Source: Methylobacterium sp. FF17 (lineage in GTDB: Bacteria > Pseudomonadota > Alphaproteobacteria > Rhizobiales > Beijerinckiaceae). From it: 64,000 nucleotides of DNA. Location of the stretch: contig NZ_CP107532.1 in assembly GCF_025813715.1 (NCBI RefSeq), positions 992,001 through 1,056,000 of the forward strand. Direction: 5' to 3'. Position numbers and translations under genes: made by a program. Numbering within the stretch: the stretch's first letter is position 1; each line of letters opens with the position of its first letter. Positions 1 through 64,000 of this stretch are shown here, piece after piece. The notes under the pieces were generated by a model. The model was not told where the DNA came from, did not search any database, and was given only the letters and a program-made list of their open reading frames with translations.

Positions 1-196
1 TGGGCGACCGGCCCGTATGGGAACCGGTGGTCGCCACGAACGCGCCGCCGCGCGCCAGCTGACCCTCGCCGCGCGCGAGCGCCTCCTCGTAGAGGCGCGG
101 CGCCTCCAGGTTCCAGTGCACCGCCTTCAGGTTGCGCAGCCCGCTGGCGTCGGAACCGTGTGCCGCGTTGTAATCGCCGATGTTGGTCACGCTCAT
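1..196 (-). CDS. pckA: Phosphoenolpyruvate carboxykinase (ATP), 5' end only
   Basis: This is the first 65 codons of ATP-dependent PEP carboxykinase, which converts oxaloacetate plus ATP to PEP plus CO2 in gluconeogenesis. The gene runs off the left edge. The visible part begins MSVTNIGDYN and ends in the family motif TTGSHTGRSP, which lies just before the substrate-binding region of ATP-type enzymes. The start at 196 is supported by an AGGAG-type ribosome site a few bases upstream. In rhizobia pckA is usually divergent from chvI; here chvI is at the other end of the window. Confidence 0.9.
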   Translation of the reverse strand, partial: MSVTNIGDYNAAHGSDASGLRNLKAVHWNLEAPRLYEEALARGEGQLARGGAFVATTGSHTGRSP

Positions 197-592
197 CTCT
201 CCTCGGGCCCCTGATCGCGTCGCCGTCCCAGTGATCGGATGCCGTTCCGGCTTTTCCGTCGCCGCGTCCCGGAGCGTCCGCACGGTCGGTCAGGGCCGCC
301 GCACGCAGGTTCACCGCTCGAGGAACACGCCCTTCTGCATAGACGCGGATCGTTTGCCGTCAATCCGCCTGTCGGCTGACAAAAAGACTTACATGATCCC
401 GGTTTCCGGCCAGGGCGTCGCGAAATTTCCCCGGCCTTGAGGGCGCATGGCGCGCGTGGGGGCGAAATCCGGGCATGGAAACCCTATTTAGGCGGACATG
501 GGATCGGATGCGGCGCGCCGTGATCCGTCAGCCGCCCCGCGTCCTCGGTACTCCACCGTGTGGACGCCTTCTTCGTCACGAGATCCGCCTTC
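197..592. other. Intergenic region between pckA and recR
   Basis: This divergent spacer holds the possible pckA promoter at 336-363. I see no convincing coding sequence, tRNA or hairpin terminator in the rest. Short open frames here lack ribosome sites and recognisable products. Confidence 0.5.
336..363 (-). promoter_or_regulatory. Possible sigma-70 type promoter of pckA
   Basis: Read on the minus strand there is TTGACG, a 16-base spacer and TATGCA, about 140 bases upstream of the pckA start. The -35 box is good and the -10 box is poor. This is a sequence match only. Confidence 0.3.
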
Positions 593-1198
593 ATGCCCCA
601 AGCCGTCGCCGGTCCCGAGATCGAGCGCCTGATCCAGCTTCTCGCCCGGATGCCGGGCCTGGGGCCCCGCTCGGCCCGCCGGGCCGCCCTGCAGCTCATC
701 AAGAAGCGGGAAACCCTGCTGGCGCCCCTCGCCGACGCGATGCGGGTGGCGTCCGAGCGCATCGTGGTCTGCCACGCCTGCGGCAACGTCGATACGCGCG
801 ATCCCTGCACGATCTGCTGCGACGAGGGCCGTGACCCCGCCACCCTCGTGGTGGTGGAGGACGTCTCCGACCTCTGGGCCCTGGAGCGCTCCGGCGCGGT
901 CACTGCCCGCTACCATGTGCTCGGCGGCGTGCTCTCCGCCCTCGACGGCGTACGGCCCGAGCACCTCAACCTCGAGAGCCTCGTCGCCCGCGCCGCCGAT
1001 CCGGCGATGCGCGAGATCATCCTGGCGCTCAACGCCACCGTCGACGGGCAGACCACGGCGCATTACGTCACCGAATCCCTGAAGGAGCACGGCCTGCGGA
1101 TCACGCGCCTCGCGCACGGGGTGCCGGTGGGCGGCGAGCTCGACTATCTCGACGAGGGCACGCTCACGGCCGCGATCCGCAGCCGCACACCGTTCTGA
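593..1198 (+). CDS. recR: Recombination mediator protein RecR
   Basis: RecR works with RecO (and RecF) to load RecA on single-stranded gaps during recombinational repair. The protein has the family order: an N-terminal helix-hairpin-helix region ([14 protein letters not shown]), a zinc finger with cysteines in CHACGN and CTICCD near residues 55-75, then a Toprim domain beginning [10 protein letters not shown]. The start at 593 (MPQAVAG) gives 201 aa, the usual family length. An upstream in-frame ATG at 560 would add 11 residues without homology. The usual dnaX-ybaB neighbours are absent. Confidence 0.95.
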
Positions 1199-1301
1199 GG
1201 GCGGCGCGCGCCGTGCATTTGACCGGCCCCGGCCCGGACCGTATCTGCGGGGGCTCAGGCGGCCGCCGGCCCCGCACCCGACCCGCAAGTCCGATCGCCC
1301 C

Positions 1302-1814
1302 ATGACCATCCGCCCCCTCGTGATCCTGCCCGATGCGCGCCTGCGCCTTGCCTCCGAGCCCGTCGGCCCCGTGACGGACGAGATCCGCACGCTCGCCGCC
1401 GACATGCTGGAGACGATGTACGACGCCCCCGGGGTCGGCCTCGCGGCGATCCAGATCGGCGTCCCGAAGCGCGTCGTCACCATCGACACCTCGAAGGACG
1501 AGAACGACCGCCAGCCGCAGGTCTTCCTCAACCCCGAGATCGTCTGGTCCTCGGAGGAGAAGCGCGTCTACGACGAGGGCTGCCTGTCGATCCCGGAGTA
1601 TTACGGCGAGGTCGAGCGGCCGGACCGGGTCCGCGTGCGCTTCCGCGACCTCGACGGCGCGGAGCGGGAGATCGAGGCCGACGGGCTGCTCGCCACCTGC
1701 ATCCAGCACGAGATCGACCACCTCGACGGCGTGCTGTTCATCGATCACCTGTCGAAGCTGAAGCGGGACCGGGTGGTGAAGAAGTTCGCCAAGGCGGCCA
1801 AGCGCGACGCCTGA
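1302..1814 (+). CDS. def: Peptide deformylase
   Basis: Removes the formyl group from the N-terminal methionine of new proteins; a cytoplasmic metalloenzyme. All three family motifs are present in a 170-aa protein: [15 protein letters not shown] with the metal-ligand Cys, and HEIDHLDG with the two metal-ligand His and the catalytic Glu. It is followed by fmt 23 bases downstream, so the enzymes that add and remove the formyl group are co-transcribed, and truA follows. Confidence 0.97.
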
Positions 1815-1837
1815 TTCGCCCCGTTCGAGGAACAGCC

Positions 1838-2767
1838 ATGCGCGTCGTCTTCATGGGCACGCCGGATTTCGCCGTGCCGACCCTGGCGCGCCTCGCCGCG
1901 GACGGGCACGCGATCGCGGCCGTCTACACGCGTGCGCCGGCCCGGGCCGGGCGCGGCATGGCGCTCAAGCCCTCGCCGGTCCACGTCCTGGCCGAGACGC
2001 TCGGCGCGCCCGTGCTCACGCCCGCCAGCCTGAAGGATCCGCAAGCCGCCGAGACCTTCGCGGGGCACGCGGCCGATGTCGCCGTCGTGGTGGCCTACGG
2101 CATGCTCCTGCCGCAGGCGATCCTCGACCTGCCGCGCCACGGCTGCCTCAACCTGCACGGCTCGCTGCTGCCGCGCTGGCGCGGCGCCGCGCCGATCCAG
2201 CGGGCCGTGATGGCGGGCGACGCGGAGAGCGGCGTCGGCGTGATGCGCATGGAGGCCGGCCTCGATACCGGCCCCGTGGCCCTCGAGGCGCGGTTGCCCA
2301 TCGCCCCCGGCATGACCGCGGGCGAACTCCACGACGCGCTGATGCCGCTCGGCGCCGACCTGATGGCGCGGGCGCTGCGCGCCCTGGACCAGGGCGACCT
2401 TCCCTTCACGCCCCAGGCGGAGACGGGGGTGCTCTACGCCCACAAGATCACCAACGAGGAGGCGCGCATCGACTGGACGCGCCCGGCACGCGAGGTCGCC
2501 AACCACGTCAACGGGCTCTCGCCCTTCCCCGGCGCCTTCTTCGAGGCGGATTTCGGGAAGGGACCGGAGCGCGTCAAAGTGCTGCGCGCCGAAGCCGTGC
2601 CGGGCTCGGGCGCGCCGGGCACCCTGTGCGATGCGCAGGGAACAGTGGCCTGCGATGCGGGCGCGGTACGGCTGCACGCGCTGCGTCGCGCCGGCAAGGG
2701 TGGCGTCGTCACCGGCGCGGAGTTCGTGCGCGGCGCGCACCGCGTGCCGGGCGACCGGCTCGCGTGA
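1838..2767 (+). CDS. fmt: Methionyl-tRNA formyltransferase
   Basis: Transfers a formyl group from 10-formyl-tetrahydrofolate to Met-tRNAi for initiation. The protein is 309 aa, normal for the family. It starts [16 protein letters not shown], has the folate and catalytic loop motif [17 protein letters not shown] at about residues 104-120, and a C-terminal OB-fold-like domain. It sits in a def-fmt-truA operon; truA begins 7 bases after its stop, so translation is probably coupled. Confidence 0.97.
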
Positions 2768-2774
2768 ACGCCTG

Positions 2775-3557
2775 ATGCCGCGCTACAAGCTCGTCATCGA
2801 GTACGACGGAACGCCCTTCTGCGGCTGGCAGCGCCAGACGTCGCAGCCCTCCGTGCAGGGCGCGATCGAATCTGCGGTCAAGCGCTTCTCGGGCGAGGTC
2901 GCCGGCCTCACCTGCGCCGGACGCACCGATACGGGCGTCCACGCCACCCATCAGGTCGCGCATCTCGATCTGGAGAAGGCCTGGCGCACCGACGTGGTGC
3001 GCGACGCGCTCAACGCGCATCTGCGGCCGAACCCGGTGGCGATCCTCGGCGTCGAGATCGTCGGCGAGACCTTCAATGCCCGCCATTCGGCCACCCGCCG
3101 GCACTACCGCTACCGGATCCTCAACCGGCGCACCCCGCCGGTGCTCAACCGCACCCAGGTCTGGCAGGTGCCCTGGCCCCTCGACGTGGGCCGGATGCAA
3201 GAGGCCGCCATCCGTCTCCTCGGGCTGCACGATTTCACCGCCTTCCGCGCCGCCGAATGCCAGGCCAAGAGCCCGGTCCGGACCCTGGACCAGCTCGACG
3301 TCGCGGTGCGACCGATGGGCTTGCACGAGGAGATCGTGGTCGCGACCTCGGCCCGCGCCTTCCTGCACCATCAGGTCCGCTCGATGGTCGGCACCCTGAT
3401 GCTCGCCGGGAGCGGCCGCCTCAGCGCCGACGACGTCGCCGAGATCCTGGCGAGCCGCGACCGCAGCCGTTGCGGACCGCTGGCCCCGGCCTGCGGGCTG
3501 ACGCTGGTGGGGGTGGACTACACCACCGATCCGAGCGGGTTCGAGGCCCCGAAATAG
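2775..3557 (+). CDS. truA: tRNA pseudouridine(38-40) synthase TruA
   Basis: Makes pseudouridine at positions 38-40 of tRNA anticodon stems. The 260-aa protein starts [19 protein letters not shown], with the catalytic Asp in the motif [11 protein letters not shown] at about residue 56 and the C-terminal [11 protein letters not shown] typical of the family. The ATG at 2775 matches the family start; longer reading within fmt is not supported. Its last 40 bases overlap the 3' end of the convergent dapE. Confidence 0.97.
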
Positions 3558-4717
3558 GCCGCCAGCACCCGCGTATAGATCGCGGTCAGCCGGTTCAGGT
3601 CGGCGACGGCCACGCATTCGTCGGTCTGGTGCATGGTCTGGCCGACGAGGCCGAACTCGATGACCGGGCAGGCCTCCTTGATGAATCGGGCATCCGAGGT
3701 GCCGCCCGTGGTCGAGAGCAGCGGGCGGCGCCCGGTCTCGGTGGCGATGGCGCCCGCCACGAGCTCGGTGAAGGCGTCCGGCTCAGTGAGGAAGGCGGGC
3801 GAGTTCGAGGGCAGGAGGTCGAGGGTGTAGCGCAGGCCCCGGCCCGCCGCCCGGTCCAGGCGGGCGCGGATCTCGGCACCGAGGGACTCGGCGGTCCAGG
3901 TCTCGTTGAAGCGGATGTTGAAGGTGGCCCGCGCCTCGGCCGGGATCACGTTGGTGGCCGTGTTGCCGACATCGAGGGTGGTGAATTCGAGGTTCGAGGC
4001 GTCGAAGTGCCGGGTGCCCGCATCGAGGGGCGCGGCGAGCAGCGCCGCGGCGAGGCGCAGGAGGCCGGGAATCGGGTTCTCGGCGAGATCCGGATAGGCG
4101 ACGTGGCCCTGGCGCCCGTGCACGGTGAGGTGCCCGGTGAGCGATCCGCGCCGGCCGATCTTGATCATGTCGCCGAGCGAATCCGGGTTGGTCGGCTCGC
4201 CGAGCAGGCAATGGTCGAAGCGCTCGCCCCGCCCCTTCGCCCAGTCGAGGAGCTTGACCGTGCCGTTGATGGCCGGCCCCTCCTCGTCGCCGGTGATGAG
4301 GAAACCGATCGAGCCCGAAAAACCCGGGCCGGCGGCGTCGAGGTAGTCGAGGGCGGCGGCGAGCATGCAGGCGATGCCGCCCTTCATATCGACGGCACCC
4401 CGCCCGTACAGCACCCCGTCCTCCACGGTGCCGGCGAAGGGCCCGTGGCGCCAGCGGGCCGGATCGCCGGGGGGCACCACGTCGGTGTGGCCGGCGAACA
4501 GCAGGTAGGGCGCGCCCGAGCCGATGCGGGCGTAGAGGTTGTCGATGTCCGGAGTGCCAGGGCTGGAGAAGCGCGGGCGCTCGACGCTGAAGCCGGCCGC
4601 TTCGAGCACGCCGCCGAGCCATGCCAGCGCGCCGCCCTCCTCCGGGGTCACGGAGGGGCAGCGGATCAGCGCCTGCGCGAAGGCGAGCGGGGAGCGGTCG
4701 AGGGGCGCATGCGGCAC
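3518..4717 (-). CDS. dapE: Succinyl-diaminopimelate desuccinylase
   Basis: Hydrolyses N-succinyl-LL-diaminopimelate in the lysine and peptidoglycan precursor pathway. The 399-aa M20-family dinuclear metallopeptidase has the metal-binding motifs [18 protein letters not shown] and the catalytic ITGDEEGPA in order, and ends with the His-containing GQTMHQTDE. It is convergent with truA, and the two coding sequences share 40 bases, so they must use their own 3' signals inside each other. Its usual partner dapD is not in the window. Confidence 0.95.
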
Positions 4718-4829
4718 GGACGGGACTTTCGCATGAGGTCGGGGTGCGGACGGCCATAAGCGCCGGCTCGCGGGGGCGCAATTCGCGGGCGGCCTTTCGG
4801 AGCGCCGCCGTCGGGGCTATCTGCGGGAG

Positions 4830-5612
4830 ATGGCCCTCTCCTCGGACGAAATCGAACGCTACGCCCGCCACCTCGTCCTGCCGGAGGTCGGCGGGCCGGG
4901 ACAGGCACGGCTCAAGGCGGCCCGCGTCCTCGTCATCGGCGCCGGCGGGCTCGGCGCCCCCCTGATCCAGTACCTCGCCGCCGCCGGGATCGGCACGATC
5001 GGCATCGTGGACGACGACGTGGTCTCGCTCTCGAACCTGCAGCGCCAGGTCATCCACGGCACGCCGGAGATCGGGCGCCTCAAGGTGGAGAGCGCGCGCG
5101 AGGCGGTGGACCGCCTCAACCCGCATGTCGGCGTCGAGACGCACCCGACCCGGCTGACGCCGGAGAACGCCGCCGGCCTGATCGGCGCCTACGACGTGGT
5201 CGCCGACGGCTCCGACAATTTCGCCACGCGCTACGCGGTCTCGGATGCCTGCTTCCACGCCCGGCGCCCGCTGGTGACGGCGGCCCTCGGGCGCTTCGAC
5301 GGCTCGCTGACCACGCTGAAACCCTACGCCACCGATGCGCGGGGACGGCCGAACCCGACCTATCGCTGCCTGTTCCCGAACCCGCCGCCGCCCGGCAGCG
5401 TGGCGCCCTGCGCCGAGGCCGGGGTGCTCGGCGCGCTCGCGGGCATCATGGGCTCGCTCATGGCGCTGGAGGTGATCCGCACCGTCACGGAGTTCGGGGA
5501 GCCCCTGGTCGGACGCCTGCTCATGGTCGACACCCGCGCCATGCGGTTCGAGACCCTGGGCTACGGCTGGGACGAGGCGAACCCGCTGAACGGGACCGAC
5601 GCGCCGGGCTGA
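4830..5612 (+). CDS. moeB: MoeB/ThiF-family adenylyltransferase
   Basis: An E1-like enzyme that adenylates the C-terminus of a small sulfur carrier (MoaD in molybdopterin synthesis or ThiS in thiamine synthesis). The 260-aa protein has the nucleotide-binding loop IGAGGLGAPL at about residues 36-45, SLSNLQRQV, and DGSDNFATRYAVSD. The zinc-binding CxxC pairs of E. coli MoeB are missing: the first position reads TYRC, and the C-terminal pair is absent. MoeB is favoured over ThiF on overall resemblance; no moa or thi gene is adjacent. It is convergent with the ABC transporter gene. Confidence 0.8.
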   Translation: MALSSDEIERYARHLVLPEVGGPGQARLKAARVLVIGAGGLGAPLIQYLAAAGIGTIGIVDDDVVSLSNLQRQVIHGTPEIGRLKVESAREAVDRLNPHVGVETHPTRLTPENAAGLIGAYDVVADGSDNFATRYAVSDACFHARRPLVTAALGRFDGSLTTLKPYATDARGRPNPTYRCLFPNPPPPGSVAPCAEAGVLGALAGIMGSLMALEVIRTVTEFGEPLVGRLLMVDTRAMRFETLGYGWDEANPLNGTDAPG

Positions 5613-5630
5613 GGGGCGTCACCGCCCCTC
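5611..5630. terminator. Hairpin between convergent genes
   Basis: An 8-bp perfect stem (GAGGGGCG / CGCCCCTC) with a TCAC loop lies between the ends of the moeB-like gene and the convergent ABC transporter gene. It could stop transcription from both sides; there is no T-run. Confidence 0.45.
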
Positions 5631-5638
5631 GCCTCCCC

Positions 5639-7486
5639 CTATTCCGCCGGGAGCGCGCTGAGGCGCGGACGCGGCTCCCGGCCCCGCGCCGTCTCGTCGA
5701 GGGCATCGGTGAACTGGAGCGCCGCGAGCTGGGCGTAGAGCGCGCCCTGCGCCAGCAGACTCTCGTGGGTGCCGCTCTCCACGATCCGCCCGCCGTCGAG
5801 GACGAGGATGCGGTCGGCCTTGCGGATGGTGGCGAGGCGGTGGGCGATCACCAGGGTCGTGCGGTCCCGCATCAGGGTGTCGAGGGCGGTCTGCACCGCG
5901 CGCTCGCTCTCGGCGTCGAGGGCGGAGGTCGCCTCGTCGAGGAGCAGGATCGGCGCGTTCTTGAGGATGGCCCGCGCGATGGCGACCCGCTGGCGCTGGC
6001 CGCCGGACAGGGTGACGCCGCGCTCGCCCACGCCCGTGGCGTAGCCCTGCGGCAGGGCCTGGATGAAGCCGTCCGCGTTGGCGAGTTCGGCGGCGCGCCG
6101 CACCTGCGCCTCCGTCGCCTCCGGGCGTCCGTAGCGGATGTTCTCGAGGACGGAGCCCGAGAACACCGTGGGATCCTGCGGCACCAGGGACAGGCGCTCG
6201 CGCAGGGCGTCCGGATCGGTGCGCGCGATGTCGACGCCGTCGACCCGGATGGTGCCGGATTGCGGGTCGTAGAAGCGCAGCAGCAGCTGGAGCACCGTGG
6301 TCTTGCCCGCGCCCGAGGGCCCGACCAGGGCCACGCGCTCGCCCGGCGCGATCGTGAAGCTGATCCCGTCGAGGGAGGGATGCTCCGGCCGCGTCGGGTA
6401 CTGGAAGCGCACGGCCTCGAAGGAAACCGCGCCCCGGGCCGGCGACGGCAGCGGCAGCGGGTCGGCCGGCGCGCGAATCACGGGCTCGGCGGCCAGGATC
6501 TCGCCGAGGCGCTCGGCGGCACCGGCGGCCTGCGCGAGTTCGCCGTAGACCTCGGAGAGCTGGCCGAGGGCGCTGGCGCCGAACACGGCGTAGAGCACGA
6601 ACTGCGAGAGCTGACCCGCCGTCATGGTGCCGGCCAGCACCCCTTGCGCCCCGTACCACATCACCCCGACGACGCTCGCCGAGATCAGGAAGATCGCCAC
6701 ACCCGTGAGCAGCGCCCGCGCCTGGATCGAATCCCGCGCCGCGCCGTAGGCGTTCTCGGAGGCAGTGCCGAAGCGGTCGGCCGTGGTCCGGCCCATGCCG
6801 AAGGCCTGCATGGTGCGGATCGCGTTCACCGCCTCGGCCGCGTAGGCGGAGGCGTCGGCGAGCCGGTCCTGCGCCGCCCGCGAGCGCCGGCGCACGCCCC
6901 GCCCCGACAGGATGAGCGGGAACACGATGAGGGGAATCGCGGCCAGGACCAAGACGGAGAGCCTGGGGCTGGTGATGACCATCATCACCACGGCGCCGGA
7001 GAACAGGAAGGCGTTGCGCAGCAGGATCGAGATCGAGACGCCGAACACCGCCTTGACCTGTGTCGCATCGGCGGTGAGGCGCGAGATGATCTCGCCGGAG
7101 AGCGAACGGTCGAAGAAGGCCGGGTCGAGCTGGGTCAGGCGCCGGAACACGGCGGTCCGCAGGTCCGCCACCACCCGCTCGCCCAGCGTCACCACCGTAT
7201 AGTAGCGCGCGCCGCTCGACAGGGCGAGCACCGCCACCACGCCGATCAGGGCGGCAAAATAGGTGTCGATGACCCCGTGGCCGTCCGGCGAGAAGCCGTG
7301 GTCGATCACCCGGCGCAGGGCGATCGGGACGACGAGGGTCGCGCCGGACGCCGCCAGGAGCGAGAGGAACGCCGCCAGGATCCGCCCGCGATAGACCGCC
7401 GCGAAGGGAATCAGCGGGCGCAGCGATCCCAGGGGTGCCTTGGGACGGGCCTCTCCGGGATTTTTCTTGTCACGGCCGCGAGCCAT
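5639..7486 (-). CDS. ABC exporter, fused membrane and ATPase domains (MsbA-like)
   Basis: A 615-aa half-transporter of the MsbA/lipid and drug exporter type that would act in the inner membrane as a homodimer. Residues about 30-325 carry six predicted membrane helices. The nucleotide-binding domain follows with Walker A GPSGAGKTT, the Q-loop VPQDPTVF, signature LSGGQRQR, Walker B ILLLDEATSALD and the switch His in VIAHRLATI. The substrate cannot be told from sequence; lipid or hydrophobic compound export is likely from the family. It is monocistronic, convergent with moeB and divergent from rpmE. Confidence 0.9.
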   Translation of the reverse strand: MARGRDKKNPGEARPKAPLGSLRPLIPFAAVYRGRILAAFLSLLAASGATLVVPIALRRVIDHGFSPDGHGVIDTYFAALIGVVAVLALSSGARYYTVVTLGERVVADLRTAVFRRLTQLDPAFFDRSLSGEIISRLTADATQVKAVFGVSISILLRNAFLFSGAVVMMVITSPRLSVLVLAAIPLIVFPLILSGRGVRRRSRAAQDRLADASAYAAEAVNAIRTMQAFGMGRTTADRFGTASENAYGAARDSIQARALLTGVAIFLISASVVGVMWYGAQGVLAGTMTAGQLSQFVLYAVFGASALGQLSEVYGELAQAAGAAERLGEILAAEPVIRAPADPLPLPSPARGAVSFEAVRFQYPTRPEHPSLDGISFTIAPGERVALVGPSGAGKTTVLQLLLRFYDPQSGTIRVDGVDIARTDPDALRERLSLVPQDPTVFSGSVLENIRYGRPEATEAQVRRAAELANADGFIQALPQGYATGVGERGVTLSGGQRQRVAIARAILKNAPILLLDEATSALDAESERAVQTALDTLMRDRTTLVIAHRLATIRKADRILVLDGGRIVESGTHESLLAQGALYAQLAALQFTDALDETARGREPRPRLSALPAE

Positions 7487-7664
7487 GGTGCCTCGTCATC
7501 ATTGGTCTTCAAGGAAAAGCGACCGTTGGGCGGTCTCTTCGAGCGGCGCACGCTTGTCGGGCGAAGGTGCGTGGGGTATAGGCGCGCCTTCATCCGATTG
7601 CGCGTGATCTATGGCCGCGGGCCGCCAGACGGGCCGGTCGGCTTGGCTATTCAAGGATTTCGTC

Positions 7665-7919
7665 ATGGCAAAGAGCGCGGCCGACAAGGCCAAGGGTACC
7701 GAGCATCCCGACTACCACTTCATCAAGGTCGTGATGACCGATGGGTCGGACTACATGACCCGGTCGACCTACGGCAAGGAGGGCGACACCCTCAACCTCG
7801 ATATCGACCCGAACACCCACCCGGCCTGGACCGGCGGCGAGCAGAAGATGCTCGATCGCGGCGGCCGCGTCTCGCGCTTCAACTCGCGGTTCGGCGCCCT
7901 CTCCTTCGGCAAGAAGTAA
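7665..7919 (+). CDS. rpmE: 50S ribosomal protein L31
   Basis: An 84-aa L31 protein of the large ribosomal subunit. The conserved core [14 protein letters not shown] and THPAWTGG are present, as is the alphaproteobacterial ending [15 protein letters not shown]. It lacks the four zinc-binding Cys of the C+ type, as is usual in this group. The ATG at 7665 has an AAGGA ribosome site 8 bases upstream; an ATG at 7611 has no such support. Two strong hairpins follow. Confidence 0.95.
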
Positions 7920-7971
7920 ATCGACTTCGGTCGGCCGCCACGGCAACGTGGCGGCGCAGGTCATAGTACGA

Positions 7972-8009
7972 CGCAGAACGGGCGGCTCCCTGGAGCCGCC
8001 CGTTCTGCG
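7972..8009 (+). terminator. rpmE terminator hairpin
   Basis: An 18-bp perfect inverted repeat (arms 7972-7989 and 7992-8009) with a minimal loop lies about 50 bases after the rpmE stop. It is very stable but lacks a T-run. Confidence 0.6.
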
Positions 8010-8027
8010 TTCCGGCCCTTCCTGGAG

Positions 8028-8059
8028 GGGCCCTCCCGGCGATGACGCCGGGAGGGCCC
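8028..8059. terminator. Second hairpin between convergent rpmE and rcdA
   Basis: A 13-bp perfect stem (arms 8028-8040 and 8047-8059) with a 6-base loop sits just past the 3' end of rcdA. It probably serves the leftward rcdA transcript and backs up the rpmE terminator. Confidence 0.5.
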
Positions 8060-8067
8060 GCGGCGCC

Positions 8068-8598
8068 TCAGGCGGAGGCCGGCGCGAAGGCCGCGTGCAG
8101 GCGGCCGAGCTGCGCCACCACTGGGCTCTCCTGCGGCATCGGGACGGGACGCTCCTCGGTGATCGCGCCGTCGAGGTGGAGGATGCGGGTGTGGAGCCGG
8201 CGCGAGCGCACGATGAGATCCTGCAGGGTCGCCGGCAGCTGGCCGAAGACCTCGGCGCGGAAGGTCTCGGGCGTGGTGAGGCGCACGCGGGTCTTCTCCT
8301 GCATCGCCTCCGCCGGGGTGAGCTCGCCCTCGGACACCGCCCGCTGCACCAGCAGCCAGGAGGCGATCTGCATCAGGCGGGTGGTGAGGCGCATGCTCTC
8401 GCTGGCATAGCTCAGCGTGCCGTCGCGGGACATCAGACGCGATTCCTCGCGGCCCGTCCCGTCGAGATAGGCCGCCGCCTCCTCGACCAGCGTCATGCCC
8501 TCGCGGAACAGCACCTTGAACGCCTCGGAGGTGACGTAGGTGTCACCGAAATTCACCCAGTCCCGCCGGTCCTGAAACATGACGTCGAATCCGCTCAT
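8068..8598 (-). CDS. rcdA: RcdA-like regulator of CtrA degradation (DUF1465)
   Basis: A 176-aa DUF1465 protein. In Caulobacter, RcdA is an adaptor that helps bring the cell-cycle regulator CtrA to the ClpXP protease. The protein is all-helical by appearance, starts MSGFDVMFQDRRDWVNFGDT and contains the family stretch TRLMQIASWLLVQRAV. The start at 8598 is fixed by an AGGAGG ribosome site 6 bases upstream; the frame stays open further upstream through a terminator hairpin and is not real there. Identification is by family resemblance; function in this species is inferred. Confidence 0.85.
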   Translation of the reverse strand: MSGFDVMFQDRRDWVNFGDTYVTSEAFKVLFREGMTLVEEAAAYLDGTGREESRLMSRDGTLSYASESMRLTTRLMQIASWLLVQRAVSEGELTPAEAMQEKTRVRLTTPETFRAEVFGQLPATLQDLIVRSRRLHTRILHLDGAITEERPVPMPQESPVVAQLGRLHAAFAPASA

Positions 8599-8762
8599 GG
8601 TGCCTCCTGTGCCGCGACCGGACCGAATCCGTCCCACGATGGGACGAAGGCGACGCGCTTGCACCTCGGAGCGCAATCCTAGCGCCGGAAGCGCGGCGCC
8701 GGGGGCTTTACCCAGTGTTAACGTTAATGGCGGGCGGTCGGTGCCATGGCGCTGCAGGCACG

Positions 8763-8791
8763 AAAAAAGGCCGCCCGTTCTCGGGGCGGCC
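8763..8791 (-). terminator. Intrinsic terminator with T-run, minus strand
   Basis: On the minus strand an 8-bp GC stem (GGCCGCCC / GGGCGGCC, 7-base loop) is followed directly by TTTTTT. It is a textbook rho-independent terminator pointing left, but no protein gene lies upstream of it on that strand. Confidence 0.75.
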
Positions 8792-8856
8792 GCATAAGGG
8801 AGAGCGTTGGGAGCAATCGTTACATGCGGGTAGGTCATCCGCACGCTGTCCGGCGC
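8763..8856 (-). ncRNA. Candidate small RNA
   Basis: The terminator at 8763-8791 needs a transcript. About 60 bases upstream, at 8861-8866 on the minus strand, lies TATGAT, a reasonable -10 box, giving an RNA of roughly 95 nt. It contains two CUCCC stretches that could pair with ribosome-binding sites. No good open reading frame fills the interval. The 5' end is a guess; the terminator is solid. Confidence 0.35.
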
Positions 8857-9078
8857 CGCCGAACAGGATCATAGGATGCCGCAGCGCGGTTAACGACGCG
8901 TTACCGCCCGCGAGCCTCGATTCGGATGAGATCGCGATTCGAAAGAGATCTCAACTCGAGAGAGATCCTGGCGTCGAGGAGCCTCCCGGAGACAGGCGTT
9001 CGGAATTGACTCGCGCGAGCCCTTCGGTCATAAGCCGCGCCATCGCGACGCGGCGCCCTTGAGGGGCGCTGTCCGCGC

Positions 9079-9108
9079 TTGCAGACACATTTCAGGGCGA
9101 GTGAATAT
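9079..9108 (+). promoter_or_regulatory. rpmH: Probable rpmH promoter
   Basis: TTGCAG, an 18-base spacer and GAATAT lie about 55 bases upstream of rpmH. This resembles the vegetative promoters of alphaproteobacteria. Confidence 0.35.
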
Positions 9109-9164
9109 CCGGCGCGGCCTCTGGCGCAGCCCGGATCGATCCTCGGCCATTCGGAGATCGCGCC

Positions 9165-9299
9165 ATGAAGAGAACCTATCAGCCCAGCAAGCTCGTGCGT
9201 AAGCGTCGTCACGGCTTCCGCGCCCGCATGGCCACCGCCGGCGGCCGCAAGGTCATTGCCGCCCGCCGCGCGCACGGCCGCAAGAAGCTCTCGGCCTAA
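9165..9299 (+). CDS. rpmH: 50S ribosomal protein L34
   Basis: A 44-aa, Arg/Lys-rich ribosomal protein. The complete family pattern is visible: [19 protein letters not shown] at the start, then [19 protein letters not shown] and the ending KKLSA. It is followed by rnpA, yidC and engB in the order conserved near bacterial replication genes. Confidence 0.97.
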
Positions 9300-9396
9300 G
9301 AACCCGGCGCCGTCCCGGCGGCGCGCCTCATCACGGATCCGGCGTCTGGGTCTCGCGACCCGAGGCCGGACAGCGAGCCCCAGGATCGCATCGGCC

Positions 9397-9948
9397 ATGT
9401 CGACGATCGGACGGCTCAGACGACGCGCCGAGTTCCTGGCTGCGGCCAGCGGGCGGCGCTTCCACAATGAACGCCTCTCGGCGCAGGGCCTCGTCCGCGC
9501 CGACGATGCGGCGGTCTCTGATGACGGCCTGCGGATCGGTTTCACGATCACCAAGCGGGTCGGGCATGCCACGGAACGCAACCGCATCCGGCGCCGGCTG
9601 CGCGCGGCCGTGGCTCAGGCGGCGGGCGACCTGCCGGCGCGCAAGGCCGACGTGGTCCTGGTCGCGAGGCGTCCTGCCCTGCACGCGCCCTTCGCGACGT
9701 TGATCGACGACCTGCGCCGCGCCGTGGCCGTGGTGACGAAACCCCAATCGGGGAAACCGACCGAAGCGGGCCGGACGCCGTCCCGTCGCGGACGCGGCAA
9801 AGGCGCGCCCGCGTCTGGCGCATCGGCGTCGGCTCCGCTATTGGCCTCGGGCGCGACGGCGTCCGCCGCGACGTCCGGCCCAGCGCCGGCTCCCGCGAAG
9901 GCGCCCTTCCCTCCATCCCACGCATGCGACGGACCGACCGATGGGTAA
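9397..9948 (+). CDS. rnpA: Ribonuclease P protein component
   Basis: The protein subunit of RNase P, which trims 5' leaders of pre-tRNA. The core runs from about residue 5 to 115, with the family motif [20 protein letters not shown] (RNR box). The ATG at 9397 fits the family N-terminus ([13 protein letters not shown]). The protein is 183 aa, longer than the usual 110-130, because of a Ser/Ala/Pro-rich tail of about 60 residues that looks disordered. The last 8 bases overlap yidC, which suggests translational coupling. Confidence 0.92.
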
Positions 9949-11782
9949 TGACAAGACGAACATGATCGTCGCGATCGCCTTGTCGCTGGCGGTCCTGCTC
10001 GGCTGGAACTACTTCATCGCCGCCCCTCGGATGGAGGAGCAGCGTCAGGCCGCCCTGCAGAACAAGGCGGCGACGCAGGCCGCCGGCCCGGACGGCGTGC
10101 CGAGCCCGAGCCCGAAGGAGGGCGGCCCAGCGAGCCCCATGCCCGGCACCCTCCCGAGCGCGTCCGGCGGCACTGGCGGGGTCGTGTCCCGCGATGTCGC
10201 CATCGCCCGCTCGCCCCGCGTGAGCATCGACACCCCGGCCCTTGCCGGCTCGATCGCCCTCAAGGGCGGCCGCATCGACGACGTGTCACTGAAGAATTAC
10301 CACGAGACCGTGGACGACAAGAGCCCGCGCATCGTGCTGCTCTCGCCCACCGGGACCGAGACCCCCTACTACGCCGAGTTCGGCTGGGTCGGCCAGAATG
10401 CCGGCCCGCTGCCGAACGGCGATACGGTCTGGACGGCCGACGCCACCAGCCTCGCGCCGGGCAAGCCCGTGACGCTGAGCTACGACAACGGCGCCGGGCT
10501 GCTGTTCAAGCGCGTGATCGCGGTGGACGACAAGTTCCTGTTCACGGTGCGCGACGAGGTGGAGAACAAGGGCGCCAACGCCGTCAGCCTCTATCCCTAC
10601 AGCCTCGTCTCGCGCTGGGGTAAGCCGCACACCCAGGGGTACTACGTGCTGCACGAGGGCATGATCGGCGTGCTCGGCGCGGACGGCCTGCAGGAATACA
10701 CCTACGACCACCTCGCCAAGGAGCCCGCGCTCGGCAATGCTGGCACCAAGGGCAAGACCTGGGCGGGCGTGACCGGCGGCTTCGTCGGCATCACCGACAA
10801 GTACTGGGCCGCCGCCGCGATCCCCGACCAGACGGCCCCCTATACGGGCAGCTTCACCGAGCGCACGGACGGCGCCACCAAGGTCTACCAAGCCAACGTG
10901 CTCGGCAACGTGCAGGTGGTGCAGCCCGGCGCCTCGGTGGCCGCGACGCAGCAGCTCTTCGCCGGCGCCAAGGAGGTCAACACCGTCAACGCCTACCAGG
11001 CGAACCAGAACATCAAGCAGTTCGACCTGTTGATCGACTGGGGCTGGTTCCACTTCATCACCAAGCCGATGTTCCGGGCGCTGGACTTCTTCTTCCACCT
11101 GTTCGGTAACTTCGGCGTGGCGATCCTGGTGGTCACGCTCTGCCTGAAGCTGCTGTTCCTGCCCATCGCCAACAAGTCGTACCAGTCCATGGCCAAGATG
11201 AAGGCCGTGCAGCCCGAGATGACCTCGATCCGGGAGCGGTACAAAGACGATAAGATGAAGCAGCAACAGGCGATGATGGAGCTGTACAAGAAGGAGAAGA
11301 TCAACCCGGTCGCCGGCTGCTGGCCGGTGCTGATCCAGATCCCGGTCTTCTTCGCGCTCTACAAGGTGCTGTTCATCACCATCGAGATGCGGCACGCGCC
11401 GTTCTTCGGCTGGATCCAGGATCTGGCCGCGCCCGATCCGACGAACATCCTCAACCTGTTCGGCCTGCTGCCCTTCGCGGCGCCCGACTTCATCCACCTC
11501 GGCATCTGGCCCATCATCATGGGCGTGACGATGTTCATCCAGATGAAGATGAACCCCGCACCGCCGGACCCGGTCCAGGCGCAGATCTTCACCTTCATGC
11601 CCATCGTGTTCACTTTCATGCTCGGCTCGTTCCCGGCCGGCCTGGTGATCTACTGGGCCTGGAACAACACCCTTTCGGTGATCCAGCAATACGTCATCAT
11701 GCGCCGCAACGGCGTGAAGGTCGAATTGTGGGACAACCTGAGCGGGATGTTCAAGCGCAAGAACGCCGTCGCTAAGAGCTGA
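9941..11782 (+). CDS. yidC: Membrane protein insertase YidC
   Basis: Inserts and folds inner-membrane proteins, alone or with SecYEG. The 613-aa protein has an N-terminal membrane anchor ([16 protein letters not shown]), a large periplasmic domain to about residue 360, then the conserved insertase core with five helices. In the core, [18 protein letters not shown] and the final [20 protein letters not shown] are typical. It overlaps rnpA by 8 bases. A strong hairpin follows at 11830-11857, before engB. Confidence 0.97.
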
Positions 11783-11829
11783 GCGTCCCCCCTCTCCCGG
11801 TCCCGGCCGGAGAGGCTGCCCTCGACCCA

Positions 11830-11857
11830 GTCCTCCCCGTCCGGCGACGGGGAGGAC
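11830..11857 (+). terminator. Terminator after yidC
   Basis: A perfect 12-bp stem (arms 11830-11841 and 11846-11857, CGGC loop) followed by TTCCTGTTTCC lies 48 bases after the yidC stop. It may reduce read-through into engB. Confidence 0.6.
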
Positions 11858-11921
11858 TTCCTGTTTCCGGTGTGTCGGCGCGCGAGGGCGGCGGACACGC
11901 CTGCCTGGCCGGAGCGCCCCG

Positions 11922-12572
11922 ATGTCCCAAGCCGAAGACGATGCCGCGCTCCTGGAGGCCGGCCGCCTGCTGTTCGCCGGTGCCGCCGACTTCATCGCCT
12001 CGGCCCCGAACGTGCCCGCCCTGCCCCCGATGAAGGGCGTGGAGATCGCCTTCGCGGGACGCTCCAACGTCGGCAAGTCGAGCCTCGTCAACGCGCTGAC
12101 CGGGCGCAACACCCTCGCGCGCACCTCGCACACGCCAGGGCGGACCCAGCAGTTGAACTTCTTCGACATCGGCGGCCGGCTCACCCTGGTGGACATGCCC
12201 GGCTACGGCTACGCGGCGGTGGAGAAGACCAAGGTCGAGGCCTGGACCGACCTGATCCACGACTACCTGAAGGGTCGCTCGAACCTCGCCCGGGTCTTCA
12301 TGCTGATCGATTCGCGCCACGGACTGAAGAGCATCGACACGGGCGTGCTCGACGGCCTCGACAAGGCCGCCGTCAGCTACCAGATCGTGCTGACCAAGGG
12401 GGACGCCCTGAAGAAGTCGGAGATGCAGGCCCGCATCGCCGGCATCCAGAGCGCCATCGCCCGGCGCCCGGCGGCCTATCCGGAGATCCTGCTCACCTCC
12501 AGCCGCGACGACCGCGGCGTCCCGGAATTGCGCGCCAGTGTCGCCCGGCTGCTGCAGGAGCGCGGCGCATGA
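11922..12572 (+). CDS. engB: Ribosome biogenesis GTP-binding protein EngB (YsxC/YihA)
   Basis: A TrmE-Era-EngA-EngB family GTPase needed for large-subunit assembly. The 216-aa protein has G1 GRSNVGKSS, G2 TPGRTQ, G3 DMPGYGYA, G4 TKGD and a G5-like TSSR. Its stop overlaps the start of the DUF423 gene by 4 bases (ATGA). In many Hyphomicrobiales engB is followed closely by argB; here nearly 10 kb separates them. A relic of its last 15 codons is repeated at 14221-14265. Confidence 0.95.
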   Translation: MSQAEDDAALLEAGRLLFAGAADFIASAPNVPALPPMKGVEIAFAGRSNVGKSSLVNALTGRNTLARTSHTPGRTQQLNFFDIGGRLTLVDMPGYGYAAVEKTKVEAWTDLIHDYLKGRSNLARVFMLIDSRHGLKSIDTGVLDGLDKAAVSYQIVLTKGDALKKSEMQARIAGIQSAIARRPAAYPEILLTSSRDDRGVPELRASVARLLQERGA

Positions 12573-12940
12573 GCGCCGTCGATCGCATCCTCCTGGCGCT
12601 CGGCGCGCTCGCCGGCCTCCTCGGCGTCGCGGCGAGCGCGGCCGCGGCCCATGTGAGCGGCGCCGACAGCCTGAAGACCGCCGCCCAATTCCTGTTGTTC
12701 CACGCGCCCGCGATCCTCGGGCTCGGCGCCCTGGCGGCGACGGGCACGACGCACCGGCTCCTCACCCGTCTCGCCGCGGGCGCCCTCGTCCTCGGCCTCG
12801 CGCTGTTCTCCGGGGACCTCGCGCTCCGGGCGCTCCAGGGTACGCCGCTGTTTCCCAGGGCGGCGCCGATCGGCGGCATGGCGCTGATGGCGGGCTGGCT
12901 GCTGGCGATGGTGGCGGCGTTCGTACCCGCGCGGCGGTGA
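12569..12940 (+). CDS. DUF423 membrane protein, copy 1
   Basis: A 123-aa inner-membrane protein with four predicted helices and the DUF423 family look: an AAAAH segment after helix 1, then SLKTAAQFLLFHAP, and FSGDLALRAL in helix 3. The function of this widespread family is unknown. Translation is probably coupled to engB through the ATGA overlap. A second copy, about three quarters identical by eye, lies at 14262-14642. Confidence 0.8.
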   Translation: MSAVDRILLALGALAGLLGVAASAAAAHVSGADSLKTAAQFLLFHAPAILGLGALAATGTTHRLLTRLAAGALVLGLALFSGDLALRALQGTPLFPRAAPIGGMALMAGWLLAMVAAFVPARR

Positions 12941-13088
12941 CCCTGGTCGTCAACGCGCAGACGAAGCGCCTCGCAACGGCCCTGAACACGACCGCCGGTT
13001 CGGGCCTCACGGTCGGCACCGCGAGGCCCGTTGCGGAATACGCCTGCACGCGGCTGCCGGCGCCCGTCAGGGTCGCTGAAGGCGGCCC

Positions 13089-13670
13089 TCAGCGGACGAG
13101 CGGCGGCAAAGGCGGTTCGGCCCCGTCCGGCAGCGCCGTGCGGGCCATGTTCATGCTCATGGCGAGCAGCGTGTAGTACCCGTTGATCCCTGCCATCTCG
13201 ACGGCGCCCTGCTCGCCGAAGGCCGCGACCGCGCGGGCATAGGTCGTGTCGCTCACCGCGCGGTTGCGGTGAAGCTCGGTCGAGAAGGCGTGGACGAGCG
13301 CCTCCGCCTCCCCCATCGTATCCGGCCGGCGCCCCTCGCGAATCGCCGCCACGATGGCCGGATCGAGCCCGGCCTTCAGGGCGATCGGCGCGTGGATGTG
13401 CCATTCGAGCTGCTGCGTCCATTCCCGCGCGGTGATGAGGATGATGAACTCGCTCAGGTGCAGGGGCAGGACGCTGCGGTAGCGCAGGTGCAGCCCCATG
13501 GTGCTGGCGTTCGTCATCAGTTCGGGGCTGCGCAGGAGCGGCACGAACGGTCCGAAGACGGGCGTGCCGCGCGCGGCGCGAAACGCCGCCGCCGCCGCGA
13601 CCTGCGCGTCGCTGAGGGCCTCGGCCGGGATCTCCGGCAGCCGGTCCTGGGTCGAATCCGTGAGCGGCAT
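13089..13670 (-). CDS. Carboxymuconolactone decarboxylase family protein
   Basis: A 193-aa AhpD/carboxymuconolactone decarboxylase fold protein. The core region has EFIILITAREWTQQLEWHIH, with the Glu/His pattern of the gamma-carboxymuconolactone branch, and lacks the CxxC of AhpD peroxidases. No aromatic-degradation gene is nearby, so the substrate is unknown. The ATG at 13670 gives a normal N-terminus. The gene sits in the segment that separates the two DUF423 copies and may have arrived with it. Confidence 0.75.
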   Translation of the reverse strand: MPLTDSTQDRLPEIPAEALSDAQVAAAAAFRAARGTPVFGPFVPLLRSPELMTNASTMGLHLRYRSVLPLHLSEFIILITAREWTQQLEWHIHAPIALKAGLDPAIVAAIREGRRPDTMGEAEALVHAFSTELHRNRAVSDTTYARAVAAFGEQGAVEMAGINGYYTLLAMSMNMARTALPDGAEPPLPPLVR

Positions 13671-13710
13671 CGCGATTCCCTCGTTGAACGGCCCGAACCC
13701 GGGCGCCGCG

Positions 13711-14220
13711 TCACGCCTCGCGAAAGTCGAGGTTCGTCGGCGCCGCGGCGAGCTGGCCCTTATCACAGCGTGGGGGCGTACGGGGCTCGCCGGTGACGGG
13801 GATCTCCGGTCCGACGCCGTCGAGGCGCACGCGGCGCGCCCAGACCTGGCCGTAGCCCTTCAGAAACAGGCCGTAATGGAGGCTGTCCGCCGCGTCGGGT
13901 ACGTCGAGGACGACGCTGCGGCGCGTCCAGTCCCGGTCGCCCGTCAGCGGGCCGTCGGTGGTCCGGCTCAGCATGTTGTCGAAGGCGAGGCCCATCCGCT
14001 CGCGTCCGTCGACGCGCATCCAGACCGTGCCGCAATCGGCATCGCGGCAGCGCAGATCCACGCTGAGCCGCAGGCGCTGGCCGCGATACGCGTCCGCTGC
14101 CACGCTCTGCATGAGCACCGCGATGCAGTCGGTGAGCGCGCCGAGTCCCTGCCCCCGCTCCAGCCGGCTCTCGATCAGGATCGCACCGGGCGTGGCGGGA
14201 TCGAGCCCGAGGCGATGGCT
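13711..14220 (-). pseudogene. 5'-truncated remnant of an uncharacterised gene
   Basis: The readable frame covers a beta-rich domain: HRLGLDPATPGAILIESR, then ALTDCIAVLMQSVAADAYRG, VWMRVDG, LAFDNML, and a tail with DSLHYGLFLKGYGQVW. I have seen this kind of domain at the end of longer regulatory or secreted proteins. The frame has no start codon and no N-terminal part: similarity begins where the engB relic of the duplication ends (14221). Translation might still start at GTG 14118 (135 aa). I call it a truncated gene; the family name is unknown to me. Confidence 0.6.
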
Positions 14221-14265
14221 CTCCGGGCGAGCGTCGCCCGGATTCTGGCCGAGCGCGGCGCATGA
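14221..14265 (+). pseudogene. Relic of the engB 3' end
   Basis: The 15 codons, including the TGA, encode LRASVARILAERGA; the real engB ends LRASVARLLQERGA (12 of 14 residues the same). The ATGA overlap with the following DUF423 copy is preserved too. This shows that the second DUF423 gene came with a piece of engB. Confidence 0.85.
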
Positions 14266-14642
14266 CCGGCTTCGACCGCACCCTCCTTGCTCTCGGCGCG
14301 CTCGCCGGCCTGCTCGGCGTCGCCGCGAGCGCGGCTGCGGCTCATATCCCCGGGGCCGACAGCCTGAAGACGGCGGCGCAGTTTCTGCTGTTCCACGCGC
14401 CTACCATCATCGCACTCGTGGCCCTGACCGCCACCGGAATCACTCACCGCCTCACGACTCGGGTCGCCGCTGCCGCTCTGGTGATCGGACTCGCGCTGTT
14501 CTCCGGTGATCTGTCCTTGCGCGCCCTGAAGGGCATTCCGCTCTTTCCGATGGCCGCGCCGACCGGCGGCGTCATCCTGATGGCCGGCTGGCTCCTGGCC
14601 GCCCTGGTCGCACTGATCCCGACCCAGCGTTCCGAACGCTGA
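14262..14642 (+). CDS. DUF423 membrane protein, copy 2
   Basis: A 126-aa protein similar to the DUF423 protein encoded at 12569-12940 (about 93 of 123 aligned residues identical by eye), with the same helices and motifs. It is intact and starts inside the engB relic stop, exactly as copy 1 starts inside the engB stop. With engB missing, its own ribosome supply is unclear, so expression may differ from copy 1. Function unknown. Confidence 0.75.
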   Translation: MTGFDRTLLALGALAGLLGVAASAAAAHIPGADSLKTAAQFLLFHAPTIIALVALTATGITHRLTTRVAAAALVIGLALFSGDLSLRALKGIPLFPMAAPTGGVILMAGWLLAALVALIPTQRSER

Positions 14643-14702
14643 CCCTCGACCTGCGGGGCCGAGGGTGTACGCTCCCCCGGACCCATCAGAAGGGAGGACC
14701 GC

Positions 14703-15290
14703 TTGCTGAAACCCGGTATTCTGCTCGCCGCCTATCTCGTGGCCTTCGCCGCCAGCGCCGCACAAATCGAAGAGAACAAGCCGCTGGTGATGCGGATCAT
14801 CTTCGAGGATTGCCTCGGCTATATCCGCCACGGTCGCATGCCGTTCCAGGGGCTCGCGACGCGGCCTGCCTCGCGCGAGGCGATCGACACCATCCCGCGC
14901 CGGGCGCCGGACCGGGAGAAGGCAGTGGAGCTTTTGTCGCCGCGCTACGTGGCATCCTGGGGGCAGGACGAGAATAGCCGGCACTGCCTCATCCGTACGG
15001 TCTGGCAGGCCGAGCCCGACGCCCGGCCCATACGCCTTGGCGTGCGAAGTGAGGGCTTCCTCCAGCGCGTCGATGCGCGCGCCCGCTCCGAAGGCCTGAC
15101 GCAGAGCGGAATGGCGGATACCTTCACGCCGATATCCGTCAGCTTCTGGTCCGAGGGCGAAACCGGCCATGACAGCGGTCCGCTACGACCGGTCATCTTC
15201 TCGCTCGTGGCCTCTGCCGCCGACGAGGCCCGGGGTCTCGCCGATGCGGGCGTGATCGCCATGGGCGGTCCGCCGCAGGGGCGCCCCTGA
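14703..15290 (+). CDS. Hypothetical exported protein
   Basis: A 195-aa protein that I do not recognise. It opens with a likely signal peptide (LLAAYLVAFAASAAQ) and contains two Cys (DCLGY near residue 37 and HCLIR near residue 99) that could form a periplasmic disulfide. The proposed start is TTG at 14703, supported by a GGGAGG ribosome site 5 bases upstream; no ATG fits. It stands alone between the DUF423 copy and a convergent transporter. Confidence 0.6.
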   Translation: MLKPGILLAAYLVAFAASAAQIEENKPLVMRIIFEDCLGYIRHGRMPFQGLATRPASREAIDTIPRRAPDREKAVELLSPRYVASWGQDENSRHCLIRTVWQAEPDARPIRLGVRSEGFLQRVDARARSEGLTQSGMADTFTPISVSFWSEGETGHDSGPLRPVIFSLVASAADEARGLADAGVIAMGGPPQGRP

Positions 15291-15394
15291 AAGCCCGACC
15301 GCTGTTCCATACGGCAGAGCGGAATGTCCGATCGGGACAATCGGCAGGCTCACGCCACGTAGTCGGGTCAGCCCCCAAAAAAAGAGGCCGCCCC

Positions 15395-16831
15395 CTACGG
15401 CATCACCGGCGGGTGATAGGTCAGCGTGAACGCGAGCGCCCAGAGCAGGAACAGCACCACCGGCAGGTGGATGAGCAGTTGCAGGAAGCTGAACCCGACG
15501 ATGTCGCGCGCCTTCAGGCCGAGGATGCCGAGCAGCGGCAGCATCCAGAACGGGTTGATGAGGTTCGGCAGCGCCTCGGCCGCGTTGTAGACCATCACGG
15601 CCCAGCCGAGATGGACCTGCAGCTCGTTGGCGGCCTGCATCACGTAGGGCGCCTCCAGCAGCCACTTGCCGCCGCCCGAGGGCACGAAGAAGCCGAGCAC
15701 CGCCGAGTACACGCCCATCGAGATCGGGAAGCTGCCCGTGGTGTTCAGGCTGACGAAGGCGTGGGAGATCACCTCCGAGACCGAGATCCCGGCCGCGTTC
15801 TTCGGCCCCGTGAGCATGGCGCTGATGGCGGCGTAGAGCGGGAACTGGATCAGGATGCCCGCGGTGGCCGGCACGGCCTTGGCGACGGCCACGAGGAAGC
15901 GCTTGGGGCGCCAGTGCAGGAGGAGGCCCAGCGTGATGAAGATGAGGTTGTAGGTGTTCAGGTTCGAGATCGCGGTGATCCAGGATTGGCGCGCGAATTC
16001 CTGGACGATCCATCCCCCGGCGATCAGCACCAGCAGGAGGGTGAGGATCGGCGAATGCTCCAGCCACTCGCCGGGCTGCTGCGGACGGGTGAGGTCCGGC
16101 TGCTCACGCGACACGTCGGCGCCGAGGTCCTGGGCCGTCACCGCCGTTCCGGGCTTGGGCGCGGAGGCATAGGCGATGATCACCGACATCACGAACAGGA
16201 TGAGCGCGATCAGCATCGACTGCCAGAGGAAGATGGTCTCGCTGAACGGGATCACGCCGGTGATCGGCAGGAGTGCCTTCGGCAGGCTCGCGGGATTCGC
16301 CTGAAGCTGGGCGGCGGAGGAACTCAGGCCCATCGCCCAGGTGGCGCCGAGCCCGAGATAGGCGGCCGCCCCGGCGGCACGGTAATCCATGCGCAGTTCG
16401 GTGCGCCGGGCGAGCGCCCGGGCGAGCAGGCCGCCGAAGATCAGGCTGAGGCCCCAGCTCAGGAACGAGGACAGCATGGTGGCCGCCGCCACGAAGCCGA
16501 CGGCGCCGCGGCCGGTCTTTGGGATGCCCGCCAGCCGGTCGATCAGCGCCTGCACGGGGGGAGCCGTCGCCACCACGTAGCCGCCGATGGTGACGAAGGC
16601 CATCTGCATGGTGAACGGGATCAGGCTCCAGAACCCGTCCCCGAAGCTCTTGGCGACGGCGGTGGCGGGCGCGCCGTTGGCCAGCGCTCCCAACGCCACG
16701 ATGACCACCGCGATGGCCACGAAGATGAAGGCGTCGGGAAACCACTTCTCGGCCCAGGCCGTGAAGCGGATGCCGGCACGGGAGAGCGCACCCTCCTCGG
16801 TACGGGCGCGGGGCTCTACGGGCGCTTCCAT
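15395..16831 (-). CDS. Short-chain fatty acid transporter family protein (AtoE-like)
   Basis: A 478-aa inner-membrane protein of the AtoE/SCFA transporter family, which takes up acetoacetate and short-chain fatty acids. About a dozen hydrophobic helices are visible. Segments such as FGDGFWSLIPFTMQM, SSFLSWGLSLIFGG and FVPSGGGKWLLEAPY are typical. I choose ATG 16831, which has a GAGGAG site 9 bases upstream, over the in-frame ATG at 16876, which has none. A run of seven T follows the stop. No catabolic gene is adjacent, so the substrate is inferred. Confidence 0.85.
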   Translation of the reverse strand: MEAPVEPRARTEEGALSRAGIRFTAWAEKWFPDAFIFVAIAVVIVALGALANGAPATAVAKSFGDGFWSLIPFTMQMAFVTIGGYVVATAPPVQALIDRLAGIPKTGRGAVGFVAAATMLSSFLSWGLSLIFGGLLARALARRTELRMDYRAAGAAAYLGLGATWAMGLSSSAAQLQANPASLPKALLPITGVIPFSETIFLWQSMLIALILFVMSVIIAYASAPKPGTAVTAQDLGADVSREQPDLTRPQQPGEWLEHSPILTLLLVLIAGGWIVQEFARQSWITAISNLNTYNLIFITLGLLLHWRPKRFLVAVAKAVPATAGILIQFPLYAAISAMLTGPKNAAGISVSEVISHAFVSLNTTGSFPISMGVYSAVLGFFVPSGGGKWLLEAPYVMQAANELQVHLGWAVMVYNAAEALPNLINPFWMLPLLGILGLKARDIVGFSFLQLLIHLPVVLFLLWALAFTLTYHPPVMP

Positions 16832-17131
16832 GAACGTCGACTCCTCATCCGCGGCACGAGCGGCCACGGTTCGCATGAGTTAGAGAGGGGCCGGATCGTC
16901 GTTTCAAGCGCGTCCTGGCGCGAAACCCCAGGGCGCACAGGATTTGTCAGCCGATCGCGCGGCCGCCGGGAACACCCGCGCCCGCGCACCGGCCGTCCGA
17001 CGGAGGTGTCCGCGATTCCCGTGGCGGCGTCGGGAACGGCTTCGGGGGCCTGCGCGCGAGCCTCGCTGAGTTCAAGGTTTCTTGAGACTCTACCGGGTAA
17101 TTCCATTCCTCGATGCACGCGAGGATTGTCG
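16832..17131. other. Divergent intergenic region
   Basis: About 300 bases between the AtoE-like gene (leftward) and a small membrane protein gene (rightward). Both promoters must lie here. I see no clear boxes or hairpins. Confidence 0.4.
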
Positions 17132-17485
17132 GTGACCAGAACGTCGGAACTCCGGGATCTCGAAACCAGGATGGCCGAGCGGCGCCTGCGCGGTGCCAGG
17201 ATCTGGAGCCAGGCCCCGCGCCGCCAGTGGGAGGCCCTCACGCCGGAGCAGCCGTTCCGGTCCCCGCTGCGCTGGCTCGCCGCGCTGCTCCTCAGCACCG
17301 CCCTGATCCTCGGGGTCGCGGCCGCCGTGGTCCTGGTGCCGCCCGGCCTCGACTGCCGGGCGCAGAGCGAACGCGGCTTCTTCGCGGGCGACAGTATCTC
17401 GGCGTGCTACGCACGGGGCGTGGCGACGCGGTTCGCGGAGCTCGACGGCCGCCTCCGGCGAATCATCCTGCGCTCCGGTCAGTGA
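17132..17485 (+). CDS. Hypothetical small membrane protein
   Basis: A 117-aa protein, not recognised. An Arg-rich cytoplasmic N-terminus (about 50 residues) leads to one membrane helix (WLAALLLSTALILGVAAAVV) and a short periplasmic tail with two Cys (LDCRA and SACYARG). The GTG start at 17132 has a GAGGA site 6 bases upstream. It is convergent with clpB and shares the hairpin at 17500-17531. Confidence 0.55.
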   Translation: MTRTSELRDLETRMAERRLRGARIWSQAPRRQWEALTPEQPFRSPLRWLAALLLSTALILGVAAAVVLVPPGLDCRAQSERGFFAGDSISACYARGVATRFAELDGRLRRIILRSGQ

Positions 17486-17499
17486 GCGGATGACGAAAA

Positions 17500-17531
17500 G
17501 GGCCCGCGCCGGCCGATGCCGACGTGGGCCC
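17500..17531 (-). terminator. clpB terminator
   Basis: A 14-bp GC-rich stem with one or two mismatches and a 4-base loop. Read leftward it ends in TTTTCG, so it fits as the intrinsic terminator of clpB; it can also end the convergent gene. Confidence 0.7.
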
Positions 17532-17556
17532 CAAGGGTCGAGAAAAACAGCCCCGA

Positions 17557-20187
<2,631 letters not shown>

Positions 20188-20319
20188 GTGTCTCTCACCC
20201 TCCCCGTTCCGGCTTGACCCTCCGCCCGCATGACGCGGCACGGTCAGTCGCCGAGACGTCGCCCCCTCGGCCGCAGGCCGCCGGGGACCCCGGCGCCACC
20301 ATGGCCGCCGGTCCGCTGG

Positions 20320-20347
20320 ATGTGGTGTTGTAATTCGGCACCACAAG
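20320..20347 (-). promoter_or_regulatory. clpB: Probable sigma-32 (heat-shock) promoter of clpB
   Basis: On the minus strand CTTGTG is followed after 16 bases by CCACAT, close to the heat-shock consensus (CTTGAA, 13-17 bases, CCCCAT). Transcription would begin about 125 bases upstream of the clpB start. This agrees with clpB being a heat-shock gene in other bacteria. Confidence 0.5.
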
Positions 20348-20441
20348 GGTTGCGGGCGGGGCATTTCATTCCCCTGGAGCGGAGCCCAGGGGGTGCCGCA
20401 GCGGCTTGCATCGGCGCGCAAATCAGGGCCACGCTGGGCGC

Positions 20442-21221
20442 ATGAACCACGCCCCCCTGCACCTCGACGCCCTCTACCGCTATCCTGTGAAGGGGCTCTC
20501 CCCCGAACGCCTCGAGGCGGTGGACCTCGCGGCCGATGCCTACTTCCCGGGAGACCGCCTGTTCGCCGTGGAGAACGGCCCGTCCGGCTTCGATCCGGCC
20601 GCGCCGGTGCATCAGCCGAAGGTCAAGTTCCTGATGCTGATGCGCCACGAGGCCCTGGCGCAGCTCGACACCCGCTACGATCCCGCCACCGGAACGCTGA
20701 CGATCCGCCAGGGCGGAACGATCGCGGCCGAGGGCGACCTCGCGACGCCGGAGGGCCGGACCGCCATCGAGGCGTTCTTCACCCGCTACCTGCCCGAGGC
20801 CCTGCGCGGCCCGGTGCGGGTTCTGACGGCGCCGGACGGATACCGCTTCACCGATTCCCCGCGTGGGTTCGTCTCGCTCCTGAACCTCGCGAGCGTCGCC
20901 GCCGTCGAGACCATGACCGGCGCGGCCGTGGACCCGCTCCGGTTCCGGGCGAACCTCCACCTGTCGGGCCTGGCCCCCTGGGCCGAACTCGACCTCGTGG
21001 GGCGCACGATCACGGGGCCGGGCGGCTTGCGCCTGCGCGTCCTCAAGCGGACCCAGCGCTGCGCCGCCACCAACGTCGACCCGGCCACCGGCCAGCGCGA
21101 CCTCTCCATTCCCCACACCCTGACCCAGCATCTCGGCCACATGGATTGCGGGATCTACGCCGAGGTGATCGAGGGGGGTGCGCTCCGGGTCGGAGACGCG
21201 CTTCGGGTCGAGGCGGCCTGA
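20442..21221 (+). CDS. MOSC domain protein
   Basis: A 259-aa protein with an N-terminal MOSC beta-barrel (LYRYPVKGLSPERLE) and a C-terminal MOSC domain, the fold of molybdenum-cofactor sulfurases and of YcbX-type reductases. The conserved Cys is in the motif KRTQRCAATNVDPATG at about residue 207, where the family binds molybdenum cofactor. A detoxifying reductase of N-hydroxylated compounds, as for YcbX, is a reasonable guess. The ATG at 20442 fits the family N-terminus. Confidence 0.85.
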   Translation: MNHAPLHLDALYRYPVKGLSPERLEAVDLAADAYFPGDRLFAVENGPSGFDPAAPVHQPKVKFLMLMRHEALAQLDTRYDPATGTLTIRQGGTIAAEGDLATPEGRTAIEAFFTRYLPEALRGPVRVLTAPDGYRFTDSPRGFVSLLNLASVAAVETMTGAAVDPLRFRANLHLSGLAPWAELDLVGRTITGPGGLRLRVLKRTQRCAATNVDPATGQRDLSIPHTLTQHLGHMDCGIYAEVIEGGALRVGDALRVEAA

Positions 21222-21272
21222 AGGGACGGCACCGACCCGCCCGGTCGCCGGGATGGGTGGACGGTCGATCGG

Positions 21273-21548
21273 TCACAAGGCGTCGCGCGCCACGAGCACG
21301 ATCGCGGCGGCATAGCCGGCGCGGCGCAGGTGGCGCAGGTCCGCGTGGCGGCGCTCGCAGGTGACCTTGAGGTAGCGGCCCTCCCCGCCGGGCAGGCCGG
21401 TGGCGGCGGCCACGGCCTGCCCGTGCATCAGGCATTCCATGGGCGTTCGGACCGGCGAGACGATGACGTCGAGGGCGGTATCGCGCGCGCAATCCTTGGC
21501 CATGAGGGTGGAGGCGCAGATGAGGGCGACGGACAGCAGTTCGGACAT
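21273..21548 (-). CDS. Hypothetical small exported protein
   Basis: A 91-aa protein with a short hydrophobic N-terminus (MSELLSVALICASTL), three further Cys and the stretch SPVRTPMECLMHGQ. I recall similar small proteins of unknown function in related methylotrophs. It may be periplasmic with disulfides. No function can be given. Confidence 0.55.
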   Translation of the reverse strand: MSELLSVALICASTLMAKDCARDTALDVIVSPVRTPMECLMHGQAVAAATGLPGGEGRYLKVTCERRHADLRHLRRAGYAAAIVLVARDAL

Positions 21549-21735
21549 GACGGATCCCGTGTTCGAGATGGCGAATCAGGTCCGCGGTGTGGCTCCGGCG
21601 TCCGAGCGGCCGCGTGATCGTTGTCCTGGTGTTTCCCCGTGGGTCTTGTCGTCGGGTGCATCGTGAGGGGCACCCCGGCCTGAGAATGCACGGGGTATGC
21701 CATCGTGGGCCGCCACGCGGGCGGCGGGACTGCCT

Positions 21736-21945
21736 TCAGCGCCGGGTCGGCAGCCAGTGCGGCTCCGGTGCGGAGCACGGCAGCAGGGCCGCCACGGCGT
21801 CGAGGTCGACGGCGAAATGCTCGGTCAGGAGGCGCCAGACATCCGTCCGGGAGCCGGCATGGTGGGTGAGTTGATCCACCGCATCGGCGAGGTGCCCGGG
21901 GTTCAGGAGCGTCGGGCGGGGCAGCAGCGTTTCGGCGTTCGGCAT
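21736..21945 (-). CDS. Hypothetical small protein
   Basis: A 69-aa frame, [15 protein letters not shown] to PHWLPTRR, of ordinary composition. It is not recognised. An upstream in-frame ATG at 21984 gives 82 aa; neither start has a strong ribosome site. The reading frame has local codon use like real genes here, but it could be spurious. Confidence 0.35.
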
Positions 21946-22118
21946 GGCGCGGGATTCCGTGGCGACGGTCCGATCATGGATCATCAACCTTAATGGGGTC
22001 CTACCCGGCGGTGCCGCGCGCGAATTCCCGCCTTCGCTGCTTCGCAGCATCGCATTGCTGCGCTAGAAGCCCTGCGTCGCGCGCCGTACCCGATGCGCCA
22101 TCGAGGACCAGACCCACG

Positions 22119-23015
22119 ATGAAAGACCCGCTGCCCAACGTCCATGTGCGCGCCGAAGTGCTGGTCCAGGCCCTGCCGCACATGCAGCGCTACGACCAGG
22201 AGATCGTGGTCATCAAGTATGGCGGCCACGCCATGGGCGACCGCGCGGCGGCCGAGGACTTCGCCGAGGACATCGTGCTCCTCGAGCAATCCGGCCTGAA
22301 GCCGATCGTCGTGCATGGCGGCGGCCCACAGATCGGACGGATGCTCGGGCGGCTCGGCATCGAATCCGAGTTCCGCGGGGGCCTGCGCGTCACCGACGAG
22401 GCCACCGTCGAGGTGGTCGAGATGGTGCTCGCCGGATCCATCAACAAGCAGATCGTCGGCTGGATCTCGGCCGAGGGCGGGCGCGCCATCGGCCTGTGCG
22501 GCAAGGACGGGAACATGGTGCGGGCCCGTAAGGCGACGCGCACGATCATCGACCCCGAGAGCCAGACCGAGCAGGAAGTCGACCTCGGCCTCGTCGGCGA
22601 GCCGGACCATGTCGAGCGCGGCGTGCTCGACGCGGTGCTGAAGGCCGAGCTGATCCCGGTCCTGGCCCCCGTGGCCTTCGGCGCCGACGGACAGACCTAC
22701 AATGTCAACGCCGACACCTTCGCGGGCGCCATCGCGGGGGCGCTGCGGGCCAAGCGCCTGCTGCTCCTCACCGACGTGCCGGGGGTCCTCGACAAGGACA
22801 AGAAGCTGATCCCGGAATTGTCCATCGACGATTGCCGCCGCCTCATCGCCGACGGCACCATCACGGGCGGGATGATCCCGAAGGTCGAGACCTGCATCTA
22901 CGCCCTGGAGCAGGGCGTCGAGGCGGTGGTCATCCTCGACGGCAAGGTCAGCCACGCGGTGCTGCTCGAACTCTTCACCGATTACGGTGCCGGCACCCTG
23001 ATCCGCCGGAGCTGA
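22119..23015 (+). CDS. argB: Acetylglutamate kinase
   Basis: The second enzyme of arginine synthesis; phosphorylates N-acetylglutamate. The 298-aa protein has the amino-acid kinase motifs [21 protein letters not shown] and the nucleotide-binding [14 protein letters not shown], with the C-terminal [10 protein letters not shown]. It starts at ATG 22119. In many Hyphomicrobiales argB lies right after engB; the intervening block here is unusual. A hairpin at 23024-23050 ends it and the convergent siaA. Confidence 0.96.
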
Positions 23016-23023
23016 TCCGGCCG

Positions 23024-23050
23024 TGCCCCGCGCTCATGCGGCGCGGGGCA
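23024..23050. terminator. Bidirectional terminator between argB and siaA
   Basis: A perfect 10-bp stem (TGCCCCGCGC / GCGCGGGGCA) with a 7-base loop. It covers the stop codon of siaA, so it can act on both convergent transcripts. No T-run is present. Confidence 0.5.
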
Positions 23051-24716
23051 TCCGATCCCGGCGTGGCCGGAACGCCACGAGGGTCATGTCGTCCCGGCGG
23101 GGTTCGCCGGACCGGTAATCGGCCAGGGCCGCGTCGAGCCGCGCCACCTGCTCGGACAGGGGTGCGTCGGGACCGTCGCCGAGGATATCGGTGACGCCGC
23201 GATGGCCCAGCAGCCGGCGGCTGGGACCGGTTCCCCCCATCTGGTCGGTGATGCCGTCCGTCATCAGGTAGAAGCTCTGACCGGGCGCCACGCGCAGAAT
23301 GGTCTCGTCGGCCGCCATCCGCTCGCCCGGGCGCTGCGGATAGCCGAGGCCGCGCCTGCCCCCCCGGATGCGGGTCACGTCAGCGCCGTCGAGGATCGTC
23401 AGCGCGGTTCCGGCCCCGGCGAAGCGAAGCTCCGCACGGGCCGGATCCCACACGCAGATCCCGCAATCGAGACCGTCGTCGGATTCCGAGCCGCGACCGT
23501 CCTGGCGCAGCTGCGTCCGCACCATGCCGTCGAGGGCCGTCAGGATGGCGACCGGGTCGCGCAGGGCCCGCTCGTGCAGCAGGCGGTCGAGGGCGGTGGC
23601 GACGATGAGCGTGAGGAAGGCCCCCGGAACGCCGTGGCCGGTGCAATCGGCCACCACGAGGATGCCGAGCCCGTCGACCTCCTCCAGCCAGAAATAATCG
23701 CCGCCGACGAGATGGAGCGGCTCGTACAGGACGGCGACCTCGAGGCCGGTGCCGTCCAGCGCCGTCCGTTCGGGCAGCACCGAACTCTGGATGCGCCGGG
23801 CGTAGCCGATGCTCTCCATGACGAGGCGGTTGGCCTCCGCGAGCTTGCCGTGCGCCTGTTCCAGCTGCTGGAGGAGCTGCTTGGCCTCGTCGCCGGAGCG
23901 CAGGCCCTCCACCATGCGGTTGAAGGCCTGCGAGATCACGTCGATCTCGTTGCTGGGCCGATACGCCCCGTCGAGCTCCACCGGGACCCAGCGCTTGTGC
24001 TCGACCGCGCGCATGGCGACGAGCAGGCGCTTCAGGGGGGCGAGGACGTGACGGCGCACGTTGGCGTGGAGCGTCAGCACGAAGGCGAGCATCAGGACCA
24101 GGCTGGTGCCCAGCGCGAGCAGCGCCTGTTTCTCGGCGTTGCCGCGCAGATCCTCGGCGGAGATCGAGAGCGTGAGGTGGCCGAGCGGCGCGGAGCCGGG
24201 GGCGGCGACGAGGTCGGCGCCAGCCGTGATGCGCTCGAACGCGCGGCCGTGCCGGGCTTCGCCGAGGGAGACCAGGACCGCTCCGTCGGCATCCCGCAGG
24301 GTCGCCGCCCGCAAGGCGCGGTCGAGGGTCAGGGCCTCCATCTGCCGACGGTAGACCTCCGGGCTCGCGGTCCAGTCCGGCCGGGCGATGGCCTTGGCCG
24401 TGAGGGCGGCCATGAGGTTCGCCCGCTCGGTGTAGAGGTGGAACTGGTCGCGGTAGTTGACCCAGGCGATGCCGATCTGGGTCACCAGCACGACCACGGC
24501 GATGACGGGGTAGATCCGCAGGAACAGGGTGTGGGCGAGGGTGTCGAGGTCGCGCCCGCGCGCCGCGCCGCGCAGGGCGCCCGGCCGGGCGGTGCCGGGC
24601 TCGGCGGTGGGCACGTCGACGAAGCCCGCCGCGTCCAGGAAGTCGCTGCTCCGGCGCGGCCCAGCCCCACGCAGGGAGCCGCCGCGCATCGGTGGGGGGG
24701 ACGCCTCGGCGCTCAC
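23034..24716 (-). CDS. siaA: Membrane PP2C-type serine phosphatase, SiaA-like
   Basis: A 560-aa sensor phosphatase. It has a membrane helix at about residues 66-88, a periplasmic domain of about 110 residues, a second helix (199-218), a HAMP region to about 275 and a SpoIIE/PP2C domain with metal-binding motifs VGGDYFW, VADCTGHGVPG, LMTDG and RRDDMT. In Pseudomonas aeruginosa SiaA dephosphorylates SiaC, switching on the cyclase SiaD. The GTG start overlaps the siaD stop by 4 bases. It is the last of four genes: siaB, siaC, siaD, siaA. Confidence 0.85.
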   Translation of the reverse strand: MSAEASPPPMRGGSLRGAGPRRSSDFLDAAGFVDVPTAEPGTARPGALRGAARGRDLDTLAHTLFLRIYPVIAVVVLVTQIGIAWVNYRDQFHLYTERANLMAALTAKAIARPDWTASPEVYRRQMEALTLDRALRAATLRDADGAVLVSLGEARHGRAFERITAGADLVAAPGSAPLGHLTLSISAEDLRGNAEKQALLALGTSLVLMLAFVLTLHANVRRHVLAPLKRLLVAMRAVEHKRWVPVELDGAYRPSNEIDVISQAFNRMVEGLRSGDEAKQLLQQLEQAHGKLAEANRLVMESIGYARRIQSSVLPERTALDGTGLEVAVLYEPLHLVGGDYFWLEEVDGLGILVVADCTGHGVPGAFLTLIVATALDRLLHERALRDPVAILTALDGMVRTQLRQDGRGSESDDGLDCGICVWDPARAELRFAGAGTALTILDGADVTRIRGGRRGLGYPQRPGERMAADETILRVAPGQSFYLMTDGITDQMGGTGPSRRLLGHRGVTDILGDGPDAPLSEQVARLDAALADYRSGEPRRDDMTLVAFRPRRDRMPRAA

Positions 24717-25570
24717 GGGTGCGCGCTCTGCGACGGGGCGCCGTCGGGTTCGAGCCCGACGCGGTTGCGCCCCTCGCGCTTGGCCGCGTAGAGCGCCGCA
24801 TCGGCCCGCTGCATCGCGCTCTCCAGGCTCTCGCCCCGCCAGGCTTGCGCGGCACCGATGCTCACCGTGATGGTCACCCCCGCCTCCACCCCCGGCACCG
24901 GGGTCGCGGCGACCGCCTCGCGCAGGCGCTCGGCGAAGGCGTAGCCCGCCTCCAGGGTGGTATCCGGCAGCACGACGGCGAATTCCTCGCCGCCCGTCCG
25001 GCCGATGACATCGAGGGTGCGCAGGTTGGCCCGGCAGGTCGCCACGAATGCCACCAGGGCCGCGTCGCCGGCCGCATGGCCGAAACTGTCGTTCAGGAGC
25101 TTGAAGCGGTCGAGGTCGAGCATGAGGATGCAGACCGGGGCGCCGGCGCGCTCGTGGCGCAGCCATTCCCGAGCGGCGATCTCCATGAAGCGGCGCCGTG
25201 CCAGGGCGCCCGTGAGGTCGTCCGTATCCGCGAGGCTGCGCAGTTCGGCCTCGAGCCGGGTCCGGTGCTCGATCTCGCTCGACAGGGCCGCGTTCAGGAC
25301 CTGGAGGTCGCGGCGCTGCTCGGCCAGGGCCTGGTTGGCCTTCTGCAGGTCGAGCTGCATGCGGTCGCTCAGGCGCACCAGGCGGCGCTGCTCGCGGTAC
25401 CCCCGGCGATAGGCATCGGCGAGGGCCTTCACGCCCCCGGCCACGTCGGTGAGGCCGGCCAGCATGGCCTCCGAGCGGGTCAGCACCGCCTCCTCGGCAT
25501 CGTAGAGGCTGAAGGTGTCCTCCGGCTTGGCGGGCGGCGCCCCGTCCACGGCCCTCACGGCGCGCGTCAT
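24713..25570 (-). CDS. siaD: Diguanylate cyclase, SiaD-like
   Basis: A 285-aa soluble protein: a coiled-coil region (about residues 55-115) and a GGDEF domain with the active motif GGEEF at 193-197. An inhibition-site RTLD lies five residues before it, so product feedback is likely. It should make c-di-GMP. In the Pseudomonas Sia system the cyclase is activated by unphosphorylated SiaC. Four-base overlaps with siaC upstream and siaA downstream show tight translational coupling. Confidence 0.87.
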   Translation of the reverse strand: MTRAVRAVDGAPPAKPEDTFSLYDAEEAVLTRSEAMLAGLTDVAGGVKALADAYRRGYREQRRLVRLSDRMQLDLQKANQALAEQRRDLQVLNAALSSEIEHRTRLEAELRSLADTDDLTGALARRRFMEIAAREWLRHERAGAPVCILMLDLDRFKLLNDSFGHAAGDAALVAFVATCRANLRTLDVIGRTGGEEFAVVLPDTTLEAGYAFAERLREAVAATPVPGVEAGVTITVSIGAAQAWRGESLESAMQRADAALYAAKREGRNRVGLEPDGAPSQSAHP

Positions 25571-25956
25571 GCCCCGGCCTCCCTCACCATCTCGAAGCGC
25601 GCATGCGCGAAGTCGGCGGCGAAATCCTCGCCCGCTTCCTCGATGGTCTCGTCGCCCTCGGCGAACAGCCAGCGCACGGTCACGGCGCGGCCCTCCTCGG
25701 CGGCATCCTCGAGGGGCATGAACAGGTTCATCAGCGCCTTGGCGCTGGAGGAATTGAAGTAGGCGAGCCCGACCTCGAAGACGATCGGCGTCTTCGAGCC
25801 CGCCGTGAGGTGGGCGCGCAGAGCCTGCAGGAGCGGGCCGAAGAAGGCGGCGGCGTCCTCAGGGTAGGATTCACCGCGCAACGACAGGTGACCGCTGGAG
25901 AAGTCGAAGTCGACCTCCGGCGAACGGTCCGTGGCGGCGAGCTGGATTCGGTCCAT
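25567..25956 (-). CDS. siaC: SiaC-family regulatory phosphoprotein (DUF1987)
   Basis: A 129-aa STAS-like protein that is the phospho-switch of the Sia pathway. The diagnostic region reads LAYFNSSSAKALMNLF. Ser69 sits where Pseudomonas SiaC has the phosphorylated Thr68 (family knowledge, aligned by eye). Unphosphorylated SiaC binds and activates the cyclase. It lies 14 bases after siaB and overlaps siaD by 4 bases. Confidence 0.87.
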   Translation of the reverse strand: MDRIQLAATDRSPEVDFDFSSGHLSLRGESYPEDAAAFFGPLLQALRAHLTAGSKTPIVFEVGLAYFNSSSAKALMNLFMPLEDAAEEGRAVTVRWLFAEGDETIEEAGEDFAADFAHARFEMVREAGA

Positions 25957-25970
25957 CGTGGGCGGGCTCG

Positions 25971-26561
25971 TCAGATATAGGCTTTGAGGCAGAAGAAGCT
26001 ACGCCGCGTACCCAACGGCTGGAAGCCGTACTCCACCGGAGCGCTCGACCGCCGCGCGATCTCAATGAGTCCGATGCTACCCCCGAGGCTACCTTCGTCC
26101 GGGGGCTGACGCAGCTTCTCGCGGTAGAAAGCCTTCAGTTCGTCACTGTTCAGGCTGGCGATGTGATCGAGGCGAGCCCGCAGGGCCGGCACCTCGTCGT
26201 CCGGCAGTTCGTTGCCGCACAGGACGTAGAAGCGGGACGCCTCCATGCCGACGACGATCACGCCGTTGCTGATCAGTCCAGGCCCGGCCGGCTTCGTCAC
26301 CTTGTCGGCGGAGTAGCGGATCACGTTCTGCGCCTGCTCGACGAAGATCGCGAACACGCGGTTGGCCACGGCGGCGTCGGTCTCGCCCTGGTTCATGCGC
26401 AGCTTCAGCACTTCGCCGAGCGAGAACAAGACGTTCTCGGAAATATCCCCGCCGAAGGACAGGATCACACCCTGACGCCTGGACGCGTCGAAGAAGTTCA
26501 TGAAATCGCGAGCGAGCAAAGCACTCTTTCCCGGCAAACGAGATCGACGGCCAGCATCCAC
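25971..26561 (-). CDS. siaB: SiaB-family protein kinase
   Basis: A 196-aa protein of the SiaB family (DUF6272), a small GHKL-like kinase that phosphorylates SiaC. The visible parts are GVILSFGGDISENVLFSLGE, an N-box-like FVEQAQNVIRYSA, and SLGGSIGLIEIARR near the C-terminus. The start is uncertain: GTG 26561 (used) or ATG 26501 (MNFFDASRR); neither has a clear ribosome site. It is the first gene of the Sia operon, and the AT-rich region at about 26590-26720 is the likely promoter. Confidence 0.82.
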   Translation of the reverse strand: MDAGRRSRLPGKSALLARDFMNFFDASRRQGVILSFGGDISENVLFSLGEVLKLRMNQGETDAAVANRVFAIFVEQAQNVIRYSADKVTKPAGPGLISNGVIVVGMEASRFYVLCGNELPDDEVPALRARLDHIASLNSDELKAFYREKLRQPPDEGSLGGSIGLIEIARRSSAPVEYGFQPLGTRRSFFCLKAYI

Positions 26562-26843
26562 GTTGCGCCAGCCCAGTACCGATGACTAGCAGCGCATGCG
26601 TATATGCCGCGTTAAAGTGGCGCAAGGACGCACGTGACCGCGATGCTGCAGCACGCGCGCAACACATCGCAAGTCATGCACCGAACAACGATTAATTTTC
26701 CAGCGATTTGCCTCTTCAACGATCAAACAACGGGTCGTGAGGCCGGATCAGACCGGTCCATCCCGGCAGGCCGGGACGGTTTCGGGTCGCGCCCTCGCCC
26801 AGGTGCTTGCCGGATGCCCACGGCCATGCTCTGAAAAGCGTCC

Positions 26844-27656
26844 GTGCAACGCTTCCCTTCGCGGGGACCGGCCCCCATCTCGAACGGCCGGGCTTCGCGA
26901 GCCCACCCAGAACCGTGTCCAGACGCCTTGTTCCTTCCCGGCGAGAGCCACTTCACCACCGCCCAATCCCGCGGCTTTCGCCACGTCGACACCTGGGTGT
27001 TCGACCTCGACAACACGCTCTATCCGAGCGACGCCCGGGTCTGGCCCCAGGTGGACGAGCGCATCACGCTCTACGTCATGCGGCTCTACGGGCTGGATGG
27101 GCTCTCCGCCCGCGCCCTGCAGAAGTATTTCTACCATCGCTACGGCACGACCCTGAAAGCGCTGATGGTCGAGTCGGCGATCGACCCGCACGACTTCCTC
27201 GACTTCGCCCACGACATCGACCACTCGACGATCCGCCTCGATCCGGCGCTCGGCGATGCCATCCAGCGCCTGCCGGGGCGCAAGCTGATCCTCACGAACG
27301 GATCCCGGCGGCACGCGGAGAACGTGGCGGCCAAGCTCGGCATCCTCGATCACTTCGAGGACGTGTTCGACATCGCCGACGCCGATTTCGTGCCCAAGCC
27401 CGAGCGCTCCACCTACGAGCGCTTCCTCGCGCGGCACGGTGTCGACCCGCGCCGGGCCGCCCTCTTCGAGGACATCGCCCGCAACCTCGTGGTGCCGCAC
27501 GACATCGGCATGTCCACCGTGCTGGTGGTACCCCCGACCCTCGACCCCTTCCGCGAAGCCTTCGAGCAGGAAGCCGTGCGCGAGCCGCATATCGACCACA
27601 TCACCAGCGATCTGGCCGGCTTCCTGGAGCAGCGCGTGCTGCCGGACTGCGCATGA
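26844..27656 (+). CDS. Pyrimidine 5'-nucleotidase (HAD family)
   Basis: A haloacid-dehalogenase-type phosphatase of the Sdt1/PHM8-like pyrimidine 5'-nucleotidase group. The motifs are DLDNTLYP (motif I with the nucleophile Asp), LTNGS (motif II), a Lys in FVPKPER (motif III) and FEDIARNL (motif IV). As drawn the protein is 270 aa. About 45 N-terminal residues precede the conserved core and lack homology, so translation may begin at a TTG near 26928. The stop overlaps the next gene by 4 bases. Confidence 0.82.
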   Translation: MQRFPSRGPAPISNGRASRAHPEPCPDALFLPGESHFTTAQSRGFRHVDTWVFDLDNTLYPSDARVWPQVDERITLYVMRLYGLDGLSARALQKYFYHRYGTTLKALMVESAIDPHDFLDFAHDIDHSTIRLDPALGDAIQRLPGRKLILTNGSRRHAENVAAKLGILDHFEDVFDIADADFVPKPERSTYERFLARHGVDPRRAALFEDIARNLVVPHDIGMSTVLVVPPTLDPFREAFEQEAVREPHIDHITSDLAGFLEQRVLPDCA

Positions 27657-28075
27657 ACGCCGGCGCCGAGACGGACTGGGCGCGCACGCGGGCGCCGGAC
27701 CTCGCAGCCTTCGAGGACCTGGCGCACGCCGCCTTCGCCAATCTCCCCCTGACCTTTCGGACGCTCTGCGCCGGGGTGGTCATCCACGTCGAGGATTTCC
27801 CCGACGACGAGACCCTGTCCGAGATGGACTGCGAGAGCGAGTTCGACCTGCTCGGCCTGTTTCGCGGCATCGGCCTCGCGCAGGGCGGCGGGGTCGCGAC
27901 CGGGCAGATGCCGAACCAGGTCTGGCTCTACCGGCGCCCCCTGCTCGATTACTGGGCCGAGCACGACGAGACCCTCGGGCATCTCGTCACCCACGTCCTC
28001 GTGCACGAGATCGGCCACCATTTCGGGCTGTCCGACGACGACATGCAGGCCATCGAGGCGGCGGCCGACGCCTGA
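27653..28075 (+). CDS. Metallopeptidase family protein (zincin-like)
   Basis: A 140-aa protein with a C-terminal HExxH motif, LVHEIGHHFGL, in the pattern of the small zincin-like DUF1025 family found in alphaproteobacteria and actinobacteria. The mid-part FDLLGLFRGIGLA and WLYRRPLLDYW fit that family. Zinc binding is likely; a protease substrate is not known. It is coupled to the nucleotidase gene by an ATGA overlap. Confidence 0.8.
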   Translation: MNAGAETDWARTRAPDLAAFEDLAHAAFANLPLTFRTLCAGVVIHVEDFPDDETLSEMDCESEFDLLGLFRGIGLAQGGGVATGQMPNQVWLYRRPLLDYWAEHDETLGHLVTHVLVHEIGHHFGLSDDDMQAIEAAADA

Positions 28076-28104
28076 GCCGGGGTCCGGTCGGACCCGGAAC
28101 CGGA

Positions 28105-29346
28105 TCAGGCCTCGCTGGCGGGCCGAAGCAGGCTGGCCTTGGGCCGGCGCGTGCGGAACTGGCCGCGCTCCACCGCGACGAAGACCAGCACGGCGAGCGC
28201 CAGGGTGGTGAGCCACCACATCACCATCATGCCCACACCGACGCAGGCGATGAGGAAGGCGGCCGCGAAGGCCGCCATGGCGCCGGGCACCAGCACCGAG
28301 ACCTCGCGCCCGGCCCGCAGGATCGCGGCCCGCAGCGCGAAGGCGGCGGCGAAGGCGCCCACGAGCCCGAGTTCGTACCAGAGTTCGAAGAGCAGCGTCC
28401 GCGGCGCATTCATCGGCAGCAGGCCGACGAAGCGGCCCCGCAGGGCCGTCTCGAACCCGTGCCCGGTGATGAGGCGCAGGGGCTCGGAGGTGACGATCGC
28501 CTGCCAGGCCTTCAGGCTGAGCACGCCCGGGGCGCGGCCGCCGAACAGCCAGGCTCCGATCGGACGGGCGATGAAGGGCAGGACCGGGCCGAGGATCAGC
28601 AGGGCCGCGGCGACGGAGGCCACGATGCGGGGCCCCAGGACCGGGCGGGCGGCGGTGAGCGCGAAGGCCAGCGCTCCGACCGCGAGGGCGACGAGGGTGG
28701 TCGGCCCCGGCGAGACGATGAGCGCCACCGAGACCAGCACCGCCAGCCCCAGCGCCTCCGCGTCGCGCGCGCGCGAGCGCAGCCAGGCCACGCCCGGCCA
28801 GACCAGCAGCACGAGCAGGATCAGGCCGCGGTCGAGGATGGAATCGTCGTCGCCCGGACGGGCCAGCCCCTTGCCGAACAGGCCCGTATCGAACAGGCCG
28901 AGGCCGATGGCGAAGATGGCGGCGGCGGCCAGCCCCACCGGCAGCAGGTAGAGGTTGGCCGAGCGCATGCGGTCCGGCAGGGCGAGGTAGCCCGCCATGG
29001 TCATGAGCAGCGTCGCCACGAGGTTGAGCAGGCGCTCGGTGGCGACATCGAGGAAAGGCGTCCAGACCAGCGAGAGCGCCGCCCAGAGGATGAACAGGCA
29101 CCCGGCCAGGAAGGCGGACGAGCGCAGGAGCCGGGTCGAGGCCGGGCGCACGGCCCGGGTCTTGCCGTCGATGATGCTGGCGAGCACCAGCAGCGCGATG
29201 GCGATGGGCGCCATCACCACCACGGCGCGGCGGGCATACTGGGCCGCCACCGGCATGATCACGAACAAGCCGAAGAAGCCGACGCGGCGCAGGAGCGCGG
29301 CGGCGTCATGGGCGGGATCGACGGAGGGATGAGGGACGCGCGCCAT
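28105..29346 (-). CDS. O-antigen ligase/polymerase-like membrane protein
   Basis: A 413-aa protein with about ten to twelve hydrophobic helices. A longer periplasmic loop near residues 255-300 holds LITGHGFETALRG, followed by the pattern LLFELWYELGLVG seen in the Wzy/WaaL glycan polymerase and ligase group. It probably joins or extends surface polysaccharide. No glycosyltransferases are adjacent. Function is inferred from topology and the loop motif only. Confidence 0.65.
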   Translation of the reverse strand: MARVPHPSVDPAHDAAALLRRVGFFGLFVIMPVAAQYARRAVVVMAPIAIALLVLASIIDGKTRAVRPASTRLLRSSAFLAGCLFILWAALSLVWTPFLDVATERLLNLVATLLMTMAGYLALPDRMRSANLYLLPVGLAAAAIFAIGLGLFDTGLFGKGLARPGDDDSILDRGLILLVLLVWPGVAWLRSRARDAEALGLAVLVSVALIVSPGPTTLVALAVGALAFALTAARPVLGPRIVASVAAALLILGPVLPFIARPIGAWLFGGRAPGVLSLKAWQAIVTSEPLRLITGHGFETALRGRFVGLLPMNAPRTLLFELWYELGLVGAFAAAFALRAAILRAGREVSVLVPGAMAAFAAAFLIACVGVGMMVMWWLTTLALAVLVFVAVERGQFRTRRPKASLLRPASEA

Positions 29347-29458
29347 ACGTTCGATCGAGGCCGTGAAACGGCGCCAGGATGGGCCCGCGCGCTACGCCCC
29401 AGTCCTAGTGGAGCCGCACCGGCCGTGCTGTAGACGCCGTGCAACAGTCGCGCGCCTG

Positions 29459-29731
29459 TCAGGGGTCGGCATGGAGCGCCGCCGCGACATCGGCCTGCGT
29501 GACCTCGGCGAGTGGGCGCGCCACCTTGAACGCCTGCGTCGGGCGCCCCGGCGCCATGACGAGGATCACCGTCTCCATGCCCGGGCAGGCGGGATCGGCG
29601 CAGACGATCTCGCTGACCTTGACGAGGACGCCCGTGTCGAAGCCGGCGAGCCGGCGGACCCAGGCGATGACCGCGTCGCGGGCGCCCTGGTCGACCGGGG
29701 GCCGGCGCGTACCGAAGCCGAACAGGGCCAT
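29459..29731 (-). CDS. Conserved hypothetical protein
   Basis: A 90-aa soluble protein, MALFGFGTRRPPVDQ, with a Cys-containing motif VCADPACPGMETVILVM and a C-terminal helix TQADVAAAL. I do not recognise a function. It follows the WD40 gene by 10 bases and is probably in the same transcript. The two Cys (CADPAC) could bind metal. Confidence 0.65.
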   Translation of the reverse strand: MALFGFGTRRPPVDQGARDAVIAWVRRLAGFDTGVLVKVSEIVCADPACPGMETVILVMAPGRPTQAFKVARPLAEVTQADVAAALHADP

Positions 29732-29741
29732 CGCGTCGGCC

Positions 29742-30743
29742 TCAGCCCGGCAGCGTGAGCAGGCCGGCCTGCCCGTCGGCACAGCCGAAGGCGAGGCGCG
29801 CGCCGCGCCCGTCCCAGGCCAGCGCCGAGATCGCGCTGCCCTTCACGGCGGGGCGCACCAGCAGTTCCGATGCATCGGAGAAGCGCACGAGCAGGATGCA
29901 GCCGTCCTCGTAGCCGATGGCGAGCACCAGGGCCTTGGGGTGGAAGGCGACGCGGGAGACGCGGGCCGGGCGCACCCCGCATTCACGCGGAGCCTTGCCG
30001 GTGGGGCCCTCCTTCGAATCGAAGGGCCAGACGATCGCGGCCTCGGCGCCGCTGGTGGCGAGCCAGTCGCCGTCGCCGGACCAGGAGATCGAGCGCACCT
30101 TGCCCGGATAGCCCGACATCCGCATGTGGCCGCGATCCGGCTGCAGGCGCCAGCCATGCAGGGAATTCTCCTGCATGGTCGTCACCACGAAGCGCCCGTC
30201 CGGCGACCAGGTCGCGTCGATGTGCGAGCCCTTCCACTCGATGAACTCGGGGGCGGTGTCGAGGTTCGGGTACCACAGCGTGGCGCCGTTGTAGTGCGCC
30301 ACCGCGAGACGGTAACCCTTCGGCGCGAAGGCGAGGCCCCGCGCCGTCGAGGGCGCCGCGAAGGTCTTCTCGCGCCCCTTCGCGTCCCGGGCGACGACGT
30401 TGCGGCCGGCCGCGTACGCGATCCCGCCCTCGGGATGCAGGGCCAATGCGTCGATCCAGGCGCCGTTCTTCGCGGCCGCCATCTCCAGGACCTCGCCCCG
30501 GGCGGAGGTCGCGACGACGCGGCCGTCGTCGCCGCCGGTGACGAGGCGACGCCCGTCCCCCGCCCCCACCAGGATACCCGCGTCGGGATGTGCGTCGACG
30601 CGCAGGGTCTCCGAGCCCGAGACGAGGAGGACGCCGCCATCCCCCAGGGCCAGGGCCAGGGTGTCCTTCAGCCAGACGGCCTGCGTGACGTGGGCGCCGG
30701 CCGCGACCGGCATGACGTGATCGAGGAGGGAGGGGGCGCTCAT
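29742..30743 (-). CDS. WD40 repeat protein
   Basis: A 333-aa protein made of WD40-like blades, with repeated patterns such as ALALHPEGGIAYAAG, ATWSPDGRFVVTT, SISWSGDGDWLATSG and RVAFHPKALVLAIG. It should form a beta-propeller for protein binding. There is no signal peptide, so it is cytoplasmic. It forms a pair with the small gene downstream. The partner is unknown. Confidence 0.8.
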   Translation of the reverse strand: MSAPSLLDHVMPVAAGAHVTQAVWLKDTLALALGDGGVLLVSGSETLRVDAHPDAGILVGAGDGRRLVTGGDDGRVVATSARGEVLEMAAAKNGAWIDALALHPEGGIAYAAGRNVVARDAKGREKTFAAPSTARGLAFAPKGYRLAVAHYNGATLWYPNLDTAPEFIEWKGSHIDATWSPDGRFVVTTMQENSLHGWRLQPDRGHMRMSGYPGKVRSISWSGDGDWLATSGAEAAIVWPFDSKEGPTGKAPRECGVRPARVSRVAFHPKALVLAIGYEDGCILLVRFSDASELLVRPAVKGSAISALAWDGRGARLAFGCADGQAGLLTLPG

Positions 30744-30777
30744 GCGAACGGGTCTCTCGAAGCGATGTCGGGCAGGC

Positions 30778-31458
30778 TCATGTCGCGGCGCCCTTGGCGG
30801 CGAGCGCCTTCGGGGTGGCGCGCGCGGTCAGGATCGTCGCGACGAGCGCGAGGAAGCCGGCGATGCCGGCGGGGATGGCGAGGGCATACAACGCCAGCCG
30901 CCCGTAGGCGACCGTCCCGGCCAGGGAGCCCACGAGGAGCGCGAGCCAGACGACGCCGTCGCCGACCCAGGCCCAGCGCGCCCCGCGCCGCGCCAGCGCC
31001 AGGGCGAGCTTCTGGCCGAATCCGAACAGCGCGCCGGTGACGAAGGTGGTCCCGGCCCGGAACCCCTGGACATGCGACAGCACCGCGTTCTGCGCGCCCA
31101 TCGCCAGGGCCAGCATCAGCGAGGCGACGCCGGATTCCGGCGCGGCGGTGGCGGCCTGGAAGGCCGCGCTCACCACCGCCGTCTCGAAGCCGAGGATGAC
31201 CGGCGTCACCCAGCGCGACGGGGTCAGGGCCGAGAGGCCGCCGCCGCAGAGCCCGCCGAGCAGGAAGGCGAGGATGAGCAGCCCCGGAAGCAGGGCATGG
31301 TGCGGATCCCCATGGCCGAGGGAGACCGCGAACTGCGTCGTGTTCCCGCTCATGAACGAGGTGTAGAGGCCGCCGAGGCGGATGAAGCCGAGGGCGTCGA
31401 CGTAACCGGCGAGGGCCGTCAGGACGAGGCCGAAGCCGAGATGCCAGGGACGGGTCAT
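30778..31458 (-). CDS. DUF1275 (YoaK-like) membrane protein
   Basis: A 226-aa inner-membrane protein with about six helices. Family marks are the N-terminal GYVDALGFIRLGGLYTSFMS followed by GNTTQF, and AMGAQNAVLSHVQG in the middle. The function of this widespread family is not established. It lies 34 bases upstream of the WD40 gene on the same strand and may be co-transcribed. Confidence 0.85.
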   Translation of the reverse strand: MTRPWHLGFGLVLTALAGYVDALGFIRLGGLYTSFMSGNTTQFAVSLGHGDPHHALLPGLLILAFLLGGLCGGGLSALTPSRWVTPVILGFETAVVSAAFQAATAAPESGVASLMLALAMGAQNAVLSHVQGFRAGTTFVTGALFGFGQKLALALARRGARWAWVGDGVVWLALLVGSLAGTVAYGRLALYALAIPAGIAGFLALVATILTARATPKALAAKGAAT

Positions 31459-31626
31459 GGCTGCGGCGCGAACCCGTCCGTCACACGGCCGGCAAGGTTA
31501 AAGCTTCGCTTACCAAGTCCGCGCAATTGGAGTGAACGGCGGCGAACGATGCACCCGGACGGCCCGTTTGTTCGATGATCCGGCACGGGGCCCTGGCCCA
31601 CGTACCGGGTGAGTAGGAGTTGCGTC

Positions 31627-32055
31627 ATGATTTCCTTCGCCTGCGCCTTTCCCGTTCAACCCGCCTTCCGCCCTCGCGCCGTCGGCGAGACCGTCCTGGT
31701 GGTCGAGGATGAAGCCATGGTCTGCGAGCTCGCCGCCGAGGCGCTGCTGGACGAGGGCTACCGCGTTCTCACCGCCGCCGATGCCGATGCGGCGGAGGAC
31801 ATCCTGGCGCGGGAGCGCGTCGATCTGCTCTTCACCGATATCGATCTCGCCCGCAACACGAACGGCATCGCTCTCGCCCATCACGCGCGCCGGCACTGGC
31901 CGAACCTGCCGGTGGTCTACACCTCCGGAGGACGCGGCCACCTCTCGCAGGCGGATGCGGTCTCCGACTCCGTGTTCGTGCCGAAGCCCTACCGCCTGAG
32001 CCAGCTCGTGGCCCTGGCCAACGACATCCTGCGCCCCAACCCCCATCACGCCTGA
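31627..32055 (+). CDS. Single-domain response regulator
   Basis: A 142-aa CheY-like receiver without an output domain. Acidic residues in VVEDEA, the phospho-acceptor Asp71 in LLFTDIDLA, the Thr in VVYTSGG and the Lys in FVPKPYR are all present. The ATG at 31627 has a TAGGAG site 8 bases upstream; a GTG at 31609 would lie inside that site. No histidine kinase is next to it, so its partner is unknown. Confidence 0.87.
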   Translation: MISFACAFPVQPAFRPRAVGETVLVVEDEAMVCELAAEALLDEGYRVLTAADADAAEDILARERVDLLFTDIDLARNTNGIALAHHARRHWPNLPVVYTSGGRGHLSQADAVSDSVFVPKPYRLSQLVALANDILRPNPHHA

Positions 32056-32102
32056 CACCCGCCCCGCGCACCCCGCGGGACCCGCCGTTCCGGAGCCTCA
32101 CG

Positions 32103-32486
32103 ATGCGCATCATCATCCTCGCCCTCGCCGCCAGCCTCCTCGCGGCCAGCACCCTCGTGACCAGCTCCTTCGGCGCGCCCGCCGCCTGCGACGTGAAGGG
32201 CGCCAAACTGGAGGAGGCGATCGCCGGCAAGTCGGAGCTGCGCGAGGCCGCCAACAAGCAGACGGTGCGCGACCTGCGCACCCTGCGCGACGCCGCCATC
32301 GTGCTCGAGACATACAAGTATGAGGCCGAGTGCGCGCGCCTCGTGACGATCGTGCGGGCGCTGGCCGCAAACCCCGAGAAGACGATCGAGCGCGGCGGGG
32401 ACACCGACGAGGAGAAGGCCGAGGACCTCATGGAGGCCCGCGAGCCCAAGGCCCCGGCCGAATTCGAAACCGTCAAGCCGAAATAA
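32103..32486 (+). CDS. Hypothetical exported protein
   Basis: A 127-aa protein with a clear signal peptide (IIILALAASLLAASTLV) and a mature helical, charged part with two Cys (PAACDVKG and EAECARLV) that may pair. The acidic C-terminus ends KAPAEFETVKPK. It is not recognised. It follows the response regulator by 47 bases and is followed directly by a tandem-repeat array. Confidence 0.6.
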   Translation: MRIIILALAASLLAASTLVTSSFGAPAACDVKGAKLEEAIAGKSELREAANKQTVRDLRTLRDAAIVLETYKYEAECARLVTIVRALAANPEKTIERGGDTDEEKAEDLMEAREPKAPAEFETVKPK

Positions 32487-32487
32487 C

Positions 32488-32606
32488 GTCCAAGCCTCTG
32501 ATGGGTCCAAGCCTTCGATGGGTCCAAGCCTTCGATGGGCTCAAGCCTTCGGTCGGCCCAAGGCAGAAGTCGGCCCAAGCCAGAAGTTGGCCAAGCCCGA
32601 AGCGCG
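32488..32606. repeat. 17-bp tandem repeat array, seven units
   Basis: Units of the form GTCCAAGCCTTCGATGG begin at 32488, 32505, 32522, 32539, 32557, 32574 and 32591. Units 2 and 3 are identical; unit 1 differs slightly; units 4-7 drift toward CCCAAGCCAGAAGTCGG, and unit 4 has one extra base. There are no unique spacers. It lies between the end of a small exported-protein gene and the ROK gene. Confidence 0.85.
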
Positions 32607-32660
32607 TCCTCGTGCGTTGAGTGGCGCACGACGGCGCACGAGAAGGGTGGGTGGACCGGC

Positions 32661-33740
32661 ATGGCAAGAGAGACTCAGATCCGCGAGGCGGGAATCGCCC
32701 ACGCGGCGCAGCGGCTGCCGTCGGTCAGCATCGACCACTACAACATCGAACTGAAGGACGGCGACGGCTTCATCGGCGACCGGGTCTCGAAGGCGGCCTT
32801 CCGCGAGATGCTGGAAGCGTGCCGTGAACCGCTTCGCGCCCTCGGCCTCGATCCGCTGGGCGACAAGGCGAGCTGCGATTTCACCAAGCGGCGCCTCGAC
32901 CATATCCTGCTGGCCGAGGACCCCCTCGCCTCGGGCACGGTGTGGAGCGCCATCGAGGCGTTCGCGCAGGAACTCGCCCGGGTGGTCCGGGTGTTCTTGC
33001 GCCAGGAGGGCTGGGAGGGAACCCAGGCCATCGCGGTCGGCGGCGGCTTTCGCGACAGCCGCGCCGGCTGCCTCGCGATCGGACGGGCGGGCTACCTGCT
33101 GCGGGCCGAGGGCATCGACATCACCCTCGAGCCGATCCGCCACCATCCCGACGAGGGCGGCCTGGTCGGCGCCGTGCACCTCGCCCCCGCCTGGATCTTT
33201 TCCGGCTACGACAGCCTGCTCGCGGTGGATATCGGCGGCAGCAACATCCGGGCCGGCGTCGTCACGACGAACCTGCGCAAGGCGCCCGACCTCTCGCGCA
33301 GCGCGGTCTGGCGCTCGGAGATCTGGCGCCACCGCGACGAGGATCCCACCCCGAGCCGCGACGAGGCCCTGGAGCGCCTCATCGGCATGCTGAACGACCT
33401 GATCCGCCGCGCGGACCGGGCGAATCTCGCCCTCGCGCCCTTCATCGGGATCGGCTGCCCGGGGCTCATCACGGCCGACGGCACCATCGAGCGCGGCGGC
33501 CAGAACCTGCCCGGCAACTGGGAGGGGCGCGACTTCAACCTCGCCGAGCGCCTGACGGCGGCGATCCCGCGCATCGGCGAGCACGCCACCATGGTGGTGA
33601 TGCACAACGACGCCGTCGTGCAGGGCCTCAGCGAGGTGCCGGACCGCAAGGACGTGACGCGCTGGGGCATCCTCACCATCGGCACCGGCCTCGGCAACGC
33701 GCGCTTCACCAATCGCGAGTCCGACGAAGCGGAGGGCTGA
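32661..33740 (+). CDS. ROK-family kinase-like protein, circularly permuted
   Basis: A 359-aa sugar-kinase-like protein with its halves in the reverse of the usual ROK order. Residues about 90-178 look like the C-terminal half of a ROK kinase: IAVGGGF at 124-130, then RHHPDEGGLVGAVHL, the usual end of the fold. Residues 185-359 follow with the normal N-terminal half: LAVDIGGSNIRAG (187-199), GIGCPG (263-268), catalytic-type Asp317 in MHNDAVV, and ILTIGTGLGN. The zinc motif CxCGxxGC is absent. Start ATG 32661. Substrate unknown; glucokinase-like from the family. Confidence 0.75.
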   Translation: MARETQIREAGIAHAAQRLPSVSIDHYNIELKDGDGFIGDRVSKAAFREMLEACREPLRALGLDPLGDKASCDFTKRRLDHILLAEDPLASGTVWSAIEAFAQELARVVRVFLRQEGWEGTQAIAVGGGFRDSRAGCLAIGRAGYLLRAEGIDITLEPIRHHPDEGGLVGAVHLAPAWIFSGYDSLLAVDIGGSNIRAGVVTTNLRKAPDLSRSAVWRSEIWRHRDEDPTPSRDEALERLIGMLNDLIRRADRANLALAPFIGIGCPGLITADGTIERGGQNLPGNWEGRDFNLAERLTAAIPRIGEHATMVVMHNDAVVQGLSEVPDRKDVTRWGILTIGTGLGNARFTNRESDEAEG

Positions 33741-33769
33741 TCGAGGCCCGCACCCGAGCTCCGCCCGAG

Positions 33770-34375
33770 TCAGCGCGCCTTCGCGCTGCTGCGGGCGAAG
33801 GCCTGGGCGATGCGCTCGCGCAGTTCGTCGTTCAGTTCGATGTCGACGATGCGCCAGGTCCAGCCGCGCAGGCGCAGGCGGACCCGCAGGCGGCGCTCGC
33901 GGCTCGCCTCGGGGGGTACGCCGACGACCACGGTCCGGAAGCCCCGCATCTCGGAGGCGAGATAGAACGGGATCAGCCGGCGCAGGTTCTCGATGCGCAG
34001 GCCCCCGCCCTTCGCCTCGGGCGCCCCCCGGGCGAGTTCGACCGATTGCGGCCAGCCGTCATCGAGGAGATCGACCACGGTGGCGGGCGTCACCAGCGCC
34101 TCGGCGATGGGGATCGCGAGGGCGGCGGCGGCCTCGGACAGGCGCTGTCGCTCGCGGGGCTCGACCTCGGGGGCGGCCGGGTCCCGCGCCTGCGCGGCGG
34201 CGGCGGCCTGACGGATCACCGACAAGCGCAGGGTCCGGAAGTTCACGTGCCGCGCGATGTAGTCGGTGTCGTGGGCCTGGACCGCGCGGGCGATGTCGTA
34301 GAGCGCCCACAGGGGCGTCAGCGTGAAGGCGAACCACCCGAGCGCCAACAGGATCGGAATCGACCACCAACGCAT
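33770..34375 (-). CDS. DUF2939 protein
   Basis: A 201-aa protein with one N-terminal membrane helix (IPILLALGWFAFTLTPLWAL) followed by DIARAVQAHDTDYIARHVNF, the signature of DUF2939, and a periplasmic remainder ending in RGWTWRIVDIELND. The function is unknown. It is 20 bases downstream of rppH on the same strand and convergent with the ROK gene. Confidence 0.75.
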   Translation of the reverse strand: MRWWSIPILLALGWFAFTLTPLWALYDIARAVQAHDTDYIARHVNFRTLRLSVIRQAAAAAQARDPAAPEVEPRERQRLSEAAAALAIPIAEALVTPATVVDLLDDGWPQSVELARGAPEAKGGGLRIENLRRLIPFYLASEMRGFRTVVVGVPPEASRERRLRVRLRLRGWTWRIVDIELNDELRERIAQAFARSSAKAR

Positions 34376-34395
34376 CGGAGCGCGGGCTCAAGCCG

Positions 34396-34941
34396 TCACG
34401 AGGGCGCGCGCCAGGCGGTCAGCCCGGAAAAGGCGGCGACCACCCCCTCGTAGACCGGCCGCTTGAAGGGCACGATGAGGTCGGGCAGCCCGGCCATGGG
34501 CTCCCAGCGCCAGGCGTCGAACTCGGACTTGAAGGCCCCGCCGCCCGGCGTGGCGACATCGATCTCGTCGTCGGAGCCGAGGAACCCGAAGGCGAACCAT
34601 TTCTGGGTCTGCCCGCGATAGCGTCCCTTCCACGCCTGCTTCAGCACCGCAGGCGGCAGGTCGTACGAGAGCCAGCCCTCGGTCTGCCCCAGGGGGACGA
34701 CAGAGCCGGGCGCGACGTTGGTCTCCTCGTAGAGTTCGCGCAGGGCGGCCGCCTCCGGGTCCTCGCCCGCATCGATCCCGCCCTGGGGCATCTGCCAGGC
34801 CCGCCCGTCCGCGACGTGTTCCGGTCCCGCATCGACCCGGCGACGCCCGATGAAGACGAGGCCGGCGCGGGAGATCAGCGTGATGCCGACGCAGGGACGA
34901 TACGGCAGGTCGGCGCCGTCGGCGATCGGGGATGCGGTCAT
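34396..34941 (-). CDS. rppH: RNA pyrophosphohydrolase (RppH, Nudix)
   Basis: Removes pyrophosphate from the 5' end of mRNA to start its decay. The 181-aa protein has the full Nudix box, [20 protein letters not shown], preceded by GRAWQMPQ as in RppH, and later KWFAFGFLG. It is of the IalA/NudH type common in rhizobia. It lies downstream of the divergent-polysaccharide-deacetylase gene and upstream of the DUF2939 gene. Confidence 0.92.
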
Positions 34942-35045
34942 GGCGCGACCATAGGCAGGCCGGCCATGTGCTGCAACGCACGAAACGACGAACCTCTGCG
35001 ATTCGGTTTCGCGGATTTTGCCCGGGCGATGCCGGGTCGTGCGGC

Positions 35046-36242
35046 TCAGGGCTTCGCGCTGGAGAGGCGGGTCTCCGGGTTTCGCAGGGCGACGCTCACC
35101 GGCACGAGGCGGATGCCGCGCGCCTCGGCCTCGGCGGCCCAGCGGGCGATGCGGTCGATGCTCATCGGCATGGCGCTGGCGGAGGCGAAGGCGAAGCCCT
35201 TCTGGCGAGCCAGGGCCTCGAGGCGCGCGAGTTCGCGGTCGATGGCATCGGGACGCGGCAGCGCGTCGAGGACGATCTCGGCGCGGGCCACCGGCACCCG
35301 GGCCTTGGCGGCGAGCGTCGTGGCGAGCGAGCGCGGCGAACTGCCGTCGTCCACGAAGCCGAGGCCCCGCGCGCCGATCTCGCGCATCACGGGCTCGAAG
35401 GCGGCCCCGTCGCTGGTCAGCTTGGCGCCCATGTAGTTCACGATGCCGACGAAGCCCGCGAACCGACTCATGACCCAGCTCAGGCGATCGAGATTCTCCG
35501 GCGGCCGCGAGCTGGTGAGCAGCGTCTGGGGGCCGGGATCGCTGTCGGGATAGTCGAAGGGCTCCATCGGGGCCTGGAGCAGCGCCTCGTGCCCGGCCTC
35601 CCGGGCGCGCGCGACGGTGCGCTCGAGATCGCCGCCATAGGGCGCGAAGGCGAGGCTGATCGCGGGCGGCAGCCGGGTGATGGCACTCGCCGTGGCGGCC
35701 TGCCCGATGCCGAGGCCCGAGACCAGGATGGCGACGCGCGGGCCGGATCCGCCCCCGTCAGGGCGAGCGTAGAGGTCGAGGGCGCGCAGGCGTCCCTCCC
35801 CGAGGCGCGGGAGGTTACCGTGGCGCCCGCGCTCGATGAGGCGCGGATCGGGCGCCGCGGCCAGCTTGACCGGCGCGGCGGAGGGCACCTGGATCACCAC
35901 CGCGTCGGTCGGGGCGGCGGTTCCGGTGGGGCGGACGACGGTGACGCCGGAGGCGGTCTCGACCTCGTCGGCGCTGCTCGGACCGGTCCTGGCGGGCTCG
36001 ACCCTGGCCGCGACCGGCGCCACGGGCGCGGGCTCGCGCAGGGTGATGGTGGCGACGGCGCTGGGCTCGCCCCCCTCGGGGTCACCGAACACCGCCAGGG
36101 CGCTGGCGCCCGCGACGAGCGCGGCGACGAGGCCACCGAGCAGCATCGGCCCGGTCACGCGGACCTGCCGGAGGGATCGGCTTCGCTGGCCGGAGCGGGC
36201 CTTGGTTCCGAGAGGCCGGGTCAGGATGTCGTCGGTGGCCAC
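35046..36242 (-). CDS. Divergent polysaccharide deacetylase family protein (YibQ-like)
   Basis: A 398-aa protein with one N-terminal membrane helix (about residues 30-52), a low-complexity linker and a C-terminal YibQ/DUF610 domain from about residue 165. That domain starts [11 protein letters not shown] and includes [30 protein letters not shown] and [10 protein letters not shown]. It is usually found with envC and ctpA, as here, and is thought to be periplasmic. Enzymatic activity is not proven. A terminator separates it from ctpA. Confidence 0.85.
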
Positions 36243-36300
36243 GCGCAGCCGCTTCCCCAGGCTTGCGAAGCGACGTCGCGGGGCCTTCGCTCAGACGGAA

Positions 36301-36341
36301 ACGGCCCCCGAGGTCGGTTCTGAACCGACATTGGGGGCCGT
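36301..36341 (-). terminator. ctpA terminator
   Basis: A long inverted repeat: outer arms ACGGCCCCC / GGGGGCCGT and inner arms GGTCGGTTC / GAACCGAC. On the minus strand it is followed by a short T-rich tail. It lies between ctpA and the downstream deacetylase-like gene and may be a partial stop. Confidence 0.65.
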
Positions 36342-36374
36342 CATGGTTAACGCTTCGCTAAAGCGGGCCGGCGA

Positions 36375-37694
36375 TCAGTTCGGCACGGTGGCCTTCGTAT
36401 TCGCGGCGCCCTTCTGGATGCCCCGCAGGAAGTCGAAGGCTGCGATGAGCTGCTTGTCCTTGGCCGGGTCCGGCGGGATGTAAGCCGACGAACCGCCGCG
36501 CTCCTCGACATCCTTCTGCTTGAGGTGGCCCTTCAGGCCGGCCTCGCCCTTCGTCTCGTCCTTGCCCTTCAGCTCGTCCGGCACCTCCTGCAGGATCTCC
36601 TGATCCGGCTCGATGCCCTTGGCCTGGATCGAGCGGCCCGACGGCGTGTAGTAGCGCGCCGTGGTCAGGCGCAGCGCGCCCGAGCCGCCGAGGGGGATGA
36701 TCGACTGCACGGAGCCCTTACCGAAGGAGCGGGTGCCGAGCACGGTGGCCCGCTTGTGGTCCTGCAGGGCGCCGGCCACGATCTCGGAGGCCGAGGCCGA
36801 ACCGCCGTTGACCAGCACCACGATCGGCTTGCCCTTGGTGAGGTCGCCGGACTTGGCCGAGAAGCGCTGGGTCTCGTCCGGGTTGCGGCCACGGGTCGAG
36901 ACGATCTCGCCGCGATCCAGGAATGCATCCGACACCATCACGGCCTGGTCGAGGAGGCCGCCGGGGTTGTTACGGAGATCCAACACGTAGCCCTTGAGCT
37001 TGTCGGCGCCGATATCGCTGTTCAGCTTGTCGATGGCCGAGCGCAGGCCGTCGAAGGTCTGCTCGTTGAACTGGGTCAGGCGGATGTAGCCGACATCGCC
37101 GCCCTCGGCGCGGGAGCGCACGGGCTTGATCTTGATCACGTCGCGGTTGAGCGTGACCTCGATCGGGTCCTTCGCCTCCTTGCGGCTGATCTTGAGCTTA
37201 ACCGGCGAGTTGACCGGGCCGCGCATCTTGTCGACGGCCTGGTTCAGGGTGAGGCCCTGCACCTGGTCCTCGTCGATCTGCGTGATGACGTCGTTGGTGA
37301 GGATGCCGGCCTTGGAGGCGGGCGTGTCGTCGATCGGGGTGACGACCTTGATCAGGCCGTCCTCCATCGTGACCTCGATGCCGAGGCCGCCGAACTCGCC
37401 GCGCGTCTGCACCTGCATGTCGCGGAAGCTCTTGGAATCCATGTAGCTCGAATGCGGATCGAGGGAGGTCAGCATGCCGTTGACGGCCGCCTCGATCAGC
37501 TTGGCCTCGTCCGGCTTCTCGACGTAGTCGGTGCGCACCTTCTCGAACACGTCGCCGAACAGGCTGAGCTGGCGGTAGGTCTCGGCGGAGGCCGCGATCG
37601 CGCTCGTTCCGGAGAGAAGGCGGGTCTGGGTCGCGACCATGGATGACCCGACGCCGAGGAACGCGCCGAGCAGAACGAGGGAAACCTTGCGCAT
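36375..37694 (-). CDS. ctpA: Carboxyl-terminal processing protease (S41 family)
   Basis: A periplasmic serine protease of the CtpA/Prc type, 439 aa. It has an N-terminal signal or anchor segment, a PDZ domain at about residues 100-170 (GGLGIEVTMEDG), and the catalytic core with Ser in NGGSASASEI (near 301) and Lys in RSFGKGSVQ (near 326). In other bacteria it trims murein-hydrolase-related proteins. It starts at the last base of the envC stop (TAATG), so the two are coupled. Confidence 0.95.
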   Translation of the reverse strand: MRKVSLVLLGAFLGVGSSMVATQTRLLSGTSAIAASAETYRQLSLFGDVFEKVRTDYVEKPDEAKLIEAAVNGMLTSLDPHSSYMDSKSFRDMQVQTRGEFGGLGIEVTMEDGLIKVVTPIDDTPASKAGILTNDVITQIDEDQVQGLTLNQAVDKMRGPVNSPVKLKISRKEAKDPIEVTLNRDVIKIKPVRSRAEGGDVGYIRLTQFNEQTFDGLRSAIDKLNSDIGADKLKGYVLDLRNNPGGLLDQAVMVSDAFLDRGEIVSTRGRNPDETQRFSAKSGDLTKGKPIVVLVNGGSASASEIVAGALQDHKRATVLGTRSFGKGSVQSIIPLGGSGALRLTTARYYTPSGRSIQAKGIEPDQEILQEVPDELKGKDETKGEAGLKGHLKQKDVEERGGSSAYIPPDPAKDKQLIAAFDFLRGIQKGAANTKATVPN

Positions 37695-39034
37695 TATCCG
37701 CGAACCTTCTCGCTGGGGCTTTTGGCCCACCAAGGCTCCGGATCGATGGAGCCGCCGTCTTTTCTGAACTCTACGTAGAGGACCGGATCGCCGCGATCAC
37801 CGGCCGCCGCATCGGGACCGGGGCCGCCCTCCCCCATCGCCGCCACCGGCTCGCCCGCGAGCACGAACTGGCCGACCTCGACGTTGATCTGGTCCATCCC
37901 CGCCAACAACAGATAGTAGCCATCGCCGGCGTTGATGATCAAGAGTCGCCCGTAGGAGCGGAACTGCCCGGCGAAGGACACCCAGCCGTCCGCCGGTGAG
38001 GAAACGACCGCCTTGGGCCGGGTCGCGAGCGATATGCCGCGGGTGGTGCCGCCGTTGCCGTCGGGCTGGTTGAAGCTGCGCAGGGTCGCGCCGCTCACCG
38101 GGCGCGGCAGGTCGCCACGGGTCTCGACGAAGCGCACCTTCGGGGTCAGGCGGGCCGGGTCGCGGGCCCCGGCCGCCGCGAAGCGCTCCTGCGTGGCGCG
38201 GGCTTCCCGGGTCTCGGCGGCGCGGGCCTCCTCGGCGGCACGCCGCGCGGAAGCAACCTCGCCCTCCATCCGGTCGAGGAGGTCCTTGAGGCTGCGGGCC
38301 TGCACGGAGAGTTCGGCCGTACGGGTGCGCTCGGCGGCGAGCCCGCTCTCCACCTCCGCCTGACGGGTCCGGCGCGCGGCGATCAGCGCGTTCAGGCGCT
38401 GCTGCTCCCGCGCCCAGCCCGCGAGGTCGCCGGTCAAACCTTCGCGATCGGCGGCAATGAGCCCCTTCAGGCGGACGAGCTCGGACAGGTCGCCGGCCAG
38501 GGTCTCGGCCTCGCCGCGCAGTTCGGGCACCACCGCCCCGAGCAGCATCGAGGTCCGGATCGCCGCGAGCACATCCTCCGGCCGCACCAGCACGGCGGGC
38601 GGCGGGCGGCGCCCCATGCGCTGGAGCGCGGCGAGGATCTCGGCGATGACCCCGCGTCGGGATTCCAGCGACCGGCGCAGGGCCGTCTCGCTGGCGCCCA
38701 TGGTCTTGAGGCGCTCCTCCAGCCGGCTCATCCGGACTTCGGTGGCCTGGGCCTGCCGGGCCGCATCAAGGAGCGCGGTATTGAGCTTGGCCCGGTCGCC
38801 GCCGATCGCCGCGATCTCGGCCTCGTACTTCGCGCGCGCGCCGGTGCTGGCCGCCAGGGCCTCTTCGATGCGCTTGAGGTTTTCGGCGCGGCGGTTCTTC
38901 TCGTCCAGCGCCTGCTGGACCGCTTCGGGACTCGCGGGCGCCTCCGCCCGCACGGCCCCCGTCAGGGTCAGCAGAACGGCCAGGACCAGCCCGCCGCGCC
39001 CTCCGTCTCGCCTGCATCGCCTGACCGGATTCAT
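37694..39034 (-). CDS. envC: EnvC-like murein hydrolase activator
   Basis: A 446-aa exported protein: signal peptide (GLVLAVLLTLTGAVRAEA), long coiled coil (residues about 30-275), then a C-terminal LytM/M23 domain from about 315 with SPADGWVSFAG and LLIINAGDGYYLLLAG. The zinc-ligand HxH is replaced, so the domain is probably inactive and works by activating amidases at the division site, as EnvC does. It is coupled to rlmH upstream (ATGA) and ctpA downstream. Confidence 0.9.
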   Translation of the reverse strand: MNPVRRCRRDGGRGGLVLAVLLTLTGAVRAEAPASPEAVQQALDEKNRRAENLKRIEEALAASTGARAKYEAEIAAIGGDRAKLNTALLDAARQAQATEVRMSRLEERLKTMGASETALRRSLESRRGVIAEILAALQRMGRRPPPAVLVRPEDVLAAIRTSMLLGAVVPELRGEAETLAGDLSELVRLKGLIAADREGLTGDLAGWAREQQRLNALIAARRTRQAEVESGLAAERTRTAELSVQARSLKDLLDRMEGEVASARRAAEEARAAETREARATQERFAAAGARDPARLTPKVRFVETRGDLPRPVSGATLRSFNQPDGNGGTTRGISLATRPKAVVSSPADGWVSFAGQFRSYGRLLIINAGDGYYLLLAGMDQINVEVGQFVLAGEPVAAMGEGGPGPDAAAGDRGDPVLYVEFRKDGGSIDPEPWWAKSPSEKVRG

Positions 39035-39531
39035 CGCTCGTCGAGGTTTCCGCGGTGATACGGGTGGCCGGCGAGGATCGTCAGCGTGCGATACACCTGC
39101 TCCAGGGCGAGCACGCGCACAAGCCCGTGCGGCAAGGTAGCGGCACCGAAGGAGAGACTCAGTTCGGCCCGTGCCCGCAGGGTCGGGTCGAGCCCGTCGG
39201 CCCCGCCGATGGCGAGGACGAGGGCGGGACGCCCGGCATCCCGCCAGCCCGCGACGCGCTCGGCGATGGCCTCGCTGGTGAGGTCCGAGCGGCCGCGCTC
39301 GTCGTAAAGCGCCAGGACGGCGCCCGTGGGGAACTGGGCCAGGAGGGCCGTCCCCTCCTCGGCGGCGCGGTCCGGCGCGCGGCGCGCCCGGCTCTCGGGA
39401 ATCTCGGCGATGTCGCAGGCGGGGAAGCCGAGGCCCCGGCCCACCTGGGCGGCACGCTCGCGGTAGCGGGCGGCGAGGTCCCGCTCCGGACCGGGCTTCA
39501 GGCGGCCGACCGCCGCCACGAGGAGGCGCAC
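39031..39531 (-). CDS. rlmH: 23S rRNA (pseudouridine1915-N3) methyltransferase
   Basis: A SPOUT methyltransferase that modifies pseudouridine 1915 of 23S rRNA on assembled ribosomes. The 166-aa protein has LLVAAVGRLKPGPERDLAARY at the start, the SAM-knot LAIGGADGLD, and LPHGLVRVLALEQVYR with the final HPYHRGN. The start is GTG 39531; the open frame upstream has no homology. It lies 13 bases after rsfS, the usual neighbour. Confidence 0.95.
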   Translation of the reverse strand: MRLLVAAVGRLKPGPERDLAARYRERAAQVGRGLGFPACDIAEIPESRARRAPDRAAEEGTALLAQFPTGAVLALYDERGRSDLTSEAIAERVAGWRDAGRPALVLAIGGADGLDPTLRARAELSLSFGAATLPHGLVRVLALEQVYRTLTILAGHPYHRGNLDER

Positions 39532-39544
39532 GGGGCGCCGGCGC

Positions 39545-39970
39545 TCACTCGGCCACGGCGGCGGGGCGGTCGGCCCCCCACATCTTCTCAAGATTGTAGA
39601 AGCCGCGCACCTCCGGCCGGAAGATGTGCACGATGATGTCGCCGGCATCGATCAGCACCCAGTCGCAGGCCGGCATGCCCTCGACCCGGGCCGTGCCGAG
39701 CCCCTTCGACTTCATCTCCTGAAGGACGCGATCCGCGATCGCGCCGACATGGCGCTGCGAGCGACCGGAGGTGATGATCATCGTGTCGGCCAGGGAGGTC
39801 CGGCCCGTGAGATTGATCTCGATCGTCTCTTCGGCCTTCATGTCCTCGAGGCAGTCGAGGGCGAGGCTCCGGAGATCGTCGATCTTCCGGTTCGTGAGTT
39901 CGTCGGAGCCCGGGGCTCCGGTCTGGACCGCGTCGTTCAGCGTCTGGGTTCCTGCAATCGCCATCGTCAT
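39545..39970 (-). CDS. rsfS: Ribosome silencing factor RsfS
   Basis: Binds uL14 and blocks joining of ribosomal subunits in starvation. The 141-aa protein shows the family core LALDCLEDMKAEETIEINL, DTMIITSGRSQRHVGAIAD and the ending WVLIDAGDIIVHIFRPEVR. It begins at ATG 39970 or 39964. About 25 extra N-terminal residues precede the domain. Gene order nadD-rsfS-rlmH is conserved. Confidence 0.95.
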   Translation of the reverse strand: MTMAIAGTQTLNDAVQTGAPGSDELTNRKIDDLRSLALDCLEDMKAEETIEINLTGRTSLADTMIITSGRSQRHVGAIADRVLQEMKSKGLGTARVEGMPACDWVLIDAGDIIVHIFRPEVRGFYNLEKMWGADRPAAVAE

Positions 39971-40033
39971 CCCGCCACCGTACTCCGGATAGGGATAAAG
40001 TGGAACGTGGCTCTTGCCTTTTCCATGCGCGAC

Positions 40034-40657
40034 CTACGCGACACCGTCGTGTCCGGCGCGCAGGGCGGTGGAGGAGAGAGTCGAACGGGGGCCGTGCAGG
40101 AAGACCCAGGCCGGAGCGGCCCGGCTCGCGAGGCTGCCCGCGTCCGTTTCCGGAATGCGCCAGGGCGCCAGCCTGCGGGCGGCCCGGGCGGCGGGCGCGG
40201 TCAGCGTGAATCCGGGACGGTCGATGATGGCGATCGGCATCAGGGCGGCGATCTCGGAAAATCCGCGCCAGCGGTGAAATGTCGCGAGGCTGTCGGCACC
40301 CATGATCCAGACGAAGCGCACGGCCGGGTTGCGCCGGACGAGGAAGCGCAGGCTCTGCTGCGTGTAGCGCGCGCCGATCCGCGATTCGAAATCCGTCACG
40401 CTGATGCGCGGGTGATCGGCGACGCGGCTCGCCCGCGCGACGCGGGCCTCGATGGCGGCGAGTTCGCCCCGGTCCTTCAGGGGATTGCCCGGCGTGACCA
40501 TCCACCAGATCCGGTCGAGCCGGAGCCGCTTGAGGGCGACGAGGCTGACATGCCGGTGGCCGAGATGGGCCGGGTTGAACGAGCCGCCATAGAGGCCGAT
40601 GCGCAGGCCCGGCGCGACGGGGGGCAGGTGCACCGGCCCCGGCGCGTCAAGGCGCAT
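40034..40657 (-). CDS. nadD: Nicotinate-nucleotide adenylyltransferase
   Basis: Makes nicotinate adenine dinucleotide from nicotinate mononucleotide and ATP in NAD synthesis. The 207-aa protein has the nucleotidyltransferase signature GLYGGSFNPAHLGHRH, and then MVTPGNPLKD, VWIMGADSLATFHRW and near the end GPRSTLSSTALR (the ISSTxLR-type motif). About 18 residues precede the conserved start. It follows proA by 30 bases. Confidence 0.95.
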   Translation of the reverse strand: MRLDAPGPVHLPPVAPGLRIGLYGGSFNPAHLGHRHVSLVALKRLRLDRIWWMVTPGNPLKDRGELAAIEARVARASRVADHPRISVTDFESRIGARYTQQSLRFLVRRNPAVRFVWIMGADSLATFHRWRGFSEIAALMPIAIIDRPGFTLTAPAARAARRLAPWRIPETDAGSLASRAAPAWVFLHGPRSTLSSTALRAGHDGVA

Positions 40658-40687
40658 CGGGGCCGGGCCGCGACGCGGGCGGACGCG

Positions 40688-41995
40688 TCAAGGACGCGTC
40701 TGCCCGTTCCCATGGACGCGGTACTTGAAGGTCGTGAGCTGCTCGACGCCCACCGGCCCGCGCGCATGCATGCGGCCGGTGGCGATGCCGATCTCGGCGC
40801 CGAAGCCGAACTCGCCGCCATCGGCGAACTGGGTCGAGGCGTTGTGCGTGACGATGGCGGAATCGACCTCCGCCAGGAAGCGCACGGCCGCGTCCTCATC
40901 CTCGGTGATGATCGCGTCGGTGTGGTGCGAGCCGTTCGTCTCGATGTGCTCGATCGCCGCGTCGAGGCCGTCGACCACCCGCACCGCGATGATGGCGTCG
41001 AGGTATTCGGTGCGCCAGTCGGCCTCCGTGGCGGCCGTCACCCGGCCATCGACGGCCTGCGTGTCCGCGTCGCCGCGTACGGCGCAGCCGAAATCGAGCA
41101 GGGCCCTGACCAGGGGGGCGAGGTGGGTGCCCGCGCAGGCGCGGTCGACCAGCAGCGTCTCGGCGGCGCCGCAGATGCCGGTGCGGCGCATCTTGCTGTT
41201 GAGCACCACCTTGAGGGCCATATCGAGGTCGGCGGCCGCCGCCACGTACACGTGGCAGATGCCGTCGAGATGGGCGAAGACCGGCACGCGGGCCTCCACC
41301 TGCACCCGCTCCACGAGGCCGCGCCCGCCACGCGGCACGATGACGTCGATGCCGCCGTCGAGACCCGACAGCATGGCGCCCACCGCCGCGCGGTCGCGGG
41401 TCGGCACGATCTGGATGGCGTCGGCGGGCAGGCCCGCCGCCTCGAGCCCCGCCCGCATGGCGCGGGCGATGGCCATGGCGGAGCGGTGGCTGTCGGAGCC
41501 CGCCCGCAGGATCGCGGCGTTGCCGGCCTTCAGGCAGAGGGCGCCGGCATCCGCCGTGACGTTGGGCCGGCTCTCGAAGATGACGCCGATGACGCCGAGG
41601 GGCACGGCGATGCGCTCGATGAGCAGGCCGTTGGGGCGCTCGAAGGCCGCGAGCTGGCGCCCGACGGGATCGGGCAGCGCGCCGATCTTGGCCACCGCGT
41701 CCGCGATGGCGTCGAGGCGGCCCGCGTCGAGGGTGAGCCGGTCGATGAGCGCCTGCGTCTGGCCGGCGGCCTGGGCCGCCTCCACGTCGCGGGCGTTCTC
41801 GGCGAGGATCGTGTCCCGCTCGGCGCGCAGGCGCTCGGAGATCAGGCGGAGCGCCGTGTCCTTGGTCTGGGCTGGGGCGAGGGCGATCTTGCGGGCGGCG
41901 GCGCGGGCGCGCCGGCCGAGGGCGTTCATCTCGGCGGAGAGGTCACCGGGGGGCGCAAGATCGGTTCGCAGGTTCAGAACGGGCACGGCCTTCAT
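40688..41995 (-). CDS. proA: Gamma-glutamyl phosphate reductase
   Basis: The second step of proline synthesis; reduces gamma-glutamyl phosphate to glutamate-5-semialdehyde with NADPH. The 435-aa protein is an aldehyde dehydrogenase fold with [14 protein letters not shown], the catalytic Cys in [13 protein letters not shown], and [20 protein letters not shown] at the C-terminus, the family signature. It follows proB by about 100 bases. Confidence 0.97.
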
Positions 41996-42093
41996 CCTCG
42001 CGACCGACGCGGAAAGGGCGCGGCCGCCATGTGTTCCCGCTCGTCATGGCATGCCGCGCAAGGCGAAAACAAGCATTGCCGCTGACAGATCAG

Positions 42094-43230
42094 CTATTCC
42101 CCCACCATCGCGAGGTCATCGCGATGCACCATCTCGGCGCGGCCGGGATGGGTGAGAAGATCCGCGATTTCGCGACTCGGCCGGCCGATGATGCGCAAAG
42201 CCTGATCACTGTCATAGGCGACGAGCCCCCGCCCGAGCGTGCGGCCGGCCTCGTCCCGGATGACGACGGCGTCGCCGCGCCCAAACCCGCCCTGGACCTT
42301 GGTGACGCCCACCGGCAGCAGGCTCGCCCCACCCTGGAGCGCGCGGGCCGCCCCCGCATCGACGGTGAGGATGCCGCGCGGTTCGAGCGAACCCGCGATC
42401 CAGCTCTTGCGGGCGGTGACCGGGTTGGATCCGGACAGGAACCAGCTGCAGCGCCCGCCCTTCAGGATGGTGCGCAGCGGGTTCTTCTCGCGCCCGTCGG
42501 CAATGACCATGTGGGTGCCGCCACTCGCGGCGATCTTGGCCGCCTCGACCTTGGTGCGCATCCCGCCGCGTGAGAGCTCGGAGGCCGGGCCGCCGGCCAT
42601 GGCCTCGATCTCGGGCGTGATCCGCTCGATCAGGGGCAGGTGGCGGGCCGTCGGATCGGTGTGCGGCGGCGCGGTGTAGAGCCCGTCGATGTCGGAGAAC
42701 AGCACCAGCACGTCCGCGCCGATCATCGTGGCGACGCGGGCGGCGAGGCGGTCGTTGTCGCCGTAGCGGATCTCCGAGGTCGCCACCGTGTCGTTCTCGT
42801 TGACGACCGGCACGGCCCGCACCTCGAGGAGCTTCAGCACCGTGGCGCGGGCGTTGAGATAGCGTCGGCGCTCCTCGGTGTCCTGCGGCGTCACCAGGAT
42901 CTGCCCGGCCGCGATGCCGTGATGGCCGAGCGCCTCCGACCAGTGCCGGGCAAGCGCGATCTGCCCCACGGCCGCCGCCGCCTGGCTCTCTTCCAGGCGC
43001 AGGGTGCCGGGCGGGTAGCCGAGCACCGTGCGCCCGAGCGCGATGGCGCCCGACGAGACCACGAGCACGTCGGTCCCGCCCGCATGCAGGTCGGCGATGT
43101 CCTCGGCGAGCGCACTCAGCCAGGCATGACGCAGGCGCCCGCGCGCCCGGTCCACGAGGAGGGCCGAGCCGACCTTGATGACGATGCGGCGGAAATCTTG
43201 GAGGTTGGGGATCTGGACGTCGGAGGTCAT
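42094..43230 (-). CDS. proB: Glutamate 5-kinase
   Basis: The first and feedback-controlled step of proline synthesis. The 378-aa protein has an amino-acid kinase domain with [51 protein letters not shown] and [13 protein letters not shown], and a C-terminal PUA domain from about residue 285 ([13 protein letters not shown]). The start is ATG 43230; frames upstream are not supported. Confidence 0.97.
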
Positions 43231-43303
43231 CGGCAGCGTCGGCGGGAGGACGGTGTAGCGCTTGTGACGACCGGGTGCCCGCCACACAAGGGCCGGACGC
43301 TGC

Positions 43304-44425
<1,122 letters not shown>

Positions 44426-44472
44426 TTATCTGGTGGTCGGGCCCGCCTGGCGGAAGGCCCCGGGGAAGCGCC

Positions 44473-44739
44473 TTACTCGGCGGCTTCCTGGACCGGCACG
44501 ACGGTGACGAAGGCGCGGCCGCGCTTCGTCTCGAAGAGCACGCGGCCGGCGGCCTTGGCAAACAGGGTGTGGTCCGTGCCGATGCCGACATTGGTGCCGG
44601 GGTGCCACTTGGTGCCGCGCTGGCGCACGATGATGTTGCCCGGAATGACGGCTTCCGAACCGAACTTCTTCACGCCGAGGCGCTGGCCGGCGGAATCGCG
44701 GCCGTTGCGGGACGAGCCGCCTGCTTTTTTATGGGCCAT
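44473..44739 (-). CDS. rpmA: 50S ribosomal protein L27
   Basis: An 88-aa L27 protein, near the peptidyl-transferase centre. The family start [19 protein letters not shown] and the block [13 protein letters not shown] are present. It follows rplU by 38 bases. Confidence 0.97.
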
Positions 44740-44777
44740 GGGGAGCTACTCCGAAGTCTTGATCTCAGGGCGGATCG

Positions 44778-45092
44778 TCAGGCGCTGATGCCGGTGATGC
44801 GGACCACCGTGTGGTGCTGGCGGTGGCCCCGCTTGCGGCGGGAGTTCTGACGGCGGCGCTTCTTGAAGGCGATGACCTTCGCGTCGCGGCCGTGGCTGAC
44901 GATCTCGCCGGTGACGCTGATGCCCGAGAGCAGCGGCGCGCCGACCTGGGTGGCGCCTTCGCCGTTCGTGAACAGGAGCACGTCACCGAAGGTGACGGCC
45001 GAACCGGCCTCGCCCTCGAGGGTGGCGATCGTGATGGTGTCGTTGGCGGCAACGCGATACTGCTTGCCGCCCGTCTTGATGACTGCGAACAT
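44778..45092 (-). CDS. rplU: 50S ribosomal protein L21
   Basis: A 104-aa L21 protein of the large subunit. Family marks are MFAVIKTGGKQYRVA at the start, and KKRRRQNSRRKRGHRQHHT followed by VVRITGI at the end. The ATG at 45092 fits; the longer open frame upstream lacks homology. It heads the operon that runs through obgE, probably to the proline and NAD genes. Confidence 0.97.
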   Translation of the reverse strand: MFAVIKTGGKQYRVAANDTITIATLEGEAGSAVTFGDVLLFTNGEGATQVGAPLLSGISVTGEIVSHGRDAKVIAFKKRRRQNSRRKRGHRQHHTVVRITGISA

Positions 45093-45318
45093 CGTTCTCT
45101 CTTCGTGTTCTCTGCCGGCCTCCGGCGCGCCTCGCGGCGAATCCTGGACCGTCTTCTTGTTCAGGTCATCCGCGACACCGGATCGAGCCGAGCGCGAACG
45201 CGAAACGCGCGGACTTCGTCGAGGAAGCCGCGCGAGAGGCGGTGGATAGTCGGTGACGGGGTGATTTGTCAATGCGGGCGGGCCTCGCCCGAGCGATCAC
45301 CAAGCCCCCCCTAGCGCC

Positions 45319-45837
45319 TCAGGATGTCTGGCCAGGCGATCTCTGGCCGGAAAGAACGGCGTCGACGATGGCCGGATCGCGGTCGATGATCGCCAGCAGG
45401 ATCTTGGCTGCCCCATCGGGCTGGTTGCGGCCCTGATCCCAGTTCTGGACGGTATCGAGTTCGAAGCCGAACCGCAGGGCGAATTCGCTCTGAGACAGGT
45501 TCAGCCGCGCCCGGACCGCCTTCGTGCTGACCTCCGGCAGACGCAGTTCCAGCGCCTCAACGGCAAGTTCGGCGAACCGGGTCACCAGTTCCTCCACCCG
45601 AGGGGCTACCATCTGCACGGCCACGACCTCGCCCTGGACCAAGCTCCGCAGGAAGCCATGCGCCCGCCGAAGGGATACTCCGTGCTCCGTCATCAGGCGC
45701 GCCGCATCGACGGGGCGCACGATCTCACCCGTCGCCCGAAGGCGATAGCGGGTGGGGAAACCGGAAGGCTCGCTGGATGCGGCCCTGGGCACGTCCCGTC
45801 GTCCGAGTGCTTCCCTCAACGACAACGCCTTGGACAT
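45319..45837 (-). CDS. Helix-turn-helix protein, antitoxin-like
   Basis: A 172-aa protein with a C-terminal HTH of the HigA/MqsA type: LNLSQSEFALRFGFELDTVQ, then NWDQGRNQPDG. The N-terminal 90 residues are of unknown type. A GGGGGAGG site lies just upstream of ATG 45837, inside the coding sequence of the upstream gene, so the start looks real. It probably binds DNA and represses its own operon. The overlap of 113 bases with the upstream gene is unusually long. Confidence 0.75.
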   Translation of the reverse strand: MSKALSLREALGRRDVPRAASSEPSGFPTRYRLRATGEIVRPVDAARLMTEHGVSLRRAHGFLRSLVQGEVVAVQMVAPRVEELVTRFAELAVEALELRLPEVSTKAVRARLNLSQSEFALRFGFELDTVQNWDQGRNQPDGAAKILLAIIDRDPAIVDAVLSGQRSPGQTS

Positions 45838-46060
45838 CGGCCTCCCCCATTAGCTTGCGGGCGATCGCGTTCAGGCCGGTGCGGCCCAATGCCCCCGGCC
45901 GGAGGCCCTGGACGTGGGCAGCCTCGATCCACAGCCAGCCGTCGCGGACACTGACGTGGCCCAGGAAATCGATCCGGCCGACGGGCGTCGTGATCGCCAC
46001 AAGCATGATCTCGCGTTCGACGTCCGAGACCTCGATCGTCAGTTTATCGAGAGACCACAT
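45725..46060 (-). CDS. Small protein upstream of the HTH gene, possible toxin
   Basis: A 111-aa protein, MWSLDKLTIEVSDVE, with a beta-rich middle (PVGRIDFLGHVSVRDGWLWI) and a C-terminus with VVVEGSTRTTGRAQGR and IQRAFRFP. I do not recognise a catalytic site. Its 3' third overlaps the HTH gene in another frame. The arrangement, toxin-like gene first and HTH second, resembles HigBA or MqsRA, but the protein itself is not clearly of those families. Confidence 0.55.
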   Translation of the reverse strand: MWSLDKLTIEVSDVEREIMLVAITTPVGRIDFLGHVSVRDGWLWIEAAHVQGLRPGALGRTGLNAIARKLMGEADVQGVVVEGSTRTTGRAQGRIQRAFRFPHPLSPSGDG

Positions 46061-46101
46061 ATACGCGATCCGCGCACAGAAGAGAAGGCGCGCCCGGCGC
46101 C

Positions 46102-47667
<1,566 letters not shown>

Positions 47668-47785
47668 CGACCTGCAGCGTTATGGCGTCCGGCGCGGCAT
47701 TTTCCAACGCTCGCGTTCCCGCCCTTGATTTCGCGTCGGCGAGGCCGGAAGGACTAGCTCCCGACCGTGCTGGAGCTGTTACGAG

Positions 47786-48172
47786 ATGGAAGAGTTGATC
47801 GCCCGCGTCACGACCCGGACCGGCCTCGATGCCGCGACGGCCCAGACCGCCATCGGCCACATCCTGGCCTTCCTCCAGAAGGAGGGACCGGCCACCGAGG
47901 TCAGCCAGCTGCTCGCCGCCCTGCCGGGCTCCGAGACGGCGATCGCCGAGTCCAATGCCGGCGAGGGCGGCGGCGGCCTGATGGGCATGCTCGGCGGCAT
48001 GATGGGCGGCGGCGTCATGGCGCTCGGCCAGAAGCTGATGGGCGCCGGCGTGCCGATGGGCCAGATGCAGCCGCTCGGCCAGGAACTCTTCGCCTATGGC
48101 CGCGAGAAGGCCGGCGAGGACGTGATGGGCCCGATCGTCGGTTCGATCCCCGGCCTGAATCAGTTCGTCTGA
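47786..48172 (+). CDS. Hypothetical Gly/Met-rich protein
   Basis: A 128-aa protein. The N-terminal 55 residues form a helical DUF2267-like part (IARVTTRTGLDAATAQTAIG). The middle is Gly/Met-rich (GGGGLMGMLGGMMGGGVMA), and the end has MGPIVGSIPGLNQF. Soluble and probably self-associating by appearance. No function is known. Confidence 0.6.
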   Translation: MEELIARVTTRTGLDAATAQTAIGHILAFLQKEGPATEVSQLLAALPGSETAIAESNAGEGGGGLMGMLGGMMGGGVMALGQKLMGAGVPMGQMQPLGQELFAYGREKAGEDVMGPIVGSIPGLNQFV

Positions 48173-48376
48173 GTTTTCGAAGGCCCGATCCTTCGGCGAC
48201 TACCCATCGGGCGGCCGCCGGAGGAGCGATGCGAAGGCCACGCAAGCCCCTCGGAATCCACGCGATTCCGTGTCATAAAAGCGTGCGCGCTTCGTGATGT
48301 TGTGACCTCCCGTAGGCACGAGGCCGGGGGCTCCAGCGGGAGCCCGCCTCGCGGTCCCGACAGGGCGGATTGGACG

Positions 48377-49414
48377 ATGGTCCCGAACTTCGCGCGTGAT
48401 GCCTCGACGGCGTGGCTGAATGGCTGGGAGGCGCACGTGAACGCGCCCTTCGCCCGGCTGAAGCAGAAGACCGCCGGCGCGGGGTTCGCCGGACTGCCGG
48501 GCTTCAACCCGCGCGGCCTGTTGCTGCCGCCCGGCGCCGCGCCGATCCGGTTCAAGCCCCGGCTGAAGAAGCCGCTCGCCGCGCCCGGCCTCGCCCCGAG
48601 CCTCGGCCGGATCGGAGCACTGGAGGTCCGGCTCGCCACCTCGGTCGCCGAGATCCGCCGGGCGCAGCGCCTGCGCTACCGGGTGTTCTACGAGGAGATG
48701 TCGGCGGTCCCGAGCGGTCTGGCGATGCTGTCGCGCCGGGATGTCGACGATTACGATGCGGTCTGCGACCACCTCCTCGTCATCGACCACGCCGCCGTCG
48801 ACGCCAAGAGCTTCCCGGGTCGGCCCGCCCGCCCGAAGGTGGTGGGCACCTACCGCCTGCTGCGCCAGGAAGCGGCGGACCGGAACTTCGGGTTCTACAC
48901 GGCGGGCGAGTACGACATCGCCCCGCTGATCGCCGCCAATCCCGGCGCGCGGCTGCTCGAACTCGGGCGCTCCTGCGTGCTCAAGCCCTACCGGACCAAG
49001 CGGACGGTGGAACTGCTCTGGGCCGGCATCTGGGCCTATGTCCAGCATCACCGCATCGACGCCATGCTGGGCTGCGCCAGCCTGGAGGGGACCGACCCGG
49101 AGCGCCTCGCCGTTCCCTTGAGCTTCCTGCACCACCACGCCCGCGCCTCGGAGGGCTGGTGCGCCCGCGCCCTGCCCGAACGCTACGTCGCCATGGACCG
49201 CCTCGCCCGCGAGGCCGTGGACCCGAAGGCGGCGCTGCAGGCCCTGCCGCCGCTGATCAAGGGCTATCTCCGGGTCGGCGCCACCTTCGGCGACGGGGCC
49301 GTGGTGGACCGCCAGTTCGGCACCACCGACGTCTTCGTGGTGCTGCCGGTCCCGGCCATCGCGGCGCGCTACCGCGACCATTTCGGGCCGGCGGCGAACC
49401 GGCAAGCGGCCTGA
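48377..49414 (+). CDS. olsB: OlsB-like GNAT acyltransferase
   Basis: A 345-aa GNAT-family protein like L-ornithine N-alpha-acyltransferase OlsB, the first enzyme of ornithine-lipid synthesis. The region from residue about 80 has VRLATSVAEIRRAQRLRYRV, YEEMSA, VVGTYRLLR, LELGRSCVLKPYRTKRTVEL and MLGCASLEGTD, typical of this hemolysin-like GNAT group. The N-terminal 75 residues are extra. ATG 48377 is used; a GTG at 48302 is possible. OlsA is not in the window, so another acyl acceptor is possible. Confidence 0.75.
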   Translation: MVPNFARDASTAWLNGWEAHVNAPFARLKQKTAGAGFAGLPGFNPRGLLLPPGAAPIRFKPRLKKPLAAPGLAPSLGRIGALEVRLATSVAEIRRAQRLRYRVFYEEMSAVPSGLAMLSRRDVDDYDAVCDHLLVIDHAAVDAKSFPGRPARPKVVGTYRLLRQEAADRNFGFYTAGEYDIAPLIAANPGARLLELGRSCVLKPYRTKRTVELLWAGIWAYVQHHRIDAMLGCASLEGTDPERLAVPLSFLHHHARASEGWCARALPERYVAMDRLAREAVDPKAALQALPPLIKGYLRVGATFGDGAVVDRQFGTTDVFVVLPVPAIAARYRDHFGPAANRQAA

Positions 49415-49421
49415 GCGGACC

Positions 49422-50282
49422 TCAGTCCCGCGCATCCGTCACGAGGGCGGCTAGGCCCTCGCGATAGGTCGGGTAGGCGAGCGTCACGCCGAGTTCCTCC
49501 CGGATGAGGCGGTTCCGCACCCGCTTGTTCTCGCCGTAGAAGCTGCGGGCCATCGGGCTGAGGTCGGCGGTTTCGAAATCCACCTCCGGCGGAAGCGGCA
49601 GCCCGGCGAGCTTGGCGGCGTATTCCGTCACCACCTGCGGCGGGGTCGGCGCGTCGTCGGTGACGTTGTAGGTCGCGCCCCCGCGCGGCCGCGCGATGGA
49701 GGCGAGCAGCGTGGTGGCGATGTCGTCCACGTGGATGCGGTTGAAGACCTGGCCCGGCTTGATGATGCGCTGCGACTTGCCCTCGCGCAGCTTCACGATC
49801 GGGTTGCGACCCGGCCCGTAGATGCCCGACAGCCGGAACACCTGCACCGCCTTGCCCGTCTCGGCCCCGAGCGACAGCCAATCGGTCTCGACGGACAGGC
49901 GCCCGCGCGAACGCGCGCTCACCGGCACCGGGGTCGTCCCCTCGTCGATCCAGGCGCCCTCGTGGTCGCCGTAGACGCCGATGGTCGAGAGATAGCCGAT
50001 CCAGCGGATGCGGCTGGTCGCGATGGCGTCGCGGTAGCGGGCGAGCACCGTGTCGCCGTCGCGCCCCGGCGGCGCCGAGACGAGGAGGATGTCGCTGTCG
50101 GCGAGGTCCGCGGCGATGCGCGGGTCGTCGCTTTCCGGACCGAAGGCCCGCAGGTCGGCGAGATCGCTCGGGCCGGCGCGCGCGGGATCGGTGACGGTGG
50201 CGCGAACCTGCCCGAACCGGCCGCGTGCGCGCTCGACGAAGTGGCGCGCGGTGAAGCCGAGGCCGAAGACGAAGAGGTTCAT
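49422..50282 (-). CDS. SDR family NAD(P)-binding protein (epimerase-like)
   Basis: A 286-aa protein with the nucleotide-binding motif FGLGFTARHF in place of the usual GxxGxxG, then YLSTIGVYGDHEG (with the active-site Tyr) and VFRLSGIYGPGRN, as in atypical SDR epimerases of the YeeZ kind. Its start overlaps the queG stop by 4 bases. ATG 50282 gives the normal N-terminus. The substrate is unknown. Confidence 0.8.
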   Translation of the reverse strand: MNLFVFGLGFTARHFVERARGRFGQVRATVTDPARAGPSDLADLRAFGPESDDPRIAADLADSDILLVSAPPGRDGDTVLARYRDAIATSRIRWIGYLSTIGVYGDHEGAWIDEGTTPVPVSARSRGRLSVETDWLSLGAETGKAVQVFRLSGIYGPGRNPIVKLREGKSQRIIKPGQVFNRIHVDDIATTLLASIARPRGGATYNVTDDAPTPPQVVTEYAAKLAGLPLPPEVDFETADLSPMARSFYGENKRVRNRLIREELGVTLAYPTYREGLAALVTDARD

Positions 50283-51511
50283 GAAGAGGGCTGTCCTGTC
50301 GTCCCGGGGGTGACGCCGAGGGCGAGGTGCCACTCGGCCCGCACCGCCGCGTCGGTTTCGCCCAAACCCCGGGCGTTGAAAAGGGTGCGCAGCCGGGCCG
50401 GCGGCACGAGGCGGCCGAGGGCCCAGACCGCCATGCCGCGCACCAGGGCGGCGGAATCGGACAGACCGTCCTCGGCCAGGCCGGCCAGCGCGGCATCGCC
50501 CGAATTGCCGATGGCGATGAACACGTTGCGCAGGAAGCGGTCGCGACCCGTCCGCTTGATCGGCGTGCCGGCGAAGCGCGTGCGGAACGCCGCATCGTCG
50601 AGGCGCGCGAACTCGGCGAGCGGGGGTGCGGCGAGATCCGCTTGCGCCGCCATCCGCCCCTCACCGGCCCGCACCGCGAACTTGTTCCAGGGACAGACCG
50701 CGAGGCAATCGTCGCAGCCGAAGATGCGGTTGCCGATGGCGGAGCGGAATTCCGGCGCGATCGGCCCGGCATGCTCGATGGTCAGGTAGGCGATGCAGCG
50801 GCGCGCATCGAGGCGGTAGGGCGCCGGAAAGGCGTCGGTCGGGCAGATGTCGAGGCAGCGCCGGCACGAGCCGCAATGGTCGGCCTCGGGCGCGTCGGGC
50901 ACGAGGTCGGCCGAGGTGTAGATCGCCCCGAGCAGGAGCCAGTTTCCGGCCTCGCGGGAGATCAGCACCGTGTGCTTGCCCTGCCAGCCGAGGCCGGCGG
51001 CGGCGGCGAGCGGCTTCTCCATCACCGGGGCGGTATCCACGAACACCTTCACGCGCACGTCGCCCTTCGCGGAGAGGTAGCCGCCGAGTTCCTTCAGCTT
51101 GCCCTTGACCACCTCGTGATAGTCGCGCCGCTGGGCGTAGGCCGCGATGGCGCCCCGGTCGCGCTGCCCGAGCACGACCCGGGGATCGACCTCGGGTCCG
51201 TAATTCATGCCGAGCACGATGATGCTGCGGACGCCGGACCAGAGGGTGGCGGGGTCGGCACGCTGGTCGGCCCGCTCCCGCATCCAGTCCATGGAGCCGT
51301 GATGGCCCGCGTCGAGCCAGGCGGGCAGGCGCTCGCGCAGTTCCGGGACGGCATCGGGACGGGTAACGCGGATCGATTCGAAGCCGAGGTGGCGGGCCCG
51401 CGCTTCGACGGCTTGGCGCAGCGCATCGCCGGCCAGGATTTTTCGCGGGGCCTTGATGTTCTGGAGAGCCTTGGTGTTCTGGAGAGCCTTGGTGTTCTGC
51501 GATTCGTTCAG
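50279..51511 (-). CDS. queG: Epoxyqueuosine reductase QueG, start codon unclear
   Basis: The last step of queuosine synthesis in tRNA, reducing epoxyqueuosine with cobalamin and two 4Fe-4S clusters. Cluster motifs CGSCRRCLDICPTDAFP and CDDCLAVCPWNKFA, and the start of the core LGFESIRVT, are present, and a HEAT-like C-terminus follows. No ATG, GTG or TTG lies in frame between the fzlA stop and the core: the first ATG is inside the domain (MDWMRER). Coordinates use CTG 51511; an ATC at 51457 would be one base from ATG. Confidence 0.85.
   Translation of the reverse strand: MNESQNTKALQNTKALQNIKAPRKILAGDALRQAVEARARHLGFESIRVTRPDAVPELRERLPAWLDAGHHGSMDWMRERADQRADPATLWSGVRSIIVLGMNYGPEVDPRVVLGQRDRGAIAAYAQRRDYHEVVKGKLKELGGYLSAKGDVRVKVFVDTAPVMEKPLAAAAGLGWQGKHTVLISREAGNWLLLGAIYTSADLVPDAPEADHCGSCRRCLDICPTDAFPAPYRLDARRCIAYLTIEHAGPIAPEFRSAIGNRIFGCDDCLAVCPWNKFAVRAGEGRMAAQADLAAPPLAEFARLDDAAFRTRFAGTPIKRTGRDRFLRNVFIAIGNSGDAALAGLAEDGLSDSAALVRGMAVWALGRLVPPARLRTLFNARGLGETDAAVRAEWHLALGVTPGTTGQPSS
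51451..51504. repeat. 18-bp tandem repeat, three units, at the queG start
   Basis: Units begin at 51451, 51469 and 51487; the first two differ by one base and the third diverges at its end. Because 18 is a multiple of three, the array stays in frame and encodes a repeated QNTKAL at the extreme N-terminus of QueG. It lies next to the fzlA stop. Confidence 0.85.
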
Positions 51512-52200
51512 AAATCCAGATTCGCGTAGTGGTCGGCCGGGGCCATGCCCGGCACCCGGTCCGCCAGCAGGGTGCGGAAGGACGGGCGCGACTTCACGCG
51601 CGCGTACCAGTCCCTCGCCGTCTCGTCCTCGTCCCATGGCACGTCGCCGAGATAATCCACGCAGGAGAGGTGGGCCGCCGCCGCCAGATCCGCATAGGTC
51701 AGATGGTCGCCCGCCAGCCATTTCCGGCGGGACATGAGGTAGCCGATATACTTCATGTGGTAGCGCACGTTGATGCGCGCGGCGCGAATGGCATTCATGT
51801 CCGGCGGACCGCCGCCGTTGGCGCTGTTCATGAAGCGTTTCGAGATCTTCTCGGTGACGAGGTAGTCCGTCACCTCCGCGTCGAACTTCACCAGGAACCA
51901 GTCGAGCAGGCGGCGCACCTCGACCCGCGCGGCGGTGGTCTCCGGCAGGAGGCGCCGGCCGCTCAGGCCCAGCCCCCGGGTCTCGTCGAGGTATTCCGCG
52001 ATGATGCCGGCGCCCGGCACCGCCAAGCCGGTCTGCTCCACCAGCACCGGCGTGGTTCCGGCCGGGTTGATCAGCAGGAAGGCCTCGCGCCGGTCCCAGG
52101 CCCGCTCCTCCATCAGCGTCGGCTCCATGCCCATCTCGGACAGGACGAGACGGATGAAGCGGGAGTGCGGGCAGAAGGGTGAATGGTAAAGCGTCGCCAT
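51508..52200 (-). CDS. fzlA: FzlA, FtsZ-binding GST-like division protein
   Basis: A 230-aa glutathione-transferase fold protein. In Caulobacter FzlA binds FtsZ filaments and is needed for constriction. The N-terminal thioredoxin-like part reads MATLYHSPFCPHSRFIRLVL and NPAGTTPVLVEQTGLAVPG. The C-terminus has KRFMNSANGGGPPDMN, WLAGDHLTYADLAAAAHLSC and ends DHYANLDF, as in the FzlA group. The adjacent queG is a common neighbour. It overlaps the queG frame and its 3' repeat. Confidence 0.88.
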   Translation of the reverse strand: MATLYHSPFCPHSRFIRLVLSEMGMEPTLMEERAWDRREAFLLINPAGTTPVLVEQTGLAVPGAGIIAEYLDETRGLGLSGRRLLPETTAARVEVRRLLDWFLVKFDAEVTDYLVTEKISKRFMNSANGGGPPDMNAIRAARINVRYHMKYIGYLMSRRKWLAGDHLTYADLAAAAHLSCVDYLGDVPWDEDETARDWYARVKSRPSFRTLLADRVPGMAPADHYANLDF

Positions 52201-52455
52201 CGAGGCCGTTTCGAACGGGGGAAATACGCCGGGGACGATTCGCGTCGTCGCCCCGCTGGGATGGTCGGCAGGACAAGCCCTATCGCCCGATCATTGCCGC
52301 CTCATTAACACGAGCGCGGCGAACGCGATAACCGTCCGTCAACCTTGACGGATCAGGCTTGATCCGCGAGGTCGAAGCCGCCGGGGCGAACCACCGGCGC
52401 CGTCCGCATGGCCGGGCGAGCCTTTCGAGACGATCCCAACCGTAGAGGCGATGAG

Positions 52456-53262
52456 ATGATGGATGCGATGAGCATCACGAAAGCGGTCGTGCTCGCGGTG
52501 GTGGAAGGGGCGACCGAGTTCATCCCGGTCTCGTCCACCGGGCACCAGCTCCTCGTCGGCCACTTCATCGGCTTTCAATCGCCCAACAACACCTTCGAGG
52601 TTCTGATCCAGCTCGGCGCGATCCTCGCCATCCTGACGGTGTATTTCCGCCGGCTGCTCGGCATCGCGCTGGCGCTCCCCAACGACCCGAAGGCCCGCCG
52701 CTTCGTGGCCGGAATCCTCCTGGCGTTCCTGCCGGCGGCGATCATCGGCGGCATCTTCTCGAAATACATCAAGTTCTATCTCTTCAACCCCTGGATCGTC
52801 TGCGCCACGCTGGTGGCGGGAGGCCTCGTCCTCCTCGTCCTCGACGACACCGAGCTCGACGTGAAGAAGCGCGACGTCTTCGACTTCACCCTGCCGATGG
52901 ACCTGCGGATCGGCCTGTTCCAGTGCCTGGCGATGATCCCCGGCGTCTCGCGCTCGGGCGCCACCATCGTGGGCGCGATGCTGATGGGGGCCGACAAGCG
53001 CTCCGCCACCGAGTTCTCGTTCTACCTCGCGATTCCCACCATGGCGGGCGCCTTCGCGAAGGACCTGCTCGACAATTACAAGAACCTTTCGCCGGACGAC
53101 ACCGGCCTGATCGTGATCGGCTTCTTCGTGGCCTTCATCTCGGCCTTCATCGTGGTCCGCACGGTGCTCGACTACGTGGCCTCCCACGGCTTCCGGCTGT
53201 TCGCCTGGTGGCGCATCATCGTCGGCTCGCTGGGCTTTGCCGGCCTCATCATCTTCGGCTGA
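52456..53262 (+). CDS. uppP: Undecaprenyl-diphosphatase UppP (BacA)
   Basis: Recycles the lipid carrier for peptidoglycan and other wall polymers by dephosphorylating undecaprenyl diphosphate. The 268-aa inner-membrane protein has eight helices and the active-site motifs VEGATEFIPVSSTGH (with the catalytic Glu) and PGVSRSGATI. The ATG at 52456 has a GAGG site 7 bases upstream. It is monocistronic. Confidence 0.96.
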   Translation: MMDAMSITKAVVLAVVEGATEFIPVSSTGHQLLVGHFIGFQSPNNTFEVLIQLGAILAILTVYFRRLLGIALALPNDPKARRFVAGILLAFLPAAIIGGIFSKYIKFYLFNPWIVCATLVAGGLVLLVLDDTELDVKKRDVFDFTLPMDLRIGLFQCLAMIPGVSRSGATIVGAMLMGADKRSATEFSFYLAIPTMAGAFAKDLLDNYKNLSPDDTGLIVIGFFVAFISAFIVVRTVLDYVASHGFRLFAWWRIIVGSLGFAGLIIFG

Positions 53263-53403
53263 GCCATCCGGCCCCCCACCCCGAAGGGATATAAAATACA
53301 GCGTGGCCGGGCGATTGCCTCCGCGCGCCACGCCGTGCAAGGGCTTTGCGCAATCACCGTTGGGTCAGCCCGGCGGAAAAGTTCAATGCGGAGGCCCGCC
53401 CCG

Positions 53404-55263
53404 ATGGAAGACCGTCCCCTCGCCGACCTGTTTCCGCCCGCGACCCGCGAGCGCTGGCTCGGCCTCGTCGAGGGCGTTCTGAAGGGCGGCGACTTCGAGA
53501 AGCGGCTGGTCTCGAAGACCGCCGACGGCATCCGCGTCGAACCCCTCTACGAGGCGGCCGCCCCCGTGGCGCAGCCGGTGCGGGCGCCGGGCCCGTGGCG
53601 GGTGTCCCAGCGGGTCGACCACCCGGAGGGCGAGACGGCGAGCGCCCTGGCCCTGGCGGACCTCCAGGGCGGCGCCGACGCGCTCACCCTGGTCTTCGCC
53701 GGCGCCCCCGCCGCACGTGGCCACGGCCTGAACCCGGCCGACGCGGCGGCGCTCGACGCGGCCCTCGGCAACGTGATGCTGCCGCTGATCGCCACCCGCC
53801 TCGATGCGGGCGCGCGCGGGATCGAGGCCGCCCAGCTCATCCGCGACGTGGTCGAGGCGCGCGGCGAGACGCTCAAGGGTCTCGACCTCGATCTCGGCCT
53901 CGACCCGATCGGCGTGCTGGCCGCCACCGGCAGCCTCGCGGAGGATCACGGCGCGCAGATCGCCCGCACCCTCGCGGCGTTCGACGCCGAGGGCTTCACC
54001 GGCCGCGCCTGCCTCGCCGATGGCCGGCCCTATCACGAGGCGGGCGCCAGCGAGGCGACCGAACTCGCCGCCGTGCTGGCTACGGCGGTCGCCTACCTGC
54101 GCGCGCTGGAGGCCGGCGGCCACGATCTCGCCCGTGCCCGCGACGCGGTGGCCGTGCTCCTCACGGCGGATGCCGACGAGTTCCTGACCATCGCCAAGTT
54201 CCGCGCCATGCGCCGGCTCTGGGCCCGGGTTGAATCGGCCTGCGGGCTTCCGCCGGCACCGCTGCGCCTCCATGCCGAGACCGCGTGGCGGATGATGACC
54301 CGGCGCGACCCCTTCGTGAATATCCTGCGGACCTCGATGGCGGCCTGCTCGGCCGGCCTCGGCGGGGCCGATTCGGTCACCGCCCTGCCCTACACGGCCG
54401 CACTCGGCCTCGCGGACGCGTTCGCCCGCCGGGTGGTGCGCAACAGCCAGATCGTCCTGATCGAGGAATCGAACCTCGCCCGCGTGGCCGATCCGGCGGC
54501 GGGGGCCGGCAGCTTCGAGACCCTGACCGAGAAGCTGACCGAGGCGGCCTGGGCCGCGTTCCAGGAGATCGAGCGCGAGGGCGGCATCGTCGCCAGCCTC
54601 CGGACGGGCGCGATCCAGGGGCGGATCGCCGCCACCCGTGCGGCGCGCGCCAGGGCCGTCGCCACCCGCCGGGAGGCACTGACCGGCGCCAGCGAGTTCC
54701 CCTACCTCGCCGAGAGGCCCGTGACGGTCCTCGACGTCCCGGCCGTGACGGCGCCCCCCTCGGCCGGCTTCGGCGCAGGCACCGCGCTGACCTGCGAGCC
54801 CCTCACCACGCTTCGCCTTGCCGAGCCCTACGAGGCGCTGCGCGACACCTCGGACGCGGTCCTGGCCGCGACGGGCCGGCGGCCGTCGGTGTTCCTCGCC
54901 AATCTCGGCCCCGTCGCGGCCTTCAACGCGCGCTCGACCTTCGCCGCCAATGCCTTTGCGGCCGGCGGCATCGAGGCCGTGAACCAGGACGGGTTCTCGG
55001 ATCCCGCGGCCCTCGCCGAGGCGTTCCGGGCCTCCGGCGCCCGCATCGCCTGCCTGTGCTCATCGGACGCGATCTACGCCACCCATGCGGTGGAGGCCGC
55101 CCGGGCCCTGAAGGCTGCGGGCGTGACGACGCTCTATCTCGCCGGCAAACCCGGCGACCTCGCCGATGCCCTAGGCGCGGCGGGCGTGGATGCCTGTCTG
55201 CACGCGGGCGGCGATGTCCTCGCGCTGCTGCAGGGAGCGCTCGCGCACGCGACGGCCGCGTAG
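53404..55263 (+). CDS. mcmB: Methylmalonyl-CoA mutase small (beta) subunit
   Basis: The non-catalytic subunit of methylmalonyl-CoA mutase, which converts methylmalonyl-CoA to succinyl-CoA with B12; in methylotrophs this step ends the ethylmalonyl-CoA pathway. The 619-aa protein keeps the mutase barrel (LDLGLDPIGVLA, HAETAWRMMTRRDPFVNILR) but has no B12-binding DxHxxG, as expected of the small subunit. The C-terminal flavodoxin-like part is FLANLGPVAAFNARSTFAAN. The large subunit is not in the window. ATG 53404 is preceded by GGAGG. Confidence 0.9.
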   Translation: MEDRPLADLFPPATRERWLGLVEGVLKGGDFEKRLVSKTADGIRVEPLYEAAAPVAQPVRAPGPWRVSQRVDHPEGETASALALADLQGGADALTLVFAGAPAARGHGLNPADAAALDAALGNVMLPLIATRLDAGARGIEAAQLIRDVVEARGETLKGLDLDLGLDPIGVLAATGSLAEDHGAQIARTLAAFDAEGFTGRACLADGRPYHEAGASEATELAAVLATAVAYLRALEAGGHDLARARDAVAVLLTADADEFLTIAKFRAMRRLWARVESACGLPPAPLRLHAETAWRMMTRRDPFVNILRTSMAACSAGLGGADSVTALPYTAALGLADAFARRVVRNSQIVLIEESNLARVADPAAGAGSFETLTEKLTEAAWAAFQEIEREGGIVASLRTGAIQGRIAATRAARARAVATRREALTGASEFPYLAERPVTVLDVPAVTAPPSAGFGAGTALTCEPLTTLRLAEPYEALRDTSDAVLAATGRRPSVFLANLGPVAAFNARSTFAANAFAAGGIEAVNQDGFSDPAALAEAFRASGARIACLCSSDAIYATHAVEAARALKAAGVTTLYLAGKPGDLADALGAAGVDACLHAGGDVLALLQGALAHATAA

Positions 55264-55328
55264 GGCTGCAACCGATCGGCCCTCCGTTCGTTCACGGCCA
55301 AGTCGAGACACAGCACGAACGGAACGCC

Positions 55329-55715
55329 ATGCGACGCGCAGCCCTTGCGGTGACCACCTTCGTCCTTCTGACCGCCTCCCTCGGCAGCGCCGACGCCGCC
55401 AAGAAGAAGGTCCAGGTTCCGAACCGCTACGATGGCACCTGGAGCATCGAAGTGGTCACCCTCGAAGGCCCCTGCGACCGGGCCTACCGCTACGGCGTCC
55501 AGATCCGCCGGGGCGAGGCGAGCTATGCCGGGGGCGAGTTCAACATCCGTGGCCGGGTCTCGCAGGCCGGGGCGGTACGCGCCGTGATCTCGCGCGGCGA
55601 CGATGCCGCCGACGTGGTCGGCAGCCTCGGGCGCCAGGGGACCGGCAACGGCACTTGGCGGACCACCGGCCTGATCGGGTGCAGCGGTCGCTGGAACGCC
55701 GAGCGCCGGAGCTGA
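55329..55715 (+). CDS. Hypothetical exported protein
   Basis: A 128-aa protein with signal peptide (LAVTTFVLLTASLGSADA), then a beta-rich mature part: YDGTWSIEVVTLEGPCDRAY and GNGTWRTTGLIGCSGRW. Two Cys (PCDRA and GCSGR) probably pair. I know similar small periplasmic proteins of unknown function in related bacteria. It follows mcmB by 65 bases. Confidence 0.7.
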   Translation: MRRAALAVTTFVLLTASLGSADAAKKKVQVPNRYDGTWSIEVVTLEGPCDRAYRYGVQIRRGEASYAGGEFNIRGRVSQAGAVRAVISRGDDAADVVGSLGRQGTGNGTWRTTGLIGCSGRWNAERRS

Positions 55716-55857
55716 GCCCCGCCTGTGGTGGACGTGCCACAACCCGGCACGGATCACCGCCGGGACCCGGCCTCGCGACGCTCTGCCCTTCTCCGGACGA
55801 AATCCGCAGGGAATACTGACGGCGAATCGAACTCGATTTCGCACGGGATGCCCCACG

Positions 55858-56289
55858 ATGAAGGCTTTGCTGATCGGCGCATTCGTCATGACCTTGGGCC
55901 TCGGCGGCGTGGCGGACGCCGCCGGTCGCAACCCGGGCAAGCCGCACGCGGTGATGTCGCCCCTGGAAACAGCCGCGACGGATTGCTTCGCCGAGACCGT
56001 CCTGTCGAACCCCGCCGCTACGCGCCACGCCCGCGCGGGGCGCTGGTACGAGGCGGCCAGCGTTACGGGCTTCCTGTGTCGGCCGGAGGTCGACGCGATG
56101 GTCCAGGCCCATGACCGCCTCTATGGGCGCGGCACCGGTGTCCGCTACTTCCAGACCGCCTATACCCGCCATCTCGGCCAGCACCTCGCCGAGCGTTTGC
56201 AACCAATGCTGGAGCGCACGGCCATGGCCAGCGCCGAGCCGCCGGCGGACAAGGGCGAGATCCACGAATCGGACAAGCCGGCCGAATAG
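55858..56289 (+). CDS. Hypothetical exported protein
   Basis: A 143-aa protein with signal peptide (LLIGAFVMTLGLGGVADA) and a mature helical part with two Cys (DCFAE and LCRPE) and the segment MVQAHDRLYGRGTG. It is not recognised. It lies between two unrelated genes and could share a promoter with neither. Confidence 0.65.
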   Translation: MKALLIGAFVMTLGLGGVADAAGRNPGKPHAVMSPLETAATDCFAETVLSNPAATRHARAGRWYEAASVTGFLCRPEVDAMVQAHDRLYGRGTGVRYFQTAYTRHLGQHLAERLQPMLERTAMASAEPPADKGEIHESDKPAE

Positions 56290-56357
56290 CCATTCGGCAA
56301 GCCGAACAGTTGTGTTAACCGACATCCGCTAACTATAGGGTTGCAGATCCGGCGCGG

Positions 56358-57533
56358 ATGGAGGCGTTCCTGACGGTTTTGGCGCGTTCCCAGCCGGATC
56401 CCGCACGTTCAGGGGTGCCGGCGCCCTCGGTTGCCATGCCCGAGGCACCGGCTGGATCACGATCGCCGCAGAGCCGGCCCACCCGCCTCGGCCTGTCCCT
56501 CGCCGTCGTCGAGCTTGCCCATCGCGTCGTGCATGCCGCCGACCTTCGGCGCGTGGACGACGCTGTCACGATCGCCGCCCTACGGGCCGAGGTCGCCGCG
56601 CAGGCCGCGCAGATCCGCTCCCAGTCCAAGGCGCTCGTCCAGGCGAGGACCACCTTCGACGAAGCGATGACGGCCGCCGGGATCGGCCTCTGGGAATGCG
56701 ACCTGCCCTGCGAGACCCTCCGCTGGAGCGAACCGGTCTTCGACCTGTTCGAGTTCCCGCGCGGCAAGGTTCCGGACCGGTCGGTCACCCTGGCCTGTTA
56801 CCCGGAGGAGGCGCGCCGGAGACTGATCGAGATCCGGGCGGATGCCCTCGCCTGCCAGTCGACCTTCAGCCTCGACACCGAGATCGTCGGCCGCAAGGGC
56901 ACCCATCGCTGGATCCGCATCACCGCCACGGTCGAACGCCGTGGCGGCGTCCCCGTGCGCCTCTTCGGCCTGAAGCAGGATATCACCGAGGAGAAGCTGC
57001 GGTCCGACCGCACCCGTTACCTGGCGGAATACGATTTCCTCACCGGCCTGGCCAATCGGGCCCATTTTCAGTCGCACCTCGCATCCCTGCCGGAAACGGG
57101 GACGCTGCTGCTCATCGATCTCGACGGCTTCAAGGCGATCAACGACGCACATGGGCATGCGGCCGGCGATGTCTGCCTGAAGGAAGCGGCGCGGCGCCTC
57201 GCCGTGGCGTGTCACGGCGCCGACCTGATCGCCCGAATCGGCGGGGATGAATTCGCCGTGCTGGTGATGAACGACCCGGATGGCAGCCGCGCCGAGACGT
57301 TCGGCCAGCGGATCGTCACCACGATGCGCGCGCCCGTGCTGGACGGGACCGCAAGCCATGGCTTCGGCGCTTCCGTGGGGATGGCGCGGGCCCGGCATTT
57401 CGCACCGGCGGACCTGGTCCTGAAGGCGGACGAAGCCCTGTATGCCGCCAAGGCCGCGGGTCGCGGCAGGGTCCGGGTTGCCGTGCCGGATCGATCCTTC
57501 GCCAGCGTTGGCGAACATCACGGCGGAATCTGA
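56358..57533 (+). CDS. PAS-domain diguanylate cyclase
   Basis: A 391-aa soluble protein. Residues about 70-100 form a coiled coil, 100-215 a PAS domain with a PAC motif (GVPVRLFGLKQDITEEK), and 220-385 a GGDEF domain with active motif RIGGDEFAVLV at 295-299. No RxxD inhibition site is present five residues before it. It should make c-di-GMP in response to a bound signal. It has no EAL domain and no transmembrane part, and is monocistronic. Confidence 0.87.
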   Translation: MEAFLTVLARSQPDPARSGVPAPSVAMPEAPAGSRSPQSRPTRLGLSLAVVELAHRVVHAADLRRVDDAVTIAALRAEVAAQAAQIRSQSKALVQARTTFDEAMTAAGIGLWECDLPCETLRWSEPVFDLFEFPRGKVPDRSVTLACYPEEARRRLIEIRADALACQSTFSLDTEIVGRKGTHRWIRITATVERRGGVPVRLFGLKQDITEEKLRSDRTRYLAEYDFLTGLANRAHFQSHLASLPETGTLLLIDLDGFKAINDAHGHAAGDVCLKEAARRLAVACHGADLIARIGGDEFAVLVMNDPDGSRAETFGQRIVTTMRAPVLDGTASHGFGASVGMARARHFAPADLVLKADEALYAAKAAGRGRVRVAVPDRSFASVGEHHGGI

Positions 57534-58101
57534 CCGCCATTTGCGCAACGCAACGAAGCGCCGCGAAGACGCTCTCGATCCGCGCAGATTGACCGTGACC
57601 GGGCGACATCGTTCTCGAAGCCATGACCATCGATGTGCCGCGGTCCGCGTGAGCCGAACGACGTCGCCGAGCCTGCTTCGGCGGATACAAGGGGCGTTGT
57701 GCGGAAGACCGCCCTGCGGAGGCGTCAGACCCGATCCGTTCGATCCCTGCGGGATGGCGGCTTTGGGGGACGGCGCCAGGACATCCATGCGGGCCCGGCT
57801 CCTGGCCGCCGGCGGCGACAGCGCTCTGGCCCCGGACGAGACCTCGGCGCGCCTGCGCGACCAGAGGCACGATCTCACCGTGGCGGCGCGCCAACGCGTG
57901 GGCTCGGGCCGGTCGGCGAACCCGACCGGACGGCGGGCCGTGTCCGGTATCAAACTCCAGATCCGTTCACATAAGTGAGCACTGACTCCGGAGAACGGCT
58001 ATACCGTTCAGGTTCCGGATGTTCTGCCCTCGCAGCTCGCGTCGTCCGGCCCAGACATGCGGCTCCGTTGATCCGCATTCGGACGTCATCGGAGCTCGTG
58101 A
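57534..58101. other. Intergenic region before the chimeric gene
   Basis: About 570 bases. Open frames on both strands cross it, but none has a ribosome site plus a recognisable product, so I find no supported gene. It may hold remnant DNA from the deletion that made the next gene; I see no clear repeat or hairpin. Confidence 0.45.
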
Positions 58102-58428
58102 ATGCTTGGCTGGTTCAAGGCCCTGATGCCGAGAGAGGATGGTTTCTTCAATCTGTTCGCACGACATTCACGAACGCTCGTGGCCGCCGCCGAAGCCCTG
58201 CAGGGTGTCCTGGAAGGCGTCGAGGCCGTACCGCGCCATTGCCAGATCATCGTCGATCGTGAGCACGAGGCCGATGCCATCACCGCCGAGGTTCTGCTCG
58301 CGGCACGCCGGACCTCCGCCGTACGTTGGAGCGTTGCCAGCAGCATCGTCGTTGCCTGGGTGTTGACACTACCGGCGGCCGGACTCGTCGCGGCGACCTG
58401 TTACGGCCTCACCACCCTGATCCGCTGA
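58102..58428 (+). CDS. Chimera of a DUF47 regulator and a PiT phosphate permease
   Basis: A 108-aa protein. Residues 1-70 match the start of DUF47 (PhoU-like) proteins: MLGWFKALMPREDGFFNLFA and REHEADAITAEVLLAARRT. Residues 70-108 match the last helix of a PiT inorganic phosphate permease: TSAVRWSVASSIVVAWVLTL, PAAGL. In many bacteria a DUF47 gene lies just before pit. A deletion from inside one to the end of the other would give this in-frame join. It is a remnant; phosphate transport is not expected. Confidence 0.7.
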   Translation: MLGWFKALMPREDGFFNLFARHSRTLVAAAEALQGVLEGVEAVPRHCQIIVDREHEADAITAEVLLAARRTSAVRWSVASSIVVAWVLTLPAAGLVAATCYGLTTLIR

Positions 58429-58445
58429 AAGGTCGAACCCCGCCC

Positions 58446-58763
58446 GTGCCGTCCGCCAAGATCACGCCCAAGAAGGATGCGGCCAAGAAGGATACGGCCA
58501 AGGCTCCAGGGTCCAAGGTCCATGGGACGAAGCCGCAAGGTGCCAGACCACCGAGAGCCAAACCTCACGTCTTCCTCGTCGCGGTAAAGCGCCGGCGCGA
58601 GGCGCTGCGCGTCTACGCCGTGCAGAGCCCCTCCGAGGCCGTGGCGCTCGCCATCGTGGAGGCCGCGAGCGCGGAGGATGCGAGCGTCGAGCCGGTGGGT
58701 CGGCTCTCGAAGAAGTTGGCGCGCCCGCTCAAGCTCCTGACGGGCGAGCCGCACCCGATCTGA
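58446..58763 (+). CDS. Hypothetical basic protein
   Basis: A 105-aa protein with a Lys/Ala-rich, disordered N-terminal 40 residues and a globular end (HVFLVAVKRRREALRVYAVQ, then VEAASAEDASVEPVGR). The GTG start at 58446 is likely. It is not recognised. It lies 17 bases after the chimeric gene and may be a leftover or a true small protein. Confidence 0.5.
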   Translation: MPSAKITPKKDAAKKDTAKAPGSKVHGTKPQGARPPRAKPHVFLVAVKRRREALRVYAVQSPSEAVALAIVEAASAEDASVEPVGRLSKKLARPLKLLTGEPHPI

Positions 58764-58876
58764 GGCGGCTCATACTCAATCCGATTGATCCCCTCGGGAT
58801 GGGGGATTTGGGCTTCGCTCAGACGCCGCGCAGGCTGATCTGCTTCGGCGTCCGCTTCGATCAAGCGGCAGCCGGA

Positions 58877-60682
<1,806 letters not shown>

Positions 60683-60937
60683 CGAGGATGCGATCTCCGG
60701 CGCGCGCGGCCCGTCGTCTGAGGACGAACCCGGCGCACGGTCTTAAGGGGCTGAAAAACTGGAACGCCGCAGATAGCAGTGCGGCCTGTCTACGCCAAGC
60801 GTGGGACGGGACCGGCGACGCTCTGCCCCGAGCCCGATCGATCCCGGCGGATCGGGAGCGGTCGGGGTCGCGTTGCATCGTCCAGGCGAAACGCTATGTT
60901 CTCCAAAACTCAATCTTGTTGAACGCGGGACCTGCGC

Positions 60938-61246
60938 ATGTCCAAGAGCAACGCGGTTTCGGAGTCCGGCGGTCCGGCTGGCACCGCTCCGGGCACGGCG
61001 GCCGAGCGCATCGAGGCCGTCATGCGCAAGGCAGCGGGCGAGGGACTGACGCGGGCCAAGGACGGCCGCATCACCGGGCGCGTCAGTGCAGCGTTGATCG
61101 CTGCTGCGAAGGTGCGGACCGGGCTGCAGTCGGACACCGAACTGGTGGCGTTCGCGCTGGCGAACGTGGCGCTGGAGGACAACTTCGCCCGCGCCTTTCG
61201 CGATGCGAAGGGAACCGTCGACCCCGATATCGACCTCTGCGTCTGA
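60938..61246 (+). CDS. Antitoxin-like small protein
   Basis: A 102-aa protein that precedes a PIN-domain gene with one base between stop and start. The N-terminal 30 residues are low-complexity; then ERIEAVMRKAAGEGLTRAKD and LVAFALANVALEDNFARAF form helices. It has no known DNA-binding motif, but the position and size are those of antitoxins of PIN toxins. Assignment is by context. Confidence 0.6.
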   Translation: MSKSNAVSESGGPAGTAPGTAAERIEAVMRKAAGEGLTRAKDGRITGRVSAALIAAAKVRTGLQSDTELVAFALANVALEDNFARAFRDAKGTVDPDIDLCV

Positions 61247-61247
61247 G

Positions 61248-61829
61248 ATGGGTTTCAGCTTCGAGGCCGCCGAGCGGGTCCGGAGGCACGATCCACGGCG
61301 AACCCTCGGCCGGCGACCGGACAAGCTGCTGCCGTTCCTCGGTGAGGACATCTCGGCGGGGGGCGGCCTGCTGCTCGATACCTGCTGCTACATCGACCAG
61401 ATGAAGGCGGCTGCACCCGAGGTGGTGGAACGCCTCTTGGATATCCGGATCGTCAACCACTCCATGGTTGCCGTTCAGGAACTCATGGTGGCCGTCGGCG
61501 CACTGCATCCCGACGATCCGCGAAGCCAGGGCGTCATCGCGTCGATCGAATGCATCGTACGGGCGATGCCCTCGCATCGCCTCTTCGAGCCCGACTCCGA
61601 CGTCCTCGGCCGGGCCGCCGTCTATGCCGGGATCATCGGGCGGACGCAGGGCTATGCCCGCGACGACAGGATGAAGGCCCTGCACGACTGCGTGCTGTTC
61701 CTTCAGGCGGAAAAGCTCGGCCTGACCCTGCTCACCGCCAACGCCGCCGAGTTCGATGTCCTGCTGCAGATGCGGCCGAGCGGGCGAGTCCTCCTCTACC
61801 GCCCCGTGCTCGCGCGACGCACCGCCTGA
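61248..61829 (+). CDS. PIN-domain toxin-like protein
   Basis: A 193-aa protein with a PIN nuclease domain in its last 150 residues. The likely metal-binding acids are Asp44 (LLLDTCCYID), Glu78 (AVQELM), Asp147 (ALHDCVLF) and Asp170 (TANAAEFD). PIN toxins cut RNA. The first 40 residues are an extra basic segment. The start 61248 lies one base after the antitoxin-like stop. Confidence 0.75.
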   Translation: MGFSFEAAERVRRHDPRRTLGRRPDKLLPFLGEDISAGGGLLLDTCCYIDQMKAAAPEVVERLLDIRIVNHSMVAVQELMVAVGALHPDDPRSQGVIASIECIVRAMPSHRLFEPDSDVLGRAAVYAGIIGRTQGYARDDRMKALHDCVLFLQAEKLGLTLLTANAAEFDVLLQMRPSGRVLLYRPVLARRTA

Positions 61830-61847
61830 ACCTGCCCGGCCGCGCCC

Positions 61848-62630
61848 TCAGTCCGGCTCCGACCGCGCCCGCGCCGCCATCGCCACCAGCACCTTGCGCA
61901 GGGCACCCATCTCGCGCACCGGCTCGGGGTAGAGCACCCGCGCGGTCCGATCGCCGGTGAGCAGGTCCATGCCCTCCGGGTCGAGGCCGGTGAGACGCCA
62001 GGGGCCGGGCTCGGCCCCCGCCGCCACGGCGTAGAGCGCCAGTGCGTCGGCGTGGTCGGCGTTCATGTGCTCGACGGCGCCGGCCTCGCCCGCCACCAGG
62101 GTCTCGGCGCCGGCCAGGTCCAGGCGCAGCTCGGCGGCCGTCAGCACGGCGGCCTTGGCAAAGCCTCCGTTGAGGTGTCCAGCCGTCGGCTCCAGGGCGA
62201 AGAAACCGAAATCGGGAAAATCCGCGTAGAGCTTGGCCTTCGGATGCCGGGCGAGGAAGCGCGCGCGGGCACGCGGCTCGGTGGTCCGCGCCACGCGCCC
62301 CGTCACGGTCAGGCGCGGATGGGCCAGCGGGTCGCCCTTGCCGCCGGCGCTGAACAGCAGCGAGGCGCGCGGGTCGGCGAGCAGGTTGCGGGTGTGGGCC
62401 GAGAGCCGCGAGAGCAGCATCAGCGGCGTGCCGTCCGCGTCGGTGGCGATGGTCACCAGCGAGACGAAGGGGGTGCCGTCCTCCGGGTCGAGGGTGGCCA
62501 GCGCCCCGGAGCGGATCGTGCGCAGGAGGTGGCGCGCCAGGCCGATCGCGTCGAACGGCGCCTCCGCCGCCGGCAGCGGCACCGCCGGCCCGCGCCGCTC
62601 CGGCCCGGAATTGGTCTCGGCCTCACCCAT
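61848..62630 (-). CDS. HugZ-like heme-utilisation or pyridoxamine-oxidase family protein
   Basis: A 260-aa protein with an N-terminal split-barrel flavin-binding-like domain (GALATLDPEDGTPFVSLVTI, LLSRLSAHTRNLL) and a C-terminal DUF2470 part (AVEHMNADHADALALYA). This is the HugZ architecture, in which the family degrades or handles heme. No heme-uptake gene is adjacent. Convergent with the PIN gene. Confidence 0.78.
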   Translation of the reverse strand: MGEAETNSGPERRGPAVPLPAAEAPFDAIGLARHLLRTIRSGALATLDPEDGTPFVSLVTIATDADGTPLMLLSRLSAHTRNLLADPRASLLFSAGGKGDPLAHPRLTVTGRVARTTEPRARARFLARHPKAKLYADFPDFGFFALEPTAGHLNGGFAKAAVLTAAELRLDLAGAETLVAGEAGAVEHMNADHADALALYAVAAGAEPGPWRLTGLDPEGMDLLTGDRTARVLYPEPVREMGALRKVLVAMAARARSEPD

Positions 62631-62971
62631 GAACGTCTCCCCCTCGGCGCTTCCTGCGCGGCGCTCAGGCCGCGTTCAGCGAGGAGATCATAGCGAGGAA
62701 ACGGGGCTCAGCACGAGGGCGCGGGAGTGCGGCCCGTTCGCCTCAGTCAAGCGCCAAACGGACAAACGCGCGACGTCGCTCGCTTTTATCGCACATTGGG
62801 ATTACAGAGCCTGACTCTCCGCGCGAACGCGGCCCGTTCTCCGGCACGGCCGCCACCGCGTTTTTGCCGCTCCCCGGCCCGCCATCCCCAACGGCGAACC
62901 GGGGTGGGATGCGGAGGGGTGGGCGCCATCAGACGTCCGCCGAGCCGCCTTCCGAGCAACAGGATACGCGC
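62631..62971. other. Divergent region before chvI
   Basis: About 340 bases between the HugZ-like gene and chvI. An AT-rich island at about 62785-62815 (TTTTATCGCACATTGGGATTACAGA type) is the likely promoter region of chvI. I see no clear paired boxes or hairpins. Confidence 0.4.
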
Positions 62972-63682
62972 ATGCCGACCATCGCCCTCGTGGACGACGA
63001 CCGAAACATCCTCACCTCCGTCTCGATCGCGCTGGAGACGGAAGGCTACCGCATCCAGACCTACACAGACGGCGCCTCGGCGCTGGACGGCCTGAAGCAT
63101 TCCCCGCCCGATCTCGCGATCTTCGACATCAAGATGCCGCGCATGGACGGGATGGAGCTTCTCAGGCGTCTGCGGCAGAAATCCGACCTTCCGGTGATCT
63201 TCCTGACCTCGAAGGACGAGGAGATCGACGAGTTGTTCGGCCTCAAGATGGGCGCGGACGACTTCATCCATAAGCCGTTCTCGCAGCGCCTGCTGGTCGA
63301 GCGCGTGAAGGCGGTGCTGCGCCGCTTCGCCCCGAAGGACGGCCCCGGTGCGGCCGCCCGCGAGGCGGATGCCGCCGCCCGCTCTCTGGAGCGCGGCCTG
63401 CTGATGATGGACCCCGAGCGCCACACCTGCACCTGGAAGGGCGAGCCCGTGACCCTGACGGTGACGGAATTCCTGATCCTGCAGGCGCTCGCCCACCGCC
63501 CCGGCGTCGTGAAGAGCCGCAACGCCCTGATGGACGCGGCCTACGACGACCAGGTCTACGTGGACGACCGCACCATCGACAGCCACATCAAGCGGCTGCG
63601 CAAGAAGTTCAAGGTCACCGACACCAACTTCGACATGATCGAGACGCTCTACGGCGTCGGCTACCGCTTCAAGGAAGGCTAG
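62972..63682 (+). CDS. chvI: Response regulator ChvI (OmpR type)
   Basis: A 236-aa OmpR/PhoB-type regulator. The receiver has acidic residues in VDDD, phospho-acceptor Asp52 in FDIKMP, Thr in FLTSKD and Lys in IHKPF. A winged-helix output follows from about residue 140 ([31 protein letters not shown]). Strong resemblance to ChvI of rhizobia, which controls envelope, acid and succinoglycan genes. The sensor chvG begins 49 bases downstream. Confidence 0.93.
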
Positions 63683-63731
63683 GGCTGCGCCCCTCGCCGC
63701 CGCCTGCGTTTCCCTTCACACCCGGACGATC

Positions 63732-64000
63732 GTGGCCAGCACAGACCAAGCCGAGATTCCGCCGCGCGGCATGCTGAACTGGCCGCGTCAGATCTGGAAT
63801 GGAATCGGCCAGCGCGCCTCGTCGAGCCTGACGCGGCGCATCGTCGTCCTCAATCTCGTCGGGCTCATCGCCCTGCTGTTCGGCTTCCTCTACCTGAACC
63901 AGTTCCGGCAGGGGCTGATCCAGGCGCGGGTGCAGAGCCTGCTGATCCAGGGCGAGATCATCGCGGGCGCCATCGCGTCCTCGGCCTCCGTCGAGACCGA
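63732..64000 (+). CDS. chvG: Sensor histidine kinase ChvG, 5' end only
   Basis: The first 89 codons of ChvG (ExoS), running off the right edge. The visible part has a GTG start (MASTDQAEIPPRG), an Arg-rich segment, one membrane helix (IVVLNLVGLIALLFGFLYL) and QFRQGLIQARVQSLLIQGEI, typical of ChvG. The kinase domains lie beyond the window. It is paired with chvI. Confidence 0.9.
   Translation, partial: MASTDQAEIPPRGMLNWPRQIWNGIGQRASSSLTRRIVVLNLVGLIALLFGFLYLNQFRQGLIQARVQSLLIQGEIIAGAIASSASVET

Follow-up and report, generated by a model that had tools for sequence, protein, structure and literature searches.

The gene and its product

The window analyzed here, a stretch of 64,000 nucleotides from the genome of Methylobacterium sp. 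FF17, contains on its plus strand, to which all feature coordinates refer, an open reading frame (32661..33740; start ATG at 32661, stop codon at 33738-33740) encoding a protein of 359 amino acids. On the basis of the reading frame, its Pfam match, and profile alignment, we assign the whole gene to a putative circularly permuted ROK-family sugar kinase. Compared with that of a Methylobacterium relative (L001), the gene shows 26, 20, and 95 differences at first, second, and third codon positions, respectively, over 359 codons, and this third-position excess indicates that it is a coding gene under protein-level selection. Pfam recognizes the ROK domain (PF00480) in residues 187-351 only, corresponding to model positions 2-141 of 294, with 28.3 bits versus a gathering cutoff of 22.9, and no further domain was found in the protein up to an E value of 1.

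A sequence-only reading of this DNA had placed DIGGSN at residues 190-195, GIGCPG at residues 263-268, HND at residues 315-317, and GTGLGN at residues 341-346, correctly in each case. In an alignment of 78 permuted proteins (A1), D190, G192, and G193 of the phosphate-1 motif DIGGSN (33228..33245) are invariant (78/78), and the same applies to P267 and G268 of GCPG (residues 265-268; 33453..33464), to HND (33603..33611), which lies opposite the canonical END/AND and contains the putative catalytic Asp317, and to the phosphate-2 motif GTGLGN (33681..33698) near the new C terminus. The protein indeed ends soon after the GTGLGN strand, as had been remarked, with 13 residues following. The segment NLPGNWE (residues 282-288; 33504..33524) is opposite the canonical ROK NAN..W segment according to hhalign and A1. 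The first half of the protein contains GGG (residues 127-129; 33039..33047), invariant in 78/78 sequences, which we take to be the adenosine-side motif from its role in the ROK family, and RHHPDEGGLVGA (residues 160-171), within which DEGGLVGA (residues 164-171; 33150..33173) corresponds to the ROK C-terminal D..G..GAA pattern in hhalign and A1.

The gap immediately preceding the gene contains two 17-bp tandem arrays that abut one another (window positions 32488-32602), the first with 4.4 copies of GTCCAAGCCTTCGATGG and the second with 3.1 copies of GTCGGCCCAAGCCAGAA. The exact GTCCAAGCCTTCGATGG unit occurs twice in the host genome, both times within this array, and a near-exact array pattern was absent from the nine Methylobacterium-group relative loci checked.

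Evidence for a circular permutation

Profiles of the 78 permuted proteins (A1) and of 36 canonical ROK proteins were compared with hhalign, the canonical set comprising those that passed a motif filter among 42 candidate loci (1, 12, and 29 from three sources). In native order, the score was 93.5 over 138 columns, and the second part of the permuted protein alone aligned to canonical ROK. In rotated order, the score was 145.5 over 288 columns and canonical ROK was covered from end to end; homology over the whole domain was thus obtained only after rotation. A scan of 24 rotations had its maximum at rotation 180, with 144.1 versus 93.0 for the unrotated profile. To give a scale for these scores, canonical ROK versus Glk yielded 131.5. 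Residues 1-183 (N-half; 32661..33209), the predicted equivalent of the ROK C-terminal half, scored 65.0 against the canonical second half and 16.0 against the first half, and aligned to canonical columns 180-310 with a score of 67.1 (E value of 2.6e-9). Conversely, residues 184-359 (C-half; 33210..33737), the predicted equivalent of the ROK N-terminal half and the part matched by PF00480, scored 94.4 against the canonical first half and 17.7 against the second half. Between the aligned halves, residues 177-186 (33189..33218) approximately represent the new linker joining the old C terminus to the old N terminus, the boundary of which we infer from this alignment.

Since each half aligns to the opposite canonical half, the rotation scan peaks at 180, and controls score low, the window protein is very probably a circular permutation relative to ROK, with the C-terminal half first and the half bearing DxGG, ND, and GTGxG second, as the sequence-only reading had proposed. 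That the N-half might instead be an unrelated domain, resembling ROK in GGG and GGLVGA by chance, would fit the failure of single-sequence and single-profile HMM searches to detect the ROK relation: a Pfam scan of the N-half alone reported no ROK, its sole match being FGGY_C at an E value of 0.086, and a PDB search with the N-half profile found three weak unrelated matches and no ROK chain. The profile-profile score of the N-half, obtained against the right half and in the right direction, is nevertheless far above those of 60 column shuffles (mean of 14.6, SD of 3.0, maximum of 24.0) and above column-reversed controls, which gave E values of 0.05 to 0.3 except for the trivial reversed-versus-reversed pair; hhalign E values refer to single comparisons, and the shuffles are the better yardstick. 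An unrelated N-half therefore appears largely refuted and is hardly conceivable. The FGGY_C match could also hint that a ROK N-terminal lobe was joined to the C-terminal lobe of a different ASKHA family, which we consider very improbable, given that scores of the N-half profile reach 64-67 with ROK (67.1 with the canonical profile) but 15-28 with the other families (Glk, 15.3; BadF, 27.8; FGGY, 22.6). No unrelated fold in the first half was seen at the sequence level, where residues 1-183 match ROK, and an in-frame ROK C-terminal half after GTGxG was found in none of 411 family sequences; these were the two observations that the earlier reading had named as speaking against a reversal.

A quick proof by Pfam was dropped, as the rotated sequence scored 28.6 versus 28.3 bits, no gain. 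A PDB search with the whole-family profile returned human MNK as the best chain, matched on the C-half with an E value of 9.8e-5, and the C terminus of E. coli NanK (residues 214-286) matched profile positions 94-175 with an E value of 0.31, a hint only. A motif-order regular expression found 18/36 of the canonical set, was too strict, and was not relied on.

Size and distribution of the family

Three protein searches (E value of ≤0.001), with the window protein (P0001) and two distant members as queries, gave at least 8000, at least 4892, and at least 5829 matches, of which the best 120 of each search were inspected; the remainder may include canonical ROKs. Together with P0001 and 50 locus proteins, these 360 best-listed matches form a pool of 411 sequences, 404 of them distinct. 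The order GGG, DxGG[ST], GTGxG was detected by regular expression in 410/411 sequences and by eye in the remaining one (P0156, with DIGGKN), so that homologs with the same order, for which the sequence-only reading had suggested a search, account for 411/411 of the sequences inspected and come from alpha-, beta-, and gammaproteobacteria. The reversed order is a trait of a large family and not a peculiarity of one protein. DxGG[ST] is preceded by 158-240 residues (median, 191; 410 sequences) and is hence not N-terminal, unlike in the ROK definition, and GTGxG is followed by a tail of at most 121 residues, 13 in the median (411 sequences). The three longest tails (P0346, P0359, and P0356) contain neither GGG nor the zinc motif and consist of 35-41% Lys plus Ala. 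Long Lys/Ala-rich, histone-like tails occur at the C terminus of P0346, P0356, and P0359 and at the N terminus of P0281 and P0342, with Bordetella among the bearers.

Among the matches listed are alphaproteobacterial (Methylobacterium, Microvirga, Salinarimonas, and Xanthobacteraceae), gammaproteobacterial (Lysobacter, Pseudoxanthomonas, Luteimonas, and Stenotrophomonas), and betaproteobacterial names (Acidovorax, Paracidovorax, Polaromonas, Rhodoferax, and Bordetella). The N-half profile was found in 16/299 Pseudomonadota genomes, at 18 near-full-length places, all coinciding with permuted genes found separately, and in one 32-residue fragment. A match in G443 (E value of 5e-4), considered as a distant relative of the N-half, lies in a frame that by eye encodes an NAD(P)/FAD-type oxidoreductase and was set aside as chance. 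In Hyphomicrobiales, P0001 had matches in 34/249 genomes, of which 31 were near full length, two were pieces only, and one was due to chance; three of the 31 near-full-length copies have one stop marked inside the matched span. Three of six sampled genomes of the genus, the host included, carry the permuted gene. It also matched 206 plasmid records, most from Rhizobium (111) and Sinorhizobium (79); in 204 records the match covered 80% or more of the query. Pfam recognized at most half of the protein length in the four family sequences tested.

The open-licence literature searched yielded no account of a circular permutation in ROK or in another actin-fold sugar kinase. In their retrieved passages, PMC2213659 deals with ADP-dependent glucokinase and 2-dehydro-3-deoxygluconokinase, PMC1079889 brings up permutation solely as a general rule in defining fold groups, PMC1976428 has the ROK family among its test data but speaks of permutation in another connection, and in the gene list of PMC7701253 a ROK glucokinase and a permuted ATP-grasp protein are two distinct entries. 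Judged from the alignments, the ROK family thus includes a conserved circular permutation that is, as far as the literature searched reaches, undescribed.

Origin of the permuted order

A tree was built from 17 permuted proteins in rotated form, 36 canonical ROKs, and 10 Glk proteins; in it, all permuted proteins fall into one clade with an SH-aLRT value of 100 and a long stem, which supports one origin of the permuted order. The clade joins within ROK at an SH-aLRT value of 81, the program warning of long branches that meet elsewhere in the tree. Glk (PF02685) is an ASKHA relative of ROK; its order is canonical and its sequence relation to the permuted family is much weaker (rotated score, 45.3). 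As Glk shares the canonical order, parsimony suggests that the permuted order is the derived one. From the phylogeny and the conserved motif order, the permutation is evidently old and conserved.

A further group comprises short ROKs of canonical order that lack the zinc motif, one encoded in L245 and 13 in L253-L265; those of L253-L265 have about 223-260 amino acids, ND followed by [VMI]Q, and GTGxG. Their first half resembles the permuted C-half with a score of about 91, whereas their second half is unlike the permuted N-half (23.0; E value of 0.017), and they were rejected as the direct parent for this lack of a match. In a second tree, restricted to the first half and with eight of these proteins added, the branch support was 99 for the permuted, 85 for the short, and 94 for the canonical proteins, and the three groups meet in a trichotomy. 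The mapping of the origin proposed in the sequence-only reading thus led to a single clade of the 17 sampled proteins but not to the parent lineage.

Circular permutations usually arise when a gene is duplicated in tandem and the product is then trimmed. Most likely, an ancestral canonical ROK gene underwent such a duplication, and each copy would have been shortened at an identical position, which lies between the GTGxG strand and the ExGH/zinc segment. The protein would then begin in what had been its middle, and its former C and N termini would be connected through a short linker. According to the consulted part of a structural study of Fusobacterium nucleatum NanK, the N-terminal domain of this kinase consists of residues 1-118 and 272-291 (PMC5458393), that is, the old ends share one domain and could be joined by a short linker. 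With C-terminal residues returning to the N-terminal domain in a solved ROK kinase, the permutation is sterically plausible by analogy (PMC5458393, same part).

Sugar site, zinc motif, and catalysis

Compared with ROK sugar kinases (PF00480), such as E. coli NanK (2aa4), human MNK (2yhy), and F. nucleatum NanK (5nck), the permuted family is homologous over the full length after rotation and shares DxGG[TS], G.PG, the catalytic ND, GTGxG, GGG, and D..GL.GA, but its halves are reversed, its chain begins and ends between the GTGxG strand and the ExGH/zinc segment, and it lacks ExGH and CxCGxxGC. The hallmarks of ROK proteins given in the consulted part of PMC5458393 are DxGxT, the catalytic Asp, ExGH, and CxCGxxGCx(E/D); the permuted family retains DxGxT and the catalytic Asp and is devoid of the other two. 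In the phosphate-1 motif, Thr is present in 57/78 and Ser in 20/78 of the A1 sequences, the window protein having Ser for Thr in DIGGSN, and DxGG[ST] is found in 410/411 family sequences, with DIGGKN as the exception. The zinc-binding motif, which the sequence-only reading had reported as missing, is absent from the window protein, and CxCxxxGC was found in 0/411 family sequences versus 33/36 canonical ones. The sugar-binding motif ExGH was absent from the equivalent place: the regular expression matched 2/411 sequences, at residue 169 of P0328 and residue 11 of P0148, neither match being conserved, versus 36/36 canonical proteins. The new termini fall within the ExGH/zinc segment, and the cut would have removed both motifs. 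The same part of PMC5458393 notes that some accepted ROK proteins also lack the zinc motif and shows that the zinc site can be lost from a ROK scaffold; the zinc-less F. nucleatum NanK conserves its active-site features and, unlike the permuted proteins, retains ExGH and the canonical order.

The region near the lost ExGH site is occupied by a conserved new N-terminal segment, residues 14-28 (HAAQRLPSVSIDHYN; 32700..32744), with H14 in 76/78, D25 in 70/78, Y27 in 72/78, and N28 in 74/78 A1 sequences. In the rotation-scan hhalign, its alignment with the canonical ExGH region is weak; H14 falls within one position of the ExGH histidine, and the ExGH match of P0148 lies within this segment, both weak leads. 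GFIGDRVS (residues 36-43; 32766..32789), which has no cysteines and in which F37, G39, and D40 are invariant (78/78, A1), is opposite the canonical zinc-motif region in hhalign and A1. H14, D25, Y27, N28, F37, G39, and D40 are candidates for replaced sugar contacts, and H14, D25, Y27, N28, and D40, close to the N terminus, probably take over contacts on the sugar side.

With the phosphate-1, phosphate-2, adenosine, and catalytic-Asp motifs intact and the catalytic motifs invariant in 78/78 A1 sequences, the protein probably phosphorylates a sugar, and we consider an active sugar kinase to be the probable state of this family. That the protein is instead a ROK fold with little or no catalytic activity, serving as a sugar sensor or regulator, might be suspected from the loss of ExGH, from the repressors within the ROK family, and from the lack of a sugar-metabolism partner beside the gene in the window. 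Against this stand the invariance of the catalytic Asp and phosphate motifs, the single Pfam domain, and the location of the gene within trehalose gene clusters in several genomes, so that this alternative seems unlikely. Where the sequence-only reading had left the choice between a stable permuted enzyme and a regulator, the enzyme is therefore favored and the regulator less likely.

Genomic neighborhood

Neighbors were surveyed at 77 loci: the window, L001-L033 (33 of 34 loci, the incomplete L034 being left out), 15 regions, 9 plasmid loci picked by hand for variety from the 206 records, and 19 further regions from the 20 additional Hyphomicrobiales genomes with near-full-length copies (G429 was left out). 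Genes were called by a codon-position GC score, which is approximate and in GC-rich loci left some calls plainly misframed, and the spread of neighbors was determined by tblastn, for which several of the surveyed loci themselves supplied the queries. The neighbors that we take to be otsB, otsA, GH15, pfkB, Ku, PPK2, and DUF892 were presumptively named from their sequences; otsB on plasmids follows the record's own name, and PF02358 was checked for the host only.

An otsB gene lies within about 1.5 kb, center to center, of the permuted gene in 15/77 loci, three of which supplied the query, and was absent from this distance in 62/77. In 8 of these 15 loci, GH15 and otsA are also present within about 5.4 kb, and in three of the 8 (L239, L242, and L245) the genes form codirectional clusters with a PfkB-type kinase. 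That of L245 (genome G483), spanning offsets -5468 to +1043, has the order GH15, otsA, short canonical ROK, pfkB, otsB, permuted ROK, which places a short zinc-less ROK and a permuted ROK in one trehalose cluster. In 6/9 plasmid loci (L110, L111, L112, L115, L117, and L118), otsB is divergent from the permuted gene. On p42c of Rhizobium etli CFN 42, the permuted gene is a neighbor of otsB and is close to repABC. Other stress-type neighbors within about 6 kb were DUF892 in 5, Ku in 3, and PPK2 in 1 of the 77 loci, the query locus counted in each case; L019, L032, L106, L115, and L116 have such neighbors (PPK2, Ku, ferritin-like DUF892, or LigD/Ku).

An EcfG-type box (GGAAC-N15-18-CGTT within 160 nucleotides upstream) precedes the permuted gene in 18/51 non-Methylobacterium alphaproteobacterial loci versus 6/448 other predicted genes there (Fisher P value of 5.9e-15, for loci that are not phylogenetically independent, six of the 18 coming from one genus). 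Neither nearby otsB nor the box was found in any of the 23 Methylobacterium-group loci, the window gene included, or in the 3 beta/gammaproteobacterial loci. EcfG control of the window gene itself was considered but gained no support, no box having been found upstream, and for the Methylobacterium group the link to trehalose and stress is carried over from relatives. Elsewhere in the host genome (L283), otsB (about 4456021-4456737) directly precedes a PF02685 glucokinase (match, 4456877-4457839), which stands where the permuted gene stands in other genomes; the host already possesses this glucokinase and a canonical ROK. From the consulted portions of the respective papers, EcfG governs the synthesis of trehalose in Bradyrhizobium diazoefficiens (PMC8092242), otsBA of Ensifer aridi is termed RpoE2-mediated (PMC8877191), and (p)ppGpp induces otsB in R. 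etli (PMC3188799); the main texts of these three contain no word beginning with ROK.

Substrate and significance

The otsB, otsA, and GH15 neighbors and EcfG-type promoters in other genomes, together with the host glucokinase beside otsB, point tentatively to a glucokinase linked to trehalose and stress, a reading to which we give slightly less than an even chance. Counting against it are the 62/77 loci without nearby otsB, the Methylobacterium-group loci without otsB or box, and the glucokinase and canonical ROK that the host already possesses. Glucose would be the likeliest substrate, and its product, glucose-6-phosphate, may feed the trehalose cycle under stress. A permuted ROK kinase acting on another sugar (N-acetyl- or amino-hexose, fructose, or another stress sugar), or using polyphosphate instead of ATP, seems somewhat unlikely, although sugar specificity may have changed with the loss of the ExGH and zinc motifs and the best NCBIfam match is a polyphosphate-glucose phosphotransferase (21.9 bits versus a cutoff of 250). 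In the Microvirga locus L019, the gene lying divergently beside the permuted gene presumably encodes polyphosphate kinase 2; such a neighbor occurs in 1/77 loci only, and the otsB, otsA, and GH15 neighbors favor glucose.

Taken as a whole, the reading as a stable, natural, permuted ROK-type sugar kinase, probably a trehalose/stress glucokinase, appears likely. The wider proposal, evenly balanced in our judgment, is that one ancient permutation of an ASKHA sugar kinase gave rise to a separate, widespread alpha-, beta-, and gammaproteobacterial family in which, after the cut through the ExGH/zinc segment, the sugar site was rebuilt from a new N terminus. The family would act as a stress-induced trehalose-cycle kinase and, being recognized over half its length only, would be concealed in databases under the name "ROK family protein."

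The present analysis revises how a large family should be read, of which Pfam sees at most half the length (four sequences), and points to an uncharacterized putative kinase that in rhizobia lies next to otsB and downstream of EcfG-type promoters. Should the fold be confirmed, the family would represent a natural experiment on where the ROK fold can be opened, on how a catalytic site persists once its zinc and ExGH elements are lost, and on how the parent enzyme can give way to a permuted one.
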